From contig NZ_CP085442.1 in assembly GCF_023824195.1 (NCBI RefSeq), positions 1,340,001 to 1,404,000 on the forward strand: DNA of 64,000 bases, in the 5' to 3' direction. The notes beneath the pieces were generated by a model. That model was not told where the DNA came from and did not search any database. It saw only the letters and a program-made list of their open reading frames with translations. Position 1 is the stretch's first letter, and each line of letters opens with the position of its first letter. Both the position numbers and the translations under genes were made by a program. The stretch is from Priestia megaterium (GTDB lineage: Bacteria; Bacillota; Bacilli; Bacillales; Bacillaceae_H). Positions 1 to 64,000 of the stretch are shown in pieces.

Positions 1-290
1 ACGTGTGTTTCCCAAAGGCCAATTTGAAAATGAGGGAGCTTTTTATACCCGCGTTTACTGTTAGCAAAGGCTACCCACGTATCTGCTGGCGGGTTAACTG
101 TTCTTCGTGCATGTTTGGCAATGTGTACGAACATTTCATCTCCACAAAGTGAAGAAAGAGTAGGAGCAAAATGATTGCTCAATTGTTCGAATTTTGGGCG
201 TATCGTTGTCTTGATGGCTTCCATACGTGCATCAAGCCCCTCGATACGGAATACGTTAAAGTCATCTTGTGAAAATCCTGAGAATGCCAT
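1..290 (-). CDS. yktB: YktB, DUF1054/UPF0637 family protein (3' part cut by window edge)
   Basis: Ninety-six codons of the N-terminal half are visible, starting [19 protein letters not shown] and running off the left edge. A GGAGG lies just upstream of the ATG on the minus strand. The sequence and the neighbouring ykzI-like gene and suhB (yktC) match the B. subtilis yktB locus. YktB belongs to an uncharacterised cytoplasmic family; no catalytic motif is evident to me, so no function is given. Incomplete only because of the window boundary. Confidence 0.85.
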
Positions 291-557
291 GTGAAACCTC
301 CGTTTTTTAGTGAATATGTATAGCTGCTGTGCATCTATGCAAGTAAGTATGATTTACGCGAAGATTCTACCACATGAAAAGCATAAACACCAATTAATTC
401 GCATATGCTTGTCAAAACGTGTCTATCATTTTTTTATAGGTAATCACACAATTTAGTTGCATGAGATTAGGTTTCGACATAGACTATATCAATCAAAATA
501 TCTGAAAATTTAGTTTTCTATAAGCAGGTTCAATAATTTGAGAGGGGTGTTTGAAAC

Positions 558-743
558 ATGAAACAAGTGGTGAATATGTATAAGAAGAATGATGGACAAA
601 AAAGATTAGGTGTAATTCGTTTGGAGTTAGATTACGAGTTAGCGACGTTATATGAAGCCATGATGGAGAATAATGAGGAACAAAAACAAAAATGTAAGCG
701 AAAGCTCGAGAAACTTCGTGAAGAAATGATATCTCTTCAGTAG
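558..743 (+). CDS. ykzI: YkzI-like small charged protein
   Basis: A 61-residue, highly charged, probably helical protein with no membrane segment. The second half is rich in Glu, Lys and Gln and could form a short coiled coil. The ATG is preceded by GAGAGGGG about 10 nt upstream. It sits between yktB and the inositol monophosphatase gene, the place of ykzI in B. subtilis, and the length fits. The name rests mainly on position; function is unknown. Confidence 0.65.
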   Translation: MKQVVNMYKKNDGQKRLGVIRLELDYELATLYEAMMENNEEQKQKCKRKLEKLREEMISLQ

Positions 744-821
744 CAGATACGGGAATAAAATAGAACAAATAAGGGTAAACTGTAAAAAAGGATTAAACTG
801 AATGAGCAGATTCATAAGTGG

Positions 822-874
822 TAACAGAGCACGTGGGAGAAGAAGCGGCAGTTCTTCTCCCACGTGCTCTGTTA
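822..874. repeat. Perfect 23-bp inverted repeat upstream of suhB
   Basis: Two 23-nt arms (822-844 and 852-874) are exactly complementary around a 7-nt loop. The arms contain CACGTG. Neither side is followed by a T-run, so it is not a typical intrinsic terminator. It lies between ykzI and suhB and would fold into a very stable hairpin in read-through RNA, or serve as a protein-binding palindrome. Confidence 0.8.
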
Positions 875-938
875 ATTGACATCTTGCAGAGGTTTTTTTA
901 AGCTTAAATAAGAGACGTATTTTTGAGGGGGAATTGAG

Positions 939-1745
939 ATGACACAACGCTGGAAAGAAATTGATACATACGTTAAAGAGTGGCTAAAAGAAGCTGGACA
1001 AAAAATTCAACAGTCGTTTAGTAAAGAACTTCTCATTCAAACGAAATCAAATCCAAATGATTTAGTAACAAATATGGATAAAGAAATTGAACAGTTTTTT
1101 ATCTCGAAAATCAATGAAACCTTTCCGGAACATCATATTCTCGGAGAAGAAGGATATGGAGAAGAGCTGGAATCAGAAGAAGGAACAATTTGGATTATCG
1201 ATCCAATCGACGGTACGATGAACTTTGTTCATCAGCAGCGGAATTTTGCTATTTCCATCGGTATATTTGAAAATGGTGTAGGACAAGCAGGTTATATTTA
1301 TGATGTTATTCATAATGAGCTGTATCATGCTTTAAAAGGACAGGGCGCGTTTATGAATGACATCCAATTGCCGAAACTTGAACCTGTACCAGTTGAACAA
1401 GCTATTATTAGCCTAAATGCAACATGGGTGACGGAGAACCGTCGTATTGATCCTTCCGTATTAAGTCCGCTTGTGCGTAAAGTAAGAGGGACCCGTTCAT
1501 ATGGATCCGCAGCTATTGAGCTTGCTTACGTAGCGGCTGGACGCTTGGATGGATACATTACTTTACGTTTGGCTCCATGGGACTTTGCTGCCGGTAAAGT
1601 ATTGATTGAAGAAGTTGGAGGAGTTATGACGGATTTAGAAGGAAAGCCGTTAGAGATTCTGGAAAAAAGCAGTGTATTTGTAAGCAAACCAACATTACAT
1701 GACGAAATCTTTCGTACGTACCTTGAAGGAAAGTGGAATAAATAA
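939..1745 (+). CDS. suhB: Inositol-1-monophosphatase family phosphatase (SuhB/YktC)
   Basis: A 268-residue Mg2+-dependent phosphatase of the inositol monophosphatase/FBPase superfamily. Family motifs are present: GEEG near residue 69 (metal-binding Glu), the WIIDPIDGTMNFVH metal and phosphate motif near residue 85, and WDFAAGKVLIEEVGG near residue 208. Length agrees with B. subtilis YktC (about 265). It hydrolyses inositol-1-phosphate and related sugar or nucleotide phosphates; the physiological substrate cannot be read from sequence. The ATG follows GAGGGGG at good spacing. It appears monocistronic, between the 23-bp inverted repeat and a minus-strand gene. Confidence 0.93.
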   Translation: MTQRWKEIDTYVKEWLKEAGQKIQQSFSKELLIQTKSNPNDLVTNMDKEIEQFFISKINETFPEHHILGEEGYGEELESEEGTIWIIDPIDGTMNFVHQQRNFAISIGIFENGVGQAGYIYDVIHNELYHALKGQGAFMNDIQLPKLEPVPVEQAIISLNATWVTENRRIDPSVLSPLVRKVRGTRSYGSAAIELAYVAAGRLDGYITLRLAPWDFAAGKVLIEEVGGVMTDLEGKPLEILEKSSVFVSKPTLHDEIFRTYLEGKWNK

Positions 1746-1788
1746 AATAGAAGTGAAGACTTACGTGTAGTCAAAGAATTTTGTGATG

Positions 1789-1832
1789 AAAAAACGTCAT
1801 GAACCATTTTGATCTTGCAAATGGCCATGACG
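1789..1832 (-). terminator. Intrinsic terminator of ylaF
   Basis: A hairpin with arms CGTCATG..CCATTT and AAATGG..CATGACG, followed on the minus strand by TTTTTT. It sits just downstream of the minus-strand ylaF stop and between the convergent suhB and ylaF. Confidence 0.7.
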
Positions 1833-1853
1833 CTTTCAATCATCGCAAAAAAA

Positions 1854-2039
1854 TTACAGCTGCCCTTTTTCTCGCATTTTTTTCTTAGTCGTAAAGCCAA
1901 GGCCCATTACAACAATTAAAGCTACGATAGCTAAAATGACCCCGAGAGCGCTTCCTTCTCCGATAAATATGCCAATTGACATAATTGCTGCAGTTGCAAT
2001 GAATGCATATAAAACGAATACCCACTTAATGTTTCTCAT
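1854..2039 (-). CDS. ylaF: YlaF, small two-helix membrane protein (DUF5325-like)
   Basis: A 61-residue protein starting MRNIKWVFVLYAF, with two hydrophobic helices (about residues 5-24 and 28-49) and a basic C-terminal tail KKKMREKGQL. A longer frame exists, but this internal ATG is favoured because GGGAGGAAT sits 5-8 nt upstream. Its place beside typA matches B. subtilis ylaF. Function unknown. Confidence 0.8.
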   Translation of the reverse strand: MRNIKWVFVLYAFIATAAIMSIGIFIGEGSALGVILAIVALIVVMGLGFTTKKKMREKGQL

Positions 2040-2110
2040 GTTGATTCCTCCCATTTGTAACGGATATTTATAGTGTACAACAAAATCATTCGGCAATTCT
2101 AGAGTTAGTG

Positions 2111-2119
2111 TGATATAAT
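2111..2119 (+). promoter_or_regulatory. Extended -10 promoter of typA
   Basis: TGATATAAT, an extended -10 element, lies about 34 nt before the typA start. The expected -35 position has no good match, which is tolerated by extended -10 promoters. Confidence 0.5.
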
Positions 2120-2152
2120 AGCTTAGTTATTACAAGCATAGGAGTGAAATGC

Positions 2153-3991
2153 GTGAACATTCGTAAAGATTTACGTAATATTGCCATTATTGCCCATGTA
2201 GACCATGGGAAAACAACGTTAGTAGATAAATTATTACATCAGTCCGGAACATTCCGTACTAATGAGCATGTTGAAGAACGTGCGATGGATTCAAATGACC
2301 TTGAGCGTGAGCGTGGAATTACAATTTTAGCGAAAAACACAGCTATTAATTATAAAGATACGCGTATCAACATCATGGATACGCCAGGACATGCTGACTT
2401 CGGTGGAGAAGTTGAGCGTATTATGAAAATGGTAGACGGTGTTCTACTTGTAGTAGATGCATACGAAGGATGTATGCCTCAAACGCGCTTTGTATTGAAA
2501 AAAGCATTAGAGCAAAACTTAACGCCGATTGTTGTTGTTAACAAAATCGACCGTGACTTTGCTCGTCCAACTGAAGTAGTTGATGAAGTAATTGACTTAT
2601 TTATTGAACTAGGTGCAAGCGAGGAACAAATTGAGTTCCCTGTTGTTTATGCTTCAGCAATCAACGGAACAGCTAGCACGAACCCTGAAAAGCAAGATGA
2701 GAACATGTCATCTCTATTTGACTCAATCATTGAGCACATTCCAGCACCAGTAGACAACAGCGACGAACCACTTCAATTCCAAGTGGCAATGCTTGACTAC
2801 AATGACTATCTTGGTCGTATCGGTGTAGGTCGCGTATTCCGCGGAACAATGAAAGTAGGCCAGCAAGTTGCATTAATGAAGCTTGACGGTACGGTAAAAC
2901 AATTCCGCGTAACAAAATTATTCGGTTTCCTAGGCTTAAAGCGTGTTGAAATCGAAGAAGCAAAAGCAGGAGACTTGATCGCTGTATCAGGAATGGAAGA
3001 CATCAACGTAGGTGAAACAGTATGTCCGTTTGACCACCAAGATGCACTGCCAATTTTACGTATTGATGAACCTACTTTACAAATGACGTTCTTAGTAAAC
3101 AATTCACCGTTTGCTGGTCGTGAAGGTAAGTTTGTTACATCTCGTAAAATTGAAGAGCGCTTAATGTCTGAACTTGAGACAGATGTAAGTTTACGCGTGG
3201 AAAATACTGATTCACCGGATGTATGGGTCGTTTCAGGACGTGGAGAACTTCATTTATCTATTTTAATTGAAAATATGCGTCGTGAAGGATATGAGATTCA
3301 AGTATCAAAACCTGAAGTAATCGTTCGTGAAATTGATGGCGTTCGCTGTGAGCCAGTTGAACGTGTTCAAATCGACGTGCCTGAAGAACATACGGGTTCT
3401 ATTATGGAATCAATGGGTGCTCGTAAAGGTGAAATGGTTGATATGATTAACAACGGCAGCGGTCAAGTTCGTTTGATCTTTATGGTTCCTGCACGTGGTT
3501 TAATCGGTTATACAACTGAGTTCTTATCGTTAACTCGTGGATTCGGTATCATTAACCATTCATTTGATAGCTACCAACCAATGCAGCAAGGTCAAGTTGG
3601 AGGTCGCCGTCAAGGTGTGCTTGTTTCTATGGAAAGCGGTAAATCATCTACTTATGGAATCCAAGGCGTAGAAGACCGCGGTACAATTTTCGTTGAGCCA
3701 GGTACAGAAGTATACGAAGGTATGATCGTAGGAGAACACACTCGTGAAAATGATATCGTTGTTAACATCTGTAAAATGAAGCAAATGACGAATATGCGTT
3801 CTGCTAATAAAGATCAAACAACAGGTATGAAAAAACCTCGTATTATGTCTCTAGAGCAATCACTTGAATATTTAAACGAAGATGAATATTGTGAAATCAC
3901 ACCAGAATCTATTCGTCTACGTAAAAAAATTCTTGATAAAAATGAGCGTGAAAAAGCAGCGAAAAAGAAAAAATACGCTGACACAAAATAA
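2153..3991 (+). CDS. typA: Translational GTPase TypA/BipA
   Basis: A ribosome-associated GTPase of the EF-G/LepA class acting in ribosome assembly and stress or cold growth. The G1 loop AHVDHGKTT is at residues 14-22, G2 includes RERGIT, G3 is DTPGHADF and G4 is NKID. Domain II, the EF-G III/V-like domains and the BipA C-terminal domain follow. I start at GTG 2153 because AGGAG lies 8 nt upstream; this gives 612 residues, the length of B. subtilis TypA. The upstream in-frame GTG at 2144 overlaps that ribosome-binding site. Monocistronic, with its own promoter and terminator. Confidence 0.97.
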
Positions 3992-4001
3992 TAAAAAAAG
4001 T

Positions 4002-4038
4002 AAGTCGTTAGCTCTATCTGCTAGCGGCTTGTTTTTTA
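4002..4038 (+). terminator. Intrinsic terminator of typA
   Basis: Arms AAGTCGTTAGC and GCTAGCGGCTT with a 7-nt loop, followed by a run of T, about 10 nt after the typA stop. Confidence 0.85.
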
Positions 4039-4150
4039 TCTATTATATCAGAATTTTCTATTTTTGAAAGCGTTTTATAAAGAAGGGATTTGGAAAGGAA
4101 AAAGGTGGCTTATATCGAATAATGTAAAGTAAGGAATAGGGGGAAGAAAT

Positions 4151-4468
4151 ATGGATGTAAAAGAACACCTTTCATTTTTTGCTGCTCTGTATCAAGTAGA
4201 TGAACATGCAAAAATAGGAATGTGGCTGTTATACTTTACCATTTTAGGGCTATCTGTTCTCGTGTACAAACTCGGGTTTGCAAAGAAGCTGCCGCTTTTA
4301 AAATCTGTGGTTATTTATCTATTTTTAGCTTTTGGATGTACGATCTTAACGTTTTTAGGCATTTTTTTACCTGTAGCTGAAGGGCTTGTGGTTGCAGCTC
4401 TTGTATTGATTATTTATAAAATACGGCTGTATCAGGCTAAGAAGCAAAACTCCACGTTGGGTTCATAA
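4151..4468 (+). CDS. ylaH: YlaH-like multi-helix membrane protein
   Basis: A 105-residue protein with three hydrophobic segments (about residues 22-42, 50-71 and 73-92) and a polar, basic C-terminus. Length and position between typA and ylaI agree with B. subtilis ylaH. The ATG follows a purine-rich AGGGGGAAG. An inner-membrane protein of unknown role. Confidence 0.8.
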
Positions 4469-4478
4469 AAGACTACAT

Positions 4479-4510
4479 AAAAAGACGCTTGTAGCTACAA
4501 GCGTCTTTTT
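4479..4510. terminator. Bidirectional terminator between ylaH and the convergent membrane gene
   Basis: Near-perfect arms AAAAAGACGCTTGTA and TACAAGCGTCTTTTT meet almost without a loop, flanked by A-run and T-run. The stop codon of the minus-strand gene lies inside the hairpin. Confidence 0.85.
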
Positions 4511-4929
4511 AGTATGATATAGCCGAAGACAAGAGCGGCTGCGAAAATTAAATGACCAGCTGTCCAATAAAAAATCGCTACTGCATCATCCACCGCAGGC
4601 GTAGGCTTGAGCGCAAGCAGCGTCAACGGAAAATACAAAGGAATGGTTGGAAGTGTTAATAAAAAGGAACACAATACGATTTTTCGAATAGACATATTAT
4701 TTAATTTACCTACTATGTAAACAAAAACGATCCCAATTGCAACGGCAATGAATAAATGAAAAACAAACTCTATCCATTCAGGCCATTGAATAGGGCCGAT
4801 GATAGGAATAAAATCAACATTTAATAAAAGGGTATAAACTTGTTTGCCGGTTAGCCATTCTATCCATTTTAAACATAACCCAAGGATAATCCCGCTTAAA
4901 ATGCCAATACTTATTCCTAATCGGAGCAC
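4495..4929 (-). CDS. Uncharacterised multi-pass membrane protein coupled to ylaI
   Basis: I do not recognise the family. With the preferred GTG start the protein has 144 residues and begins MLRLGISIGILSG. It has four to five hydrophobic segments spread over its length and a basic end KRRL. The GTG lies one base after the ylaI stop codon, with AGAGGAGG about 9 nt upstream inside ylaI, so translation is probably coupled. A longer ATG start at 4962 has no ribosome-binding site. It shares the hairpin terminator with ylaH. Confidence 0.7.
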   Translation of the reverse strand: MLRLGISIGILSGIILGLCLKWIEWLTGKQVYTLLLNVDFIPIIGPIQWPEWIEFVFHLFIAVAIGIVFVYIVGKLNNMSIRKIVLCSFLLTLPTIPLYFPLTLLALKPTPAVDDAVAIFYWTAGHLIFAAALVFGYIILKRRL

Positions 4930-4930
4930 C

Positions 4931-5131
4931 TTACCAATCCTCCTCTGTCTTTTTCGACTCATATAGTTTAAAGTTACCAGTAGCTATGCGTTCTTTTGTT
5001 CGTTTTTCAATCCGTTCAGAACATTCATTGCACATATATGTATGGATAGGACGGTTGCGCAGTCGTTTTGCCACGAGCGTTTCATCCTCAATTGTTTCGA
5101 TTTTATCGCACATGACACATTGTACTCTCAT
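4931..5131 (-). CDS. ylaI: YlaI, small zinc-finger-like protein
   Basis: A 66-residue protein starting MRVQCVMCDKIE. Cys pairs CVMC near residue 5 and CNEC near residue 37 form a four-Cys zinc-ribbon pattern, and the tail is basic then acidic. The start has GAGGTGAT just upstream; an in-frame ATG 30 nt earlier lacks a comparable site. Homologous in sequence and place to B. subtilis ylaI. Probable metal-binding protein; its target is unknown. Confidence 0.85.
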   Translation of the reverse strand: MRVQCVMCDKIETIEDETLVAKRLRNRPIHTYMCNECSERIEKRTKERIATGNFKLYESKKTEEDW

Positions 5132-5316
5132 TTCTATCACCTCAACTTCTCTATACATCATTCTAGCCGAAAATTCTTGTTTTATAAAGTTTTTTTGCGG
5201 TGCTATCTCTCAGTAGAAAAGGAACGATAGGAAAACATTCCTAAAGAAGCAGGTAATTTTGCTTGTTAGCTCGAAGATAGTAACTAGTAAGTACATAAAC
5301 AGTAGGAGGGATGAAA

Positions 5317-5772
5317 ATGGCCAACGAAGTCGAGACTCAATTAGTAGATGCATTATACGATGAGCTACAGACAGAGAGATTTGCAACCATTTCAACTATT
5401 GATTTTGAAACAAACGGTCCAAATGTTAGTGCCATTTCGTGGTTAGTAGCTCCGACTAAACAAAAAATTCGATTTGCCGTAGATGTCAAATCGAGGATTG
5501 TAGAAAACATTAAACATACGAATAAAGCAGTGGTAAATATTCTTGCTAATGAATCATGCTACTCAATCAGCGGAATAGCTGAGGTATTGCAAGAAAAGTT
5601 AGAAGGAGTAGCTTTAAAGCTGACGCTAATTGAACTAGATATTAATGAAGTAAGAGATGTTATGTTCTATGGCTCTAAGATTTCAGTAAACCCTTCATAT
5701 GAAAAGACCTATGATCCAGTAGCAGCCGCTAAACTCGATAAGCAAGTAATTGAAGCGATAAAAAAAGCTTAG
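5317..5772 (+). CDS. Pyridoxamine 5'-phosphate oxidase-like FMN-binding split-barrel protein
   Basis: A 151-residue protein beginning MANEVETQLVDALYDELQ. The central part (about residues 18-100) has the strand pattern of split-barrel flavoproteins, with FATIST, AISWLVAP, IRFAVDVKSRIVENI and AVVNIL. Such proteins bind FMN, F420 or heme; the substrate cannot be told here. I chose the ATG at 5317 because AGGAGGG ends 6 nt before it; the ATG at 5311 touches that site. Not part of the core B. subtilis ylaI-ylaJ interval, so it may be lineage-specific. Confidence 0.75.
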   Translation: MANEVETQLVDALYDELQTERFATISTIDFETNGPNVSAISWLVAPTKQKIRFAVDVKSRIVENIKHTNKAVVNILANESCYSISGIAEVLQEKLEGVALKLTLIELDINEVRDVMFYGSKISVNPSYEKTYDPVAAAKLDKQVIEAIKKA

Positions 5773-5798
5773 CAGCAGCCTGCCGCTAAGCGACTTTC

Positions 5799-6398
5799 TT
5801 ATTCATTTTTTTGAAGATGATTATTAGATTGTTTTTCCTGCTCATTCTTTAAATTTTGCTCTTGTTTATTATTTAATTTTTGATTGTTTGTATCTGTTGA
5901 ACTAGGATTTCGGCGGATTTCTTCTGCAAATTCAGGCATTACTCGGTTCACAATGGCTGCTAATTCATCTAAAAATCCTGTAACCGGCCGACCTTTGCGA
6001 ATTTCATTTCCAATTTGTTTTAGCCGAGCGACCGTATCAGGATCTGCAATAACAACAGAATTAGCGCCGTACGGATCAGCTTTCAGACCTTCGGCAACTG
6101 TATATTTGATTGAACTTACTTCTGAACGATCAATATCTTTGCCGACGTCAATGCCTACGATGGCATACTTACCGAGCACAATGGCAGTAGCATCGTTTAC
6201 ATTCGGAACGCTTGAAGCCAGTTCAACTAAATGCGCTGATATTTCATTAGCAGTACGCTTGTGAGAGCGTTCAGGAGATGAATTTTTGACCTGTACAATT
6301 CGATCTGTTTTTTGCCCTTCTTCAACGTCTGCTTGGTTATTGTTACAGCCGGTTAGTGTAATAAAACATAAGCTAATGGATAGAAAAAATTTGTTCAT
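5799..6398 (-). CDS. ylaJ: YlaJ, YhcN/YlaJ-family sporulation lipoprotein
   Basis: A 199-residue lipoprotein. The signal peptide ends in the lipobox LTGC, giving lipid-Cys at residue 18. The central domain (about 55-165) has the YhcN/YlaJ pattern: VNDATAIVLGKYAIVGIDV, then VAEGLKADPYGANSVVIADPD. The C-terminus is low-complexity Gln, Asn, Lys and Glu. Family members are linked to forespore membranes and germination. The ATG follows AAGGAGGAG. A paralogue is present at 61107-61652. Confidence 0.88.
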   Translation of the reverse strand: MNKFFLSISLCFITLTGCNNNQADVEEGQKTDRIVQVKNSSPERSHKRTANEISAHLVELASSVPNVNDATAIVLGKYAIVGIDVGKDIDRSEVSSIKYTVAEGLKADPYGANSVVIADPDTVARLKQIGNEIRKGRPVTGFLDELAAIVNRVMPEFAEEIRRNPSSTDTNNQKLNNKQEQNLKNEQEKQSNNHLQKNE

Positions 6399-6614
6399 GT
6401 GGGAGACTCCTCCTTATGAATGACTCATTTTTTGTAGTAATTTGTATTTAGTTTCTAATAGTTCTTCTATCTTTATACACGTGTTCATATATTTAAAGAA
6501 AATGGTCCGTCCATTTAAGGTCACTTCACACATGTGCGTTACATAGTATATAAATGGATGGGTGCCTTGTTTCACTCCTTACAGGAAAAACAATCGGAGT
6601 AGGAGGCTGAATTA

Positions 6615-7943
6615 TTGGGAAAAATTTATGTATTAGATACGAATGTTTTATTACAAGATCCGCATTCAATTTTTTCATTTGATGATAACGAAGTAGTGAT
6701 TCCGGCTGTTGTGCTAGAAGAAGTTGATTCGAAAAAAAGAAATATGGATGAAGTCGGACGAAATGCAAGGCAGGTATCCAAACTCATTGATAACTTGAGA
6801 CAGCATGGAAAGTTATATGAGAAAATCCCTTTAGAAAATGGGGGCCATTTGCGAATTGAACTCAATCATCGCTCTTTTCAACAGCTTCAAGAAATCTTTG
6901 TGGAAAAAACAAATGATAATCGAATTTTAGCTGTTGCTAAAAATCTATCCCTTGAAGAGGAAACAAAAGAAGATGGACGTGAAGTGATACTAGTGAGTAA
7001 AGATGTGTTGGTACGTGTGAAGGCTGACGCAATCGGTTTAAGAGCAGAAGATTTTTTAAGTGATCGAGTAGTGGAATTCAATAGTATTTATACAGGCTTT
7101 TCAGAAGTCTATATTGCAAAAGAACTACTGAGTCAATTTTACGAAAAAGGGGAGCTGCTAGCGTCTCAAATTGCGAACCACTCCTTTTTTGCAAATCAAT
7201 TCTTAGTGATGAAAGATGCATTTGGGGGATCCGGATCGGCCATCGGCATTGTCGATCAAACAACAACGAAAGTAAAAAAGCTTTTATTTGAATATGATCA
7301 TATCTGGGGAATCAAACCTCGAAATGTTCAGCAAATTATGGCTTTAGAACTTCTTCTTAGAGACGACGTTCAACTGGTCACGTTAATTGGAAAGGCAGGT
7401 ACGGGTAAAACGCTGCTTGCTTTAGCTTCAGGACTTATGCAGACGGAAGATTTAGGGTGTTTTAAAAAGCTACTTGTAGCTCGTCCAATTGTTCCTTTAG
7501 GGAAAGATATTGGATTCTTGCCGGGAGAAAAGCAGGAGAAGCTTCGTCCATGGATGCAACCAATTTATGATAACCTAGAGTACTTATTCAACACTAAAAA
7601 ACCTGGAGAACTGGATGCGATTCTAGCGGGGCTCAGTTCAATAGAAGTGGAAGCCTTGACGTATATAAGAGGCCGAAGCATTCCGGAGCAGTTCATTATT
7701 ATTGATGAAGCGCAAAATTTAACGAAGCATGAAATTAAAACAATTTTAACAAGGGTAGGGGAAAAGAGTAAAATTGTGCTTATGGGAGATCCAGCTCAAA
7801 TTGATCATCCTTATTTAGATGAGTATAACAACGGATTAACGTACGTAGTTGAAAAGTTTAAAGAACAAAAAGTATCGGGCCACGTTCGGTTAATCAAAGG
7901 AGAGCGCTCCGGGCTAGCACAATTAGCAGCTGATATTCTTTAA
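6615..7943 (+). CDS. ylaK: YlaK, PIN-domain plus PhoH-type ATPase
   Basis: A 442-residue two-domain protein. The N-terminal PIN nuclease domain (about 1-140) starts GKIYVLDTNVLLQDP, with the first acidic metal ligand in LDTN, and continues with acidic residues in DNRILAVA and LVSKD. The C-terminal PhoH P-loop domain has Walker A GKAGTGKT at 259-266 and Walker B FIIIDEAQN. PIN-PhoH proteins are regarded as RNA-unwinding ribonucleases. The start is TTG, 8 nt after AGGAGG. Length equals B. subtilis YlaK. Confidence 0.93.
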   Translation: MGKIYVLDTNVLLQDPHSIFSFDDNEVVIPAVVLEEVDSKKRNMDEVGRNARQVSKLIDNLRQHGKLYEKIPLENGGHLRIELNHRSFQQLQEIFVEKTNDNRILAVAKNLSLEEETKEDGREVILVSKDVLVRVKADAIGLRAEDFLSDRVVEFNSIYTGFSEVYIAKELLSQFYEKGELLASQIANHSFFANQFLVMKDAFGGSGSAIGIVDQTTTKVKKLLFEYDHIWGIKPRNVQQIMALELLLRDDVQLVTLIGKAGTGKTLLALASGLMQTEDLGCFKKLLVARPIVPLGKDIGFLPGEKQEKLRPWMQPIYDNLEYLFNTKKPGELDAILAGLSSIEVEALTYIRGRSIPEQFIIIDEAQNLTKHEIKTILTRVGEKSKIVLMGDPAQIDHPYLDEYNNGLTYVVEKFKEQKVSGHVRLIKGERSGLAQLAADIL

Positions 7944-7947
7944 AAAA

Positions 7948-7977
7948 AGCGGGGTTCCTTTTGGAACCCCGCTTTTT
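7948..7977. terminator. Bidirectional terminator between ylaK and ylaL
   Basis: Arms AAGCGGGGTTCC and GGAACCCCGCTT with a 4-nt loop, an A-run on the left and a T-run on the right, between convergent genes. Confidence 0.92.
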
Positions 7978-7979
7978 TA

Positions 7980-8480
7980 TTATGTAACGATGATTTCTTC
8001 CACATATTTAATAGGGTTATTTCGGTTAGATCCGTCAGGTAAATAGACATAGATAGGTCCATCTTCTCTAAGAGGCTTTCCATCTTGGCTGAAACCAAAG
8101 ATTAGTTTTTGCGCTTCTTCTAATGAAAAAGAAATCAGCGCATCTTTTGTTTTAAATGAAACGTTGGTAGCTTCTTCAGTAGGAGAAGCGTTTGCTAGAA
8201 AAGGTGCAAATAAAATGCCAAATGTTCCATTTACTAGCTCTTGTTTTTTGAATTTCTTTTCGGTTTTTAACGTAGGAGGAAAGACGGCTCCTTCTTGAAT
8301 TTCACGGTCCCAATGCTTCGAAACAGCCTTTGTGTACGCTTCTGTCTCGTCTTTTTGCTCCGGTGGATGTTCAAAGAAAACGTCCATATCGGACTTGCGG
8401 TCATCGAAAATCCACACGCTTGGATCGAGTGTCAGCGTATATTTTACTTTTCCTTTTAACATAATAATTGAATTCATCAT
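7980..8480 (-). CDS. ylaL: YlaL family protein
   Basis: A 166-residue soluble protein with no signal peptide or membrane helix. It begins MMNSIIMLKGKVKYTLTLDPSVWIFDDRK and ends in an acidic-hydrophobic strand. Position opposite ylaK and upstream of ylaN matches B. subtilis ylaL. An AAGGGGG precedes the ATG. No catalytic motif is recognised. A catabolite-response-like sequence lies about 20-35 nt upstream (see separate entry). The glutaminase gene found after ylaL in B. subtilis (ylaM) is absent here. Confidence 0.8.
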   Translation of the reverse strand: MMNSIIMLKGKVKYTLTLDPSVWIFDDRKSDMDVFFEHPPEQKDETEAYTKAVSKHWDREIQEGAVFPPTLKTEKKFKKQELVNGTFGILFAPFLANASPTEEATNVSFKTKDALISFSLEEAQKLIFGFSQDGKPLREDGPIYVYLPDGSNRNNPIKYVEEIIVT

Positions 8481-8500
8481 AAATGCCCCCTTGCTAAAAG

Positions 8501-8514
8501 TATAAGCGCTTTCT
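8501..8514. promoter_or_regulatory. Candidate cre (CcpA) site upstream of ylaL
   Basis: TATAAGCGCTTTCT matches the Bacillus cre pattern TGWAARCGYTWNCW at all positions but the second. It lies between the ylaL start and its presumed promoter, where CcpA could block transcription. Sequence match only. Confidence 0.4.
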
Positions 8515-8545
8515 ACTTATTTGTCACTTTGATGAAAAAATTTAG

Positions 8546-8572
8546 TTGAGAGTGATTCTCGTATGATATAAT
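8546..8572 (+). promoter_or_regulatory. Promoter of ylaN with a Fur-box-like palindrome
   Basis: TTGAGA and TATAAT (8567-8572) are 15 nt apart, with an extended -10 TG. The interval contains TGAGAGTGATTCTCG (8547-8561), which matches 11 of 15 positions of the classic Fur box and is itself a near-palindrome. The site overlaps the -35 region, a repressing position. Confidence 0.45.
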
Positions 8573-8746
8573 ATAAAAGTCAACGAAAGTGCGAAATTTC
8601 CTACATCTATGGTAATGGTTTTGAGAAAGTAACAGTATAAAAAAGACGGCCAGCCTCACGGACATGTTTATCCTTGCTTTTTTGGAGCATAGCCTTTAAA
8701 ATTGAGAGATAGATTAGGTAATCGCTCGCGAACGGAGGGATTGAGT

Positions 8747-9028
8747 TTGACGCCTGAGACAATGATAGATCATCGTGAAAAAGCGTATGCGTTGTTAAAA
8801 GCTGATGCAGATAAGATTTTGCAATTAATTCAAGTTCAAATGGATAACTTAACAATGCCACAATGTCCTCTTTATGAAGAGGTTTTAGATACACAAATGT
8901 TTGGTTTATCAAGAGAAATTGATTTTGCAGTTCGTCTTGGTTTAATTGATGAACGTGTTGGAAAAACATTGCTAGACCGCCTCGAGCGTGAACTTTCTGC
9001 ACTGCATGAAGCGTTTACAAAAAAATAA
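8747..9028 (+). CDS. ylaN: YlaN, Fur-interacting iron-homeostasis protein
   Basis: A 93-residue helical cytoplasmic protein. The core ([34 protein letters not shown], split across residues 35-70) is almost identical to B. subtilis YlaN. In B. subtilis and S. aureus YlaN is needed when iron is scarce and relieves Fur repression by binding Fur. I start at TTG 8747: GGAGGG lies 7 nt upstream and the resulting N-terminus [10 protein letters not shown] aligns with the known protein. A longer frame beginning at 8702 adds unrelated residues. A 170-nt leader separates the gene from its promoter. Confidence 0.92.
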
Positions 9029-9042
9029 AAATCACGCGATCG

Positions 9043-9079
9043 AAACTCAAACTATATACAAACGTAGTTTGAGTTTTTT
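9043..9079 (+). terminator. Intrinsic terminator of ylaN
   Basis: Arms AAACTCAAACTA and TAGTTTGAGTTT around a 10-nt loop, followed by T-rich sequence. Confidence 0.9.
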
Positions 9080-9171
9080 ATTACAGGTGGTTGAAATTTC
9101 CTAATTTACTCAAATTTGTACATAAAAGATGAAACGAAACAGAAACACGTCATTTTTAAAGGAAGAGGGTT

Positions 9172-10362
9172 ATGGTAAAAAAAATATTTAGGCATTTTGA
9201 CTATTCAATTGTAATTCCAGTGCTGCTTCTTTGTGCGGTTGGACTAGTTATGGTTTACAGTTCAAGTATGATTGTAAGTATTACAAGATATCATACGTCA
9301 AGTGATTTCTTTTACAACAGACAAAAAATGTGGCTTGCTTTTACGCTTGTATTGTTCATTTTAACAATGCTAACACCTTACAAGCTGTATCCTAAAATAC
9401 TGCCTTATGCGATTCTGGGCATTTTTGTACTGCTTTTGCTTGTGTTTGTAATGGGGCATACGAGTAACAATGCGCAAAGTTGGCTGCAGCTTGGCGGGGC
9501 AAACATGCAGCCGGCTGAGTATGCCAAGCTTGTTGTCATTTTATACTTATCGTATGTTTTGTCTAAAAGGCAAGAGTATATTGACAACATCAAAAAAGCT
9601 TTTTTTGGACCTATGGGTCTTGTATTTCTAATATTAGGTTTTGTAGCTATTCAGCCTGACCTTGGAACGGGATCAATTATTTTTGCTATTGCCGTTACCA
9701 TTATGCTGTGTTCGGGAATCTCTAAAAAAACCCTTTTCCGCATGCTAGCACTAGGTATCATTTTGCTTACAGTAATTATTACGATTGGTTTTTTTACAGG
9801 TCAGTTTACTGCCAATCGAATTGGCCGTTTTACCGGTGCATCAGATCCGTTTGCCAATGCTCAAGGAACCGGTTATCAGCTGGTTAATTCATATTTAGCA
9901 ATAGGTACAGGAGGCTTAAAAGGCCTTGGCTTAGGAGAAAGTGTACAAAAGTATGGTTATCTTCCGGAGCCCCATACCGATTTCATTATGGCTATTATTG
10001 CAGAAGAATTAGGGTTCTTTGGAGTTATGCTCGTGCTGGGCCTTTTAGGCTTCTTAATTTTCAGGATTTTAATGCTGGCTAAAAAATCTCAGGATCCGTT
10101 TGCTAGCATGATTTGTATTGGAGTAGCCAGTATGATAGGTATTCAAACAGGCATTAACCTTGGAGGGCTTACGGGACTCATTCCGATTACCGGCGTCACG
10201 CTTCCGTTTATCAGTTACGGAGGGTCTTCGCTGCTAACGCTGATGGTATCTATGGGAATTATTGTAAATATCTCATTTTTCGTAAATTATCAAAATAAAA
10301 AACAGAAAAATACGGAAAATATTGTGCTACATCCGAACAATACATCAACAATAAGCGATTGA
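9172..10362 (+). CDS. ftsW: FtsW, septal peptidoglycan glycosyltransferase (SEDS family)
   Basis: A 396-residue integral membrane protein of the SEDS family with about ten helices. SEDS hallmarks are visible: QPAEYAKLVVILYLSY (about 105-120), QPDLGTGSIIF (about 162-172) containing the essential Asp, and PEPHTDFIMAIIAEELGF (about 262-280). The C-terminus is polar and cytoplasmic. FtsW polymerises lipid II at the division septum with its class B PBP partner. It lies between ylaN and pycA as in B. subtilis. AAGGAAGAGG precedes the ATG. Confidence 0.95.
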   Translation: MVKKIFRHFDYSIVIPVLLLCAVGLVMVYSSSMIVSITRYHTSSDFFYNRQKMWLAFTLVLFILTMLTPYKLYPKILPYAILGIFVLLLLVFVMGHTSNNAQSWLQLGGANMQPAEYAKLVVILYLSYVLSKRQEYIDNIKKAFFGPMGLVFLILGFVAIQPDLGTGSIIFAIAVTIMLCSGISKKTLFRMLALGIILLTVIITIGFFTGQFTANRIGRFTGASDPFANAQGTGYQLVNSYLAIGTGGLKGLGLGESVQKYGYLPEPHTDFIMAIIAEELGFFGVMLVLGLLGFLIFRILMLAKKSQDPFASMICIGVASMIGIQTGINLGGLTGLIPITGVTLPFISYGGSSLLTLMVSMGIIVNISFFVNYQNKKQKNTENIVLHPNNTSTISD

Positions 10363-10386
10363 TTTTCGTGAAAAAATTGTGTAAAA

Positions 10387-10440
10387 AAAGCAAAAATTTA
10401 TTGGAATTTTATCATTTTCCATTGATTTTTGCTTTTCTTT
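10387..10440 (+). terminator. Intrinsic terminator of ftsW
   Basis: A perfect 12-bp AT-rich stem, AAAAGCAAAAAT and ATTTTTGCTTTT, with a 26-nt loop and trailing T-rich sequence between ftsW and pycA. Confidence 0.6.
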
Positions 10441-10495
10441 TATCCAATTTTGCTATATATTGAAGTTTATACGAAATTGAGAGGAGATTAGCAAC

Positions 10496-13400
10496 ATGAG
10501 TTTTGTAACTAAAAAAATCAAAAAAGTATTAGTAGCAAACCGAGGAGAAATTGCGATTCGTGTATTTCGAGCATGTACTGAACTGAATATTCGGACTGTT
10601 GCAATTTATTCTAAGGAAGATGCAGGTTCTTATCACCGTTACAAAGCGGATGAAGCCTATTTAGTAGGAGCGGAGAAAAAACCGATTGATGCTTATTTAG
10701 ATATAGAAGGCATCATCGACATTGCTAAGTCTCATGATGTAGATGCTATTCACCCTGGCTATGGTTTTTTGTCAGAAAATATCCAATTTGCGAAACGTTG
10801 CGAAGAAGAAGGCATTATTTTTATTGGCCCAAAATCCAAGCATCTTGATATGTTTGGCGATAAAGTAAAAGCACGTCATCAGGCTATTCAAGCAGATATT
10901 CCCGTTATTCCTGGTACGGATGGTCCTATTGATTCAATTGACGAAGCAAAAGAATTTGCTAATCAGCATGGATATCCTCTAATGATCAAAGCGGCTTTGG
11001 GCGGAGGCGGTCGAGGCATGCGTATCGTTCGCGATGCAGATAGCCTGAAAGAATCGTATGATCGTGCCAAATCAGAAGCAAAAGCGGCTTTTGGTAATGA
11101 TGAAGTGTATGTCGAGAAATTAGTTGAAAACCCAAAACATATTGAAGTGCAAATTTTAGGTGATGAACAAGGAAATGTTGTGCATCTTTATGAACGCGAC
11201 TGTTCTGTGCAGCGTCGTCACCAAAAAGTAGTAGAAGTAGCACCAAGTGTTTCTATAGATGAAGACTTACGTTTCCGCATTTGTGAAGCAGCTGTGCAGC
11301 TGATGGAAAAAGTGCAGTACATAAATGCTGGTACAGTAGAATTTTTAGTATCAGGAAACGATTTTTATTTTATTGAAGTAAATCCGCGTGTTCAAGTAGA
11401 GCACACAATTACTGAAATGATTACAGGTATTGATATCGTTCAATCGCAAATTTTAATTGCAGACGGCTACGCGCTTCACAGCAAGGAAGTGTCCATTCCT
11501 GCACAAGATCAAATTCACGTACATGGATATGCGATTCAATCTCGTGTAACGACAGAAGATCCGTTAAACAATTTTATGCCGGATACGGGTAAGATTATGG
11601 CTTATCGTTCTGGTGGCGGTTTTGGCGTACGCTTAGATACGGGAAACAGCTTCCAAGGTGCTGTAATTACGCCTTATTATGATTCACTGTTAGTAAAAGT
11701 AACAACATGGGCATTAACATTCGATCAAGCAGCATCAAAAATGGTGCGGAACTTAAAAGAGTTTCGTATTCGTGGAATTAAAACAAATATTCCGTTCCTT
11801 GAAAATGTAGTAAAACATGATAAGTTCTTAACAGGGGCTTATGATACATCATTTATTGATACAACGCCTGAACTTTTTGTTTTCCCGAAGCGAAAAGACC
11901 GCGGAACTAAAATGCTTACATACATTGGGAATGTTACGGTAAACGGATTCCCAGGTGTATCGGAAAAGAAAAAGCCAATCTTTACGAAACCGCGCGTTCC
12001 GAGTGTGGATATAAGCCAACCAATTCAAAACGGAACAAAGCAGATTTTAGATGAAAAAGGCGCTGAAGGGCTAGTAAATTGGGTAAAAGAACGCAAGGAA
12101 GTGCTATTAACGGATACAACCTTCCGTGATGGCCATCAGTCTCTTTTAGCAACGCGTATTCGTACAAACGACTTAAAACAAGTAGCTAACCCAACTGCAC
12201 GCTTGCTTCCAGATTTATTTTCTATGGAAATGTGGGGGGGAGCAACGTTTGATGTCGCTTATCGATTCTTAAAAGAAGATCCGTGGGATCGCTTGCTTAC
12301 TTTGCGTCAACAAGCGCCAAACGTTCTTTTCCAAATGCTTCTTCGCGCGTCAAATGCGGTTGGATATAAAAACTATCCTGATAATGTAATTAAGGAATTT
12401 GTTGAAAAATCAGCTTATGCAGGTATTGATGTTTTCCGTATCTTTGACAGCTTAAACTGGGTGCAAGGAATGACTCTTGCAATTGACTCCGTTCGTCAAA
12501 CAGGAAAGATTGCAGAAGCAGCGATGTGTTATACAGGTGATATTTTAGATCCGACGCGCCGTAAGTATGATTTGGATTACTACAAAAACTTAGCAAAAGA
12601 GCTTGAGCAGTCTGGAGCACATATCCTGGGCATTAAAGATATGGCGGGTCTTTTAAAACCACAGGCAGCTTATGATTTAGTATCGGCTCTAAAAGAAACG
12701 GTTGATATTCCAATCCACCTTCATACGCATGATACAAGCGGAAACGGTGTATACACGTATGCAAAAGCAATTGAAGCAGGTGTAGACATTGTAGACGTAG
12801 CCGTAAGCTCAATGGCAGGCTTAACGTCTCAGCCAAGTGCTAACTCTCTTTATTACGCATTAGAAGGTGCGGACCGCAGACCAAATCTAGATATTAAAAA
12901 TCTAGAAGAGCTTTCTTACTATTGGGAAGACGTGCGAAAATATTACCAAGACTTCGAAAGCGGCATGAACGCTCCTCATACGGAAGTGTACGAGCATGAA
13001 ATGCCAGGCGGTCAATATAGCAACTTACAGCAACAAGCAAAAGCAGTTGGTTTAGGAAACCGCTGGGATGAAGTAAAAGATATGTATTCACGCGTGAATT
13101 TGTTATTTGGTGATATTGTAAAAGTTACGCCATCATCAAAAGTAGTTGGAGATATGGCATTGTTTATGGTTCAAAACAACTTGACAGAAGAAACGCTGTT
13201 TGAGCGCGGTGAAACGCTTGACTTCCCGGATTCAGTTATTGAATTGTTTGAAGGGTATTTAGGGCAGCCTCACGGAGGATTCCCTAAAGAGCTTCAGCGC
13301 ATCATTCTAAAAGGCAGAAAACCTATTACAGTTCGTCCTGGAGAACTGTTAGAAGATGTGGACTTCGATGCAGTGAAAGAAAAGCTATTTAAAGACTTAA

Positions 13401-13945
13401 ATCGCCAAGTAACGAGTTTTGATGCCATTGCTTATGCGCTGTATCCAAAAGTATTTATGGATTATCATAAAGCAGTCGAACAATACGGGGACATTTCTGT
13501 TCTTGATACACCGACTTTCCTATACGGCATGCGTTTAGGAGAAGAGGTTGAAATTGAGATTGAAAAAGGAAAAACCTTAATTGTTCGCCTTGTATCCATT
13601 GGAGAACCGCAGGCAGACGGTACGCGAACAGTATACTTTGAATTGAACGGTCAGCCTCGTGAAGTCGTGATTAAAGACGAAAGTGTCAAAACAACCGTTA
13701 CGGCAAAACAAAAAGCCGACCAAGGAAATCCGGCCCACATCGGCGCTTCAATGCCTGGAACCGTTATTCGAGTAGTAGTAGAAAAAGGCGATAAAGTCTC
13801 AAAAGGTGATCACTTAATGATCACAGAAGCAATGAAAATGGAAACAACCGTGCAAGCACCATTTGACGGCGTGATTAAACAAGTACACGTGTCGAATGGA
13901 GATGGCATCCAGCCGGGAGATTTATTAATTGAATTAGAAAGCTAA
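10496..13945 (+). CDS. pycA: Pyruvate carboxylase
   Basis: A full-length 1149-residue single-chain enzyme that carboxylates pyruvate to oxaloacetate for anaplerosis. Order: biotin carboxylase (about 1-460, with the glycine-rich ATP loop KAALGGGGRGMR), carboxyltransferase (about 530-810, LLTDTTFRDGHQSL and the metal-binding HLHTHDTSGNG), the PYC/OADA allosteric region, and a biotinyl domain whose EAMKMET carries biotin on Lys1114. BirA, which attaches biotin, is encoded at 31281-32270. The ATG follows GAGAGGAG. Monocistronic between terminators. Confidence 0.98.
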   Translation: MSFVTKKIKKVLVANRGEIAIRVFRACTELNIRTVAIYSKEDAGSYHRYKADEAYLVGAEKKPIDAYLDIEGIIDIAKSHDVDAIHPGYGFLSENIQFAKRCEEEGIIFIGPKSKHLDMFGDKVKARHQAIQADIPVIPGTDGPIDSIDEAKEFANQHGYPLMIKAALGGGGRGMRIVRDADSLKESYDRAKSEAKAAFGNDEVYVEKLVENPKHIEVQILGDEQGNVVHLYERDCSVQRRHQKVVEVAPSVSIDEDLRFRICEAAVQLMEKVQYINAGTVEFLVSGNDFYFIEVNPRVQVEHTITEMITGIDIVQSQILIADGYALHSKEVSIPAQDQIHVHGYAIQSRVTTEDPLNNFMPDTGKIMAYRSGGGFGVRLDTGNSFQGAVITPYYDSLLVKVTTWALTFDQAASKMVRNLKEFRIRGIKTNIPFLENVVKHDKFLTGAYDTSFIDTTPELFVFPKRKDRGTKMLTYIGNVTVNGFPGVSEKKKPIFTKPRVPSVDISQPIQNGTKQILDEKGAEGLVNWVKERKEVLLTDTTFRDGHQSLLATRIRTNDLKQVANPTARLLPDLFSMEMWGGATFDVAYRFLKEDPWDRLLTLRQQAPNVLFQMLLRASNAVGYKNYPDNVIKEFVEKSAYAGIDVFRIFDSLNWVQGMTLAIDSVRQTGKIAEAAMCYTGDILDPTRRKYDLDYYKNLAKELEQSGAHILGIKDMAGLLKPQAAYDLVSALKETVDIPIHLHTHDTSGNGVYTYAKAIEAGVDIVDVAVSSMAGLTSQPSANSLYYALEGADRRPNLDIKNLEELSYYWEDVRKYYQDFESGMNAPHTEVYEHEMPGGQYSNLQQQAKAVGLGNRWDEVKDMYSRVNLLFGDIVKVTPSSKVVGDMALFMVQNNLTEETLFERGETLDFPDSVIELFEGYLGQPHGGFPKELQRIILKGRKPITVRPGELLEDVDFDAVKEKLFKDLNRQVTSFDAIAYALYPKVFMDYHKAVEQYGDISVLDTPTFLYGMRLGEEVEIEIEKGKTLIVRLVSIGEPQADGTRTVYFELNGQPREVVIKDESVKTTVTAKQKADQGNPAHIGASMPGTVIRVVVEKGDKVSKGDHLMITEAMKMETTVQAPFDGVIKQVHVSNGDGIQPGDLLIELES

Positions 13946-13948
13946 TCA

Positions 13949-13982
13949 AAAAAGGTACGAGCTCTGAGCTCGTACCTTTTTT
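13949..13982. terminator. Bidirectional terminator between pycA and ctaA
   Basis: Perfect arms AAAAAAGGTACGAGCTC and its complement with a minimal loop, A-run and T-run on either side, between convergent genes. Confidence 0.95.
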
Positions 13983-13984
13983 GA

Positions 13985-14887
13985 TCAATTATGTGTATGA
14001 CGCGTTGCAAGTAAGGTTAAGTAGCTTAATACACCGAATAGGAAAGAGATAATTAAAGAATGAGCAAGCGCGAGCTCTAGCTGCAAACGTGTGACAACAA
14101 CAAGCATACCGGAAACTGCCTGAAAAATAACTAGAATGAGGGCAGCTAACCATCCGTAAAAAATATTTTTTTGATGACGATAATATTTAACTGCATGGAT
14201 AAAGGCAGCTAAAATCCATACAAACGTTAAAACAGCAGCGAATCGATGTCCCATTTGAATCCACTGATTCAAATCAACAGGTAGCCAACCGTTTCCGTGT
14301 GAACAAAATGGAACGTCTGGACAAGCTAAGCTAGCTTCTTTATGGCGAACAAGCGCGCCTGTGTACACAACGGCATATGTGTACAAGATAACCCCGTAAA
14401 TATGTTTTTTCATTTTAGAGCCTAGCTGCATATTAGTTGCATCGAGCTTTTGATCCACTTCAAAGATAATAAGTGTTAACAGCAGCACAGAAGCAAACGA
14501 AATAAGAGAAATACCAAAATGAAGAGCAAGCACTGCATCTGACTGCCCCCACATAACGGCAGCGGCCCCAATTAATGCTTGCAGTACTAGGAAGAAAAAA
14601 GAGATAAACGCTAAAGGTCTAACTTCTTTTATATGCCCTAGTGAAATCCATGCCCATACGCATAAAGCGAGGACAAGAAAGCCCGACACGCCAGAAACTA
14701 AGCGGTGGCTTAATTCAACAACGGTTTCAAATGTTAAAGGGTCAGGAATGAGCTGTCCGTTACACAGAGGCCAAGAATCTCCGCACCCGTCTGCTGAACC
14801 AGTTTTCGTAACAAGGGCACCGCCAAGTAGAATAAGCAACATGGCCATGCTCGTCACAACGGATAAAAATTTTAATCCAAGTCGCAC
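13985..14887 (-). CDS. ctaA: CtaA, heme A synthase
   Basis: Converts heme O to heme A for the aa3-type oxidase. An eight-helix membrane protein with the internal duplication of this family: [21 protein letters not shown] with paired Cys near the N-terminus and [15 protein letters not shown] with a second pair in the second half, plus conserved His in ELSHRLVS and MGHRFAAV. The GTG at 14887 is preferred because GGTGAT precedes it; an ATG at 14899 has AGG directly abutting it. That gives 300 residues. Divergent from ctaB across a 500-nt regulatory gap. Confidence 0.95.
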
Positions 14888-15391
14888 AATAATCACCATC
14901 CTAAAAGCAAAGTAAGTAATATAACGAGCTAAACAATTTATCCTAATCTTTTTGTATATTAAACATAAATTTTATTTATTCTCCATAAACTTGATTGAAT
15001 TTGTTATAATGGTAGAAAGTGTAAGGTTTGTTCATGAGTTTGACTCTGCAGATATGTAAAAGGTACCGTACAGAAAACTATTTTACTTGCAGAAATATCT
15101 TTTAACAAGTGACAGGGACATGCATTTAGCTCATGACAAAAAAAATCCATATTTTTTTCATGAATTCTTCACAAAGTAACGGCAAAATATGGTTTAATAA
15201 ACATGAGAAATAGATATTTCTCTACTATTTTATCGTTTACATGTGAAGCTTTTAAGTAGTTTTGGTGAGAGGAATATGCCTTCTTTGTGAACAAAGAGGA
15301 GATTTTTGTAAAAATATGTTGAAAACGCCTTCATTTATAGACTCTTTATTTACTAGATAAAAGTCTGTGGATGAGTAAAGGAGGAAGCGCC
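14888..15391. promoter_or_regulatory. Divergent ctaA / ctaBCDEFG control region
   Basis: A 504-nt gap without a credible gene. TATAAT-like sequence lies near 15004. A hairpin-like AT-rich inverted repeat is at about 15132-15161. Two segments resemble the ResD-binding consensus TTTGTGAA: CTTTGTGAAGAATT on the minus strand at 15163-15176 and CTTTGTGAACAAAG at 15283-15296. ResD activates cta genes in B. subtilis. The promoters are not assigned firmly. Confidence 0.4.
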
Positions 15392-16330
15392 ATGGAAGAT
15401 TCAAAAATGGTGGAAGATTCAACGCTTTCTGCATCGCCTAACACAGCTCATGTAAGCGAAAATAGTTCCATTTGGTCAGATTTTTTAGCTACGATTAAAA
15501 TTGGAATAGTCAACTCAAATTTCATCACCACCTTTACTGGTTTTTGGCTAGCTCTTTTCTTCAACGAACAACACTTCTTAGAAAACCTGGATAAAGCATT
15601 TTTTACTTTAATAGGTTCTTCACTTATCATCGCCGGTTCATGCAGTTTGAACAATTACATAGATCGTGACATTGACCCTCTAATGGAACGAACAAAGGGA
15701 CGACCTACAGTGACAGGGAGTTTTACACCTTGGACGGTCCTTGGGATTGGAATCGGTTTTACGTTAACCGGCTTGCTTATGCTACTAGTTGTTTCTTCCG
15801 TAGCCGCTCTCATCGGATTAGCAGGAATACTTACATATGTAGTTTTTTACACCATGTGGTCCAAAAGACTATACACAATTAATACAGTAATCGGAAGTAT
15901 ATCAGGCGCTGTCCCGCCTTTAATTGGATGGGCCGCTATCGATCCCAATTTACACGTAGTGGCTTGGGTATTATTTCTAATCATGTTTATTTGGCAGCCG
16001 CCTCACTTTCTAGCTCTTGCTATGCGAAGATGTGAAGAATACCGAGCAGCGGGAATCCCTATGTTGCCTGTTGTGCACGGTTTTGAGCTTACAAAACGAC
16101 AGATTCTCATTTGGATTGCTTGTTTGTTGCCATTACCTCTTTATTTATACGAATTAGGTACTCCATTTCTAATTTTGGCCACTGTTTTAAACATAGGATG
16201 GCTATTTTTAGGATTTGCTCAATACAATAAACAAGAAGACACAAAGTGGGCTAGCATGATGTTTGTCTACTCACTAAACTATTTAACTATTTTATTTGTC
16301 TCAATGATTGTCGCAACGCTTTTTGCCTAG
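15392..16330 (+). CDS. ctaB: CtaB, protoheme IX farnesyltransferase (heme O synthase)
   Basis: Transfers a farnesyl group to protoheme to make heme O, the substrate of CtaA. A 312-residue UbiA-type prenyltransferase with about eight helices. The Asp-rich Mg-pyrophosphate motif [20 protein letters not shown] is at about residues 86-105, and the second loop has [24 protein letters not shown] split over about 202-225. The ATG at 15392 is chosen because AAAGGAGG lies 7 nt upstream; an in-frame ATG at 15371 has none. First gene of ctaBCDEFG. Confidence 0.96.
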
Positions 16331-16467
16331 ATAAAATCTTTCACTGAATGCGGCACTGCACAAGGGGGATTTCTTCTACATGTAGAATTCATTATAGAAG
16401 GAATAAGTTTTATGCTCAAGAGGGCATAGATGAAATCACGTCAATGAAAGAGAGGTTGGGGAATGGT

Positions 16468-17523
16468 ATGAAAAAATGGCGATTGAACTTTCGTGTTTTG
16501 TCGTTATTTACGCTGCTTGCATTCGTGTTATCGGCCTGTGGAAAACCGTTTTTGTCAACACTTAAGCCTGCAGGTGAGGTAGCTGAAGAACAATATTCGC
16601 TTATGCTGCTTAGTACAGCCATCATGGTTTTAGTTATTATTGTTGTCACCATTATCTTTATATTTGTTATTCTGCGCTTTCGTCGTCGTAAAGGCGAAGA
16701 AAATGTGATTCCAAAGCAAGTAGAGGGAAGCAGAAAGTTAGAAATTATATGGACAGTGATTCCTATCTTGCTGCTGATTATTTTGACTGTTCCAACGGTC
16801 ATCTCAACATTTAAGCTAGCGGATGTAAAAGGAATGAAGGACAAAGATGCTGTCGTAGTAAATGTACGCGCTAACTTGTACTGGTGGGAATTTGAGTATC
16901 CTAATCAAAAAATTATTACATCGCAAGATCTAGTTGTTCCAACGGATAAAAAAGTCTACTTTAATATTAAAGCTTCTGACGTCAAGCACTCATTCTGGAT
17001 TCCTTCAGTTGGAGGAAAGCTCGATGCTAACACAGAAAATGATAATAAATTCTGGCTAGTGTTTGATTCTAAAAAATCGAAGGAAGCTAACGGGGTTTTC
17101 TACGGAAAATGTGCTGAGCTTTGCGGTCCATCTCATTCCCTTATGGACTTTAAAGTACGGGCTGTATCAAGCGATGAATTTGATGCGTGGGCGAAAGATT
17201 TGAAAAAGGCAAAGCCTGATGTAGAAACAGCATCCGCAAAAGCTGGTCAAGAGGTCTTTAATGAAAGCTGTATCGGATGTCATGCTGTTGACGTCAAAGA
17301 TAATCGTCCAGAGCAAGCTCGTCAAGCACCAAACTTAGCCGGTTTTTCTGAACGTGAGCGTGTAGCTGGAGTGCTTCCTCACAACAAGGAAAATATCAAA
17401 AAATGGTTAAAAGACCCTGAAAAAGTTAAGCCGGGTAATAAGATGAGTGGTACATATCCTGACTTAACAGATGAACAAGTGAATGAGCTAGCAGACTATT
17501 TAATGAGTTTAAAAGAAAAATAA
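16468..17523 (+). CDS. ctaC: CtaC, cytochrome caa3 oxidase subunit II with fused cytochrome c
   Basis: A 351-residue lipoprotein subunit. The signal sequence ends in the lipobox LSAC with lipid-Cys24. Two transmembrane helices follow (about 45-70 and 90-112). The cupredoxin domain holds the CuA site CAELCGPSHSLM. A C-terminal cytochrome c domain has heme motif CIGCH and axial Met in GNKMSGTYP. It takes electrons from cytochrome c to CuA. The frame could start at 16348, but MKKWRLNF at 16468 gives a proper signal peptide and matches the B. subtilis protein. Confidence 0.96.
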   Translation: MKKWRLNFRVLSLFTLLAFVLSACGKPFLSTLKPAGEVAEEQYSLMLLSTAIMVLVIIVVTIIFIFVILRFRRRKGEENVIPKQVEGSRKLEIIWTVIPILLLIILTVPTVISTFKLADVKGMKDKDAVVVNVRANLYWWEFEYPNQKIITSQDLVVPTDKKVYFNIKASDVKHSFWIPSVGGKLDANTENDNKFWLVFDSKKSKEANGVFYGKCAELCGPSHSLMDFKVRAVSSDEFDAWAKDLKKAKPDVETASAKAGQEVFNESCIGCHAVDVKDNRPEQARQAPNLAGFSERERVAGVLPHNKENIKKWLKDPEKVKPGNKMSGTYPDLTDEQVNELADYLMSLKEK

Positions 17524-17557
17524 ACGTCCAGTCGTTTTTAAAAGGGGAGGTTTAGCG

Positions 17558-19423
17558 ATGAGTACACTCAGTCAAAAGAAGGGTGTAGGTGGAACAATTT
17601 GGGACTTTATGACAACCGTTGACCATAAGAAAATCGCCATTCTTTATTTAATTGCCGGCGGTATCTTTTTTCTAGTCGGAGGAGTGGAAGCGCTATTTAT
17701 ACGTATTCAGCTGGCTATACCAAGCAATGACTTTGTCAGTGCAGGAACGTATAATGAAATTTTAACAATGCATGGAACAACGATGATTTTCTTAGCCGCA
17801 ATGCCGCTTCTTTTTGCGATGATGAATGCAGTTGTTCCACTGCAAATTGGAGCTCGGGATGTAGCATTTCCATTTTTAAATTTGTTAGGTTTTTGGTTGT
17901 TTGCCTTTGGGGGACTCTTTTTAAATCTAAGCTGGTTTTTAGGAGGAGCACCTGATGCAGGTTGGACATCATATGCTTCGCTGTCTATTGCATCACCTGG
18001 TCACGGAATTGATTTTTATGCGATAGGTTTGCAGATTTCCGGAGCCGGGACATTGATTTCAGGTATCAACTTTCTCGTGACAATCATTAACATGAGGGCG
18101 CCAGGTATGACTTATATGCGTATGCCGCTGTTTACGTGGACGACGTTTGTTGCATCAGCTCTTATTTTGTTTGCGTTTCCAGCACTGACGGTTGGATTGT
18201 TTTTAATGATTTTTGACCGCTTGTTCGGGGGAAACTTTTTTGACGCCACAATGGGCGGGAATACCATTATATGGGAACACCTTTTCTGGATATTCGGTCA
18301 TCCGGAAGTATATATTTTAATTCTTCCAGCGTTTGGTGTTTTCTCTGAAATTTTACCTACTTTTTCAAGAAAGAGATTATTCGGTTACTCGTCGATGGTT
18401 TTTGCTACCGTATTAATCGGATTTTTAGGGTTCATGGTGTGGGCTCACCACATGTTTACAACCGGACTTGGTCCAATTGCAAATGCCATTTTTGCTGTCG
18501 CTACGATGGCTATCGCCGTTCCAACTGGAATTAAAATTTTTAACTGGTTGTTTACGCTTTGGGGAGGAAGTATTGAGTTTACGTCTCCAATGCTGTATGC
18601 TGTCGCCTTTATTCCATCATTTGTTATCGGGGGAGTAACAGGAGTTATGGCAGCTGTAGCACCTGCAGATTATCAATTTCAAGATTCTTATTTTATCGTT
18701 GCCCACTTCCATTACGTTATCGTAGGCGGTGTCGTATACGCTATATTAGCAGGTGTCACATACTGGTGGCCAAAAATGTTTGGGAAGATGTTAGATGAAA
18801 AGTTAAGCAAAGCAACGTTCTGGCTCTTTTTGATTGGTTTCCACTTAACATTCTTTATTCAGCATTTCTTAGGCCTAATGGGGATGCCTCGCCGTGTATG
18901 GACGTTCTTGCCTAATCAAGGTCTCGACCTTGGGAATGCAATCAGTTCATCAGGAGCTGCTTTCATGGCGGTTGCTACGCTCATTTTACTTGTTAATATT
19001 ATAAAAACAACTGCCAAAGGACAAAAGGTAGGAGGAGACCCTTGGGGAGACGGACGTACATTAGAATGGGCTATTTCATCTCCGCCTCCAGAGTATAACT
19101 TTAAACAAACGCCGCTTGTACGCGGGTTAGATGCATATTGGATTGAAAAAATGGCAGGAAATAAAGAAATGACGCCAGCCGAACCTCTTGGTGATATTCA
19201 TATGCCAAACTCGTCGTTTATTCCATTTATGATATCGCTTGGAATGTTTATTGCAGGGATTGGCTTTTTGTATCGAAATGATCATGCGTGGGGAGATATT
19301 GTAGGGATTATCGGAATGATCGTCATGTTTTTATCGATGTTCTTCCGTTCATGGATTGATGATCACGGCTTTCATATTCACAAAGAAGACTTAGTTGATG
19401 ATGACAAGGAGGCGAAGATGTAA
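17558..19423 (+). CDS. ctaD: CtaD, cytochrome c oxidase subunit I
   Basis: The catalytic subunit, 621 residues with about fourteen helices. Visible ligands and channels: TMHGTTMIF (low-spin heme a His), FWIFGHPEVYI (CuB His with the cross-linked Tyr and K-channel region), AHHMFTTG (CuB His-His) and IVAHFHYVIVGG (heme a3 and heme a His). It reduces oxygen to water and pumps protons. AGGGGAGG precedes the ATG. Its stop codon overlaps the ctaE start by one base, so the two are coupled. Confidence 0.98.
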   Translation: MSTLSQKKGVGGTIWDFMTTVDHKKIAILYLIAGGIFFLVGGVEALFIRIQLAIPSNDFVSAGTYNEILTMHGTTMIFLAAMPLLFAMMNAVVPLQIGARDVAFPFLNLLGFWLFAFGGLFLNLSWFLGGAPDAGWTSYASLSIASPGHGIDFYAIGLQISGAGTLISGINFLVTIINMRAPGMTYMRMPLFTWTTFVASALILFAFPALTVGLFLMIFDRLFGGNFFDATMGGNTIIWEHLFWIFGHPEVYILILPAFGVFSEILPTFSRKRLFGYSSMVFATVLIGFLGFMVWAHHMFTTGLGPIANAIFAVATMAIAVPTGIKIFNWLFTLWGGSIEFTSPMLYAVAFIPSFVIGGVTGVMAAVAPADYQFQDSYFIVAHFHYVIVGGVVYAILAGVTYWWPKMFGKMLDEKLSKATFWLFLIGFHLTFFIQHFLGLMGMPRRVWTFLPNQGLDLGNAISSSGAAFMAVATLILLVNIIKTTAKGQKVGGDPWGDGRTLEWAISSPPPEYNFKQTPLVRGLDAYWIEKMAGNKEMTPAEPLGDIHMPNSSFIPFMISLGMFIAGIGFLYRNDHAWGDIVGIIGMIVMFLSMFFRSWIDDHGFHIHKEDLVDDDKEAKM

Positions 19424-20043
19424 TGGAGACTGAACAAAAGCTAACTGCTGAAACTTTCCCTGCTTCGCCTGAAAAAGCAACGCTTGAAGGGAAAAATAAA
19501 TTTACTGGCTTTTGGCTCTTTTTAGGCGGAGAGACGGTTTTGTTTGCTTCACTTTTTGCTACTTATTTAGCTTTGCGTAATTCAACGATGTCAGGACCTA
19601 AGCCAGAAGAATTGTTTGATATTAAGCTTGTTTTTGCAGCCACCATGATTTTATTAACAAGTTCACTAACAAGCGTATATGCTATGTATCATATGAAGAA
19701 TTTTGAATTTAAAAAGATGCAGCTATGGTTAGGCGTTACGTGGCTTTTAGGTTTAGCTTTTTTAGGACTAGAAATTTATGAGTTCAGGCATTATGTTCAT
19801 GAAGGACATACGTTTACAAGCAGCGCATTCGGTTCTTCTTTCTACGCGCTGGTTGGGACACACGGAGCTCACGTAACGTTCGGATTGCTTTGGATTGGTT
19901 CTTTGATGATTCGAAATGCGAAGCGGGGGTTAAACTTATATAACGCTCCTAAATATTATGTCGCAAGTTTATACTGGCACTTTATCGATGTTGTGTGGGT
20001 CTTTATTTTCACGGTCGTATATTTAATGGGAATGGTGGGATAA
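19423..20043 (+). CDS. ctaE: CtaE, cytochrome c oxidase subunit III
   Basis: A 206-residue five-helix subunit III. Typical features are the early GFWLFLGGETVLFASLFATYLALR, read as residues 28-51, the conserved HGAHVTFGLLWIG segment, and the final YWHFIDVVWVFIFTVVYL helix. Subunit III stabilises subunit I and sustains proton uptake. The ATG overlaps the ctaD stop, with AAGGAGG inside the end of ctaD. Confidence 0.97.
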   Translation: METEQKLTAETFPASPEKATLEGKNKFTGFWLFLGGETVLFASLFATYLALRNSTMSGPKPEELFDIKLVFAATMILLTSSLTSVYAMYHMKNFEFKKMQLWLGVTWLLGLAFLGLEIYEFRHYVHEGHTFTSSAFGSSFYALVGTHGAHVTFGLLWIGSLMIRNAKRGLNLYNAPKYYVASLYWHFIDVVWVFIFTVVYLMGMVG

Positions 20044-20047
20044 GCTG

Positions 20048-20380
20048 ATGACGACAAATCAATCAAACTCAGATAACCCAAGGCTCAATTTAGATTATCG
20101 TAAGAAAAGAAACGCAGAAGATATGAAGATGCAAGTTATCTCTTTTGTGATGATGTTGTTTTTAACACTAATTGCTTTTTTTGCGGTTTATCAAGAGTTT
20201 AGCGGATGGTACATTATGCCGGTGATTGTGCTCTTGGCGGTTGTTCAAGTCATCTTTCAACTTTATTATTTCATGCATATGAACCACAAAGGACATACCA
20301 TACCAGCATTTTTCTTGTATTCAGGTGTATTGGTAGCTCTTTTAACCATTTTAGCTTTTGTAACCATTATTTGGTGGTAA
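20048..20380 (+). CDS. ctaF: CtaF, cytochrome c oxidase subunit IV
   Basis: A 110-residue small subunit with a polar N-terminus and three helices (about 27-47, 53-73 and 83-108). LYYFMHMNHKGH in the second loop is typical of the bacterial cytochrome oxidase subunit IV family. It starts 4 nt after ctaE and helps assemble the CuB centre in related oxidases. Confidence 0.95.
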   Translation: MTTNQSNSDNPRLNLDYRKKRNAEDMKMQVISFVMMLFLTLIAFFAVYQEFSGWYIMPVIVLLAVVQVIFQLYYFMHMNHKGHTIPAFFLYSGVLVALLTILAFVTIIWW

Positions 20381-20383
20381 AGA

Positions 20384-20410
20384 GAAGGGCTGGCATGCGC
20401 CAGTCCTTTT
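20384..20410 (+). terminator. Weak terminator or attenuator between ctaF and ctaG
   Basis: Arms AAGGGCTGGC and GCCAGTCCTTTT with a 4-nt loop directly after the ctaF stop. It is probably partial, reducing ctaG expression relative to the structural genes. Confidence 0.6.
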
Positions 20411-20437
20411 CATCATCTGTAGAAGGAGGAATAGACG

Positions 20438-21376
20438 TTGATTAACAATTTGCAGATGTTTGGTTTTGAAGCACTTTGGAGTCCTTACTATTTTTTAACC
20501 ATTTGTCTGGTGACCGTCTTATATTTTTTCATCGTTGGTAGATGGAGAGGGAATTTTATAGGAGCGGAGGCTGTAAGCAGAAAAACAAAAGCGTATTTTG
20601 TTATCAGCATGGTTCTTTTATATATATGTAAAGGAGGACCCGTAGATTTACTAGGGCATTTTATGTTTAGTGCTCATATGACGCAAATGGCAATCGTTTA
20701 CTTGGTGATTCCTCCGCTTTTTATTTTAGGAATTCCGCCGTGGTTAGCTCGTTCTGTTATTTATGTAAGAGGGGTTAAACCTGTTTTTAAATTCTTTACA
20801 AAGCCCTTAATTGCTCTACTATTATTTAATGGGTTATTCTCTTTGTATCATATTCCGCTGCTTTTTGATTTTATTAAAACGGATATGACGCTCCACGGAA
20901 TAGTGAGTGTTGTATTATTTATCGCTGCATTTTGTATGTGGTGGCCACTCGTTAATCAGCTAGAAGAAGAACAAACGCTAAGTTCTTTAAAAAAGCTTGG
21001 GTATATTTTTGCAGATGGCGTACTCCTTACTCCAGCGTGCGCGCTGATTATTTTTGCAAATCACTCTTTATATGCGACGTATACAGACTCAAGCGCTTGG
21101 GTACAAGCTCTTTCTCTTTGTGTACCGCCTTCTATGATTGCAAGTTTAGGGCAGCTTGCTCCCGAGATGTTTAATACACTGCCTCCCGTGGAAGATCAGC
21201 AGCTAGGCGGCGTTATTATGAAGATCATTCAAGAAATTGTGTATGGAACGGTTTTAGGCTTTATTTTTTTTCAGTGGGCTCGAAAAGAACGAGAGAAAGA
21301 TACGTACATGCCTGATTTTAGTGAACGTCAAGATATAAAATCAAAGGAGATTCCATCTACTCCTCCCTTGAAGTAA
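20438..21376 (+). CDS. ctaG: CtaG, cytochrome c oxidase assembly factor
   Basis: A 312-residue protein with about seven helices of the bacterial CtaG (caa3_CtaG) family, required for functional cytochrome caa3 in B. subtilis and thought to help copper insertion. Characteristic pieces are [18 protein letters not shown] (about 67-84) with His residues, and [10 protein letters not shown]. The start is TTG, 8 nt after GGAGG. Last gene of the cta operon. Confidence 0.93.
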
Positions 21377-21380
21377 AAAC

Positions 21381-21696
21381 AGATTGCGACATAACTACAT
21401 CAATCCAATCTAAAGACAAACAAATGGGATAAAGGAGCTGAACCGCTTGTGACACCGCTGTTGATTTCCGTGCAAGGCTTTGCTTTCCGCAGGCGGCCGA
21501 TGAACCTCCTCGTTCGGGGTCTCACCTGTTCCGCTTTTCCCACAGGAGTCTTCGCCTTGCTCTCCAATCAACAGCTAGAAGCAGCTACACGAAACCTACG
21601 TTCAATATGACAACAAAAAACGAACTACCAATCAATAATTTTGATTAGTAGTTCGCATTTAACTTCAACTAACATACTTTTGTCTCAGCCTCTTTT
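21381..21696 (+). repeat. Dispersed non-coding repeat, copy A
   Basis: About 316 bp between the convergent ctaG and yugN. It shares most of its length with copies at 59039-59333 and 62701-63054, in the same orientation. The ends are related inverted sequences: near GACATAACTA on the left and GTCTCAGCCTCTTTT on the right. A 3' hairpin has arms CGAACTACCAATCA and TGATTAGTAGTTCG. Relative to copy C it lacks 13 nt in the GC-rich centre. Confidence 0.85.
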
Positions 21697-21700
21697 ACTT

Positions 21701-22060
21701 CTATAGCTGAACGGTTTCAAGCTGTGATTTGATTTGTGTTAATATCTTTTCACACTGTTCTACAAGGGATGGCGGGAAATATTCTCTGTCTCCATATTCT
21801 ACACCGTGAGGATAATAATGTTTGCCTAGTAGAGGTGTCATAAGGTGAATAACAGCATGCCTGCCCCCTACATCGCCTGAAATAGCATGTCCTTGGACTC
21901 GCAAATAGAAGGCATCCCGCTGAAACTCGAATTTTCGATCGTACGTGACGCGTTCATAATCCCATTGTCCGGCGCGGACCAGACCAAATTGATGCATAAT
22001 CTCATCTAATAAATCTAAATCAATCTTTAATGAATCAAATTTTGCATATTCAAATTTCAT
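21701..22060 (-). CDS. yugN: YugN-like family protein
   Basis: A 119-residue soluble protein resembling the YugN family of bacilli, with conserved features such as LVRAGQWDYERVTYDRKFE and GRHAVIHLMTPLLGKHYYPHG, each short of twenty residues apart from the join. Function unknown. GGGAGGGAG precedes the ATG. It faces ctaG across repeat copy A. Confidence 0.75.
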   Translation of the reverse strand: MKFEYAKFDSLKIDLDLLDEIMHQFGLVRAGQWDYERVTYDRKFEFQRDAFYLRVQGHAISGDVGGRHAVIHLMTPLLGKHYYPHGVEYGDREYFPPSLVEQCEKILTQIKSQLETVQL

Positions 22061-22245
22061 ATGAACTCCCTCCCAAAACAGATATACCCCAACTAAATCA
22101 TAAGCCGAATGGATAAAACTTGCAATATCTAATAAGGAAAAATGTAAACGTTATCTATTTTTATTTAAACGTTTTAAATACGAAAGTTTACTAAAAAGTT
22201 GGTCACACTATAAAACGAACACACTATGTAAAGGAGGATAAAACA

Positions 22246-22665
22246 ATGAAAACTGTACAAGAGGTAATGACAGCTGATACGGAAACATGCACCACGCTCG
22301 ATAACGTATATGAAGTGGCAGTGAAAATGAAGGAATGGAATGTAGGCGCAATTCCAATTGTCGATAAGGATCAGCTAGTAGGAATGATTACAGATCGAGA
22401 CTTAGTTATAAGAGGCATTGCAGAAAAGAAGCCAAATTCAAGTAAAGTAACGGATGTTATGAGTGAAGAGCTTATAACTATTACAGCGGAAGCCTCTGTA
22501 GATGAAGCTTCTAAGCTTATGGCTCAACATCAAATCCGTCGTCTTCCTGTTGTGGAAAATCAAAAGCTAGTAGGGATTGTATCGCTAGGTGATTTATCAA
22601 CGTTTCGCTATGCAAATGAACGTGCAGGAGAAGCTCTCTCAGACATTTCAGAACAAACGCATTAA
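22246..22665 (+). CDS. ylbB: YlbB, tandem CBS-domain protein
   Basis: A 139-residue protein made of two CBS motifs (about 8-60 and 70-125), for example VGAIPIVDKDQLVGMITDRD and IRRLPVVENQKLVGIVSLGD. CBS pairs bind adenine nucleotides and regulate partners; none is fused here. AAAGGAGG lies 8 nt before the ATG. Position after the cta operon matches B. subtilis ylbB; a ylbA-like gene is not seen. Confidence 0.88.
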   Translation: MKTVQEVMTADTETCTTLDNVYEVAVKMKEWNVGAIPIVDKDQLVGMITDRDLVIRGIAEKKPNSSKVTDVMSEELITITAEASVDEASKLMAQHQIRRLPVVENQKLVGIVSLGDLSTFRYANERAGEALSDISEQTH

Positions 22666-22671
22666 AAAGCG

Positions 22672-22716
22672 AAAGCCAACTGTTTGCAGTATATTCGTAA
22701 ATAGTTGGCTTTTTCT
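22672..22716 (+). terminator. Intrinsic terminator of ylbB
   Basis: Arms AAAGCCAACTGTTT and AAATAGTTGGCTTT with one mismatch, followed by TTTTCTTTT. Confidence 0.85.
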
Positions 22717-22822
22717 TTTGTTTCCTTTATACCAATAGCTATTTTTTTTTGAATGCATGTATAATAGAGATAAAAATAAGTTAAACAGGTAAAGAAAACA
22801 GGTGTAAGGAGAGGAAGAAAAG

Positions 22823-23872
22823 CTGAAAAAAGTTATTTTTATTCTCGTATTAATAGTGGCATTTGTATACGCGGAGGATTATTTACCTCAGCTAGAGAAA
22901 TATCTAACGGGTCAAAATATTGAGCAAAATCAAACGGATTCCAAAAGTCAGCCTACACAAGAAGTGGCTTCTTATGAAAAACAAAGTGAAAATATGATGA
23001 GACTCATTGGAGATCATTCAGAACAGTTAATTGGAATGCTTGGAGAGCCGGATCGTATTGATTCTTCTGCATATGGATATGACTGGTGGATTTACAAAAA
23101 GAATCGTCAAACGTATGCGCAGGTAGGAGTAGAAAATAATCAAGTCGTATCTGTATACGTCATTGGTTCAAAAACAAATACAGATCCTTTTGAGATTGGT
23201 GAGAAGCGAGAAGAAGTAGAAAAAAGAGTTTCACTTTCATCCGGACTCACGCTTCAAAAAGACGGAAATGAATACCGATTTCGTCTGAGTGAAGAGGATA
23301 TGAAAATGCGCCCAATTATTAAATATGGAGATGTATACGTCCAACTATATTTTGATCAGTTCCTTAATACAATCTCAAGTATTCGAATTATGGACATGGA
23401 CACGCTATTAAAACAGCGTCCGTACGAAATTGTTTATCGCGGCGAGCTTCCAACAGCTCCGTCATTGACCTCGGAGGAGTGGAAAAGTGTACAAGAAGGA
23501 GAAGAACAGCAAATTATCGATATTACAAATGTAATTCGAGACCGGTTTCAGCTGTCACCTTTAGCTTGGGACGAAGCCACTGCCGGAGTAGCATATTTAC
23601 ACAGCAAAGAAATGAGCGACTTAAACTATTTCTCTCACGTTTCACCAGCACAAGGTGATTTAGGCAACCGTCTGCAAAAAGGCGATGTAGTATATCGTAT
23701 CGCAGGCGAAAATATTGCCTCGAATTATCATGATGGAATCGCTGCGGTTGAAGGGTGGCTTAATAGTGAGGGACATCGTAAGGCTTTACTCAATAAAGAG
23801 TTTACGCGTCTTGGTGTAGGTGTATATGAGAAATATTATACGCAAAACTTTATCACTCCGATGAATGAATAG
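22823..23872 (+). CDS. ylbC: YlbC, CAP/SCP-domain secreted or anchored protein
   Basis: A 349-residue protein if translation begins at CTG 22823, which gives an N-terminal hydrophobic segment KKVIFILVLIVAFVYAE. AAGGAGAGG lies 8 nt upstream. The next usual start, GTG 22856, would remove most of that segment and has no such site. Residues about 60-210 form the CAP-associated domain; the C-terminal CAP/SCP domain (about 225-345) has LHSKEMSDLNYFSH, IAGENIA and the ending NFITPM. Probably extracytoplasmic; function unproven. Confidence 0.85.
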   Translation: MKKVIFILVLIVAFVYAEDYLPQLEKYLTGQNIEQNQTDSKSQPTQEVASYEKQSENMMRLIGDHSEQLIGMLGEPDRIDSSAYGYDWWIYKKNRQTYAQVGVENNQVVSVYVIGSKTNTDPFEIGEKREEVEKRVSLSSGLTLQKDGNEYRFRLSEEDMKMRPIIKYGDVYVQLYFDQFLNTISSIRIMDMDTLLKQRPYEIVYRGELPTAPSLTSEEWKSVQEGEEQQIIDITNVIRDRFQLSPLAWDEATAGVAYLHSKEMSDLNYFSHVSPAQGDLGNRLQKGDVVYRIAGENIASNYHDGIAAVEGWLNSEGHRKALLNKEFTRLGVGVYEKYYTQNFITPMNE

Positions 23873-23956
23873 TAAGATTAAAACTTCCTTTTGAAAATAG
23901 GTCTACTCTTGTCCTCTTTCTCATAAGTTTTAGTAGAGGTTAGAGGAGGGACGAGA

Positions 23957-24733
23957 ATGAAAGGAAGAATAGTAGGAATATTGCTCGTACTTTTCTTTGC
24001 ATATACGACTACTGTACATGCAGCTGAAGGGCAGTGGGAAAAGCTTGATAACTTATCTGATCAAACGCTATCGCTTGTAGAGCAAAAGGAGTATAAAGCA
24101 GCCCAACATTTGTTCAGAAACTTTTCGAATGAATTTACCAGTCTCAATACAGCTTCTTTGGGCGTATCGGCCGAAGATATACGTATTTTAACTCTTTGTT
24201 ATGAACAGGTAGAAAGGTCTCTTTTATCTTCTGATTCCAGTGATGAAGAACGTCTTCAAAAAGCTACTCAATTTCGATTATTAGTCGATGCGCTGCACAG
24301 CAAGCATCAGCCTATGTGGACTGAGCTCGAAGGCAGTATGCTAGCAACATTTAATGAGATGCGAAATGAAGCGGTAAAAGGAGAACAAGCGGCTTATGAA
24401 GCGCAGCTTAAGCAATTTTTGAAGGAATATGATATGATCTTACCGAGCGCGCAGGTAGACGTGTCGTCTGCCTACGTACAGCGTGTGAGCGCGGACGTTC
24501 ACTTTTTACAAACTGAAGGAACGCTAAGTGAGATTAACGATGAGCAGTTTAACCAAATGGAACAAAACTTAAAAGATTTTTTTGAACAAGTAAAAGAAAA
24601 TCGTACAGACCCGTCTTTTATTTGGGTTACAATTACCACCGGAAGTATTATTATTGCTACACTTTTTTATGTAGGAGCGCGAAAATATTTCGCTGACCAG
24701 AAAAGAAAGTCAGCTAGAGGGCGTAATGATTGA
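23957..24733 (+). CDS. ypjB: YpjB, sporulation-associated membrane protein
   Basis: A 258-residue protein with an N-terminal signal sequence (about 1-23, ending VHAA), a long helical extracellular part rich in Glu and Gln, one transmembrane helix at about 223-242 and a short basic tail. This layout and length fit YpjB, annotated as a sporulation protein in bacilli. AGAGGAGGG precedes the ATG. It is the first gene of the second synteny block. Confidence 0.82.
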   Translation: MKGRIVGILLVLFFAYTTTVHAAEGQWEKLDNLSDQTLSLVEQKEYKAAQHLFRNFSNEFTSLNTASLGVSAEDIRILTLCYEQVERSLLSSDSSDEERLQKATQFRLLVDALHSKHQPMWTELEGSMLATFNEMRNEAVKGEQAAYEAQLKQFLKEYDMILPSAQVDVSSAYVQRVSADVHFLQTEGTLSEINDEQFNQMEQNLKDFFEQVKENRTDPSFIWVTITTGSIIIATLFYVGARKYFADQKRKSARGRND

Positions 24734-24797
24734 CGTAAAAGCGCAGAATTGTCTAAAATAAAAGAGTAGTCAAACACATAATGAAAGGTGTGGGTAA

Positions 24798-25475
24798 ATG
24801 AGCTTTTTGATTTATTTTCTCATTATTATCCTTGTGCCAATTTGGGCACAGTTTAAGGTGAGAAGTGCTTACAAAAAATATTCACAAGTAAGCAACTCAT
24901 CAGGAATGACAGGTGCAGAAGTAGCAAGAAAAATTTTGGATGAAAACGGGTTGTACAACGTTCACGTAGAGCCTGTAGGCGGATTTTTATCGGATCACTA
25001 CGACCCTCGTTCAAAAGTAATTCGTTTGTCAGAAGACAACTATTATGGAACGTCTGTTGCGGGCGCTGCCGTTGCGGCTCACGAAGTGGGACACGCGATT
25101 CAAGACAAAGAAAACTATTCGTTTTTACGTCTTCGCCACTCGCTTGTGCCGGTGGCAAGCCTTGGATCAAACGCTTCTTGGATTTTAATTATGATTGGAA
25201 TTATCGCGTCGATTAAGCCGTTGCTATTGTTAGGTATTATCTTCATGGCAGCAGCGGTCGTATTCCAAGTTGTAACACTGCCTGTTGAATTTAACGCTTC
25301 AAGCCGAGCGATGACGCAAATCGTCTCAGTCGGAGCAATTCGAAATGACGAAGAGCGCGAGACGCGCAAAGTGCTTAACGCAGCGGCTTTAACATACGTA
25401 GCAGCCGCAGCAGTAGCAGTTCTTGAGTTGGTTCGTTTAATCATGATTTATACCGGAATGAATAACGACGACTAA
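24798..25475 (+). CDS. yugP: YugP-like membrane zinc metallopeptidase
   Basis: A 225-residue membrane protein. Zinc motif HEVGH is at residues 95-99 (AAHEVGHAIQ), followed by two helices, with the distal PVEFNASSRAM segment typical of this neutral zinc metallopeptidase family. An N-terminal helix anchors it. The ATG follows GAAAGGTGTG. B. subtilis YugP has the same length but a different location, so the symbol is by similarity only. Probable protease, substrate unknown. Confidence 0.85.
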   Translation: MSFLIYFLIIILVPIWAQFKVRSAYKKYSQVSNSSGMTGAEVARKILDENGLYNVHVEPVGGFLSDHYDPRSKVIRLSEDNYYGTSVAGAAVAAHEVGHAIQDKENYSFLRLRHSLVPVASLGSNASWILIMIGIIASIKPLLLLGIIFMAAAVVFQVVTLPVEFNASSRAMTQIVSVGAIRNDEERETRKVLNAAALTYVAAAAVAVLELVRLIMIYTGMNNDD

Positions 25476-25477
25476 TA

Positions 25478-25507
25478 AAAAAATACCGCATTAGCGGTAT
25501 TTTTTTA
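25478..25507. terminator. Bidirectional terminator between the metallopeptidase gene and ypjC
   Basis: Perfect arms AAAAAATACCGC and GCGGTATTTTTT with a 4-nt loop, between convergent genes. Confidence 0.92.
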
Positions 25508-26371
25508 TCTTTCAAGCGGTTTTTTATTTTCATCAAGGGTAAATCCTTCACCTAAGACATCATGAACATCGGTAACTGCAACGAATGCGTGTGGATCTAC
25601 AGAAGTAATAACTTGCTTTAAACGGAAAATTTCATTTTTACTAACAACGCAGTATAGCACGTTGGTATCTTGCTTAGAAAAAGAACCTTGCCCTTTTAAA
25701 ATCGTCACGCCTCGATCCATTTCTTTCATAATTTTATCCGATATGGCTTCGTTATGATTCGAAATGATGGTTGCTCCTTTGGCGGCATACGCACCGTCTT
25801 GCATAAAGTCAATAACCCGTGCAGCGACAAAGACTGCAACAAGCGTGTACATAGCTTCTCGGTAGGATAAATAAATGAGAGAGGCACTAATCACAATAAA
25901 GTCAAAAAGAAACATCGTTTTCCCCATATTCCACCCGATATATTTTTGAACAACACGTGCGATGATATCGACTCCTCCTGTTGTTCCTCCAAACCTGAAA
26001 ATAATGCCAAGACCCACTCCAATAAAAACACCGGCAAAAAGAGCTGCTAGAGTCATATCATGACGCAGGGGCATATTCACCGGGAAGCGCTGGAATATCC
26101 ATAAGAATAACGATAAGCTAACGACTCCGAGCATGGTATAAATAAATGCTGTTCTCCCTAATAGTTTCCACCCTACAAAAAACAAAGGAATATTTAACAC
26201 TAAGTTAGAATAAGAGGGATCAATGTTAAATAAGAAAAATAAAAGCAGGGTAATGCCTGTGAATCCACCTTCAGCTAAATTGTTTTGCATGTTAAAATTA
26301 ACAAGTCCAAACGCAAATATGGCAGCACCAAGCAGTATAAAAATAATATTTTTAAATCTGAGACCTTTCAT
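25505..26371 (-). CDS. ypjC: YpjC, YitT-family membrane protein
   Basis: A 288-residue protein with five to six N-terminal helices (about 8-195) and a C-terminal cytosolic DUF2179-type domain (about 200-280). Family signatures are GGFTGITLLLFFLF and RFGGTTGGVDIIARVV in the membrane part and VTILKGQGSFSK in the soluble part. Transport or regulatory role unproven. GGAGGTTTG lies upstream of the ATG. Next to ypjD as in B. subtilis. Confidence 0.88.
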   Translation of the reverse strand: MKGLRFKNIIFILLGAAIFAFGLVNFNMQNNLAEGGFTGITLLLFFLFNIDPSYSNLVLNIPLFFVGWKLLGRTAFIYTMLGVVSLSLFLWIFQRFPVNMPLRHDMTLAALFAGVFIGVGLGIIFRFGGTTGGVDIIARVVQKYIGWNMGKTMFLFDFIVISASLIYLSYREAMYTLVAVFVAARVIDFMQDGAYAAKGATIISNHNEAISDKIMKEMDRGVTILKGQGSFSKQDTNVLYCVVSKNEIFRLKQVITSVDPHAFVAVTDVHDVLGEGFTLDENKKPLER

Positions 26372-26683
26372 ACTTACAAACCTCCTATGACCGTTTTTGC
26401 ACTACCTTATCATAAAGGAATATATTTCATTTCGTAAATAACTATCGAAAAGATTTTTGAAAATAGTAAAAAGTGATGATGTTTCTTCTAGTGCTATGTA
26501 TTAGTAGTATCCTCAATTCGTAAAATATAGACAGATTTTTGAGAATTAAGGGAAACGTGAGGAATATTGTGAAAGAGCATCTCACAAAGGCTTGGTAAGA
26601 AGAAGTAATTACACTAAATAATTTGAAGTAAAGATGTTATAATAGTAAGCTGAGTGTACTTCTAAAAGAGGTGAAATAAAAAG
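26372..26683. promoter_or_regulatory. Intergenic region with extended -10 promoter of ypjD operon
   Basis: A 312-nt AT-rich gap between divergent ypjC and ypjD. The only clear element is an extended -10, TGTTATAAT at 26635-26643, about 40 nt before ypjD. No gene, repeat or strong hairpin is seen. Confidence 0.45.
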
Positions 26684-27013
26684 ATGTCAAAAAAAACGAT
26701 GGAGCAAATGCAGCAAGAAGTTGATGCATATATTAGCCAATTTAAAGAAGGATATTTTAGTCCTCTTGCTATGCTTGCGCGAATGTCCGAAGAAGTGGGC
26801 GAATTATCGCGCGAAATTAACCACTATTATGGTGAAAAGCCAAAGAAAACGACTGAAGCAGAACGTACGGTCGAAGAAGAAATGGGCGACATTTTATTTG
26901 TATTAATTTGCTTTGCAAATTCATTAAATATTAATTTACAAGAAGCGCATGATCGCGTTATGAATAAATTTAATACGCGTGACAAAGATCGCTGGACGAA
27001 AAAAGAAGACTAA
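26684..27013 (+). CDS. ypjD: YpjD, MazG-like nucleotide pyrophosphohydrolase
   Basis: A 109-residue all-helical protein. The MazG metal motif is present as [12 protein letters not shown] (about residues 34-45) and [16 protein letters not shown] (about 66-81), supplying the acidic Mg2+ ligands. It hydrolyses nucleoside triphosphates or damaged nucleotides in related proteins. GAGGTG precedes the ATG. It leads ypjD-dapB-mgsA-bshB1-bshA-cca-birA, a tightly packed operon. Confidence 0.9.
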
Positions 27014-27026
27014 GGAGAGAAAAAGA

Positions 27027-27827
27027 ATGGACAAAATTCGAATTGTACTTGCAGGACCAAGAGGTCGTATGGGAAAAGAAGCTGTATTATTAATAGAAGA
27101 AACAGAGCATTTTGAATTAGTAGCAGCGGTAGATCGTATCAATGAAGGAAAATACATAAGTGATATTGAAGGAATGCCAAATGTACAAGCGCCAATCTAC
27201 ACGGATATTGAAAAATGTTTTCAAGACGTTAAGGCAGATGTTTTAGTTGATTTGACAACACCTGAAATTGGGCGCGTTCATACTAAAACAGCCCTAACAT
27301 ATGGAGTAAGACCTGTTGTAGGAACAACTGGCTTTTCAGAAGAAGATTTAAAAGAATTAAAGCAGCTTGCTGAAGAGAAGGAACTTGGCTGTATCATTGC
27401 ACCTAATTTTGCGATTGGCGCTATTTTAATGATGAAGTTTTCACAAATGGCAGCAAAATACTTTGATGATGTTGAGATTATTGAAATGCATCACGATCAA
27501 AAGTTAGATGCACCATCAGGAACAGGCTTAAAAACAGCGGAGCTTATCAGTGAAGTTCGTGAAGCAAAAAAACAGGGTCATCCTGATGAAAAAGAATTGC
27601 TAGAAGGGGCGCGCGGTGCAGATTATGAAGGAATCCGTCTACATAGCGTACGCCTGCCAGGACTGATTGCTCACCAAGAAGTGATGTTCGGAGGATTTGG
27701 ACAAACATTAAAAATCCGTCATGATTCATACAACCGTGCTTCTTTTATGTCAGGTGTGAAGCTAGCTGTTGATACAGTTATGAACGTAGACACACTTGTA
27801 TATGGATTAGAAAATATTATTGACTAA
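27027..27827 (+). CDS. dapB: 4-hydroxy-tetrahydrodipicolinate reductase
   Basis: Reduces hydroxytetrahydrodipicolinate in the lysine, meso-diaminopimelate and dipicolinate pathway. A 266-residue enzyme with N-terminal Rossmann motif [10 protein letters not shown] and substrate-binding [14 protein letters not shown] (about 155-168). I place the start at ATG 27027: AAGGAGAG precedes it and the product begins [11 protein letters not shown] longer frame beginning at 26979 overlaps ypjD and adds unrelated basic residues. Confidence 0.96.
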
Positions 27828-27839
27828 GGAGCGAGAAAA

Positions 27840-28238
27840 ATGAAAATCGCCTTAATTGCACATGATAAAAAGAAAAATGATATGGTACAATTCACAACAG
27901 CCTATCAAGCGATTTTACAGGAACATTCGCTGTTCGCAACAGGAACAACAGGAACGCGTATTTCAGAAGCAACAGGTTTGAAGGTTCACCGCTTTCAATC
28001 GGGGCCGCTTGGAGGAGATCAGGAGATAGGAGCTTTAATTGCTCAAAATGAAATGGATATGGTTATTTTTTTCCGCGATCCGTTAACAGCTCAGCCTCAT
28101 GAACCTGATATTTCAGCTCTGATGCGTCTATGTGACGTATATGCGGTTCCTCTTGCAACGAATATGGGAACAGCAGAGATTTTAATTCATGGACTTGAAC
28201 GAGGCGATTTGCATTGGCGTTCAATTATAAAAAAATAG
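27840..28238 (+). CDS. mgsA: Methylglyoxal synthase
   Basis: Converts dihydroxyacetone phosphate to methylglyoxal and phosphate, a glycolytic bypass. A 132-residue protein with phosphate-binding [13 protein letters not shown] and [11 protein letters not shown], and the catalytic Asp region [24 protein letters not shown] precedes the ATG. Its place before the bacillithiol genes fits detoxification of methylglyoxal by bacillithiol. Confidence 0.96.
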
Positions 28239-28248
28239 GGTGAAGATA

Positions 28249-28959
28249 ATGAAAGAAACAATAGATATCCTTGCCTTTGGTGCTCATGCCGATGATGTAG
28301 AAATCGGCATGGGTGGAACCATTGCAAGAATGAGTGAACAAGGTTTGAAGGTAGTTATTTGCGATTTGACGCAAGCTGAACTTTCTTCAAATGGAACGGT
28401 TGGAATTCGAAAACAAGAAGCGTCCAAAGCTGCTGACGTCTTAGGTGTTCATGAGCGAATTCATCTGCATTTGCCAGACAGAGGTTTGTTTTTAAAGCCA
28501 GAGTATATAGCTGAAATTGCATCAGTCATTCGCACGTATCAACCAAGGATTATATTTGCTCCTTACTTTGAAGATCGTCATCCTGATCATGGAAATTGTG
28601 CAAAGCTTGTAGAAGAGGCCATGTTTTCAGCTGGCGTTAAAAATTATATCGATCATAAGAAGCAAAAAGCTCATCGTGCTGAGTCTCTTTATTTCTATAT
28701 GATAAATGGATTTCATAAGCCAGATTTTATCGTAGATGTATCAAGCACGTTTCAAAAGAAAGTAGCTAGTCTAGAGGCTTATGAAAGTCAATTTATAAAA
28801 ACAGCAGATACGTTTGATACGCCGCTGGTAAACGGATATATTGAAACAGTAGAGAGCAGAGAGCGATTATTTGGCAAAGAAGTCGGGGTAGCATACGGTG
28901 AAGGTTTTTTATCTAAAAAACCGATTTTGATGTACGACGATTTAGTAGGTGGAAAATAA
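28249..28959 (+). CDS. bshB1: BshB1, N-acetylglucosaminyl-malate deacetylase
   Basis: Second step of bacillithiol biosynthesis: deacetylates GlcNAc-malate to GlcN-malate. A 236-residue LmbE-like zinc hydrolase with GAHADDVEIGMGGT (zinc-binding His and Asp-Asp) and DRHPDHGNC. The ATG at 28249 is preferred: it gives the B. subtilis length and has GGGTGA 5 nt upstream, whereas GTG 28240 overlaps that site. Confidence 0.94.
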   Translation: MKETIDILAFGAHADDVEIGMGGTIARMSEQGLKVVICDLTQAELSSNGTVGIRKQEASKAADVLGVHERIHLHLPDRGLFLKPEYIAEIASVIRTYQPRIIFAPYFEDRHPDHGNCAKLVEEAMFSAGVKNYIDHKKQKAHRAESLYFYMINGFHKPDFIVDVSSTFQKKVASLEAYESQFIKTADTFDTPLVNGYIETVESRERLFGKEVGVAYGEGFLSKKPILMYDDLVGGK

Positions 28960-30087
28960 ATGAAGTTGAAAATTGGTATTACATGTTATGCTTCCGTTGG
29001 AGGTTCAGGAGTGGTAGCAACGGAGCTAGGGAAGCTGCTGGCTGAAAAAGGGCACGAAATTCATTTTATTTCCTCTAGCATGCCTTTTAGATTGACGAAA
29101 GTATATCCAAATATTTATTTTCACGAAGTAGATGTAAATCAGTACTCCGTCTTTAAATACCCTCCGTATGATCTCGCTTTATCCAGTAAAATGGCTGAAG
29201 TGGCTAAAAGAGAAAAGCTTGACATTATTCATACGCACTATGCAATCCCCCATGCCGTTTGCGGGATTTTAGCTAAACAAATGGTGGAGCACGAAGTGAA
29301 AATTGTGACGACTCTTCATGGGACAGATATTACGGTTCTAGGAGAGGATCCATCGTTAAAAGATTTAATTAAATTTGGGATTGAGAAATCAGATGCAGTG
29401 ACGGCTGTATCTCAGTCACTTGTTGATCAAACTCACCATTTAATTAGTCCAGATAAAGAAATTGAAACGATGTATAATTTTATTGATGAACGAGTTTATC
29501 ATAAAAAAGAAGTTCAGTATTTAAAAGCGGAGTATGGCATATTAGAAAATGAAAAAGTCGTTATTCATATTTCAAACTTTCGTCAAGTCAAACGAGTTAC
29601 AGATATAGTCAAAACATTTACTATTATTAATAAAAAGCTTCAGTCTAAGCTGCTGCTTGTAGGAGACGGCCCTGAAATGACGGTAGTGTCTCAATTAGTA
29701 AGAGAGCTAAATCTTCAAGATTCTGTGTTATTTCTTGGGAAACAAGAAAATGTAGCAGAATTATATTCGATTAGCGATTTAAAACTGTTATTATCTGAAA
29801 AAGAAAGCTTTGGGCTTGTACTTTTAGAAGCTATGGCTTGTGGTGTTCCATGCATCGGAACAAATATAGGCGGAATTCCCGAAGTAATTGAACACGAAAA
29901 AACAGGATATATCTGCGAAGTGGGAGACGTCGAAGAGGCAGCGAGCAAAGCAATTCAGCTACTTGAAAATGAACAGCTGCATCACCAAATGAGGGAAGCG
30001 TCTCTAAGCGCAGTTAATCATAAATTTCATTCAACAGAGATTGTGAGTCAATATGAAAAACTTTATTATAAATTGGTACAGGGTTGA
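28960..30087 (+). CDS. bshA: BshA, L-malate N-acetylglucosaminyltransferase
   Basis: First step of bacillithiol biosynthesis: transfers GlcNAc from UDP-GlcNAc to L-malate. A 375-residue GT4-family GT-B enzyme with N-terminal glycine-rich [15 protein letters not shown], central TLHGTDIT, and the GT4 signature [16 protein letters not shown] with its two Glu. The ATG follows directly after the bshB1 stop. Confidence 0.95.
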
Positions 30088-30102
30088 AGAATGGAGGAAG
30101 TT

Positions 30103-31296
30103 ATGAAAGAACCGTTCATTCATCCGCTTTATATTATTGAAAAACTGGAGACAGCCGGTTACGAAGCGTATTTTGTTGGAGGAGCGGTCCGGGATCTCAT
30201 TTTAAATCGGACGATTGGAGATATTGATATCGCTACGTCAGCTAGGCCTGAACAAGTGATGGAACTCTTTTCTAAGACGATTCATGTAGGAATCGAGCAT
30301 GGTACGGTTGTGGTTGTCCATGAGAACGAGACTTATGAGGTAACCACTTTTCGTTCTGAGGGAGAATATGATGATTTTCGTCGTCCCTCGTCCGTTACGT
30401 TTATTTCGTCTCTGATAGAAGATTTGCAGCGTCGTGATTTTACAATCAATGCAATGGCTATGAATGCAAAGGGAGAAATTATTGATCCATTTAATGGAAG
30501 AGAAGATTTGCGAAACCAGTTAATTCGTACTGTCGGAAATGCTAAAGAACGCTTTCATGAAGATGCTCTTCGTATGATGAGAGCCGTTCGCTTTGTCAGT
30601 CAGCTGGCGTTTTCACTGTCTGATCAAACTAAAAGAGCCATTCAGCAATACGGTGAACTGCTGAGGCATGTTTCTATTGAACGCATTACAGTTGAATTCG
30701 AAAAAATGCTGAGCGGAAAGCGTCCGTCTTTAGCATTAGCACTTGTAGCAGATACGGAGCTGTATCGCTACTTGCCCCAACTGAATGTAGATCCGCAAAA
30801 ATTCCGATCTGTTTGTGCACACGATTGGATGATGCTTCAGCGAGTATCGGAGTCATGGACACTTCTGGTACATCTACTCGACATTCAAGACAAGCAGGCA
30901 TTTTTTAAAAGCTGGAAATTATCTAATAAGCAAATTAAAGATATTCAGCTTCAGTCTATTGGTCTTCGAGACGTTTTGGAAAATGGATGGTCAAAACGCA
31001 TCATGTATACCATTGGAGAGCAGGCCAGCGTGAGCGTGAATCGTATTTTACAACTTCTTCGAAGCAATGAGTATATGAATGAACATGAGCTTCTTTACAT
31101 CTATAGCGAGCTGCCTATTCATTCTTTAAAAGATTTAGATATAAATGGTCAAGATCTTTTAGTGTGGACAGGTAAAAAGGGTGGTCCATGGGTGTCTCAA
31201 CTGTTAAAAGAAATTGAGGAGAAAGTTCTATACAATGAGTTAATGAACACGAAATCTTCAATAAGAAAGTGGGTGCAGTCTTGCAGTCAGATATAA
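30103..31296 (+). CDS. cca: CCA-adding tRNA nucleotidyltransferase
   Basis: Adds or repairs the 3' CCA end of tRNA. A class II enzyme with head motif GGAVRDLILNRTIGDIDIAT (catalytic Asp pair), neck RRDFTINAMA and ARG-type AKERFHEDALRMMRAVRF. The ATG at 30103 gives 397 residues, the B. subtilis length, with GGAGG 5 nt upstream; the ATG at 30091 overlaps that site. The last 16 nt overlap birA. Confidence 0.94.
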   Translation: MKEPFIHPLYIIEKLETAGYEAYFVGGAVRDLILNRTIGDIDIATSARPEQVMELFSKTIHVGIEHGTVVVVHENETYEVTTFRSEGEYDDFRRPSSVTFISSLIEDLQRRDFTINAMAMNAKGEIIDPFNGREDLRNQLIRTVGNAKERFHEDALRMMRAVRFVSQLAFSLSDQTKRAIQQYGELLRHVSIERITVEFEKMLSGKRPSLALALVADTELYRYLPQLNVDPQKFRSVCAHDWMMLQRVSESWTLLVHLLDIQDKQAFFKSWKLSNKQIKDIQLQSIGLRDVLENGWSKRIMYTIGEQASVSVNRILQLLRSNEYMNEHELLYIYSELPIHSLKDLDINGQDLLVWTGKKGGPWVSQLLKEIEEKVLYNELMNTKSSIRKWVQSCSQI

Positions 31297-32270
31297 GAAG
31301 AACGCTGCTTGAAATGTTTACGAACGCAGATGGGGACTATGTGTCCGGCCAAAAGATCAGCGATTTATTAGGCTGTTCAAGAACAGCTGTATGGAAGCAT
31401 ATCGAAGAGCTACGAAAAGACGGCTATGAACTTGAAGCTGTTCGTAAAAAAGGCTATCGTATTGTTGGGAAGCCGAACAAAGTAAGCAGCAACGAGCTTT
31501 TATTAGGGCTCCAAACAACAAAAATCGGTCAGTATATTCATTATGAGGAAAGCGTGCATTCTACTCAAAAAATTGCTCATCGAATTGCTCAAGAAGGAGC
31601 CAAAGAAGGAACGGTCGTAGTTGCTGAAGAGCAAACGGCAGGGAGAGGAAGACTTGATAGAGCGTGGTATTCCCCAAAATATACTGGTGCCTGGATGAGT
31701 ATTATACTGCGTCCTTCTATCCCTCCGCAGCAGGCTCCTCAGCTGACTCTACTATCAGCAGTGGCTGTTGTACAGGCCATTCAAGAAGTGACGAACCTTT
31801 CTCCAGACATTAAATGGCCTAATGATGTTTTATTAAATGGGAAGAAGCTAGTTGGGATTTTAACAGAAATGCAGGCTGATTTTGACCGGATTCATTCGGT
31901 CATCATTGGAATCGGCATCAATGTGAATCAGCAGGAAACGGATTTTAATGAACAAATCAAACACATTGCCACATCTTTACGTATTGAAAAAGGTGAAGAA
32001 ATTAATCGTGCGGCTTTGATGCAAGCGTTTTTCTTAAAGTTAGAAACCCTTTATGAAGAATACTTAAAAAATGGCTTTGGTTTAATTAAAGTTCTTTGGG
32101 AAACGTATGCGATCAGTATTGGAAAGCGAATTATAGCACGCACGATGACAGCCAACATTGAAGGCTTTGCAAAAGGTATAACAGATGAAGGCGTTTTATT
32201 GATTGAAGATGATGAAGGAGTTATACACCGAATTCATTCTGCAGATATTGAGCTCTCTGCTAAAAAATAG
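31281..32270 (+). CDS. birA: BirA, biotin-protein ligase and biotin repressor
   Basis: Attaches biotin to carboxylases such as PycA, and with its N-terminal winged helix represses biotin genes. The HTH lies at about 17-45 (SGQKISDLLGCSRTAVWKHI). The ligase core has biotinoyl-AMP loop AGRGRLDRAW and KWPNDVLLNGKKLVGIL, then a C-terminal SH3-like cap. The start is TTG at 31281, which fits the B. subtilis N-terminus; the GTG at 31269 lacks a ribosome-binding site. 329 residues. Confidence 0.92.
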   Translation: MQSDIRRTLLEMFTNADGDYVSGQKISDLLGCSRTAVWKHIEELRKDGYELEAVRKKGYRIVGKPNKVSSNELLLGLQTTKIGQYIHYEESVHSTQKIAHRIAQEGAKEGTVVVAEEQTAGRGRLDRAWYSPKYTGAWMSIILRPSIPPQQAPQLTLLSAVAVVQAIQEVTNLSPDIKWPNDVLLNGKKLVGILTEMQADFDRIHSVIIGIGINVNQQETDFNEQIKHIATSLRIEKGEEINRAALMQAFFLKLETLYEEYLKNGFGLIKVLWETYAISIGKRIIARTMTANIEGFAKGITDEGVLLIEDDEGVIHRIHSADIELSAKK

Positions 32271-32299
32271 TAGAAAAATAAAGAAATTTTTATTATAAT

Positions 32300-32355
32300 A
32301 CGAGTATCAAGGTAGTATCGTAAGAACTTCACTTGATACTCGTTTGTTTATTTTT
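32300..32355 (+). terminator. Intrinsic terminator of the ypjD-birA operon
   Basis: A perfect 12-bp stem, ACGAGTATCAAG (32300-32311) with CTTGATACTCGT (32332-32343), followed by a T-rich stretch, 30 nt after the birA stop. Confidence 0.8.
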
Positions 32356-32380
32356 AATACGACAATAAATCTGCCTTGAT

Positions 32381-32498
32381 CCATTAAGGACTAGGACAGA
32401 GGGATGACGCGTAGGTAAGCACATTAGGTAAAGTGTGCTTTTTATAGATGAAGTCTGTCAAAGTCCTTCTTCCTTTTATAGGTAGAAGGACTTTTTGT
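32381..32498 (+). promoter_or_regulatory. Structured panB leader, candidate pan RNA motif with terminator
   Basis: Three pairings are visible. A small hairpin has arms AAGCACA (32417) and TGTGCTT (32434). A terminator has arms AAGTCCTTCT (32461-32470) and AGAAGGACTT (32484-32493) plus a T-run. An alternative long helix pairs 32386-32400 with 32454-32468 at 13 of 15 positions, leaving a 2x2 internal loop of A and G residues. The last two share 32461-32468, so they exclude each other. A pan RNA motif with conserved unpaired A residues is known upstream of panB in Firmicutes. Confidence 0.6.
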
Positions 32499-32542
32499 GT
32501 GCAGACGTGCGCTCATCTCCTCTGAGAAGGAGGAGAAAGTTA

Positions 32543-33376
32543 GTGAAAACAAAATTAGATTTTTTACGTATGAAACAAAACAATGAACCAATTGTGATGC
32601 TGACTGCGTACGATTATCCGTCAGCTAAGTACGCTGAGGAAGCAGGCGTAGACATGATTTTAGTAGGCGATTCTCTAGGAATGGTCGTTTTAGGATATGA
32701 CTCTACGATTCCTGTAACGGTAGATGATATGATTCATCATACAAAAGCGGTTAAAAGAGGAGCTGCTGATACATTTATCGTCACCGACATGCCATTTATG
32801 TCCTATCACGTGTCGAAAGAAGACACGATGAAAAATGCTGCTCGTATTATGCAGGAAAGCGGAGCTCATGCTTTAAAAGTAGAAGGTGCAAAGGATGTTC
32901 TTTATACAATTTCAGAATTGACGCAAGCTGGTATTCCGGTTGTTGCACATCTCGGGTTAACTCCTCAGTCTGTCGGTGTCCTGGGCGGTTATAAAGTGCA
33001 GGGAAAAGAAGCGAAAGAAGCCAAACAGCTAATCCAAGACGCTATCAAGTGTGAGCAGGCGGGAGCTATTGCTGTTGTATTAGAATGTGTTCCTAAACAA
33101 GTAGCAAAACAAGTAGCTGAACGCTTGAGCATTCCAACAATCGGAATTGGAGCAGGAGCTGACACGGATGGTCAAGTACTTGTATACCACGATGTATTAA
33201 CGTACGGAGTAGAGCGTGTGCCAAAATTTGTTCAGTCATTTGCGAAAATAAATGAGCCTATTTTACAGGGGCTTTCTCAGTATGTAAGCGAAGTGAAAAA
33301 AAGAGAGTTTCCGAAAGAAGCACATACTTTTTCAATGAAAGAAGAGCAGTTAACGGCACTGTACGGAGGGAAATAA
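32543..33376 (+). CDS. panB: 3-methyl-2-oxobutanoate hydroxymethyltransferase
   Basis: First committed step of pantothenate synthesis: ketopantoate from ketoisovalerate and methylene-THF. A 277-residue TIM barrel with [15 protein letters not shown] and KVEGAKDV, and C-terminal [19 protein letters not shown]. The start is GTG 32543, with AGGAGGAG 7 nt upstream, giving the B. subtilis length. The longer frame from 32495 overlaps the leader terminator. First gene of panBCD. Confidence 0.95.
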
Positions 33377-33377
33377 G

Positions 33378-34235
33378 ATGAAAGTCATTACAACAATTAA
33401 AGACATGCAGCAGGAGATGAAAAAAGAAAAGCAGCTTGGACGCTCAATTGGATTTGTCCCGACGATGGGCTACTTGCATGAAGGCCATGCTACTTTGCTT
33501 GGAGCAGCCCGCACAGAAAATGAAGTAGTGGCGCTAAGTATTTTTGTGAACCCGACTCAATTTGGACCAAATGAAGATTTTGATACGTATCCAAGAGATT
33601 TTGAGCGCGATGAGCGCGTGGCAAAAGAAGCTAACGTCGACTATTTATTTTATCCTTCAGTAGAGGAAATGTATAAGTTAAGCCGTTCAGTTGCTATAAC
33701 CGTGACAGATCGTGTAGACGTATTGTGTGGACAGAAGCGCCCCGGTCATTTTGACGGAGTAGCCACGGTACTAACAAAGCTTTTTCACATTGTAACACCA
33801 GATCGTGCATACTTTGGTAAAAAAGATGCACAGCAAGTTGCTGTAGTAGATGGCCTAATTGAAGACTTTAATTTCCCAGTGGAGCTTAGAGCAGTAGATA
33901 CGGTGAGAGAAGCAGATGGATTAGCTAAAAGTTCTCGTAACGTATATTTAACAGATAAAGAAAGAGAAGAGGCACCTGTTTTGTTTAAGAGTTTACAAAG
34001 CGGTCTGCAGCTTCTTGAAAGTGGAGAGAAGCATGTAGAAATCATTAAACAGACGATTCGAAAAGAAATTGAGCAATATACGAGCGGTAAAGTGGATTAT
34101 ATCGGGGTTTATACGTATCCAGAGCTAAAAACGATTAAGCAAGCCGCTGGCAAAATCATTATTGCATTAGCTGTTCAATTCTCTAAAGCCCGTTTAATTG
34201 ATAATGTAATTGTAGACGTACAGGGGGATAACTAA
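33378..34235 (+). CDS. panC: Pantothenate synthetase
   Basis: Joins pantoate and beta-alanine with ATP. A 285-residue nucleotidyltransferase-fold enzyme with [16 protein letters not shown] (HxGH motif), [13 protein letters not shown] and YFGKKDAQQ; the KSSRNVYL loop near residue 180 is the KMSKS-like motif. The ATG is 1 nt after the panB stop, with a strong GGAGGG. Confidence 0.96.
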
Positions 34236-34619
34236 ATGTTTCGCACGATGATGAATGCTAAAATACACAGAGCTCATGTAACTGAAGCCAACTTAAATTA
34301 TGTTGGGAGCATCACCATTGATGAAGATATCATCGACGCAGTAGGAATCGCAGCAAATGAAAAAGTCCAAATTGTAAACAATAATAACGGAGCTCGCTTG
34401 GAAACGTACGTGATTCCCGGCGAACGCGGGAGCGGCGTAGTTTGTTTAAATGGAGCTGCTGCAAGACTCGTGCAGCCTGGAGATATCGTCATCATTATCT
34501 CTTATGCGCTCGTAGCAAATGAAGAAGTAGCTCACCATCATCCAACCGTAGCGATTATGAATGAGCAGAATAAAATCCAACAATTGCTTAAACAAGAACC
34601 AGCTGGTACAATTCTATAA
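34236..34619 (+). CDS. panD: Aspartate 1-decarboxylase proenzyme
   Basis: Makes beta-alanine from aspartate for PanC. A 127-residue pyruvoyl enzyme; self-cleavage is expected at Gly24-Ser25 in NYVGSITID, making the pyruvoyl group from Ser25. The ATG directly follows the panC stop and AGGGGG precedes it, indicating coupling. Completes panBCD. Confidence 0.96.
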
Positions 34620-34623
34620 GAAC

Positions 34624-34651
34624 AGTCCCCCTTTATGAGGGGGATTTTTAT
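34624..34651 (+). terminator. Intrinsic terminator of panBCD
   Basis: Arms AGTCCCCCT and AGGGGGATT with a short loop and T-run directly after panD. Confidence 0.88.
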
Positions 34652-34718
34652 TTGAATACATACGCTAGTAAGTGAACGGTATAAACCTCTATACACACTA
34701 AAGTAAAACTTCTATGTA

Positions 34719-34782
34719 TGAAAGCCTCTCTGTTTTTCACGAGAAGGAGTTGCGCTTTTAAAGCATATAGAGCAGGCTTTCA
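34719..34782 (+). promoter_or_regulatory. Long-range hairpin upstream of dinG
   Basis: TGAAAGCCT (34719-34727) is exactly complementary to AGGCTTTCA (34774-34782), with CTC and GAG continuing inward after a single bulge. The loop holds a second small palindrome around GCTTTTAAAGC. No T-run follows. It lies 40 nt before the dinG start; no LexA box was seen. Confidence 0.45.
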
Positions 34783-34821
34783 CTTTATACTATAAAAAGA
34801 CAGACTTGCGAGGTGTTGACC

Positions 34822-37623
34822 GTGAATAAACGCTTTGTTGTGGTAGATCTTGAAACGACGGGACATTCTCCAAAACAAGGAGATAAAATGATTCAATTTG
34901 CTGCTGTCATAGTAGAAGACGGCAAAATTGTTGAACGTTTTTCTAGTTTTTTAAATCCTGGTATGGATATTCCGCCTTTTATTACACAACTAACTAACAT
35001 TCAAAATGATATGGTGAAAGATGCGCCTTTATTTGAAGAAATTTCACCTAAAATTATAGAATTGCTAGATGATGCTTATTTTGTTGCACATAATGTGGCA
35101 TTTGATTTAACTTTTTTACAAGAAGAACTCTATCAGTGCGGAAGGGAGACTCTTTATAATTCAACCGTAGATACCGTCGAACTGGCTCGGATTCTGCTGC
35201 CTACAGTTGATGGGTACAAACTTAGCCAATTAGCTGAGTATTTACATATTGAACATGAAAACCCTCATCAAGCAGATAGTGATGCAGAAGTAACGGCACG
35301 TATTTTACTTTTACTAATTGAAAAATTAAAGAAGCTCCCTTTAACAACCTTGAAGCAGCTATACGCGCTAAGCTTGCACTTTAAAAGTGAAATTGGAGAA
35401 CTGATTCAACAAGTTATAGATGATAAAAGTTATGCAGAGGATGATTCTTATGAATTCATACATGGCATTGCGTTAAACAAATATCAGCCGCATTCAGCTA
35501 ATGAAAAGCAGTACTCTCATACTTACGAAATATTTGAAACTGAAAAGCAAAAGCTGTTCCATCAGGCTCTGCCATTGTTTGAAGAACGAAAAGGGCAGTG
35601 GGATATGATGAACTTTGTACAAGAGTGCTTTGCAGGTAACGAGCATGCTTTAATTGAAGCCGGGACCGGTATTGGTAAAACCTTCGCTTATTTAGTTCCT
35701 GCCGTGTTTTATGCTTCTGTTCATCATCACCCAGTCATTATCTCAACTAATACGGTAACGCTTCAGCAGCAAATCATCGAAAAAGATGTGCCCATTCTAG
35801 AAAAAATTGTTCCGTTTCCTGTTACAGCAGCTGTTTTAAAAGGAAGAGAACATTACATTAGTATAAGAAAATTTATTCAGCTCTTAAAAGAGCGCAATAA
35901 TAATTACGATGCGATCCTCACAAAAGCGAAGCTGCTTATTTGGCTGACAGAAACCGAAACGGGCGACAGCGATGAAATAAACCTGCCTTCTGGCGGCAAA
36001 CTTTTTTGGGAACAGCTAAATGAAAGCAATCCGTCTCCAAGTGACTTTAAGCATCCTTGGAAACTTTATTCTTTTTATGAACGAGCGCAGAACAGAGCGC
36101 AAAATGCCCATATAGTAGTGACAAATCATCGCTTGCTGTTGATGGATGTGATGAGTAATCATGAGCTGCTACCTGATTATGAACAGATTATTATTGACGA
36201 GGCTCATCACTTAGAAGACATTGCCGGAGAAGAACTGGGGGAGCGCTTAGATTATTTTTCGGTTCATGCGCTATTAAACCGAATCGGAACCATTCAAGAC
36301 AAAGGGCTGTTAAAAAAAGTTCATCATACGTTTGTAAAATATAGCATCGAGCTTAACACTGAACTTCTTCAAAATCTGTTTGTGCAGCTTCATTCTGAGT
36401 GCGATGACTTATTTCGTTTGATTCATTCTTTTGTCCAAAAAAGAATCGGCAATCAGCAGGGCGAGATTGGAAGAAGCAGCTATCGATATAAAGTGGAAAA
36501 AGAGCATGGGCATTACTGGACGGCTATTCAAGAAGCAGCGTCGCGCATTCGTTTTTTAATTCACGATCTTTTTACATGGAATGATGGGGCAAGACATTCC
36601 TTTGACGAACTATATGACAAAGTCACAAAAAATGAACAGTCGTCTCTTCATGAATTTCAAACGGCTGTTAAAGGATTTGAGCACATATCTCAGCAAATAG
36701 AAAAGCTTCTGTTCAAACAGCAGAGTAATCACGTAACGTGGTTTGAGATTGAACCAAAAGGAGCAGCGAATGCTACGTATATCTATAGTCAGCCTACTTC
36801 CATTGCCGATACGCTGGCTGATGAATTTTTCGCTAAGAAACAAAGCGTTATTTTAACATCGGCTACATTGACGGTGAATGAAACATTTGATTATTTAATT
36901 CAAGAGCTAGGGTTATATGACTTTCAGCCTGCTCAACTCATTCTCCCTGCCGAGTTTGATTATGAGAAGCAAGCTAGAGTTTATATTCCTCAAGATATGC
37001 CTGCTGTTAACGAAGTATCATTATATGAGTATAGCGCTATGATGGCAGAAAGTATTCTTGACGTAGCTAAAGTAACAAATGGTCGTATGCTGGTGCTTTT
37101 TACTTCATATGACATGTTGAAAGCTACGTATGGTTATTTAAAAGAGTTAAACGATCTTGAAGAGTTTGTACTGCTCGGTCAAGGAGTCACAACTAGAAAT
37201 CGTAATAGACTGTTAAAAGACTTCAGCCAGTTTGAGCATTCTATTCTTTTAGGTACAAACAGCCTGTGGGAAGGAATTGATCTGCCAGGAGATTTATTAT
37301 CATGTCTCGTAATTGTCAGACTTCCTTTCTCATCTCCAAATCAGCCTCTGCTGACAGCTAAATTTGAGCAGATGAAAAAAGAAGGGAAAAGTCCTTTTAT
37401 GAATTATTCACTTCCTCAGGCCGTTATCCGTTTTAAACAAGGATTTGGACGGTTGATTCGTTCAAAAAGTGACCGAGGAGCTATATTTATTTTTGATAAT
37501 CGTATTACGCGAACAGCATATGGGTACCATTTCCTTCACTCACTTCCAAAAGTCCAGGTTGTTCAAAAAACGTTTTCGAATATCTTACTGGACTACAAAG
37601 AATGGTGGAATGAAAAGACTTGA
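34822..37623 (+). CDS. dinG: DinG-family protein with N-terminal DnaQ-like exonuclease domain
   Basis: A 933-residue fusion. Residues 1-175 are a DEDD exonuclease domain (VVVDLETTGHSP, AHNVAFDLTFL, HQADSDAEVTA). The rest is an XPD/DinG-type SF2 core with Walker A AGTGIGKT at 280-287 (Lys286) and Walker B IIIDEAHHLED. The four-Cys Fe-S cluster of proteobacterial DinG is not apparent; Firmicute DinG proteins of this layout are reported to act as 3'-5' exonucleases rather than helicases. GTG 34822 has GAGGTG 6 nt upstream. Confidence 0.93.
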   Translation: MNKRFVVVDLETTGHSPKQGDKMIQFAAVIVEDGKIVERFSSFLNPGMDIPPFITQLTNIQNDMVKDAPLFEEISPKIIELLDDAYFVAHNVAFDLTFLQEELYQCGRETLYNSTVDTVELARILLPTVDGYKLSQLAEYLHIEHENPHQADSDAEVTARILLLLIEKLKKLPLTTLKQLYALSLHFKSEIGELIQQVIDDKSYAEDDSYEFIHGIALNKYQPHSANEKQYSHTYEIFETEKQKLFHQALPLFEERKGQWDMMNFVQECFAGNEHALIEAGTGIGKTFAYLVPAVFYASVHHHPVIISTNTVTLQQQIIEKDVPILEKIVPFPVTAAVLKGREHYISIRKFIQLLKERNNNYDAILTKAKLLIWLTETETGDSDEINLPSGGKLFWEQLNESNPSPSDFKHPWKLYSFYERAQNRAQNAHIVVTNHRLLLMDVMSNHELLPDYEQIIIDEAHHLEDIAGEELGERLDYFSVHALLNRIGTIQDKGLLKKVHHTFVKYSIELNTELLQNLFVQLHSECDDLFRLIHSFVQKRIGNQQGEIGRSSYRYKVEKEHGHYWTAIQEAASRIRFLIHDLFTWNDGARHSFDELYDKVTKNEQSSLHEFQTAVKGFEHISQQIEKLLFKQQSNHVTWFEIEPKGAANATYIYSQPTSIADTLADEFFAKKQSVILTSATLTVNETFDYLIQELGLYDFQPAQLILPAEFDYEKQARVYIPQDMPAVNEVSLYEYSAMMAESILDVAKVTNGRMLVLFTSYDMLKATYGYLKELNDLEEFVLLGQGVTTRNRNRLLKDFSQFEHSILLGTNSLWEGIDLPGDLLSCLVIVRLPFSSPNQPLLTAKFEQMKKEGKSPFMNYSLPQAVIRFKQGFGRLIRSKSDRGAIFIFDNRITRTAYGYHFLHSLPKVQVVQKTFSNILLDYKEWWNEKT

Positions 37624-37645
37624 GCATACGCTTAAGTCTTTTTTT
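37615..37645 (+). terminator. Intrinsic terminator overlapping the dinG stop codon
   Basis: Arms AAGACTTGAGC and GCTTAAGTCTT, one G-T pair, 4-nt loop, then a T-run; the dinG TGA is in the left arm. Confidence 0.85.
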
Positions 37646-37711
37646 ATGCATACTGTTTCTGCACTTGAGAGACGATAGTAATATACTATGATAAGCAAAT
37701 GAGGACAGTGT

Positions 37712-38509
37712 ATGATTAAAATGTTGCTAAGTGCTGTACTGTTTTTTAGTTTTATGAACTGTTCGGTTTCAGCAGCCGTCATTAAAAACGTAGATTTTGG
37801 TTTACAAGCTGATGAAATAGTGATCACCTTTTTACCTCTTTCAGCTGGAGAAGCGAGTCTGATTCAAGACGGAAGCGGTGAGACCATTTTGATAAATACC
37901 GGGAATGCATCTTCCTATCCCGAGCTAAAGAAGTGGTTGAAGCGATATAAAGTGAAAAAAATCAACCAATTAGTGATCACGAAACAGCAAAAGTACTATG
38001 ATTCAAATGTTCAGCGAGCTGTGAATGATTATCATATAGAGCGTATTATTGTCCCGGCTCAGTACCAGGCGGAATTTCAAACAGAGAAGTGGAAAGAAAA
38101 TGATTTATTTCAGTTAACAGATAATATACACGTTGATGTCTTGCATGCATCGAAGCAAAAAACAGCGGCTATGGATCTATTATTTACGATCGGAGAACAT
38201 CGGATTCTATATGCAATGAGCAGCTCAGATGAAGTAGAAGAAAAGTTTTTACGCATTCCTCTTACCCATGTAGATGTATTGAAAATTCCTAATTTTGGAG
38301 AGGGAACGTTTTTTTCGAATGCATTTTTGAAGCAATTAGATACACAGCTTGCCGTTGCGTTTACGAAACCAGGCCGTTCCTATTCTCCTCGCCTGCTTTC
38401 AAATTTAACAGCTGAATGGATTGAATTATATGACGTAAGAGAAGGGAGCGCTTACTCTATTAAAATGTCGCTAAAATCCTATGATGTGATGAAATTTTCT
38501 GCAAAATAA
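37712..38509 (+). CDS. Secreted degenerate metallo-beta-lactamase-fold protein (ComEC C-domain-like)
   Basis: A 265-residue protein with an N-terminal signal sequence (about 1-22, ending SVSAA). Residues 36-210 follow the strand order of the ComEC/Rec2 C-terminal MBL domain: GEASLIQDGSGETILINTGN, then INQLVITKQQKYYDSNV where active homologues have a THxDxDH metal motif. The His and Asp metal ligands are missing, so it is probably catalytically inactive. GAGG precedes the ATG. It sits between dinG and ypmA, which are adjacent in B. subtilis as far as I recall. Confidence 0.65.
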   Translation: MIKMLLSAVLFFSFMNCSVSAAVIKNVDFGLQADEIVITFLPLSAGEASLIQDGSGETILINTGNASSYPELKKWLKRYKVKKINQLVITKQQKYYDSNVQRAVNDYHIERIIVPAQYQAEFQTEKWKENDLFQLTDNIHVDVLHASKQKTAAMDLLFTIGEHRILYAMSSSDEVEEKFLRIPLTHVDVLKIPNFGEGTFFSNAFLKQLDTQLAVAFTKPGRSYSPRLLSNLTAEWIELYDVREGSAYSIKMSLKSYDVMKFSAK

Positions 38510-38618
38510 ACAAATTTCCTTTTGCAAAAAGAGGTAAATTCCTTATAATATTATATATGTTTACTTATTTATTCGGTTTTTACGCAAAACGTACAGACTC
38601 GATTGATGAGTGAAAAAG

Positions 38619-38662
38619 ATGACGATGGTTTTTGATACCTGTTATAATACGGATATCGTCAT
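38619..38662 (+). promoter_or_regulatory. ypmA promoter inside an 8-bp inverted repeat
   Basis: ATGACGAT (38619-38626) is exactly repeated inverted as ATCGTCAT (38655-38662). The interval holds a TATAAT (38643-38648); its -35 would fall in the left arm (ATGACG, 18-nt spacing). The layout suits an operator straddling the promoter. Confidence 0.45.
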
Positions 38663-38697
38663 TTTTGCGTCGTGATAGACGAGCTAGGAGGTTTACA

Positions 38698-38868
38698 ATG
38701 GAAAGTAGGATTGAAGTATTATCAACTGTCCGCGTGGAAAATTCCTCGGATTTATATAAAATTGTTGATAGTTTGAATCGCACGTTGAAAAAGCAAGATT
38801 TGATGTTCGGATTAGCGTTAGATGAAGAAGATCAAAGCAAAGCTGTATTTACAATTTATCGTACATAA
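38698..38868 (+). CDS. ypmA: YpmA, small conserved protein
   Basis: A 56-residue soluble protein starting MESRIEVLSTVRVENSSDL. The ATG at 38698 has AGGAGG 7 nt upstream; the frame extends to 38632 but that part crosses the promoter. Length and place before ypmB match B. subtilis. Function unknown. Confidence 0.85.
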   Translation: MESRIEVLSTVRVENSSDLYKIVDSLNRTLKKQDLMFGLALDEEDQSKAVFTIYRT

Positions 38869-38879
38869 GTAGGGATTTT

Positions 38880-39368
38880 ATGAAAAAGTTAATTATTGTA
38901 GCGGTAGCTGCTGTGCTTTTAATTATCGGGGGCATTTCTTTTAGCATTTATCACTCGTCCGTGAAGGATGTTCAGTCTGCTGAGGAAAAAGCAGCATCCC
39001 AAGCAAAAAAAGAATTTAATTTGAAATCTGTCACAAGCACCCAGCCATATTTCGGCAATCATGCATTTTATGTAGTAGAAGGTACAAACCGAAGCAATCA
39101 AAAGGTAATTGCTTGGATGCCTAAAAGCAAAAAACAAACAGCTGTTTTAAAGAAAGCAAGCAGCGGGATCACAAAAGAGAAAGCCATTTCCATTGTGAAA
39201 AATGATAAAGACCCGCAGGAAATTAAGTCGGTGCGCCTAGGCATTGAAAATAAAAAGCCGCTGTGGGAAGTAACATATGTGGATAAAGATAAGAAACATT
39301 TAACATACTATTATCTTGATTTCTCTAGCGGTGAATTTATAAAACGATACAGCTTATCTCAATCATAA
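38880..39368 (+). CDS. tseB: YpmB/TseB, membrane-anchored cell-wall elongation factor
   Basis: A 162-residue protein with an N-terminal membrane anchor (about 5-25) and an extracytoplasmic region with two cystatin-like DUF5590/PepSY-like repeats (about 30-90 and 95-160), the second including ITKEKAISIVKND and PLWEVTYVDKDKKHLTYYYLD read in two parts. In B. subtilis YpmB (TseB) works with PBP2A in rod elongation. It starts 12 nt after ypmA. Confidence 0.85.
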   Translation: MKKLIIVAVAAVLLIIGGISFSIYHSSVKDVQSAEEKAASQAKKEFNLKSVTSTQPYFGNHAFYVVEGTNRSNQKVIAWMPKSKKQTAVLKKASSGITKEKAISIVKNDKDPQEIKSVRLGIENKKPLWEVTYVDKDKKHLTYYYLDFSSGEFIKRYSLSQS

Positions 39369-39448
39369 ATCGTTTATACCATATGAAATACCATATGTGT
39401 CATAATATAAGATTTCAGCGCTTTATGAAAATAAAGCCAATTTTTTAT

Positions 39449-39476
39449 CTATAATCAGCCCGCAGGCTGATTATAG
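39449..39476. repeat. Perfect 12-bp inverted repeat upstream of aspB
   Basis: CTATAATCAGCC and GGCTGATTATAG pair exactly around a CGCA loop, 25 nt before the aspB start. It is followed by CTTTAG, not a real T-run. It could end ypmB transcription weakly or act in the aspB leader. Confidence 0.6.
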
Positions 39477-39501
39477 CTTTAGTTCATAGGGGGAGATTTT
39501 A

Positions 39502-40686
39502 GTGAAGTTAGCAAAACGTGTATCAGCATTAACGCCATCATCAACATTAGCGATTACAGCAAAAGCGAAAGAATTGAAAGCGGCTGGTCATGATGTGATT
39601 GGACTTGGAGCAGGGGAACCTGATTTTAATACGCCGCAGCACATTTTAGAAGCGGCTGTCACAGCAATGAATGATGGTCAGACAAAATATACGCCAGCAG
39701 GCGGCCTTGCACCATTAAAAGAAGCGGTAATTGAAAAATTCAAACGCGACCAAGGCCTGACGTATTCACCTTCTGAAATTATTGTTTGTACAGGTGCTAA
39801 GCACGCACTGTATACGTTATTTCAAGTTCTGTTAGACGAAGGTGACGAAGTGATTATCCCGACTCCTTACTGGGTAAGTTATCCTGAGCAAGTAAAGTTA
39901 GCAGAAGGTACACCAGTATTCGTTGAAGGTTCTGAAAATAACGAATTTAAAATCACACCTGAACAATTAGAAGCGGCTATTACTGCTAAAACCAAAGCTG
40001 TTATTATCAATTCACCAAGCAACCCAACAGGTATGATTTACACAAGAGAAGAGCTTCAAGCTTTAGGAGAAGTTTGCTTGAAGCACGATATTTTTATCGT
40101 ATCAGATGAAATTTATGAAAAGCTTGTGTATGGTCAAAATGAACATGTATCGATTGCACAGCTTTCACCAGCGTTAAAAGAAAAAACAATTATCATTAAC
40201 GGTGTTTCTAAGTCACATTCCATGACGGGCTGGCGCATTGGATATGCAGCTGGTGATGCTACAGTTATTAAAGCGATGACAAACCTAGCGAGTCACAGCA
40301 CGTCAAATCCAACATCTATTGCTCAATATGCAACAATTGCTGCTTATAACGGCACTCAGGAGCCGGTAGAAATGATGCGACAAGCTTTTGAAGAGCGTCT
40401 AAACGTGATTCATGAAAAGCTGATTAACATTCCAGGGTTCTCATGCTTAAAACCACAAGGTGCTTTCTACTTATTCCCTAATGCAATTGAAGCTGCAAAG
40501 TTAACTGGTTTTGATACAGTTGATGCATGGGTAGAAGCTATTTTAGAAGAAGAGAAGGTAGCGCTAGTGCCTGGATCAGGATTCGGTTCACCTGAAAACG
40601 TACGTCTTTCTTATGCTACATCACTAGATCTGCTAGAAAAAGCAGTGGAACGCATCCATTCATTTATGACTCGTCATATGAAATAA
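39502..40686 (+). CDS. aspB: Aspartate aminotransferase (class I, subgroup Ib)
   Basis: Interconverts aspartate and oxaloacetate with glutamate. A 394-residue PLP enzyme; PLP is held by Lys237 in GVSKSHSMTGWRIG, with NSPSNPTG and SDEIYEKLVYG as further landmarks. The GTG start is preceded by AGGGGGAG. Together with PycA it links carbon metabolism to Asp, Asn and Lys; AsnS is next. Confidence 0.95.
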   Translation: MKLAKRVSALTPSSTLAITAKAKELKAAGHDVIGLGAGEPDFNTPQHILEAAVTAMNDGQTKYTPAGGLAPLKEAVIEKFKRDQGLTYSPSEIIVCTGAKHALYTLFQVLLDEGDEVIIPTPYWVSYPEQVKLAEGTPVFVEGSENNEFKITPEQLEAAITAKTKAVIINSPSNPTGMIYTREELQALGEVCLKHDIFIVSDEIYEKLVYGQNEHVSIAQLSPALKEKTIIINGVSKSHSMTGWRIGYAAGDATVIKAMTNLASHSTSNPTSIAQYATIAAYNGTQEPVEMMRQAFEERLNVIHEKLINIPGFSCLKPQGAFYLFPNAIEAAKLTGFDTVDAWVEAILEEEKVALVPGSGFGSPENVRLSYATSLDLLEKAVERIHSFMTRHMK

Positions 40687-40710
40687 AAAAGGTTATATTT
40701 AAAAACAAAG

Positions 40711-40752
40711 GAGCCTTTTAGCACAAATCACACGTGTTAGAAGGCTCTTTTT
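40711..40752 (+). terminator. Intrinsic terminator of aspB
   Basis: Arms GAGCCTTTTAGCAC and GTGTTAGAAGGCTC with two non-Watson-Crick positions, then a T-run. Confidence 0.8.
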
Positions 40753-40761
40753 GTTTGTTAC

Positions 40762-40790
40762 TTGTTATTATGTTTGTCGAAATGTATAAT
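40762..40790 (+). promoter_or_regulatory. SigA promoter of asnS
   Basis: TTGTTA and TATAAT separated by exactly 17 nt, about 50 nt before the asnS GTG. No T-box leader fits in the short gap. Confidence 0.7.
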
Positions 40791-40841
40791 AGGATGGCAT
40801 ACATAATTACGAAATGTAAGTTTTTTGGAGGGATATTAATC

Positions 40842-42134
40842 GTGAAAATTACGATTTCAGAAGCAAGCAAGCATGTAGGAAAAGAAGTAACAATTGGTGC
40901 TTGGTTAGCGAATAAACGTTCAAGTGGTAAAATCGCCTTTTTACAGCTGCGCGATGGATCAGGATTCATGCAAGGGGTAGTTGTAAAAGCTGAAGTAGAA
41001 GAAGAAACTTTTAAATTAGCTAAATCTATGACGCAAGAATCATCACTATATGTAACAGGTGTGGTACGTGAAGATGAGCGCTCACCGTTTGGCTATGAGC
41101 TAACAGTTACAAGCCTTGAAGTTATTCATGAAGCTGTTGATTATCCAATTACGCCAAAAGAACATGGAACAGAGTTCTTAATGGATAACCGTCATTTATG
41201 GCTGCGTTCTAAACGTCAACATGCTGTTATGAAGGTTCGTAACGAAATTATTCGTGCAACGTATGAATTCTTTAACGAAAACGGGTTTACAAAAGTAGAT
41301 CCTCCAATCCTAACAGGAAGTGCTCCTGAAGGAACAACAGAATTATTCCACACGAAATATTTTGACGAAGATGCATATCTTTCTCAAAGTGGACAGCTTT
41401 ATATGGAAGCAGCGGCAATGGCGCTTGGAAAAGTATTTTCATTCGGTCCAACGTTCCGCGCTGAAAAATCTAAAACACGTCGTCATTTAATTGAGTTTTG
41501 GATGATTGAACCAGAGATGGCTTTCTACCAATTCGAAGATAACTTGAAAGTACAGGAAGAGTATGTGTCTCATGTCGTACAGTCTGTTTTAACAAACTGT
41601 AAGTTAGAGTTAACTGTACTAGGCCGTGATACATCTAAGTTAGAACAAATTAAAGCGCCATTCCCTCGTATTTCGTACGATGAGGCTCTTAAATTCTTAC
41701 ATGAAAAAGGATTTACAGACATTCAGTGGGGAGATGATTTTGGAGCACCGCATGAAACAGCTATCGCAGAAAGCTATGACAAGCCGGTATTCATTACACA
41801 CTATCCAACGTCATTAAAACCATTTTATATGCAGCCAGATCCAACAAATGAAGACGTAGTATTATGTGCAGACTTAATCGCACCAGAAGGCTACGGAGAA
41901 ATCATTGGAGGCTCTGAACGTATTCATGATCAAGAGCTTTTAGCTCAGCGTGTAGAAGAGCACAAATTAGATACAGAAACGTACAAGTGGTATTTAGAGC
42001 TTCGTAAGTATGGCTCAGTTCCACATTCAGGATTTGGTTTAGGCCTTGAGCGTACGGTAGCATGGATTAGCGGCGTAGAACACGTTCGTGAAACGATTCC
42101 ATTCCCACGCTTATTAAACCGTTTATACCCGTAA
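40842..42134 (+). CDS. asnS: Asparaginyl-tRNA synthetase
   Basis: Charges tRNA-Asn. A 430-residue class IIb synthetase: N-terminal OB-fold anticodon domain (about 1-105, [21 protein letters not shown]), then the catalytic core with motif 2 [16 protein letters not shown] and motif 3 [15 protein letters not shown] 40842 has GGAGGG about 10 nt upstream and yields the B. subtilis length; upstream in-frame sequence overlaps the promoter and terminator. Confidence 0.96.
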
Positions 42135-42141
42135 AGAAGTG

Positions 42142-42181
42142 AAAAAAGTATTCTGACTCTTGTAGTCAGGATACTTTTTTA
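42142..42181 (+). terminator. Intrinsic terminator of asnS
   Basis: Arms AAAAAAGTATTCTGACT and AGTCAGGATACTTTTTT, one mismatch, 6-nt loop, then T-run. Confidence 0.9.
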
Positions 42182-42470
42182 GCTTTTTTTATGAATCATA
42201 AAAAGAAAAGAAAAACGAGGCTTTTACTTATAACACAGGGAAACAAAGGTAAACATAGAAAAGAGTCTAACTTAAAAGGGAGTTGCAATTCTCGAAAAAA
42301 TAAGTTAGTGTAATATTCTTGGAAGAAAGTCATCGTTCGTATATATTTTATATGTGCAGAGCAATGGTACGGTTTCAGCGGAAAGTTTTACATAGAAGCT
42401 TTTTTAGCTTCGAATAATTATTACTTTGACTATAAACTTCATGATATACTAACTACTGAGGTGTTCGGAT
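42182..42470 (+). promoter_or_regulatory. dnaD leader with extended -10 promoter
   Basis: A gap of about 290 nt. TGATATACT at 42442-42450 is an extended -10 about 20 nt before dnaD. Upstream are two small inverted repeats: CTAACTTA with TAAGTTAG around 42270-42310, and GAAGCT with AGCTTC around 42395-42411. No gene seen. Confidence 0.4.
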
Positions 42471-43178
42471 ATGAAAAAAGAAACGTTAATTGAATGGTTT
42501 GAACAAGGCACAGTTTCAATTCCGAAGCTGCTGTTTAATCACTATAGCGATTTGGGAATGAACGAAACAGAATTCATGACGTTAATGCATATTTATGTTT
42601 CCATTGAAGGCGGTGAAGGTTTCCCGACACCTAACGAATTGGCGGCAAAAATGAGTATTTCAAGTGCTGTCTGTATGGATACGCTGCGAGCATTAATTCA
42701 GCGCGGCTTTTTATCTATTGAGCAAGATCAACAGCAAAACGCCCTTATTTGTGAACGTTATTCATTAAAACCGCTTTGGGAAAAGCTTATTCATCATATG
42801 ATGCAAGAAACAAGAGAAGTAGAAAAAAGCGAAGAAGAACAAGAAGAGCTTAATTTATATACAATGTTTGAAAAAGAGTTCGGCAGAGCATTGTCTCCGT
42901 TTGAATGCGAAACGCTAGCGATGTGGATTGATCAAGATCATCATGATCCAATTATTATTAAAGCGGCACTAAGAGAGTCGGTGATGTCTGGAAAATTAAA
43001 CTTCCGGTATATTGATCGTATTTTATTTGAATGGAAGAAAAGTGGTATTCGGACCATTGATCAAGCCCGCAAGCATAGCCAAAAATTTCGTCAAAATCAA
43101 CAGCCCAAAAAACTATCTTCTGTTAACCCTTCTCAGTCTACATCAGCCATTCCTTTTTTTAACTGGCTAGAGCAATGA
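42471..43178 (+). CDS. dnaD: DnaD, primosomal DNA-remodelling protein
   Basis: Needed for chromosomal replication initiation and restart with DnaB and DnaI. A 235-residue protein with an N-terminal winged helix (about 1-100, LLFNHYSDLGMNETEF) and C-terminal DnaD/DnaB2 helical domain (about 130-195, FEKEFGRALSPFECE and the YxxxIL-type YIDRILFEWKKSGI). The tail is polar Gln, Lys and Ser. It heads the dnaD-nth-ypoC group. Confidence 0.95.
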   Translation: MKKETLIEWFEQGTVSIPKLLFNHYSDLGMNETEFMTLMHIYVSIEGGEGFPTPNELAAKMSISSAVCMDTLRALIQRGFLSIEQDQQQNALICERYSLKPLWEKLIHHMMQETREVEKSEEEQEELNLYTMFEKEFGRALSPFECETLAMWIDQDHHDPIIIKAALRESVMSGKLNFRYIDRILFEWKKSGIRTIDQARKHSQKFRQNQQPKKLSSVNPSQSTSAIPFFNWLEQ

Positions 43179-43186
43179 CAGGATAA

Positions 43187-43233
43187 AAAGCTGCTTCAAG
43201 ATCCAAGTAATTGAATCTTGAAGCAGCTTTTTT
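43187..43233 (+). terminator. Intrinsic terminator after dnaD
   Basis: A 15-bp stem AAGCTGCTTCAAGAT with ATCTTGAAGCAGCTT, about 12-nt loop, then T-run. nth is therefore probably transcribed separately. Confidence 0.9.
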
Positions 43234-43318
43234 AAAAGAATATGGACAAAAGTAGCATTTGACAGGAACCCTATTGTAAAATAGGAGGGAACTACCTGTA
43301 AGAAGAAGGAGAACTAGT

Positions 43319-43990
43319 ATGTTAACGTTAAAACAAATCAGACAGTGCCTAGATGCTATGGCAGAAATGTTTCCTGACGCCCACTGTGAGTTAAATCATC
43401 GGAATCCCTTTGATTTAGTCATTGCTGTGGCGCTATCTGCTCAGTGCACAGATGCTTTAGTCAATCGCGTAACAGCGGATTTATTCAAGAAATATCAAAC
43501 GCCTGAAGACTATTTAGCCGTTTCGTTAGAAGAGCTACAGCAAGATATTAGATCAATTGGCTTATATAGAAACAAAGCTAAAAATATTCAAAAGCTCTGC
43601 CGTATGCTCATTGATGAATACGGAGGAGAAGTTCCAAGAGATCGTGATGAGCTGACCAATCTTCCAGGAGTAGGGCGTAAGACGGCTAATGTTGTTGTAT
43701 CCGTAGCTTTTGGAGTACCGTCAATAGCAGTAGATACACATGTAGAACGTGTAAGTAAACGCCTTGGGATTTGCAGGTGGAAAGATTCCGTTTTGGAAGT
43801 AGAAAAAACGCTGATGAGAAAAATTCCGAAAGATGAATGGTCTGTTACGCATCATCGACTTATCTTTTTTGGACGCTATCACTGTAAAGCACAGTCTCCT
43901 CAATGTCATGTCTGCCCGCTTCTTGATCTTTGCCGAGAAGGAAAGAAACGAATGAAAGGAAAAGAGAAGAAGACAGATGTTACCGATTGA
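43319..43990 (+). CDS. nth: Endonuclease III
   Basis: DNA glycosylase and AP lyase for oxidised pyrimidines. A 223-residue enzyme with helix-hairpin-helix LPGVGRKTANVV (catalytic Lys), VDTHVERV (catalytic Asp) and the C-terminal 4Fe-4S loop CKAQSPQCHVCPLLDLC with spacing 6-2-5. AAGGAGA precedes the ATG. The end overlaps ypoC by 14 nt. Confidence 0.96.
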   Translation: MLTLKQIRQCLDAMAEMFPDAHCELNHRNPFDLVIAVALSAQCTDALVNRVTADLFKKYQTPEDYLAVSLEELQQDIRSIGLYRNKAKNIQKLCRMLIDEYGGEVPRDRDELTNLPGVGRKTANVVVSVAFGVPSIAVDTHVERVSKRLGICRWKDSVLEVEKTLMRKIPKDEWSVTHHRLIFFGRYHCKAQSPQCHVCPLLDLCREGKKRMKGKEKKTDVTD

Positions 43991-44477
43991 AGTGCCGTCA
44001 CATTTCATATGCGAACCATTCTATTCAAAAGAAGATCGGGTTCTTGAAGTAGATGAAAAAAATGGAAGAAATTATTTTGCTTATGATATTTTATACGATG
44101 TACATAAAGAAACGAAAACACCTTGGAGGGATGTTCAAAAGAACATACGGCCATTTTTTGAGAAGTGGGAAACTCAAAGGGAAGAACTGTATACGCTTTT
44201 TTCTCAGCGAAAAGCAAAAGAAGCGGCGCCTTGTATGAAACAAGCTGCTGCGATGTATATTAGTTTACTGTTTTGGATTAATGGACAGCCCGTTCGGCGT
44301 TTAAATCGGCTGCAAGAAGACATAGCGGACCTAACCTATAAGCCTATTAACTGTGCTGAGAGACTTATGTTTTTGCTGCAGCGAGTTTCTTCTTATCAAG
44401 CGTATATTCAGCTGACAGAATTATTTAATGAGCTGCGTAAGCAGTATGCAAAAATGCTTATTCTTCACAAGAAATAA
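43977..44477 (+). CDS. ypoC: YpoC family protein
   Basis: A 166-residue soluble helical protein, Tyr- and Glu-rich in the first half, with PINCAERLMFLLQR near residue 122. Overlap with nth and position before ponA match B. subtilis ypoC. Function unknown; translation is probably coupled to nth. Confidence 0.82.
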   Translation: MLPIEVPSHFICEPFYSKEDRVLEVDEKNGRNYFAYDILYDVHKETKTPWRDVQKNIRPFFEKWETQREELYTLFSQRKAKEAAPCMKQAAAMYISLLFWINGQPVRRLNRLQEDIADLTYKPINCAERLMFLLQRVSSYQAYIQLTELFNELRKQYAKMLILHKK

Positions 44478-44504
44478 AGCCCCTACACGTGTAGGGGCTT
44501 TTTA
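44476..44504. terminator. Bidirectional terminator between ypoC and ponA
   Basis: AAAGCCCCTACAC directly abuts its complement GTGTAGGGGCTTT, with T-run after and A-run before. Confidence 0.92.
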
Positions 44505-44512
44505 CTGCTACG

Positions 44513-47350
44513 TTAATTTTCAGTTGTTGGCTCTTGCTGCGGTGTAGCAGGTGTTGACGGCGTCGATGGTGTAGCAGGGGTTTGTGGTGTTTGACTTCCT
44601 GAGTCACTTCCACCGTTGTCTGCTGGAGGAGTTGTTGTGCCTCCGTTATTATTGTTGTTGCCGCTATTACCATCGTTAGCATTGCCGCTATCATTATTGT
44701 TATTATCGGTATTGCCGCTATTGTTACCGCCGTTATTGCTGCCATTATTGCTGTTTTGGTTATCATCCGGCTGAGTAGATGAATCGTCACCTTGATCAGA
44801 GCCGTTGTTTTGATCAGTGTTGCTATTGTCTTCATTTTGATTATCGTCCGTTGTTCCGTCATCTTCAGGCTTAGTAGAATCATCTTCGGTAGCTTGATCT
44901 GATGAATCAGGGACTTTTACGGAAGAACTAGCGCTTTCGCCCGTATTTGTTGTTACGGTGAAACTATACGTTGCGCCTGGTGCTGGGTTGGGAATTGTTT
45001 TTCCACCGGCTCCTGCGCCAGATGCGAGTTGTTCAGAACCGTTAGGAGATGACATTGTGACTGTAAAGGTCGTATCACTGGCTGCGTTTGAAGCTGACCA
45101 GTTAACTGAAATTGCTCCTCCGCTATACGAAGCAGTAATTTTTGGCTTCACATCTTTATTGTCTTTATTATTGTCTTTTTTGTCCTCTTTTTTATCTTCT
45201 TTCTTTTCTTCTTTTTCTTTTTCTTTTTCTTTTTTCACAAACGTTTGAGATACTTTTGTCGGTGCAGTACCGCGTACAAAGTATTCTTTAGTAATTAAGC
45301 TCGAAGGAGTAGAGCCGCTTGGGCGCTTTAAGTCTTTGCCCGTTGGTTTTTCCACGGAACGTTCAACTACGCTGTCCGGCTGCTTGAAACTTCCTTTAGG
45401 TTTGCCTTCAGAAATATGAGTAATAACATGCTTAAAGATATTTTTTGCCATGCCTGTTTCATTAGCACTTAAAATATAGCCGTCTTTAGCAGTTTCATAG
45501 CCTGTCCATACGGAAATCGTATAGTTTGGCGTAAACCCATTAAACCAAACGTCTTTTTCACCAGCGTCTGGAATGTTGTATCGTTTCTTCTCATCAGCGC
45601 TAAAGTTTGAAGTCCCTGTTTTACCAGCAATTTCTAATCCTGGTGTACGAACAGCACGAGCTGTACCATATGATTCGTTTACAACAGATTTCATCATGTC
45701 CGTCATCATAAAGGCCGTGTAATCTTGCATTGCGCGTTTTGATTTTGGCGTTAAATCAATTTCTGTTCCATCTGGGAATTTTACCTTTGTCACTGTATGA
45801 GGTGCATTGTACATACCTTCATTTGCAAAAGCGCTATAGGCTCCAGCCATTTGTAGCGGTGTAACACCCGTACGGAAGCCTCCGATAGAATAAGATTCAG
45901 AATAAGCTTCGCCGTCTTCTTCGTCTAATTTCAGTCCAAGGCCCGTAGCAAACTCTTTTGCTTTGTCTGCCCCGGTTGCTTGAAACGCTTTTAAAGCAGG
46001 AATGTTCAGTGAGCGTCCTAAAGCTTCACGCGCTGAAACCCACCCTTTATAATTGCGTCCAAAATTTCGGATTGGCGTGCCGTTTGAATAATGATATTCT
46101 TCATCTTTTATCGGTTGTCCAGTGGACCACTTTAAGTTCTCAATCGCTGGTCCGTAATCTAAGATCGGCTTAATTGTTGAGCCGGGCTGACGTCTCATAT
46201 TTGTTGCAAAGTTTAAGCCGCCTGAAACACGGTTACGTCCGCCTCCAATTGCTTGAATACCGCCTGTTTCATTATCTACAACGACAAGACCTGCTTGGAA
46301 TTTATCGTTCGGGAAGTTGACTACTTTGTTATTCATCACATCATCCACATAGTCCTGAGCATTAGTGTCAAGCGTTGTATAAATTTCTAAGCCCGCAGAA
46401 AATGGATCCGCGTCTGTTTTCTTTTTTACTTCTTCGATTACTTGATCAATAAATACGTCGTACTTAGATGTTGATTCAGTTTGTTTAGCTAAGTGAGCTT
46501 GTACATCTACTTGTTTTGCTTTGTCGGCCTCGGCTTGTGTAATGAAGCCGTTTTTAGCCATTAAGTTTAATACTGTGTTACGGCGTTTAGTAGCATTCTC
46601 TGGGTTTGTAACTGGGTTATAAGTAGTTGGCGCTTTTGGTAAGCCTGCCAACATAGCAGCTTCATCAAGAGTTAAATCTTTTACGCTTTTAACTCCGTAA
46701 AATTTCTCCGCTGCTCGTTCAATACCGTATACTTCACCTGATGCGAAATATATTTTGTTTAAATACATTTCAAGAATTTGTTGCTTCGAATATTTACGCT
46801 CAAGCTGGTAAGCTAACCACATTTCTTGTACTTTACGTTTAACCGTCTTCTTTGGTGATAAGAACGAATTCTTTACCACTTGCTGAGTAATCGTACTACC
46901 GCCCTCAGCACCGAAGCCGTTTTTAAAGTTCGCCATTAATGCTCCGCCAATTCGGTAAAAGTCAACGCCGTGATGTTTATAAAAACGAACGTCTTCCGTA
47001 GCGATAAATGCGTTTTTGACGACTTGAGGAATTTCATCGTATTGCACATATGTACGTTTTTGAGCTCCAATTTCTTTTACAACTGTCTTTCCATCGTTTG
47101 CATATACTTTAGATGAAAAAGAGTTTTTTAATACCGAGTCATCAACTTTTGGAGCATCGCTTATCATAGCAAAAAAAGTTCCCACTCCGGCAATGAGCCC
47201 GATGATTCCTATCAGTAAAACTGCGGCAACAATTTTACGAAATAGGCCTCCTTTTTTCTTCTTTTTCGGTTTTCCTTGAGATTTACCTTCTGGTTTGTTG
47301 TCATTCATAGCTCTTCGTCGTTCTTCACGAGAGCGATAATTATCTGACAT
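44513..47350 (-). CDS. ponA: PonA, class A penicillin-binding protein 1
   Basis: Bifunctional peptidoglycan synthase of 945 residues. Order: cytoplasmic basic tail, one transmembrane helix (about 35-60), GT51 transglycosylase with catalytic Glu in ATEDVRFYKHHG and EMYLNKIYFASG, transpeptidase with SxxK at Ser391 (PGSTIKP), SxN in GRSLNIP and KTG in AGKTGTSNF. A Lys/Glu spacer, an FN3-like domain (about 725-805) and a long Asn/Asp/Gly/Ser-rich tail ending in Pro/Thr repeats follow. AGGTAGGAG precedes the ATG. recU lies upstream on the same strand. Confidence 0.97.
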   Translation of the reverse strand: MSDNYRSREERRRAMNDNKPEGKSQGKPKKKKKGGLFRKIVAAVLLIGIIGLIAGVGTFFAMISDAPKVDDSVLKNSFSSKVYANDGKTVVKEIGAQKRTYVQYDEIPQVVKNAFIATEDVRFYKHHGVDFYRIGGALMANFKNGFGAEGGSTITQQVVKNSFLSPKKTVKRKVQEMWLAYQLERKYSKQQILEMYLNKIYFASGEVYGIERAAEKFYGVKSVKDLTLDEAAMLAGLPKAPTTYNPVTNPENATKRRNTVLNLMAKNGFITQAEADKAKQVDVQAHLAKQTESTSKYDVFIDQVIEEVKKKTDADPFSAGLEIYTTLDTNAQDYVDDVMNNKVVNFPNDKFQAGLVVVDNETGGIQAIGGGRNRVSGGLNFATNMRRQPGSTIKPILDYGPAIENLKWSTGQPIKDEEYHYSNGTPIRNFGRNYKGWVSAREALGRSLNIPALKAFQATGADKAKEFATGLGLKLDEEDGEAYSESYSIGGFRTGVTPLQMAGAYSAFANEGMYNAPHTVTKVKFPDGTEIDLTPKSKRAMQDYTAFMMTDMMKSVVNESYGTARAVRTPGLEIAGKTGTSNFSADEKKRYNIPDAGEKDVWFNGFTPNYTISVWTGYETAKDGYILSANETGMAKNIFKHVITHISEGKPKGSFKQPDSVVERSVEKPTGKDLKRPSGSTPSSLITKEYFVRGTAPTKVSQTFVKKEKEKEKEEKKEDKKEDKKDNNKDNKDVKPKITASYSGGAISVNWSASNAASDTTFTVTMSSPNGSEQLASGAGAGGKTIPNPAPGATYSFTVTTNTGESASSSVKVPDSSDQATEDDSTKPEDDGTTDDNQNEDNSNTDQNNGSDQGDDSSTQPDDNQNSNNGSNNGGNNSGNTDNNNNDSGNANDGNSGNNNNNGGTTTPPADNGGSDSGSQTPQTPATPSTPSTPATPQQEPTTEN

Positions 47351-47413
47351 AAAAACTCCTACCTTTCAACGCATTGTAAGAGAATGATTTCCGTAAACAT
47401 ATATATCATACTC

Positions 47414-48013
47414 TTAAAAGTATAATTTATCTATAGTTTTTATGTAATCGATTCTCGGATGGTAACCAAGTTCGATGAAATGTCCTTTTTTTTCAATATC
47501 TGCCTTAGGGATTGATTTTCGTCCATCTTTTTTCATGGCATCCCAATAAGGAAAAAGGAACTGTGCTTCGAACAAGTATATTTCTTGTAAAGTAGAGAAC
47601 ATTAATATAACGAAACAAATCCCGTTTTGTTTCACAATTTGCTTCATATGTTCAATTTGATGTTCATGAAAATTACGCAGCGGAAATGAGGTTTTATTTC
47701 TCGTTTCTTTTGCTTCAAAGTCAAGGTGTTTTCCTTTATAGACTCCATTATAGTCTGTAGTAGAAGCCTGTTTAAAATAAGCTTCTTTGATAACAGCGGC
47801 ACTTCTCTTCGGATAGTCTACTTTTACAATTTGAACAGGGGTTGGTTTTTTGTGAACAATGGCTATTCCTTTTGAAACATAGTATTCGTTTGTTTCGTTT
47901 AAATTGTCCTCCAGCGTCATACCACGATTGCTATAGCTAGCTTCTAGCTTTTTAGGGGAAGGACTGCTGGTATTCAATGGCTTATAGGCCTTTCCGTTAG
48001 GATAGCGAATCAT
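47414..48013 (-). CDS. recU: RecU, Holliday junction resolvase
   Basis: Cleaves four-way junctions and modulates RecA. A 199-residue protein with [46 protein letters not shown] (active-site Asp, Glu and Lys) and the C-terminal [12 protein letters not shown] 48013 is chosen: AGGAG lies 8 nt before it and MIRYPNGK matches the B. subtilis start; two earlier in-frame Met codons lie in or beside that site. Co-oriented with ponA, as in B. subtilis. Confidence 0.95.
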
Positions 48014-48086
48014 AACCATCACTCCTTTAGTGTAAATCTATTAAACAAACAAATTCTATTATACCAAATCCTACAAATAAAAATAG

Positions 48087-49082
48087 ATGAAAGAAGATGA
48101 AGAGATGTCACTCAATAGTTCGGAACAAGCGCTGTTGACGGCGATAAAAAAAACCACAGACAAGCTGAATATTGATAATATATCAAGAACCCAGGCTTAT
48201 GCAACTTTTTATCATAGATATCCTGAAGTAAAGTGGTCATTTCTCGCAAGTATGGTATCACGAAACGCAGGATGGAATATGTGTGATTTGCAAGGGACAA
48301 ACATGAAAAAAGCGTTGTCAAAGCAAACGAGCGATTTATTATTTTTGACGTATGAAAGAGCAAATTGGCTTATTTTTAAAGATGCCTTTCCGCAATTACT
48401 ATTGTATGCTGTTTCGCGTAAAAAACATGTCTCTTACGTTCATTTACTTCCCTATTTAAACGTTTCATCTTTTATCGAAGAGAAGTGGAGACAATTTATG
48501 CAGAGACCTTGTGAACTGCAGCTTATTCATGCGTTAATTGTGAATGAGCAGCATGTTATTCAAAAGCCCGTTATTGAACAGCCTTTTTATCAAGATAGAG
48601 TGTTTAAAAGTATGCTGTTTTTTTTTCAAGATACATTCCACTTTAGTTCCGTCCTTTTTCCTACTACAAAAGGGGAGCTATACGGTTGTTCTGTTCATGA
48701 TTTTACAAAAGTAAATAATCGGATTGATTTGGGGAAGAAATTAGCGGCTTTATTATTTCATGAAAAGTATTATCCCTTGTTTTATGAATTTTCTTTAAAA
48801 ACAAAGCATACGGGTTCGAGATACGATTATGAGCAGTATTTTGTGAATGAAACCAGTTGCTATACTCCTGCTCTTCGAAAGGTGTATCCGGCTATTAGAC
48901 ATCATGAAAAGAAGAGAGAAGAGTGGTTTTTAACGAAAAAAGAGGAGCGAAAGCTCATGAAAAAGTCGTCTTTTCCAAAGAAAGTTCATTTTACAAAGTG
49001 GTATCTTCAAAAGCAAAAGCAGCTGCATATATTAATGAAAGTAGCGCAAGTATTTAATGTAAATAAAAACGGTCACAAGTGA
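48087..49082 (+). CDS. yppC: YppC, DUF2515 family protein
   Basis: A 331-residue protein, rich in Phe, Tyr, His and Lys, with no signal peptide. Landmarks WSFLASMVSRNAGWNMCDL and LFLTYERANWLIF are typical of DUF2515. Position next to recU agrees with B. subtilis yppC. The start is uncertain: ATG 48105 has a weak AAAGAAG upstream, ATG 48087 has none visible. Function unknown. Confidence 0.82.
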   Translation: MKEDEEMSLNSSEQALLTAIKKTTDKLNIDNISRTQAYATFYHRYPEVKWSFLASMVSRNAGWNMCDLQGTNMKKALSKQTSDLLFLTYERANWLIFKDAFPQLLLYAVSRKKHVSYVHLLPYLNVSSFIEEKWRQFMQRPCELQLIHALIVNEQHVIQKPVIEQPFYQDRVFKSMLFFFQDTFHFSSVLFPTTKGELYGCSVHDFTKVNNRIDLGKKLAALLFHEKYYPLFYEFSLKTKHTGSRYDYEQYFVNETSCYTPALRKVYPAIRHHEKKREEWFLTKKEERKLMKKSSFPKKVHFTKWYLQKQKQLHILMKVAQVFNVNKNGHK

Positions 49083-49089
49083 CCGTTTT
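49066..49089. terminator. Hairpin terminator spanning the yppC stop
   Basis: Perfect arms AAAACGGTCAC and GTGACCGTTTT with a 2-nt loop; the yppC TGA is in the right arm. It also faces the minus-strand sspM. Confidence 0.85.
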
Positions 49090-49093
49090 GTTC

Positions 49094-49195
49094 TTAAGTA
49101 GAAGGCTGGTTAGGACCGTTTAACTTTTTAGGATCACCGTAGGTTTTTGTTTCAGGCTTATTTTTAGGCTGTGATTTTTGCTGTTTGTTGGCCAT
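49094..49195 (-). CDS. sspM: SspM, small acid-soluble spore protein M
   Basis: A 33-codon gene: MANKQQKSQPKNKPETKTY, then GDPKKLNGPNQPST. The ending closely matches the GGPNRPST end of B. subtilis SspM, and sspM lies near yppC there. AGGAGGTG precedes the ATG. SspM is a minor spore-core SASP made in the forespore under SigG. Very hydrophilic, without Cys or aromatic residues other than one Tyr. Confidence 0.82.
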   Translation of the reverse strand: MANKQQKSQPKNKPETKTYGDPKKLNGPNQPST

Positions 49196-49422
49196 ATCTA
49201 GGCACCTCCTATCATGTTGTAATAAACGTTCAGCAGCGGAATGTATCCGCTTAGCTGAAATGTCTATACTAGTGTTTTCAATATGTTTACTTTCGATTCA
49301 CCATAAATGAAAATGTCGAAAACATCTTTCTTTGACGAATAGAAACTAGTTTTGTCATGTGTGAAGGGACAATGAAGAAAAGAGAGAATACGTTATGCAA
49401 AGGAAAATTTGGAGGGATGGCG

Positions 49423-49677
49423 ATGAAACAAAGTATGGTTAAAGCAAGCGAAATGATGACTTTATTAGATAGCTTACTAGAGCAAGTAGATTTAGTGGAT
49501 AAAACGATGTCTACATCTATAAATGAAGCATTTACACATTGTGAAGAAACATATATGGAACAAGTTCATCGCATTGACCAATCACTGCAAGAAATTGAAG
49601 TAGCTGTGTATGAAAGCATGCCTTCCGAAACCGAATGGAGTAGAAGCCAAAGAGAAATGGTTCTTCATACAGTATAA
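49423..49677 (+). CDS. yppD: YppD-like small protein
   Basis: An 84-residue acidic, Met-rich, mostly helical protein (MKQSMVKASEMMTLLDSLLE). ATG 49423 has GGAGGG 6 nt upstream; an ATG at 49417 abuts it and the frame extends back to 49357 without support. It lies between sspM and yppE, the place of yppD. Function unknown. Confidence 0.65.
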   Translation: MKQSMVKASEMMTLLDSLLEQVDLVDKTMSTSINEAFTHCEETYMEQVHRIDQSLQEIEVAVYESMPSETEWSRSQREMVLHTV

Positions 49678-49722
49678 AGATTGTTTATGTTACAATAGTC
49701 ATCGTAGAGGTGACGAATAACG

Positions 49723-50073
49723 ATGAATGAAGATGTGAAAAAAAGTACGGAGATCATGTTTCAATATAATGAAGTAGCTGTAGAACGATTAGCGTCTATT
49801 CAACAGGAAGAAAATTATGAAGTGAAATTTTTTGAAGAAGTAAAGCCTTATGGAGATATTTTTTTCAAAGAACTTGATGAATGGGCTAGTCTCGTAACGG
49901 AATGGCTGAAGAAAGAGCGACCAAAGTATATTCATGTCAATCAAGTAGAGACGTTAAAAGAAAATTTACAAAACGTTGTAATACAGTCATTTTATCCCGA
50001 GACGCGAGAAAAGCGATTTAAAAAGATGTATCACTCAAATAAGTATGTGCTCGAGTCGATATTGAATAATTAA
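49723..50073 (+). CDS. yppE: YppE, DUF1798 family protein
   Basis: A 116-residue acidic helical protein with EVKPYGDIFFKELDEWASLV and a Phe/Tyr/Arg-rich end, matching the YppE (DUF1798) family in length and pattern. GAGGTGACG precedes the ATG. Followed by a strong terminator. Function unknown. Confidence 0.82.
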   Translation: MNEDVKKSTEIMFQYNEVAVERLASIQQEENYEVKFFEEVKPYGDIFFKELDEWASLVTEWLKKERPKYIHVNQVETLKENLQNVVIQSFYPETREKRFKKMYHSNKYVLESILNN

Positions 50074-50117
50074 TCCCGGCCTTCCGTTAAGATCTACAAG
50101 GTGGGGATTTTCTATGT

Positions 50118-50149
50118 ATGCCTAAAGAGAAAACTCTTTAGGCATTTTA
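50118..50149 (+). terminator. Intrinsic terminator of yppE
   Basis: A perfect 12-bp stem ATGCCTAAAGAG and CTCTTTAGGCAT with an AAAA loop, then TTTATC. Confidence 0.85.
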
Positions 50150-50166
50150 TCATTATCAATAAAAAA

Positions 50167-50337
50167 TTAATCAAAATCTTTTTGAGATTGGATAGAAACA
50201 GCTGGGTGATCTTGTGAAGCGACTGTATCGATATGATAATCAACTTTTTCGGTATGTTTAGAAGCAACGGCGTTATTTGGTTTTGTTACTGCACCTTGTC
50301 CTTGCTTTTTATGATCAAAATGTTTTCCTCGACTCAT
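50167..50337 (-). CDS. Small hydrophilic protein, 56 residues, unknown
   Basis: MSRGKHFDHKKQGQGAVTKP continues with NNAVASKHTEKVDYHIDTVA and SQDHPAVSIQSQKDFD. A strong AAAGGAGGT lies 8 nt before the ATG. It is His-, Lys- and Gln-rich without hydrophobic stretches, reminiscent of spore-core minor proteins, and lies among sspM, yppE and yppF. I do not recognise a family; a sporulation role is a guess from composition and neighbours. Confidence 0.65.
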   Translation of the reverse strand: MSRGKHFDHKKQGQGAVTKPNNAVASKHTEKVDYHIDTVASQDHPAVSIQSQKDFD

Positions 50338-50423
50338 GAGATAGACCTCCTTTATTGAATACTACGTTAAAGCTTTTATAGTATAAACAAGTCAAAAAAG
50401 AAGTATGTGTCCACTTTATAGGA

Positions 50424-50452
50424 AACAAAGAAACCACCGATTTCTCGGTGGT
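50424..50452 (-). terminator. Intrinsic terminator of yppF
   Basis: On the minus strand ACCACCGA pairs with TCGGTGGT around GAAA, followed by TTTCTTTG. Confidence 0.75.
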
Positions 50453-50462
50453 AGTAAAAAAA

Positions 50463-50657
50463 TTAATCATCTTGTGCACTAAAATCGGGCTTAGTAGCTC
50501 CAATTTGTTCGAGTTCACGTACAGCGGCTTTGTAATTCATAGGAGTTAAAAAACCTTTTAAATACTGCTGCTGAGCAAAATCGAGTAATTCATTACTTGA
50601 CTGCGGCTCATATTGTTTCACCGCAATAAAAGCTTCTTGAAGTTCGTTCACATACAT
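50463..50657 (-). CDS. yppF: YppF-like protein
   Basis: A 64-residue protein starting MYVNELQEAFIAVKQYEP. ELLDFAQQQYLKG and AVRELEQIGATKP match the YppF family pattern. AGGAGGG precedes the ATG. Located between yppE and yppG. Function unknown. Confidence 0.85.
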   Translation of the reverse strand: MYVNELQEAFIAVKQYEPQSSNELLDFAQQQYLKGFLTPMNYKAAVRELEQIGATKPDFSAQDD

Positions 50658-50887
50658 GTAAATTCCCTCCTAATCCCCATTTGTGCCACTACGTATACGT
50701 AGTATCACTTGTTCTTATCGTACCATATATTTAAATAATCTCGTTTTTTTGAAAAATTTAAACTTTCGACAGAAACCTACATATTTTTGAAGGTGTTCTC
50801 CAAAAGTACAAGTAGACGAACGTCACCTCTTATTTCTGCATACATACTATATATTATGTAATATTAAAAAGGAGGTATTGATTTTGC

Positions 50888-51301
50888 ATGTATACAAGTA
50901 AGCACTATCCGTATTATGAGCAACATCAACCAGAACGTTTTGATTTAAGTCAGGTACATCCATTTCCGCAGTATCATCAGCAGCCATGGACGGAAGCTTA
51001 TATGCCGCAACATCCGTACGCTCAGCAACAAATGCCTTTTGGTCCTCAGCAAATTCCCTATATGAACGGAATGTACCAGCAGCCTATGTACAATAATGCA
51101 GGTGCGCCTTTTAATCCATACCCTAAAGCTCAGCAACAAAAGCCCCAGCCTTCTCAATTTCAGTCATTAATGTCTCAGTTTAAATCGAGTGATGGCAATT
51201 ACGATATGAACAAGATGATGAATACTGCGGGGCAGATGATGGGAGCCATGAACCAATTAACATCCCTAGTAAAAGGATTTTCCGGGATTTTTAAAGTATA
51301 A
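50888..51301 (+). CDS. yppG: YppG-like Pro/Gln/Tyr-rich protein
   Basis: A 137-residue protein. Residues 1-95 are low-complexity Pro, Gln, Tyr and Met (for example YPYYEQHQPERF and PQQIPYMNGMYQQPMYN), like many spore coat proteins. The C-terminus is a conserved Met-rich helical region, MNKMMNTAGQMMGAMNQL and SLVKGFSGIFKV, typical of YppG. AAGGAGG is 11-12 nt upstream, slightly far. A coat role is inferred from composition. Confidence 0.8.
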   Translation: MYTSKHYPYYEQHQPERFDLSQVHPFPQYHQQPWTEAYMPQHPYAQQQMPFGPQQIPYMNGMYQQPMYNNAGAPFNPYPKAQQQKPQPSQFQSLMSQFKSSDGNYDMNKMMNTAGQMMGAMNQLTSLVKGFSGIFKV

Positions 51302-51325
51302 GGACTAGAAGGTGTTTTCTAGTCC
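51302..51325 (+). terminator. Hairpin after yppG
   Basis: Arms GGACTAGAA and TTCTAGTCC directly after the stop. There is no T-run, so termination may be weak. Confidence 0.5.
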
Positions 51326-51332
51326 CTGCTTA

Positions 51333-51479
51333 TTATTTTTTCTTTTGATTTTTCAAATAGGTTTCTCCAAGAAGTGTAAATACTTCATTGTAAGTTAATC
51401 CAGAATGAGCATTTAAACGTTTGACTTCTTCGACATCTGTTGTTGATGAAGTTGAAATTTGATGCTTGTTTTTTTTCAT
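51333..51479 (-). CDS. Small protein with gamma-SASP-like motif
   Basis: A 48-residue protein, MKKNKHQISTSSTTDVEEVK followed by RLNAHSGLTYNEVFTLLG. AAGGAGAGG lies upstream of the ATG. TDVEEVKRLNAHS lines up with the repeated TDVQAVKQANAQS unit of gamma-type small acid-soluble spore protein (SspE), matching 8 of 13 positions. Unlike SspE it has one unit and a hydrophobic end, so it may be a separate small family. Confidence 0.6.
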   Translation of the reverse strand: MKKNKHQISTSSTTDVEEVKRLNAHSGLTYNEVFTLLGETYLKNQKKK

Positions 51480-51556
51480 AAAACCTCTCCTTCTCTATGT
51501 AAAATGAATAACACTCCATCTTAGTATGTTTCTAAATGTGCTTCTTCTATAAGTGG

Positions 51557-51598
51557 AAAAAAACGCCGAAGACAATCATGGTTCTTCGGCGTTTTTTT
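51557..51598. terminator. Terminator after the CotG-like gene (minus strand)
   Basis: Arms AAAAACGCCGAAG and CTTCGGCGTTTTT around a 12-nt loop, T-run in both directions; 27 nt beyond the CotG-like stop. Confidence 0.85.
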
Positions 51599-51624
51599 GC
51601 AATAAAGATGAGTGTTTAGAGAAA

Positions 51625-52053
51625 TTAAGAGCGGCGAGTAGAACGACGTGAACGGCGAGTAGAACGACGAGAGCGGCGAGTAGAACGACGTGAACGGCGA
51701 GTAGAACGACGAGAGCGGCGAGTAGAACGACGTGAACGGCGAGTAGAACGACGTGAACGGCGAGTAGAACGACGAGAGCGGCGAGTAGAACGACGAGAGC
51801 GGCGAGTAGAACGACGAGAGCGGCGAGTAGAACGACGTGAACGGCGAGTAGAACGACGAGAGCGGCGAGTAGAACGACGTGAACGGCGAGTAGAACGACG
51901 AGTAGAACGGCGGCTACTGCGACGAGTGCTACGAGAAGAGCGACGACGTCTTGTTAGTGGGCCGGCAGTTGGCTCTTGAAACATAAAAGATTTCAGTTCT
52001 GTACATTCTAGGGCTTCAGCAGCCTCTTTAATTTTTTCAGCTGTAATATGCAA
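51625..52053 (-). CDS. CotG-like Arg/Ser/Thr tandem-repeat spore coat protein
   Basis: A 142-residue protein. Residues 1-33 are a short unique head (MHITAEKIKEAAEALECTEL). The rest is almost only Arg, Ser and Thr, chiefly 13 tandem heptads of the type STRRSRR, giving an extremely basic, probably disordered chain. The start is TTG, 8 nt after AAGGAGG. It is divergent from cotH and near cotB genes, as cotG is in B. subtilis; CotG-like modular proteins near cotH are known from other bacilli. The dense Ser sites make it a plausible CotH substrate; this is inference. Confidence 0.8.
   Translation of the reverse strand: MHITAEKIKEAAEALECTELKSFMFQEPTAGPLTRRRRSSRSTRRSSRRSTRRSTRRSRRSTRRSRRSTRRSRRSTRRSRRSTRRSRRSTRRSRRSTRRSRRSTRRSRRSTRRSRRSTRRSRRSTRRSRRSTRRSRRSTRRS
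51628..51900. repeat. Thirteen tandem 21-bp units in the CotG-like gene
   Basis: Unit core CGGCGAGTAGAACGACG, repeated 13 times at exactly 21 bp. Two variants alternate irregularly, beginning AGAG (G) or TGAA (T); in plus-strand order G T G T G T T G G G T G T. Both encode the same heptad, because the variants differ only at synonymous Arg and Ser positions. Confidence 0.95.
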
Positions 52054-52224
52054 TACAAAAACCTCCTTGTCAATTGGACTAGGTCTTGCATTAATAGAAT
52101 ACGCGCTGATGCTTGTCCTTGATATGAGTCAAAAGTGGAGTTTGCGGAAATAGTTGATGTGGCGGGGTATCATGAAGAATTTTCCCTTCATATACTTTAA
52201 TAATTGAAGAAAGGTGGTCGAGTA

Positions 52225-53310
52225 ATGAAGCAAAAAGAAATCCCCCAATACGCTCTGTTTGTGAATGTAAAAGATTTAAAGGAAATGCAAAGAGATATTT
52301 GGTCAGAAGATGCTGTTCAGGCAACGATGAAGTTTAACAAAAAACGCTACGATATTGATTTGCTGCTAAGAGGCTCCCATATTCGAAAGATGAAAAAAAA
52401 GTCATATTATATTGAATTTTATTCTCCAAAAATATTTCAGGGTGCCAAAGAAATACACCTAAACGCTGAATACAAAGATCCATCGCTTATGCGCAACAAG
52501 TTGTCCCTTGATTTTTTCTCCTCCTTAGACGTTTTATCTCCGCACTCTCAGTTTGTCACTCTTAAAATTAATGGAAAAAATGAAGGAATATATCTGCAGC
52601 TTGAATCGGTAGATGAACTATTTTTGAAAAAAAGAAGTTTAGCGGATGGATCCATATTTTATGCAGTGGACGGAGATGCTAATTTTTCTTTGATGAGCGA
52701 CTTGGATAAAAAGCCGAAAACAACTCTGCTATCTGGATATGAAGATAAAGCAGTGAGAGAAGGGGATGAGGAAAAATTAGAAAAGTTTATATTTAATCTT
52801 AATACGTGGACAAATACAGAATTCGAACAGAATATTGAGAAGTATCTGAACGTCGACCGCTACTTATCTTGGTTAGTTGGTATTATTTGTATGCAGAATT
52901 ACGACGGTTTTGTCCATAATTATGCTCTCTATCTAAATCATGAAAGCGGGCGCTTTGAACTGATTCCATGGGATTATGATGCAACTTGGGGAAGAGATGT
53001 AAATGGGAAAGTAATGGAAGGAGATTACGTCCGTGCTCAGGGATTTAACACGCTTACAGCACGCTTATTGGCGGTAGATAGCATAAAAAAACGGTATATT
53101 CAAAAAATGAACAATGTTCTAAATAATCAATTTACAGTAGAGTATATGAAACCAATCATTTATCAACTGCATGAGTATATCGCTCCATACGCATTAAAAG
53201 ATCCTTACGTAAAAGATAACATGGAGCAATTTTATAAAGAACCCGACTTTATACTGTCTTTTGTAAAAGAACGAACAGCGTATATTAAAAACAACCTTTT
53301 GACTTTTTAA
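52225..53310 (+). CDS. cotH: CotH, spore coat protein kinase
   Basis: An atypical secretory-kinase-like (Fam20C-related) protein that in B. subtilis phosphorylates Ser in CotB and CotG and is needed for coat assembly. The product has 361 residues, one fewer than the B. subtilis protein. Landmarks are LLLRGSHIRKMKKKSY near residue 50, the catalytic segment MQNYDGFVHNYALY with Asp227, and PWDYDATWGRD with Asp250, equivalent to the active-site Asp pair. ATG 52225 has AAAGGTGG 7 nt upstream. Divergent from the CotG-like gene and followed by cotB. Confidence 0.93.
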   Translation: MKQKEIPQYALFVNVKDLKEMQRDIWSEDAVQATMKFNKKRYDIDLLLRGSHIRKMKKKSYYIEFYSPKIFQGAKEIHLNAEYKDPSLMRNKLSLDFFSSLDVLSPHSQFVTLKINGKNEGIYLQLESVDELFLKKRSLADGSIFYAVDGDANFSLMSDLDKKPKTTLLSGYEDKAVREGDEEKLEKFIFNLNTWTNTEFEQNIEKYLNVDRYLSWLVGIICMQNYDGFVHNYALYLNHESGRFELIPWDYDATWGRDVNGKVMEGDYVRAQGFNTLTARLLAVDSIKKRYIQKMNNVLNNQFTVEYMKPIIYQLHEYIAPYALKDPYVKDNMEQFYKEPDFILSFVKERTAYIKNNLLTF

Positions 53311-53320
53311 AAATGGATAG

Positions 53321-53367
53321 ATTTATAGGCAATTTATAGGCAACAGTGGATTTTGTTAATAATAGGC
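53321..53367 (+). promoter_or_regulatory. Candidate GerE boxes upstream of cotB
   Basis: ATTTATAGGCA occurs twice in direct tandem (53321-53331, 53332-53342) and a partial third, TAATAGGCA, at 53359-53367. The first fits 11 of 12 positions of the GerE consensus RWWTRGGYNNYY. In B. subtilis cotB needs SigK and GerE. A SigK -10 could not be placed with confidence. Confidence 0.45.
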
Positions 53368-53452
53368 AAATGCAGGAAATCAATAGCTGTACATGATACG
53401 TATATATACAGTATGAATGACCAATAAGGATAACTAATAAGGAGGAAAAACA

Positions 53453-54550
53453 ATGAGTAACTATTACTATGGCCAAGAACAAGGGCAAAATCAAAATCCA
53501 CGCCAAAAATCAACCCAAAAACTCAGCCGAAATGTACAAATGCCTGATAAAGGCTATTCTTCTCACTTCAAACCCCTAAAAGGAAGAGTGGTGACCGTTT
53601 ATCGTGGAGGACCTGAATCTAAAACAGGTTATTTGGTTGACGTGCAATCAGATTATTTAATCTTAGCGGTGGAAAGCAATAATAACAATAATAACAATAA
53701 TGGTGAAAATAACAATCAAAATAACAATCAAAATAACCAAAATAATAATCAACAAGAATATACACTTGTATATTATCACTTAGCCCATGTAAAAAGTATT
53801 ACTGAAGATACTATGTCAAATTCGGCACAAACGTTTACCGGAATTAGCACAGAATTAGAATTATATCGAGGAAAAACTTTTGCTGGAACTTTATCATTGA
53901 TGAAAACTAAATATGTGCAGGTTAACCAAGGTGGACCTGAGAAAAAAGCAGGTCAGCTTCTTGATGTCTTAGGTTCATTTGAATCTGCTTATATAGTATT
54001 ACTCACAGAGGACGACGGTGTTATCTATATTAACACTGAACACGTTAAGAGTGTGAGTGAATATCAAAACAACAATGGAGATCAAACTAGTCAATCTGCA
54101 AATGAGCTCTTAGTGAGCCAAGAACCAGAATATATGAAATCTAAAAGCTTTAACGATCTTTTTGCACATCTTTCTCATAAATGGGTATCTATCAATAATG
54201 GAGGACCTGAAGCTGTAGAGGGCGTGTTAGTACAAAGCCGAAATGGTACATTTACACTTGTGCAGAATAATCAAGTATTACGCTTACAGCCAAGACACGT
54301 TAAAACCATTTGTGTAGGAGCAAAAGGGGCTTTTAAGCAAAACGATAACAATCAAAATAATGAAGAAACAGAAGAAAATGGAGAGACTGAAGCTGCAAAG
54401 TCTACAGAAGAACGTACAGGAAGCCGCACGGGAGGACGCACAGACGATCGCTCTCGAGGACGCCGCACAGGAGGACGCCGCACGGGTTCACGCTCTTCAG
54501 CATCGGCCGAGAAAGTTATTAAAACGAAAAATTATCGTTGGAAAGCATGA
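53453..54550 (+). CDS. cotB: CotB-type spore coat protein (three GGPE repeats)
   Basis: An outer-coat protein of 365 residues. Three repeats of about 100 residues carry VTVYRGGPESKTGYLV, VQVNQGGPEKKAGQLL and VSINNGGPEAVEGVLV, with GGP at residues 52, 160 and 250, as in B. subtilis CotB. An Asn/Gln-rich loop lies at about 80-105. After a Gln/Glu stretch the C-terminus is a short Arg/Gly/Thr/Ser tail (about 320-355), much shorter than the Ser-rich tail that CotH phosphorylates in B. subtilis. GGAGG lies 8 nt upstream. Confidence 0.92.
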   Translation: MSNYYYGQEQGQNQNPRQKSTQKLSRNVQMPDKGYSSHFKPLKGRVVTVYRGGPESKTGYLVDVQSDYLILAVESNNNNNNNNGENNNQNNNQNNQNNNQQEYTLVYYHLAHVKSITEDTMSNSAQTFTGISTELELYRGKTFAGTLSLMKTKYVQVNQGGPEKKAGQLLDVLGSFESAYIVLLTEDDGVIYINTEHVKSVSEYQNNNGDQTSQSANELLVSQEPEYMKSKSFNDLFAHLSHKWVSINNGGPEAVEGVLVQSRNGTFTLVQNNQVLRLQPRHVKTICVGAKGAFKQNDNNQNNEETEENGETEAAKSTEERTGSRTGGRTDDRSRGRRTGGRRTGSRSSASAEKVIKTKNYRWKA

Positions 54551-54563
54551 TGAAATGGAACAT

Positions 54564-54590
54564 AAAAGGTGCTTATAAAGCACCTTTTCT
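54564..54590 (+). terminator. Hairpin between the two cotB-type genes
   Basis: Arms AAAAGGTGC and GCACCTTTT around TTATAAA, then TCTAT; a likely partial terminator. Confidence 0.65.
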
Positions 54591-54619
54591 ATCATATAGG
54601 AAAAAGGAGGAAAATGAGA

Positions 54620-55282
54620 ATGAGTATGAATCATTATATCAATAAAATTGTGGAGTTAGATATTTCAGGTAAAACGACATTTGTTGGCAGACTTATTGAT
54701 CTTGGATTAGATATTATGGTTTTGTATAATGGACATGATTATTTGTATATTCCTCTTTTACACATGCATCGTTTGCGGGAAGTATCGGAAGAAGACTATA
54801 CGGTTTTACGTGAAATAGAAGAGAACTTAATAGAAGAAAGTCAGCGGATTTCTTATCGTAATATTTTACAGCAGGCAAAAGGGAAATTTATTGAAATTTA
54901 TGTAACGGGAGGGAAATCATTGCATGGCTATATCACAAGCGTGCTGAATGATTATCTTGTGTTTTATTCTCCAGTGTATAAAAATGTCTTTGTTTCTCTG
55001 CATCATTTGAAATGGCTTACCCCTTACAGTAATGAGTTAACCCCTTATTCTTTAAGTGACAAAGAGCTCCCAGTAAGGCCCGCCTCTGCACCTTTTGTCA
55101 GAAACTTTGAAGAGCAGCTTAAAAAATATGAAAATCAACTGGTCGTATTAGATTTAGGGGATCAATCAGAAAAAATTGGTGTACTTAAAGAAGTTTCTAA
55201 TAATATTGTTGAACTAATTACGGCAAATGGAGAAAGTATGTATTGGAAGTTAGCTCACGTAAAATCCGTGCACTTGCCTTAG
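54620..55282 (+). CDS. Second CotB-like protein lacking the basic tail
   Basis: A 220-residue paralogue with two or three copies of the CotB-type barrel (DUF2642-like): FVGRLIDLGLDIMVLYN, FIEIYVTGGKSLHGYI and VVLDLGDQSEKIGVL, each followed by a strand ending like LLHMHRL, LHHLKWL and LAHVKSV. The GGPE motif is reduced to VTGGKS. No Arg/Ser tail. ATG 54620 gives the best spacing from AAGGAGG; 54614 is possible. Probably a coat protein assembled with the adjacent CotB. Confidence 0.75.
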   Translation: MSMNHYINKIVELDISGKTTFVGRLIDLGLDIMVLYNGHDYLYIPLLHMHRLREVSEEDYTVLREIEENLIEESQRISYRNILQQAKGKFIEIYVTGGKSLHGYITSVLNDYLVFYSPVYKNVFVSLHHLKWLTPYSNELTPYSLSDKELPVRPASAPFVRNFEEQLKKYENQLVVLDLGDQSEKIGVLKEVSNNIVELITANGESMYWKLAHVKSVHLP

Positions 55283-55283
55283 A

Positions 55284-55314
55284 AAAAGAGACCTCGCTGT
55301 CGTCTCTTTTTTTT
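55284..55314 (+). terminator. Intrinsic terminator of the cotB-like gene
   Basis: Arms AAAAGAGAC and GTCTCTTTT with a 9-nt loop and a long T-run directly after the stop. Confidence 0.88.
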
Positions 55315-55381
55315 ATGTGCTTATCAGGACAAGTATATTGAATAAACAAATGAGATGATTTAAATTTTTCGGAAAATTATG

Positions 55382-55410
55382 TTGACAATAAAGAAAATCT
55401 TTATTAAAGT
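55382..55410 (+). promoter_or_regulatory. SigA promoter of metI-metC
   Basis: Consensus TTGACA at 55382-55387 and TAAAGT 17 nt later, about 40 nt before the riboswitch aptamer. Confidence 0.6.
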
Positions 55411-55449
55411 TATTAACAACAAACGTTAACCACCAACAATTATATAGAA

Positions 55450-55618
55450 CTCTTATCAAGAGTGGCGGAGGGACTGGCCCTGCGATGCCCGGCAACCATC
55501 AAATGAAACATTCATTTGAACGGTGCTAATTCCTGTGGAACATCAGTATTGTTCTAACAGATGAGAGAAATCGTGTATAAACGAACACTCTTCCATCTGT
55601 GAAGAGTGTTTTTTATTT
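55450..55618 (+). promoter_or_regulatory. SAM-I riboswitch (S-box) with terminator and antiterminator
   Basis: The S-box core is clear: CTTATCAAGAG, GGCGGAGGGACTGGCCC, GATGCCCGGCAACC and GGTGCTAATTCCTG. The expression platform has terminator arms AACACTCTTC and GAAGAGTGTT with T-run (55584-55618). ACAGATG (55557-55563) pairs with CATCTGT (55594-55600) in the competing antiterminator. SAM binding would stop transcription of metI-metC. Confidence 0.97.
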
Positions 55619-55638
55619 TGAGTTAAGGAGAGAAATAG

Positions 55639-56784
55639 ATGAAAATTGAAACTTTATTAGTTCGTTCAGGAGTAGGTCGTGACCCTTCAACAGGTTCTAT
55701 TACAACACCCATTTATCAAGCATCAACATTTGCTCATCCTGCTTTAGGGCAAAGTACAGGATTTGACTATGCACGTACGGCAAATCCTACTCGTACAGCA
55801 TTGGAAGAAGCAATTGCTGCTTTAGAAAAAGGAGAAGTAGGAGTAGCATTTGCTTCAGGAATGGCGGGCGTAATGGCAGTTTTAGCACTATTTAAAAACG
55901 GAGATCATTTAATTGTATCAGAGGATCTATACGGAGGAACGTACCGAGTACTAAATGAAATCTTTTCAGAGCAAGGAATTACTGTTTCGTACGTCAACAC
56001 AGCCCATCTCGAGCAAGTAAAAGATGCGCTTCGTCCCAACACGAAAGCTTTATTTATTGAAACACCTACAAATCCAATGATGCACGTGACTGATTTGCCA
56101 GAAGCAATTGCGTTAGCTAAACAGCATGATTTGCTTACTATCGTTGACAATACATTCATGTCCCCTTACTATCAGCGTCCTTTAGAGCTTGGAGCAGATA
56201 TTGTGATACATAGTGCAAGCAAATACATTGGGGGTCATAATGATGTAGTTGCTGGTCTTGTAGTCGCTCGATGTAGTAGCTTAGGAGAGAAAATTCGTTT
56301 TTATCAAAATGCAGCTGGGGCAATCTTAGGTCCACAAGATAGCTGGTTGTTATTGCGCGGTGTTAAGACGCTAGCGCTTCGTATGGAAAAGCATAACGAA
56401 AACGCACTGAAAATTGCAAATTGGCTTACTGCTCATGATCTCGTAGAAAAAGTGTATTACCCTGGCCTTGAAACACATCCAGGCTATGAAATCATGAAGA
56501 AACAAGCGACTGGATTTGGAGGCATGATTTCTTTTGCTGTCTCACACCCTGACATCGTGTCCACGCTTTTGGAAAATGTTAAAGTTATTACATTTGCAGA
56601 AAGCTTAGGAGGCGTGGAAAGTTTAATGACATTCCCAGCTCGTCAAACACACGCTGATATTCCCGAGGAAATTCGAAATCGTGTCGGAGTAACAAACTGT
56701 TTACTGCGATTATCAGTTGGAATTGAGCACGCAGATGATTTAATTAAAGATTTGAAGGAGGCATTTGATGCATACCAACAATAA
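55639..56784 (+). CDS. metI: MetI, cystathionine gamma-synthase / O-acetylhomoserine thiolyase
   Basis: A PLP enzyme of the Cys/Met metabolism family (381 residues) that condenses activated homoserine with cysteine or sulfide. PLP is on Lys195 in HSASKYIGGHND; other motifs are YDYARTANPTR-like FDYARTANPTRTALE, GMAGVMAVL and LIVSEDLYGGTYR. AAGGAGAG precedes the ATG. Regulated by the upstream SAM riboswitch and overlapping metC by 17 nt. Confidence 0.95.
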   Translation: MKIETLLVRSGVGRDPSTGSITTPIYQASTFAHPALGQSTGFDYARTANPTRTALEEAIAALEKGEVGVAFASGMAGVMAVLALFKNGDHLIVSEDLYGGTYRVLNEIFSEQGITVSYVNTAHLEQVKDALRPNTKALFIETPTNPMMHVTDLPEAIALAKQHDLLTIVDNTFMSPYYQRPLELGADIVIHSASKYIGGHNDVVAGLVVARCSSLGEKIRFYQNAAGAILGPQDSWLLLRGVKTLALRMEKHNENALKIANWLTAHDLVEKVYYPGLETHPGYEIMKKQATGFGGMISFAVSHPDIVSTLLENVKVITFAESLGGVESLMTFPARQTHADIPEEIRNRVGVTNCLLRLSVGIEHADDLIKDLKEAFDAYQQ

Positions 56785-57949
56785 TAAACATAGATTTGGT
56801 ACGAACTTAATTCATGCAAATACAGGAATTGACGGTCATTTTGGAGCGGTTAACGTACCTATTTATCAGGTATCTACATTTAACCAAGAAGATGAGACGA
56901 ACAACGGCCGCTATGACTATTCTCGTTCAGGAAATCCAACTCGTGAGGCTTTAGAAAACACCATTGCTCAGCTAGAAAATGGATACGCTGGTTTTGCTTT
57001 TTCATCAGGTATGGCTGCTATCTCATCGGTGTTATCTATTTTTGAATCAGGGGATGAAATTTTAGTTTCACACGATACGTACGGCGGGACATATCGTGTA
57101 TTAACACGATTATTTTCAAAGTTTGGTATCAAAACAACTTTTGTTGATACAACGAAGGTTCAGAAAGTAGAAGAAGCTATCACAAAAGATACGAAGGCTA
57201 TTTATATCGAAAGCCCTTCAAATCCATTTTTACAGGTAACGGATATTAAAGCAGTAGCAAGTTTGGCGAAGGAGCGCAATCTCCTTACAATTGTGGATAA
57301 CACGTTTTTAACACCTTATCTACAGCAGCCGATTGACCTTGGTGTAAATATTGTGATTCATAGTGCTACAAAATATATCAGCGGTCACAGTGACGTCATT
57401 GGCGGTCTAGTTGTGGTAAGCGATGAAAAGCTAGCAGAAGAAGTAAAGTTTGTACAAAATGCTTTTGGTGCTATCTTAGGACCACAGGATTGTTTTTTAC
57501 TGCTCCGAGGAATTAAGACATTAAAAGTTCGTTTAGATCAGCAGTTAAAAACAGCGCTGCAGTTTGCAAAGTGGCTTGAAGAACAATCTCTAGTGAGCCG
57601 TGTATACTACCCGGGCTTAAAAAGTCATCCAGACCACAAACTGATTTCAGAACAAGCAAATGGATACGGAGCTATGATTTCTTTCCAAGTGCAGGATGAA
57701 AAAGTAGCACGACATATTTTACAAGGAGTCAAATTGGCTTCAATTGGCGTTAGTCTAGGTGCAGTTGAATCCATCCTAACGCATCCTGCAACAATGTCTC
57801 ATGCAAGTATCCCAAAAGAAGTGCGTGAAGAAAAAGGAATTACTGATTCACTTCTTCGACTTTCAGTAGGGTTAGAGGAATTCGAGGATTTGAAGCAAGA
57901 CTTTAAAGCTGTTTTTCAAAGCTTAGAAGAAAAAGCGTTAATTAAATAA
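56768..57949 (+). CDS. metC: MetC, cystathionine beta-lyase
   Basis: A 393-residue PLP enzyme of the same family that splits cystathionine to homocysteine, pyruvate and ammonia. PLP is on Lys202 in HSATKYISGHSDV; YDYSRSGNPTREALE and ILVSHDTYGGTYR are present. ATG 56768 has AAGGAGG 6 nt upstream within metI; a TTG one codon earlier is less suitable. Translationally coupled to metI. Confidence 0.95.
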   Translation: MHTNNNKHRFGTNLIHANTGIDGHFGAVNVPIYQVSTFNQEDETNNGRYDYSRSGNPTREALENTIAQLENGYAGFAFSSGMAAISSVLSIFESGDEILVSHDTYGGTYRVLTRLFSKFGIKTTFVDTTKVQKVEEAITKDTKAIYIESPSNPFLQVTDIKAVASLAKERNLLTIVDNTFLTPYLQQPIDLGVNIVIHSATKYISGHSDVIGGLVVVSDEKLAEEVKFVQNAFGAILGPQDCFLLLRGIKTLKVRLDQQLKTALQFAKWLEEQSLVSRVYYPGLKSHPDHKLISEQANGYGAMISFQVQDEKVARHILQGVKLASIGVSLGAVESILTHPATMSHASIPKEVREEKGITDSLLRLSVGLEEFEDLKQDFKAVFQSLEEKALIK

Positions 57950-57950
57950 A

Positions 57951-57982
57951 AAAAGGACTTCCATCAAGGAAGTCCTTTTTAT
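57951..57982. terminator. Terminator of metI-metC
   Basis: Arms AAAAGGACTTCC and GGAAGTCCTTTT with T-run, between metC and a convergent gene. Confidence 0.92.
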
Positions 57983-57984
57983 TG

Positions 57985-58251
57985 TTATATACAGCTATCT
58001 AAAAGGTTTGTGTATAGGGACGTAAGCGCAACTTTTTCATCAGAGGAAAGACTGCTGTTTAGAATTCTTTTTATGCCAAGATGATATTTTACATGCGGTG
58101 TTTGCCGGACGCGTGGATGAGTCATTTCATCTTTTAAATCTTTCAGAATGGCTTCGTGAAGCTGATCTTCACTTGTCAGGGCTTGTTTAGAAGCGAACGA
58201 ACGGTTCAACCATAGGGTTTGATAAGCTGCTAGTAAATGTTCAGAAGTCAT
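57985..58251 (-). CDS. Uncharacterised 88-residue protein
   Basis: I do not recognise it. A soluble, helical, Leu- and Ser-rich protein beginning MTSEHLLAAYQTLWLNRSF, with a single Cys next to the C-terminus. AAAGGAGC lies about 10 nt before the ATG. It stands alone between the met operon terminator and the SIMPL gene. Confidence 0.6.
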   Translation of the reverse strand: MTSEHLLAAYQTLWLNRSFASKQALTSEDQLHEAILKDLKDEMTHPRVRQTPHVKYHLGIKRILNSSLSSDEKVALTSLYTNLLDSCI

Positions 58252-58313
58252 TGTGCAAAGAGCTCCTTTAGATTAGTTTCTTCATTATAATAATCTATAG
58301 TTTACCATAAGTA

Positions 58314-58973
58314 TTAATACGTGTACGTAACTTTTACAGAAGCAGATACAGTCAAGGACTGAGCTTGAATAGGGGGAGAGGCTGCTAATAACTTAGGCGA
58401 GGAGCCAGATGACTGATAGACGGGGCCTTCTTCGATTAAAATGGGGATTTGGTTAATAGGGAGCTGCAGCGTGTTGGCAATGGTAAAGGCCTTTTCTTTA
58501 GCGTTAAGCAAAGCTTTACTTATCGCTTCTTGTTCATATTTATCATCACTTGTAACGTAAAATTGAAGATCTTGCGCTACGTTGGCTCCGCTTGAAAACG
58601 TAGCGTTATAGACGTCGCCCGCTTGTTTTACATCTTGTACTCTTACTCTAAATAAGTGCTGTACTTCGTATCCTGTAAGAGTCGATTTTCCATCACTGTA
58701 ATCATATTTAGGATTTATGGTGAATGAAGCCGTTTCAATTTGCTGGTCATTAATTCCAAGGTTTTTCATCTCTTGCAGCAGAGTATTTGAAACAGCTGAA
58801 TTTTCTTTTAACGCTTCTTGAACGTCCCGGTTTTCCGTGCGCGTTCCAATTGTCATGGAAATTTCATTTGGAATTGCTGAAGCTGTTCCTTCACCAATTA
58901 CTTTAATTTCTCTATTTTGTGTATCTACGCGCAGTTGCTGTGTAGGCTCGTAAGGAAAATAAGAATGTTGCAT
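58314..58973 (-). CDS. SIMPL-domain (DUF541) protein
   Basis: A 219-residue protein with a SIMPL domain over about residues 20-215: IKVIGEGTASAIPNE, QIETASFTINPKYDY, GYEVQHLFRVRV and ISKALLNAKEKAFTIAN. SIMPL proteins usually carry a signal peptide; here residues 1-20 (MQHSYFPYEPTQQLR) are polar, so a cytosolic or otherwise delivered protein is suggested. AAAGGAGG precedes the ATG. Function unproven. Confidence 0.82.
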   Translation of the reverse strand: MQHSYFPYEPTQQLRVDTQNREIKVIGEGTASAIPNEISMTIGTRTENRDVQEALKENSAVSNTLLQEMKNLGINDQQIETASFTINPKYDYSDGKSTLTGYEVQHLFRVRVQDVKQAGDVYNATFSSGANVAQDLQFYVTSDDKYEQEAISKALLNAKEKAFTIANTLQLPINQIPILIEEGPVYQSSGSSPKLLAASPPIQAQSLTVSASVKVTYTY

Positions 58974-59038
58974 ACAAAAAACCTCCTTTATTGATCTTTA
59001 GTATATATATGATAAGAAAAGGAGATTAAAAACAAAAA

Positions 59039-59333
59039 GAGATTGAGACATAACTAAATCAACCGAGTCTAAAGACGAACAAATTGGATAAATAAGCTCG
59101 TATGGATTACTTGGTACACTGCGGTTGATTTCCGTGCAAGGCTTTGCTTTCCGCTTTTCCCGCAGGAGTTTTCGCCTTGCCCTCCAATCAACCGCTAGAA
59201 GCAGATACATACATGAAACCTACGTTCACCATACCAATAAAAAAATCCGAACGAATTTGATTCTCCATCAAGAATCTCGATTCATCGTTCGGATCTTCCT
59301 TCAACTAACATACTTTTTTTCCAGCTTCTTTTT
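59039..59333 (+). repeat. Dispersed non-coding repeat, copy B
   Basis: About 295 bp, in the gap of 362 nt between the SIMPL gene and the symporter gene. It matches copies A and C but lacks the GC-rich centre: the deletion joins two TTCCGC direct repeats present in copy C. The 3' hairpin has arms ATCCGAACGA and TCGTTCGGAT. The right end lies against the symporter stop codon. Confidence 0.85.
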
Positions 59334-59335
59334 GT

Positions 59336-60814
59336 TTATTTCGATTCTTTTATTAAGATTTCTTTCATTTCAATGAATTGATTTTGAACATCGCTTGACG
59401 GTTTCTTTGTTAGTAAACTTACAATAATAACAGCTAATAAGCTTAAAAAGAACCCGGGAATCATTTCGTAAAGGGCATCCTTCAATGGAGTATTTACCCA
59501 AATTAATACTGTAGCAGCACCTACAATCATTCCTGCAAGTGCTCCCCATCGAGTCATACGCTTCCAGTAAAGACTTAGTAAAATAGCAGGACCAAAAGCT
59601 GAACCAAATCCAGCCCAAGCATATCCAACCAGTCCTAAAATCGTATCACTAGGTTTTAAAGAAAGCAAAATAGCTATAATTGCAACACCTAAAACCGCAG
59701 CTCTTCCAACCGTTACAAGCTCTTTGTCAGAGGCCTTGCGTCGGAAAAATGTTTTATAAAAGTCTTCTGTAACAGAGCTTGCCGTTACAAGCAGCTGAGA
59801 AGAAATAGTACTCATAATTGCTGCTAGTAAAGCTGCATATAAAAATCCTGTAATTAACGGGTTAAAGAGTATATCTGCAAATTTAATAAAAATAGTTTCA
59901 GGATCTGCTAGTTTCATACCTGTTTTTTCTACATAGGCAATTCCAACAAGCCCTGTCAGCATAGCACCAATAATAGAAATAATCATCCAGCTCATTCCAA
60001 TACGACGTGCGGGTTTTAACTCCTTAACAGAAGAGATAGCCATAAAGCGAACGATAATATGAGGCTGTCCGAAATAGCCAAGTCCCCAGGCTAAGAAAGA
60101 TATAATACCTAAAACGGTTGTACCTTTGAAAATGTCAAGGTATGCTGGATTAATGTCCTGTACAATGTCCATTGTAGTGTTGACGCCTCCAACGTCGGTG
60201 AAAGCTACAATGGGTACTAAAACTAAAGCAAGGAACATAATAACACCTTGAACAAAATCTGTTAAACTAACGGCTAAAAATCCGCCAAAAAGAGTGTAGG
60301 CAATAACAACAGATGCTGTTACGAACAAGCCAATTTGATAATTTAAACTAAATGCCGATTCAAATAATCGTCCACCTGATACCATACCAGCTGAAGTGTA
60401 AAGAGTGAAGAAGATAAAGATAACGATTGCTGATACTGTTCGAAGAATTTTGGCATGGTCGCCAAAGCGATTTTCAAAAAAGTCTGGAATTGTAATGGAG
60501 TCGTTCGCTACTTCCGTATAAGTGCGAAGACGCGGAGCGAGGATTAAATAGTTTAAATAAGCACCTATAGACAATCCTACTGCTAGCCATACACTAGAAA
60601 GGCCCGTTACATACATGGAGCCAGGAAGACCCATTAACATCCATCCACTCATATCCGAAGCGCCAGCTGAAAGGGCGGTAACGGCTGGACCTAGCCCGCG
60701 TCCTCCTAACATATAGCCAGCTACATCTTCAGTGGTTTTTGTATAGGCATACCATCCTATTCCGAGCATTCCTACAAAATAAATGCCGAGTGAAATATAA
60801 ACTCCAATATCCAC
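59336..60814 (-). CDS. putP: Sodium/proline symporter (PutP/OpuE, SSS family)
   Basis: A 492-residue transporter with about thirteen helices. SSS-family motifs are GGRGLGPAVTALSAGASDMSG near residue 37-57 read in two parts, the helix GQPHIIVRFMAI, and WAGFGSAFGPAILLSLYWKR. It takes up proline with Na+. B. subtilis has PutP for catabolism and OpuE (492 residues) for osmoprotection; the length favours OpuE, but no put genes or SigB promoter are seen to decide. Four TTTATGCA repeats lie upstream. Confidence 0.9.
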   Translation of the reverse strand: MDIGVYISLGIYFVGMLGIGWYAYTKTTEDVAGYMLGGRGLGPAVTALSAGASDMSGWMLMGLPGSMYVTGLSSVWLAVGLSIGAYLNYLILAPRLRTYTEVANDSITIPDFFENRFGDHAKILRTVSAIVIFIFFTLYTSAGMVSGGRLFESAFSLNYQIGLFVTASVVIAYTLFGGFLAVSLTDFVQGVIMFLALVLVPIVAFTDVGGVNTTMDIVQDINPAYLDIFKGTTVLGIISFLAWGLGYFGQPHIIVRFMAISSVKELKPARRIGMSWMIISIIGAMLTGLVGIAYVEKTGMKLADPETIFIKFADILFNPLITGFLYAALLAAIMSTISSQLLVTASSVTEDFYKTFFRRKASDKELVTVGRAAVLGVAIIAILLSLKPSDTILGLVGYAWAGFGSAFGPAILLSLYWKRMTRWGALAGMIVGAATVLIWVNTPLKDALYEMIPGFFLSLLAVIIVSLLTKKPSSDVQNQFIEMKEILIKESK

Positions 60815-60825
60815 AAAATCTCCCC

Positions 60826-61054
60826 TTTATGCATTTTTTATGCATGGGATAAGCAACACATCCCATGAAAACATCTTATGGTTTCTAAAACTAACAAACT
60901 TTTCCTATACTATCAACCCGTAAAATCGTAAATTTTCTAAGTCTAAAATCCCCCAAACCTTTATACAAAAGAAATGAAATCGTTTTCAAAATAAAGTAAA
61001 ATAAAAATATTCAGAAATTTATCGGTGTATTTTTTATGCAATATTTTATGCAAT
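60826..61054. promoter_or_regulatory. Repeated TTTATGCA elements and palindrome upstream of the symporter
   Basis: TTTATGCAT occurs at 60826-60834 and 60837-60845, and TTTTATGCAAT at 61032-61042 and 61044-61054, each pair 11-12 bp apart. Next to the first pair CATGGGAT (60843-60850) pairs with ATCCCATG (60860-60867). The 11-12 bp phasing suggests protein binding on one helix face. Confidence 0.4.
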
Positions 61055-61063
61055 AGGTAAAAT

Positions 61064-61094
61064 AAAAAGAGCATTTTAAAAAATGCTCTTTTTA
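61064..61094. terminator. Hairpin terminator of the YhcN-like gene
   Basis: Perfect arms AAAAAGAGCATTTT and AAAATGCTCTTTTT with a 2-nt loop, just after the minus-strand gene end. Confidence 0.88.
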
Positions 61095-61106
61095 CATTCA
61101 TGTATA

Positions 61107-61652
61107 TTAGCGTGAATTCGGGAATACGCGTCGAACAACTTCTGAAAACTCGTTAAACAGTCCAGAAACTGGTTTGCCCGTTTGAAGCTTGTCTACATAT
61201 CCGTTCATACGGTTTACAAAATCAGGGTTTGTTGATACAAACACTCGATGAACACTGCCGTCGGCTTTTCTCACTTCATGTGCAATCTTATGCTCCATAT
61301 CTTTTGTGAGATTACCTTCTTTGTTATCGTCTAATACAGCTGCTACATAAGCTGTATGATCGGTTACGATTACATTAGCATCTTTTACGTTTTTTAACGC
61401 TACGATACGATCAGCTGCTACATCGGCTACTCTCATTCCACTGGACTGATTATACTGTTCTTTTTCGTTACGCTGTACGTCTTGCGTATCGTTTACGTCA
61501 TTCATTTTCGTTTTATTGTTCCCATTTTCATATGTGACGTTGCGGACTGTATCATCATCAATGACGCCATCTTTACCTTGATCTGCTGTGCTGCAGCCGA
61601 ATAAAGAAAGAGTCGTCATACAGCCCACAACAAACAAAAACGATTTCTTCAT
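61107..61652 (-). CDS. yhcN: YhcN/YlaJ-family sporulation lipoprotein
   Basis: A 181-residue lipoprotein with lipobox LFGC (lipid-Cys at residue 20). A polar spacer precedes the YhcN/YlaJ domain (about 80-175), with ADRIVALKNVKDANVIV, TDHTAYVAAVL and VRKADGSVHRVFVSTNPDFV; the C-terminus ends FNEFSEVVRRVFPNSR. Such lipoproteins sit in spore membranes and affect germination. AAGGAGTG precedes the ATG. Paralogue of ylaJ in this window; the symbol is by similarity. Confidence 0.82.
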   Translation of the reverse strand: MKKSFLFVVGCMTTLSLFGCSTADQGKDGVIDDDTVRNVTYENGNNKTKMNDVNDTQDVQRNEKEQYNQSSGMRVADVAADRIVALKNVKDANVIVTDHTAYVAAVLDDNKEGNLTKDMEHKIAHEVRKADGSVHRVFVSTNPDFVNRMNGYVDKLQTGKPVSGLFNEFSEVVRRVFPNSR

Positions 61653-61763
61653 TGTAGTATCACTCCTTATAAGTTTTAACCTTTCTTATAATTTGTTGAA
61701 AACGTGTGAAGCATACATGAAAAATATAAAAAAGCCTATACTATCGGAAAAGGAGGAATATGT

Positions 61764-61931
61764 ATGAGTGGAATCCAACAAAGCGTATTTGTGCTTCATA
61801 CAAAAGAAGAAAACCATGAAGAAACAACAACGTTTGCATTAACTTCAGAAGAAGCTAAGCTATTATTTGAGACCCTGCAAAATAAACGAAAAGAAATTAT
61901 CGATGCCCATATTGATAACAAGCTGACGTAA
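61764..61931 (+). CDS. Small 55-residue protein, unknown
   Basis: MSGIQQSVFVLHTKEENHEE continues with TTTFALTSEEAKLLFETLQN and KRKEIIDAHIDNKLT. AGGAGG lies 7 nt before the ATG. An acidic mixed strand-helix protein, no membrane segment or Cys. Flanked by the divergent YhcN-like gene and the cold-shock gene promoter. Family not recognised. Confidence 0.6.
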   Translation: MSGIQQSVFVLHTKEENHEETTTFALTSEEAKLLFETLQNKRKEIIDAHIDNKLT

Positions 61932-61986
61932 GGAGATAGATATCTTGCAAAACGGATGGGACATACATTAACAATGACCAAATATT

Positions 61987-62015
61987 TGCATTCTACATAT
62001 AGGTGTAGTACAATG
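61987..62015 (+). promoter_or_regulatory. SigA promoter of the cold-shock gene
   Basis: TTGCAT and TACAAT with a 17-nt spacer. It predicts an RNA start near 62022 and a 5' leader of about 195 nt, as is usual for csp genes. Confidence 0.65.
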
Positions 62016-62078
62016 TAAACGCAACCAAATTTAATAAATGTAATTAATACTACGTTTGACCATACACTCGAATTAGAT

Positions 62079-62132
62079 TTAGTGAAAATTCACTTGTTAT
62101 AAAGGAGATCTACTTCGCGTAGGTCTCTTTTA
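62079..62132 (+). promoter_or_regulatory. Cold-shock gene leader with terminator-like hairpin
   Basis: A small palindrome AGTGAAAATTCACT near 62079 is followed by a 9-bp stem, GAGATCTAC (62105-62113) with GTAGGTCTC (62119-62127), and a TTTT run. It has the form of an intrinsic terminator about 105 nt into the leader, ahead of the csp gene. Confidence 0.55.
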
Positions 62133-62217
62133 TAATATGTGAATTTTTTATTTACGGTATAAATGTAAATATAGAGTAACATATTAAAATTTTTACATTT
62201 TTTGGAGGTTTTTTTAC

Positions 62218-62421
62218 ATGGCTACTACAGGTACAGTAAAATGGTTTAACAGTGAAAAAGGCTTCGGTTTTATCGAAGTACCAGGCGAAAATGACGTATT
62301 TGTTCATTTTTCAGCTATCCAATCTGAAGGCTTCAAAACATTAGAAGAAGGCCAAAAAGTTGAATTTGAAATCGTTGAAGGCCAACGTGGACCTCAAGCG
62401 GAGAATGTTGTAAAATTATAA
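62218..62421 (+). CDS. CspA-family cold-shock protein
   Basis: A 67-residue OB-fold RNA chaperone. RNP1 KGFGFIEV and RNP2 VFVHFSAI are both intact, after the usual GTVKWFNSE. Closest in pattern to CspB/CspD of B. subtilis, without enough difference to assign a symbol. TGGAGG precedes the ATG at about 9-10 nt. Regulated by a long leader as noted. Confidence 0.95.
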
Positions 62422-62437
62422 TTCAACGCTACATATG

Positions 62438-62463
62438 AAAGCTGCCGATAGGCAGCTTTTTTT
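62438..62463 (+). terminator. Intrinsic terminator of the cold-shock gene
   Basis: Arms AAAGCTGCC and GGCAGCTTT with a GATA loop and T-run. Confidence 0.92.
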
Positions 62464-62525
62464 GTGCAAATTTGTTTTAGTTGTATGATTAAGAAAATAG
62501 ATTAAAATAGGGAAGAGGGGAAGGC

Positions 62526-62702
62526 ATGAGTTCATTTCATTGCTGTGCCACATGTCAACATTTTCAAAGCATTAAATTGGATAAGGGAATGAAGTATCAA
62601 TGCAAAAGACTAGGCTATGAAACCCGTCCTTCCTATCGGTTTACATGCTGGGAGCCAAAAGAAGTAGTTAAAAAACTAATGGAAAAACGAAATCAAAAAT
62701 GA
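62526..62702 (+). CDS. Small Cys-rich protein, putative zinc ribbon
   Basis: A 58-residue protein, MSSFHCCATCQHFQSIKLDK then GMKYQCKRLGYETRPSYRFT and CWEPKEVVKKLMEKRNQK. CCATC near residue 6-10, Cys26 and Cys41 provide a four-Cys metal-binding pattern. AGAGGGGAAGG precedes the ATG. The stop codon overlaps the first bases of repeat copy C. Family not recognised; metal binding is inferred. Confidence 0.65.
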   Translation: MSSFHCCATCQHFQSIKLDKGMKYQCKRLGYETRPSYRFTCWEPKEVVKKLMEKRNQK

Positions 62703-63054
62703 GGATGGGACATAACTAAATCAATTCAATCTACAGACGAACAAATGAGATAAATGAGCTAGTAGGGATCGCTTGTTACACAAGAGCTGTTGATTTCCGT
62801 GCAAGACTTCGCTTTCCGCGGGCGGCCGGTGAGCCTCCTCGTCGCTTACGCTCCTGCGGGGTCTCACCTATTCCGCTTTTCCCGCAGGAGTCTTCGCCTT
62901 GCCCTCCAATCAACAGCTAGAAGCAGATACATACATAAAACCTACGTTCACTCTACCAATGAAAAAATCCGAACGAGTTTGATTCTCCACCAAGAATCTC
63001 GATTCATCGTTCGGATTTTCCTTCAACTAAAATACTTTTGCCCCAGCCTCTTTT
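62701..63054 (+). repeat. Dispersed non-coding repeat, copy C (longest)
   Basis: About 354 bp between the small Cys-rich gene and a convergent gene. Left end GAGGATGGGACATAACTA; right end CCCCAGCCTCTTTT, which is related in inverted form. The centre holds a GC-rich palindromic section with CTCCTGCGGGG and CCCGCAGGAG. The 3' hairpin has arms AATCCGAACGA and TCGTTCGGATT. Confidence 0.88.
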
Positions 63055-63056
63055 AA

Positions 63057-63368
63057 TTATTCCTCGTTATTTGTACCTTCCTCTGAAGGCAAATGCTTCC
63101 CGCAAAACTCTTTTACAGCTGCTTCTTCCTCTTCTTCAAGGTCGAAGTCTAATACTTTATTTGTTGAAACTTCGTAGAAATGAGTTTGGGCAATAGAAGT
63201 GCTGTCTTCGCCTTTAATATATACTACGCGTAGTGCTAGGTCGTTGCCGGTATATAATTCATCATCTTCTTCTACCTCAATGTATAAATGAAATTCATAG
63301 CGTTCACCTAGAAGGAGACCAAATGGATCCTGCAATTGTTCAGCTGTATATTCTTTAATTGTAAACAT
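63057..63368 (-). CDS. DUF6509-like acidic protein
   Basis: A 103-residue very acidic protein starting MFTIKEYTAEQLQDPFG, with GERYEFHLYIEVEEDDELY and a Glu-rich end. The frame extends back to 63461, but the ATG at 63368 has AAAGGACG upstream and begins at the conserved part. It resembles a Bacillus family I recall as DUF6509; function unknown. Confidence 0.65.
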   Translation of the reverse strand: MFTIKEYTAEQLQDPFGLLLGERYEFHLYIEVEEDDELYTGNDLALRVVYIKGEDSTSIAQTHFYEVSTNKVLDFDLEEEEEAAVKEFCGKHLPSEEGTNNEE

Positions 63369-63528
63369 ATGTACGTCCTTTCCATATATCAGTAAAATAC
63401 TTGCATCATCTATTATAGTTTTTCTTTGCAAAGAAAGAAAGTGCATGCGTAATTCATGCACGGATTTATTCCTTGATCATTCTATTTAGCGAATCTACTT
63501 GATGCGACGGCGCAAGGACTTCGATGAT

Positions 63529-64000
63529 TTACTTAAAGGTGGAAGAAACGCGCGTATGTTTTTGCTTATACATGGCAGCATCTGCTTTTTGAATTAATGT
63601 ATCTAGGTTGGTGTCGTCTGAAGGCGCACATATAATAAATCCGTAACTCGCAGACAGTGCATATGACTTATCAAATTCTTTCTTTTTATCTTCTAGCTGT
63701 TCATTAATATTTTGCCACAGCTCTTGTACGTATTCTTCCGTTTGTTCAGGAGCAATTAATAAAAACTCATCACCTCCGTAGCGAAAGAGCGTATCATCCT
63801 TGCTAATATAACCACTAATTGATTCTGCTATTGTTTTAATAAGCCAGTCGCCTTCTCTATGACCGTATTGATCATTTACTAGTTTTAAAGAATTAATATC
63901 GATAAAACATAATAGAAAAGATGTATCATTGGTTTTAGCTCTCAGCAGTTCCAGCTGCAGTTTTTCCATTCCGCTTCTTCGATTTAAAATTCCCGTTAGC
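63529..64000 (-). CDS. GGDEF-domain diguanylate cyclase, C-terminal part (5' end beyond window)
   Basis: A GGDEF domain of about 157 visible residues. The frame stays open to the window edge and encodes LTGILNRRSGMEKLQ, the typical beginning of the domain, so the true start lies outside. The active-site motif is intact, FRYGGDEFLL, with metal Asp in CFIDINSLKLVND and end motif KADAAMYKQK. It should make cyclic di-GMP. The inhibitory RxxD site is not present (SKDD at that position). Confidence 0.9.
   Translation of the reverse strand, partial: LTGILNRRSGMEKLQLELLRAKTNDTSFLLCFIDINSLKLVNDQYGHREGDWLIKTIAESISGYISKDDTLFRYGGDEFLLIAPEQTEEYVQELWQNINEQLEDKKKEFDKSYALSASYGFIICAPSDDTNLDTLIQKADAAMYKQKHTRVSSTFK

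Follow-up and report, generated by a model that had tools for sequence, protein, structure and literature searches.

A CotG-CotH-CotB coat module in Priestia megaterium joins the CotH kinase to an almost purely Arg/Ser CotG, a candidate multisite substrate

Our analyses indicate that a coat-gene island in Priestia megaterium, located in a 64,000-nucleotide stretch of its genome (the window, to which all coordinates refer), is very probably a megaterium-group Priestia's version of the CotG-CotH-CotB module for outer-coat phosphorylation, in which the kinase would act on CotG as it does in Bacillus subtilis. The layout proposed in an earlier note on this DNA, viz. an RS-repeat gene divergent from cotH and followed by two CotB-type genes, is confirmed by the open reading frames and family matches. 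The cotG-cotH partnership has long been known, and the CotG encoded here is almost purely Arg and Ser. This reading is based on homology of the components, the catalytic Asp residues conserved in the kinase, divergent pairing, co-occurrence with CotH and one case of array collapse, in a kinase-less relative.

The RS-repeat gene (51625..52053, minus strand) encodes a protein of 142 amino acids (aa) from a TTG start that is preceded by an AAGGAGG site. Residues 3-28 (51970..52047, minus strand) match the NCBI model NF047410 (CotG_ExsB_Nterm) with 36.4 bits against a cut-off of 28, and P. megaterium proteins in public databases that are 96-98% identical over a 45-residue query are titled "CotG/ExsB N-terminal domain-containing protein". 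Like other members of the CotG/ExsB family, the protein is a divergent neighbour of cotH and carries central basic tandem repeats with Ser/Thr; no Pfam family was found in it up to E 0.1. On these sequence matches the RS-repeat protein is CotG and not a new partner. Its repeats are coded by a 21-bp tandem array (51628..51902, minus strand; TRF, 13.1 copies, score 459). The 13 STRRSRR heptads reported earlier are present as in-frame units with at least 5/7 matches, but just 11 are exact, and these 11 are of two DNA types only, which differ synonymously. The region after the head is Ser-dominated (32 Ser, 17 Thr). The whole protein has 33 Ser and a net charge of +58, and its composition suggests that what follows the 26-residue head is intrinsically disordered, an Arg/Ser polycation. 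The linked CotG stops inside the repeats in each of five megaterium-group genomes and lacks a C-terminal module like that of the B. subtilis-group CotG. An end of repeat letters only was found, by pattern, just in P. aryabhattai (L081) among 76 untruncated titled loci, and the CotG end at one further locus (L110) consists of repeats and a single Trp. Because many members have other ends, we have treated the C-terminal module as a variable feature of CotG/ExsB. A truncated or frameshifted CotG with its tail downstream was rejected, as no such module was seen in the approximately 85 bases that follow the stop in the five genomes.

The CotG head recurs wherever this type of cotH locus was scanned. 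Eighty titled loci were scanned, the best 80 of 283 relatives, with two genomes each contributing two loci; the head model was built from 10 seeds, themselves drawn from 10 of these loci. At E<=1e-3 the first-round model detected the head at 76 of the best 80 of 283 loci; after iteration a head-bearing gene lay divergently within 1.5 kb of cotH at 80/80, with only 1 (first round) or 2 (iterated) matches elsewhere among 3842 ORFs. The region after the head is basic (median net charge +53) and Ser/Thr-bearing at all 76 untruncated loci of this set, and the units differ. Among 397 genomes of the order, the head occurs in 43 (42 by NF047410 at E<=0.001, of which 39 exceed the curated cut-off, and one by our own model), and all 43 fall among the 106 genomes with CotH (Fisher p about 1e-28, uncorrected for kinship). 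The 56 head places found by NF047410 adjoin cotH divergently in 43 cases, in 41 of the 42 genomes. The 63 of 106 CotH genomes with no head match may reflect either limited sensitivity or CotH without CotG. These cotH-linked genes are called non-homologous in a 2022 paper (PMC9765600). The recurrence of one head at all of the best 80 of 283 loci argues, at the sequence level, against that statement, and would allow a single family definition for these genes.

The gene cotH (52225..53310, plus strand) encodes an atypical coat protein kinase, which matches PF08757 (E 3.6e-89) and the B. cereus CotH structure PDB 5jd9 (E 4.8e-128, over residues 6-358). Its residues D227 and D250 are invariant among 9 aligned CotH sequences and correspond, with numbering transferred via one Bacillus row of the alignment (L039), to D228 and D251 of B. 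subtilis CotH, for which a catalytic role is described (PMC7821199). The divergent intergenic region between cotG and cotH is 171 bp long (52054..52224), and the stretch 52000-52230 is 98% conserved when aligned in five genomes. On its cotH side, at 52189, stands CATATACT, which we take, as a lead only, to be a SigE/K -10-like element; a sigma-70 promoter scan gave nothing useful. Just past the cotG stop an inverted repeat flanked on either side by A/T tracts (51557..51598), terminator-like in both directions, was recognized by eye; it is similar in five genomes and was not listed by a consensus scan. In B. subtilis the cotH promoter lies beyond cotG (PMC4130616, PMC7821199), whereas in the island the terminator-like repeat occupies that place, and hence the cotH promoter is probably inside the 171-bp gap.

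Downstream of cotH lies a cotB orthologue (53453..54550, plus strand), the core of which is locally 32-51% identical to the CotB-like ORFs of 25 other loci and 94% identical to that of P. aryabhattai. Among the 66 residues of its short RTGGR/RTGSR tail are 7 Ser and 9 Thr, compared with up to 92 Ser in others, so that it is not a Ser-rich SKR tail. The second CotB-type gene (54620..55282, plus strand, with ATG at 54620 or 54614) encodes a core-like domain related to the CotB core and is tail-less. Since one tail is Ser-poor and the other is absent, both CotB-type proteins look, from sequence, like weak Ser substrates. A CotB-like ORF occurs within the fetched flank at 26 of the best 80 of 283 cotH loci; none was found within the 4-kb flank of the B. 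spizizenii locus (L095). The kinase-substrate reading of the earlier note is well supported by homology, synteny and co-occurrence, but its repeat protein is the known CotG.

Neutralisation of CotG charge by CotH phosphorylation has been published for B. subtilis (PMC4130616, 2014; PMC9765600, 2022), and therefore the core of this idea is not new. A switch to near neutral, as earlier suggested for this protein, would demand phosphorylation of about 29 of the 33 Ser at -2 each against +58; in B. subtilis CotG, 15 phosphorylated residues are reported (PMC9765600). In B. subtilis, CotG that is not phosphorylated aggregates, and the cotH defect is relieved when the CotG repeats are removed (PMC9765600, PMC4130616). 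Our literature search found no phosphorylation data on P. megaterium CotG, and what is proposed here on phosphorylation and its stoichiometry, on aggregation and on the function of the head is carried over from B. subtilis. By this analogy, CotH would phosphorylate many CotG Ser residues, and probably Thr as well, in the mother cell; the added negative charge would prevent the array from aggregating, and the head would dock the phosphorylated protein into the outer coat. A bare array would be harmful without the kinase, so that cotG and cotH would be kept or lost jointly, or the array deleted.

Members of the genus without the kinase are of interest in this respect. In ten genus genomes, the CotG head is present in 8/8 with cotH (in G008 below the curated cut-off) and an intact CotG in 0/2 without it (G005 and G007). 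No intact CotG was found at the G007 locus. G005 has a CotG-like ORF with 3 RS dipeptides and a net charge of -14 (-12 from an upstream TTG), which retains its C-terminal end but has lost almost all of the array, and the head of which is also decaying; its cotH-bearing sister G008 has a CotG with 19 RS dipeptides. The G008 protein is intact and merely +9, owing to an acidic stretch, and strong net positive charge is therefore not universal. That both kinase-less relatives are without intact CotG fits repeats that need the kinase, and the collapse in G005 parallels B. subtilis genetics, where array removal relieves the cotH defect (PMC9765600, PMC4130616). Array collapse after kinase loss is a single case, however, and relaxed selection could also explain it, because it concerns one genome in which the head is decaying too.

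The five megaterium-group genomes, each with one CotH, also contain an unlinked second CotG with a nearly constant Cys-rich tail, and in 4/5 of them its repeats are richer in Thr than the linked ones and Thr-dominated. Homology between this Cys-rich tail and CotG tails of the P. flexa type is weakly supported, 37 of 2000 shuffles having matched as well. A search of open-access papers yielded no report of a second CotG or of array collapse. A tentative extension, which we consider possible though doubtful, is that CotH and basic Ser/Arg arrays form an obligate, addiction-like pair, in which unphosphorylated arrays are selected against and kinase loss drives loss or collapse of CotG; in lineages without the kinase, coat proteins would tend to replace phosphorylatable tails by mixed-charge tails that are genetically encoded (poly-DK, poly-KE), and one megaterium-group kinase would serve two CotG-type arrays, a linked Ser-rich and an unlinked, mostly Thr-rich one. 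CotB tails were compared in 43 genomes hand-picked from 114 CotB-positive ones, mostly with a match spanning the core and omitting many short single-domain matches. Their counts differ by CotH status in statistics without tree correction (18 CotH-negative, 25 CotH-positive genomes; Ser+Thr p 4e-4, Arg p 2e-4), as do genus medians (12 and 11; p 0.039 and p 0.016, respectively); tail net charge does not differ (p 0.89). One tail (G206) was cut too early and still includes a core domain, and one genome scored as CotH-positive (G310) has only a long-type CotH and a DK-rich tail. Against the extension, CotB tails that bear Arg and Ser persist in two CotH-negative genomes, viz. G262, whose match is interrupted by two stops, and G319. 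Acidic mixed-charge tails occur in CotH-positive G332 and G043, and the CotB tail of CotH-positive G008 is already acidic, so that kinase loss is no clear cause of the G005 tail. If the extension is true, the exchange of phosphorylatable for mixed-charge tails would be a bacterial counterpart of the relation between phospho-RS and Arg/Asp-Glu mixed-charge domains.

Three other explanations of the array merit consideration. The unlinked gene could encode the principal structural CotG, with the copy beside cotH being a degenerate, tail-less duplicate, as the absence of a C-terminal module in 5/5 genomes and the retained Cys-rich tail of the second copy would suggest; we judge this improbable, given that the linked copy is an open frame in five genomes and its head, intergenic region and divergent place are well conserved. 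It is very improbable that the array works unphosphorylated, as a permanent cationic polymer binding anionic coat, cortex or crust components, with CotH serving other substrates. The B. subtilis repeats are reported to serve as a permeability-setting spacer and, when less charged, to assemble unphosphorylated (PMC9765600), which would favour this reading; against it stand the presence of CotH in 43/43 head genomes and the near loss of the array, with the C-terminal end retained, in CotH-less G005.

We give slightly less credence still to the array being a DNA repeat prone to slippage, free to vary in length and unit, with the head carrying nearly all of the function. CotG length does range from 110 to 199 aa among five close genomes, unit sequences turn over between species and one database protein (P0006) leaves frame within the array, but the composition stays basic and Ser/Thr-bearing at 76/76 untruncated loci of the best 80 of 283 scanned. 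Codon comparisons bear on both sides. In 73 units from five megaterium-group genomes, differences from the consensus unit number 47/35/132 on codon positions 1/2/3 and 119/162 changed codons are synonymous, a count biased toward synonymous change as the units were chosen by protein similarity. Unselected comparison of each array with itself at offset 21 gives 98/54/143, with non-synonymous codons (99) slightly exceeding synonymous ones (87). The third-position excess thus persists much more weakly, and codon usage among the copies speaks only weakly for selection on the array. The possibility that the repeat arose by chance or is non-coding was rejected on the head model, the five open frames and the third-position excess.

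Returning to the CotG-CotH-CotB module, comparison with B. subtilis, made through B. subtilis-group loci and published papers, shows a shared CotG head, basic Ser-bearing repeats, divergent cotG/cotH and both CotH catalytic Asp residues. The B. subtilis CotG units are Lys/His-rich and the B. subtilis-group loci have a C-terminal module (WKDGNxW-type end), whereas the island's CotG has Arg heptads and no such module, and its CotB tail differs in being Ser-poor. The likeness to eukaryotic SR proteins and SRPK kinases raised in the earlier note is reasonable in the sense of "works like", in view of the dense RS array and a kinase expected to offset Arg charge; Arg-rich RNA-binding proteins become less soluble once dephosphorylated (PMC8569591). 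However, CotG has no RNA-recognition domain beside its RS array, its kinase belongs to PF08757 and not to the SRPK family, and its role is structural in the coat, so that the likeness is one of analogy only. CotG, Bacillus and spore are absent from the main text of a survey of RS domains across life (PMC9479744). The CotG described here is a bacterial candidate for an SR-like kinase substrate, and a very regular one. Within the genus, natural comparisons are at hand between members that have or have lost the kinase, that have or have lost CotB, and that carry one CotG gene or two. With these it could be tested in vivo whether multisite phosphorylation serves chiefly to stop polycation aggregation while the coat assembles. 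ExsB of the Bacillus cereus group, compared by description only, is named in the NF047410 N-terminal model and likewise has a basic repeat region; it is reported to be phosphorylated on multiple Thr residues, most likely by a CotH homologue (PMC7821199). The island's CotG differs from it in being Ser-dominated, and the unlinked paralogue is nearer to it in composition.

The coat island that the earlier note described was correctly spotted, and it is an ordinary member of a known coat module whose CotG layout is specific to the lineage. The RS-repeat gene (cotG, 51625–52053, minus strand, 142 residues) has beside it cotH (52225–53310, plus strand) and then two CotB-type genes (53453–54550 and 54620–55282, both plus strand), with relatives of yppF and yppG upstream and a SAM riboswitch (RF00162, 55450–55567, 85.2 bits) downstream, before two genes that, as named from sequence, are probably methionine genes of the PLP type. 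The genome is 5.98 Mb in size. At cotH, Priestia aryabhattai (97% identity) is its nearest titled relative among the best 80 of 283 relatives, in a search that possibly omits this genome itself or others very close to it.

Residues 3–28 of CotG score 36.4 bits against the NCBI model CotG_ExsB_Nterm, whose cut-off is 28. Beyond the QEP of this head, none of the 114 residues is acidic; 61 are Arg, 32 are Ser and 17 are Thr. The 13 STRRSRR heptads counted earlier stand as units with at least 5 matching places, of which 11 are exact. Five close genomes all keep the reading frame open (CotG length 110–199 aa). Comparison of each array with itself at offset 21 gives mismatches of 98/54/143 on codon positions 1/2/3 and 87 synonymous against 99 non-synonymous codons, hence a third-position excess, yet the protein changes too; units chosen by protein similarity, a count biased to synonymous change, give 47/35/132 and 119/162 synonymous. 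In the P. megaterium database protein P0006, the CotG sequence leaves frame inside the array, through either a genuine shift or a sequencing error.

In B. subtilis, according to three papers, multisite phosphorylation of CotG is CotH-dependent, unphosphorylated CotG is lost or aggregated, and removal of cotG or its repeats gives relief (PMC4130616, PMC7821199, PMC9765600). By orthology with that system, CotH would phosphorylate CotG at many sites here; the net charge of CotG is +58, and neutrality would therefore need approximately 29 doubly charged phosphates. The resemblance to SR proteins drawn in the earlier note is apt as an analogy, the solubility of Arg-rich RNA-binding proteins reportedly dropping on dephosphorylation (PMC8569591), but it does not extend to shared domains, as domain searches found nothing common to CotG/CotH and SR-type proteins or their kinases.

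A 2022 mBio paper describes CotG-like family members as lacking homologous primary sequence (PMC9765600), a statement with which our head model disagrees. This model was built from 10 sequences, whose 10 seed loci are counted among the positives. Of 80 titled cotH loci, 76 have a gene divergent from cotH that it matches at E ≤ 1e-3, and all 80 do when it is iterated, with one or two matches elsewhere among 3842 ORFs; as these loci are the best 80 of 283, the result covers the nearer CotH relatives. The shared head is known to NCBI curators, whose model already pools CotG and ExsB. It is the repeat unit, not the head, that is turning over in the family: units are Lys/His-rich in B. subtilis-group and P. 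flexa-type loci, and Arg exceeds Lys at 63 of the 76 untruncated loci from the best 80 of 283 (one, L112, with a masked stretch). Further head-bearing ORFs near cotH, not divergent from it, at two loci (L157:5439–6101 and L104:5489–5701, both minus strand) are possibly additional CotG copies, and a record titled Arthrobacter beigongshangensis (L119) with a Bacilli-type cotG–cotH pair is perhaps a mislabelled or mixed assembly.

A short C-terminal module (e.g. WKDGNxW) is present in many CotG proteins; it is found by a strict pattern at 23 of the 80 titled loci (best 80 of 283) and by a looser one at 31 of the 76 untruncated loci. The CotG repeats of B. subtilis have been proposed to act as a spacer separating the N terminus of the protein from its C terminus, both of which are tied to CotB (PMC9765600), whereas CotG here is without a C terminus of that kind, ending inside the array in all five megaterium-group genomes, with a terminator-like repeat following. 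The same five genomes, each with one CotH gene found, carry an unlinked second CotG (L069–L073; in the own genome L069:4397–4756, equal to G000:C1:1189396–1189755) that has a comparable head, repeats of its own (e.g. STRRTTRRTT) and a Cys-rich tail; in the own genome these repeats are Thr-rich tetrads. After the head, Thr exceeds Ser in four of the five, G003 showing the reverse (20 Ser, 15 Thr); in database proteins of this type the repeat region runs from few units upward and the Cys-rich tail is nearly constant. P0028, which has this layout on a 678-base contig recorded as Bacillus thuringiensis, is possibly a mislabelled Priestia sequence.

Within the genus, cotH is present in 8 of ten genomes and the CotG head in the same eight, including G008, which falls under the curated cut-off and was recovered by a second search. 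CotB and the second CotB-type gene also occur in eight, but another eight, which include G005 and G007, both without the kinase, and leave out G002 and G004, where neither gene was found; CotG and CotH thus share one distribution, which is not that of CotB. Order-wide (397 genomes), all 43 genomes with the head lie inside the 106 with CotH (Fisher test, kinship ignored). G002 and G004, of P. flexa type, keep cotG–cotH, and their cotH–metI gap is approximately 300 bp.

These few natural cases of kinase loss make the central hypothesis of the module testable. Between yppG and cotB of G007, neither cotG nor cotH was seen, and tblastn with CotH and CotG queries gave no match there. G005 has a CotG-like ORF next to cotB and divergent from it; tblastn found no CotH at this locus, and no PF08757 match was found in the genome. 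Its DNA before cotG resembles that of its sister G008 by eye, and metI, cotB2 and yppG are 88–92% identical between the two. CotG of G008 has 208 residues, 19 RS dipeptides and a net charge of +9; the G005 ORF, read from the GTG that is probably its start codon, comprises 127 residues with 3 RS dipeptides and a net charge of −14 (−12 with the upstream extension). Its C-terminal end is kept (IFRDGNQEELRF and IFQDGNQQELRF); its head has decayed and is matched by neither head model, so relaxed selection is possible.

CotB here has kept its core and has a Ser-poor tail. Among 18 chosen genomes without and 25 with CotH, CotB-tail composition tracks CotH status, as a lead and not as proof: median Ser+Thr is 6 against 16 and median Arg 2 against 7, differences that persist but are modest on genus medians (p 0.039 and 0.016, respectively). 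Several CotH-less tails are encoded mixed-charge runs (e.g. DKDKDK or KKDEKK). Net charge does not differ (median +3 in both, p 0.89); its spread does (sd 4.6 without and 8.1 with CotH, Levene p 0.047). Counter-examples are G262 and G319, without CotH and with Arg/Ser-bearing tails, and G332 and G043, with CotH and acidic mixed-charge tails.

The B. subtilis cotH promoter is located past the 3′ end of cotG (PMC4130616, PMC7821199), whereas a terminator-like repeat, judged by eye, occupies that place here. The cotG–cotH gap stretch is 98% conserved throughout in five genomes. It contains at 52189 what we take to be a SigE/K-like −10 element (CATATACT), about which conservation says little since the whole stretch is conserved, and we infer a putative local cotH promoter in this gap. 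A block around ACGTATATATACAGTATGA before cotB (53395–53420) is common to the own genome, G005, G007 and G008, its core being present in only 4 of the 80 titled loci (best 80 of 283). Together with the preceding TAGGC boxes, which are presumably GerE-like, this block suggests that cotB may have its own promoter.
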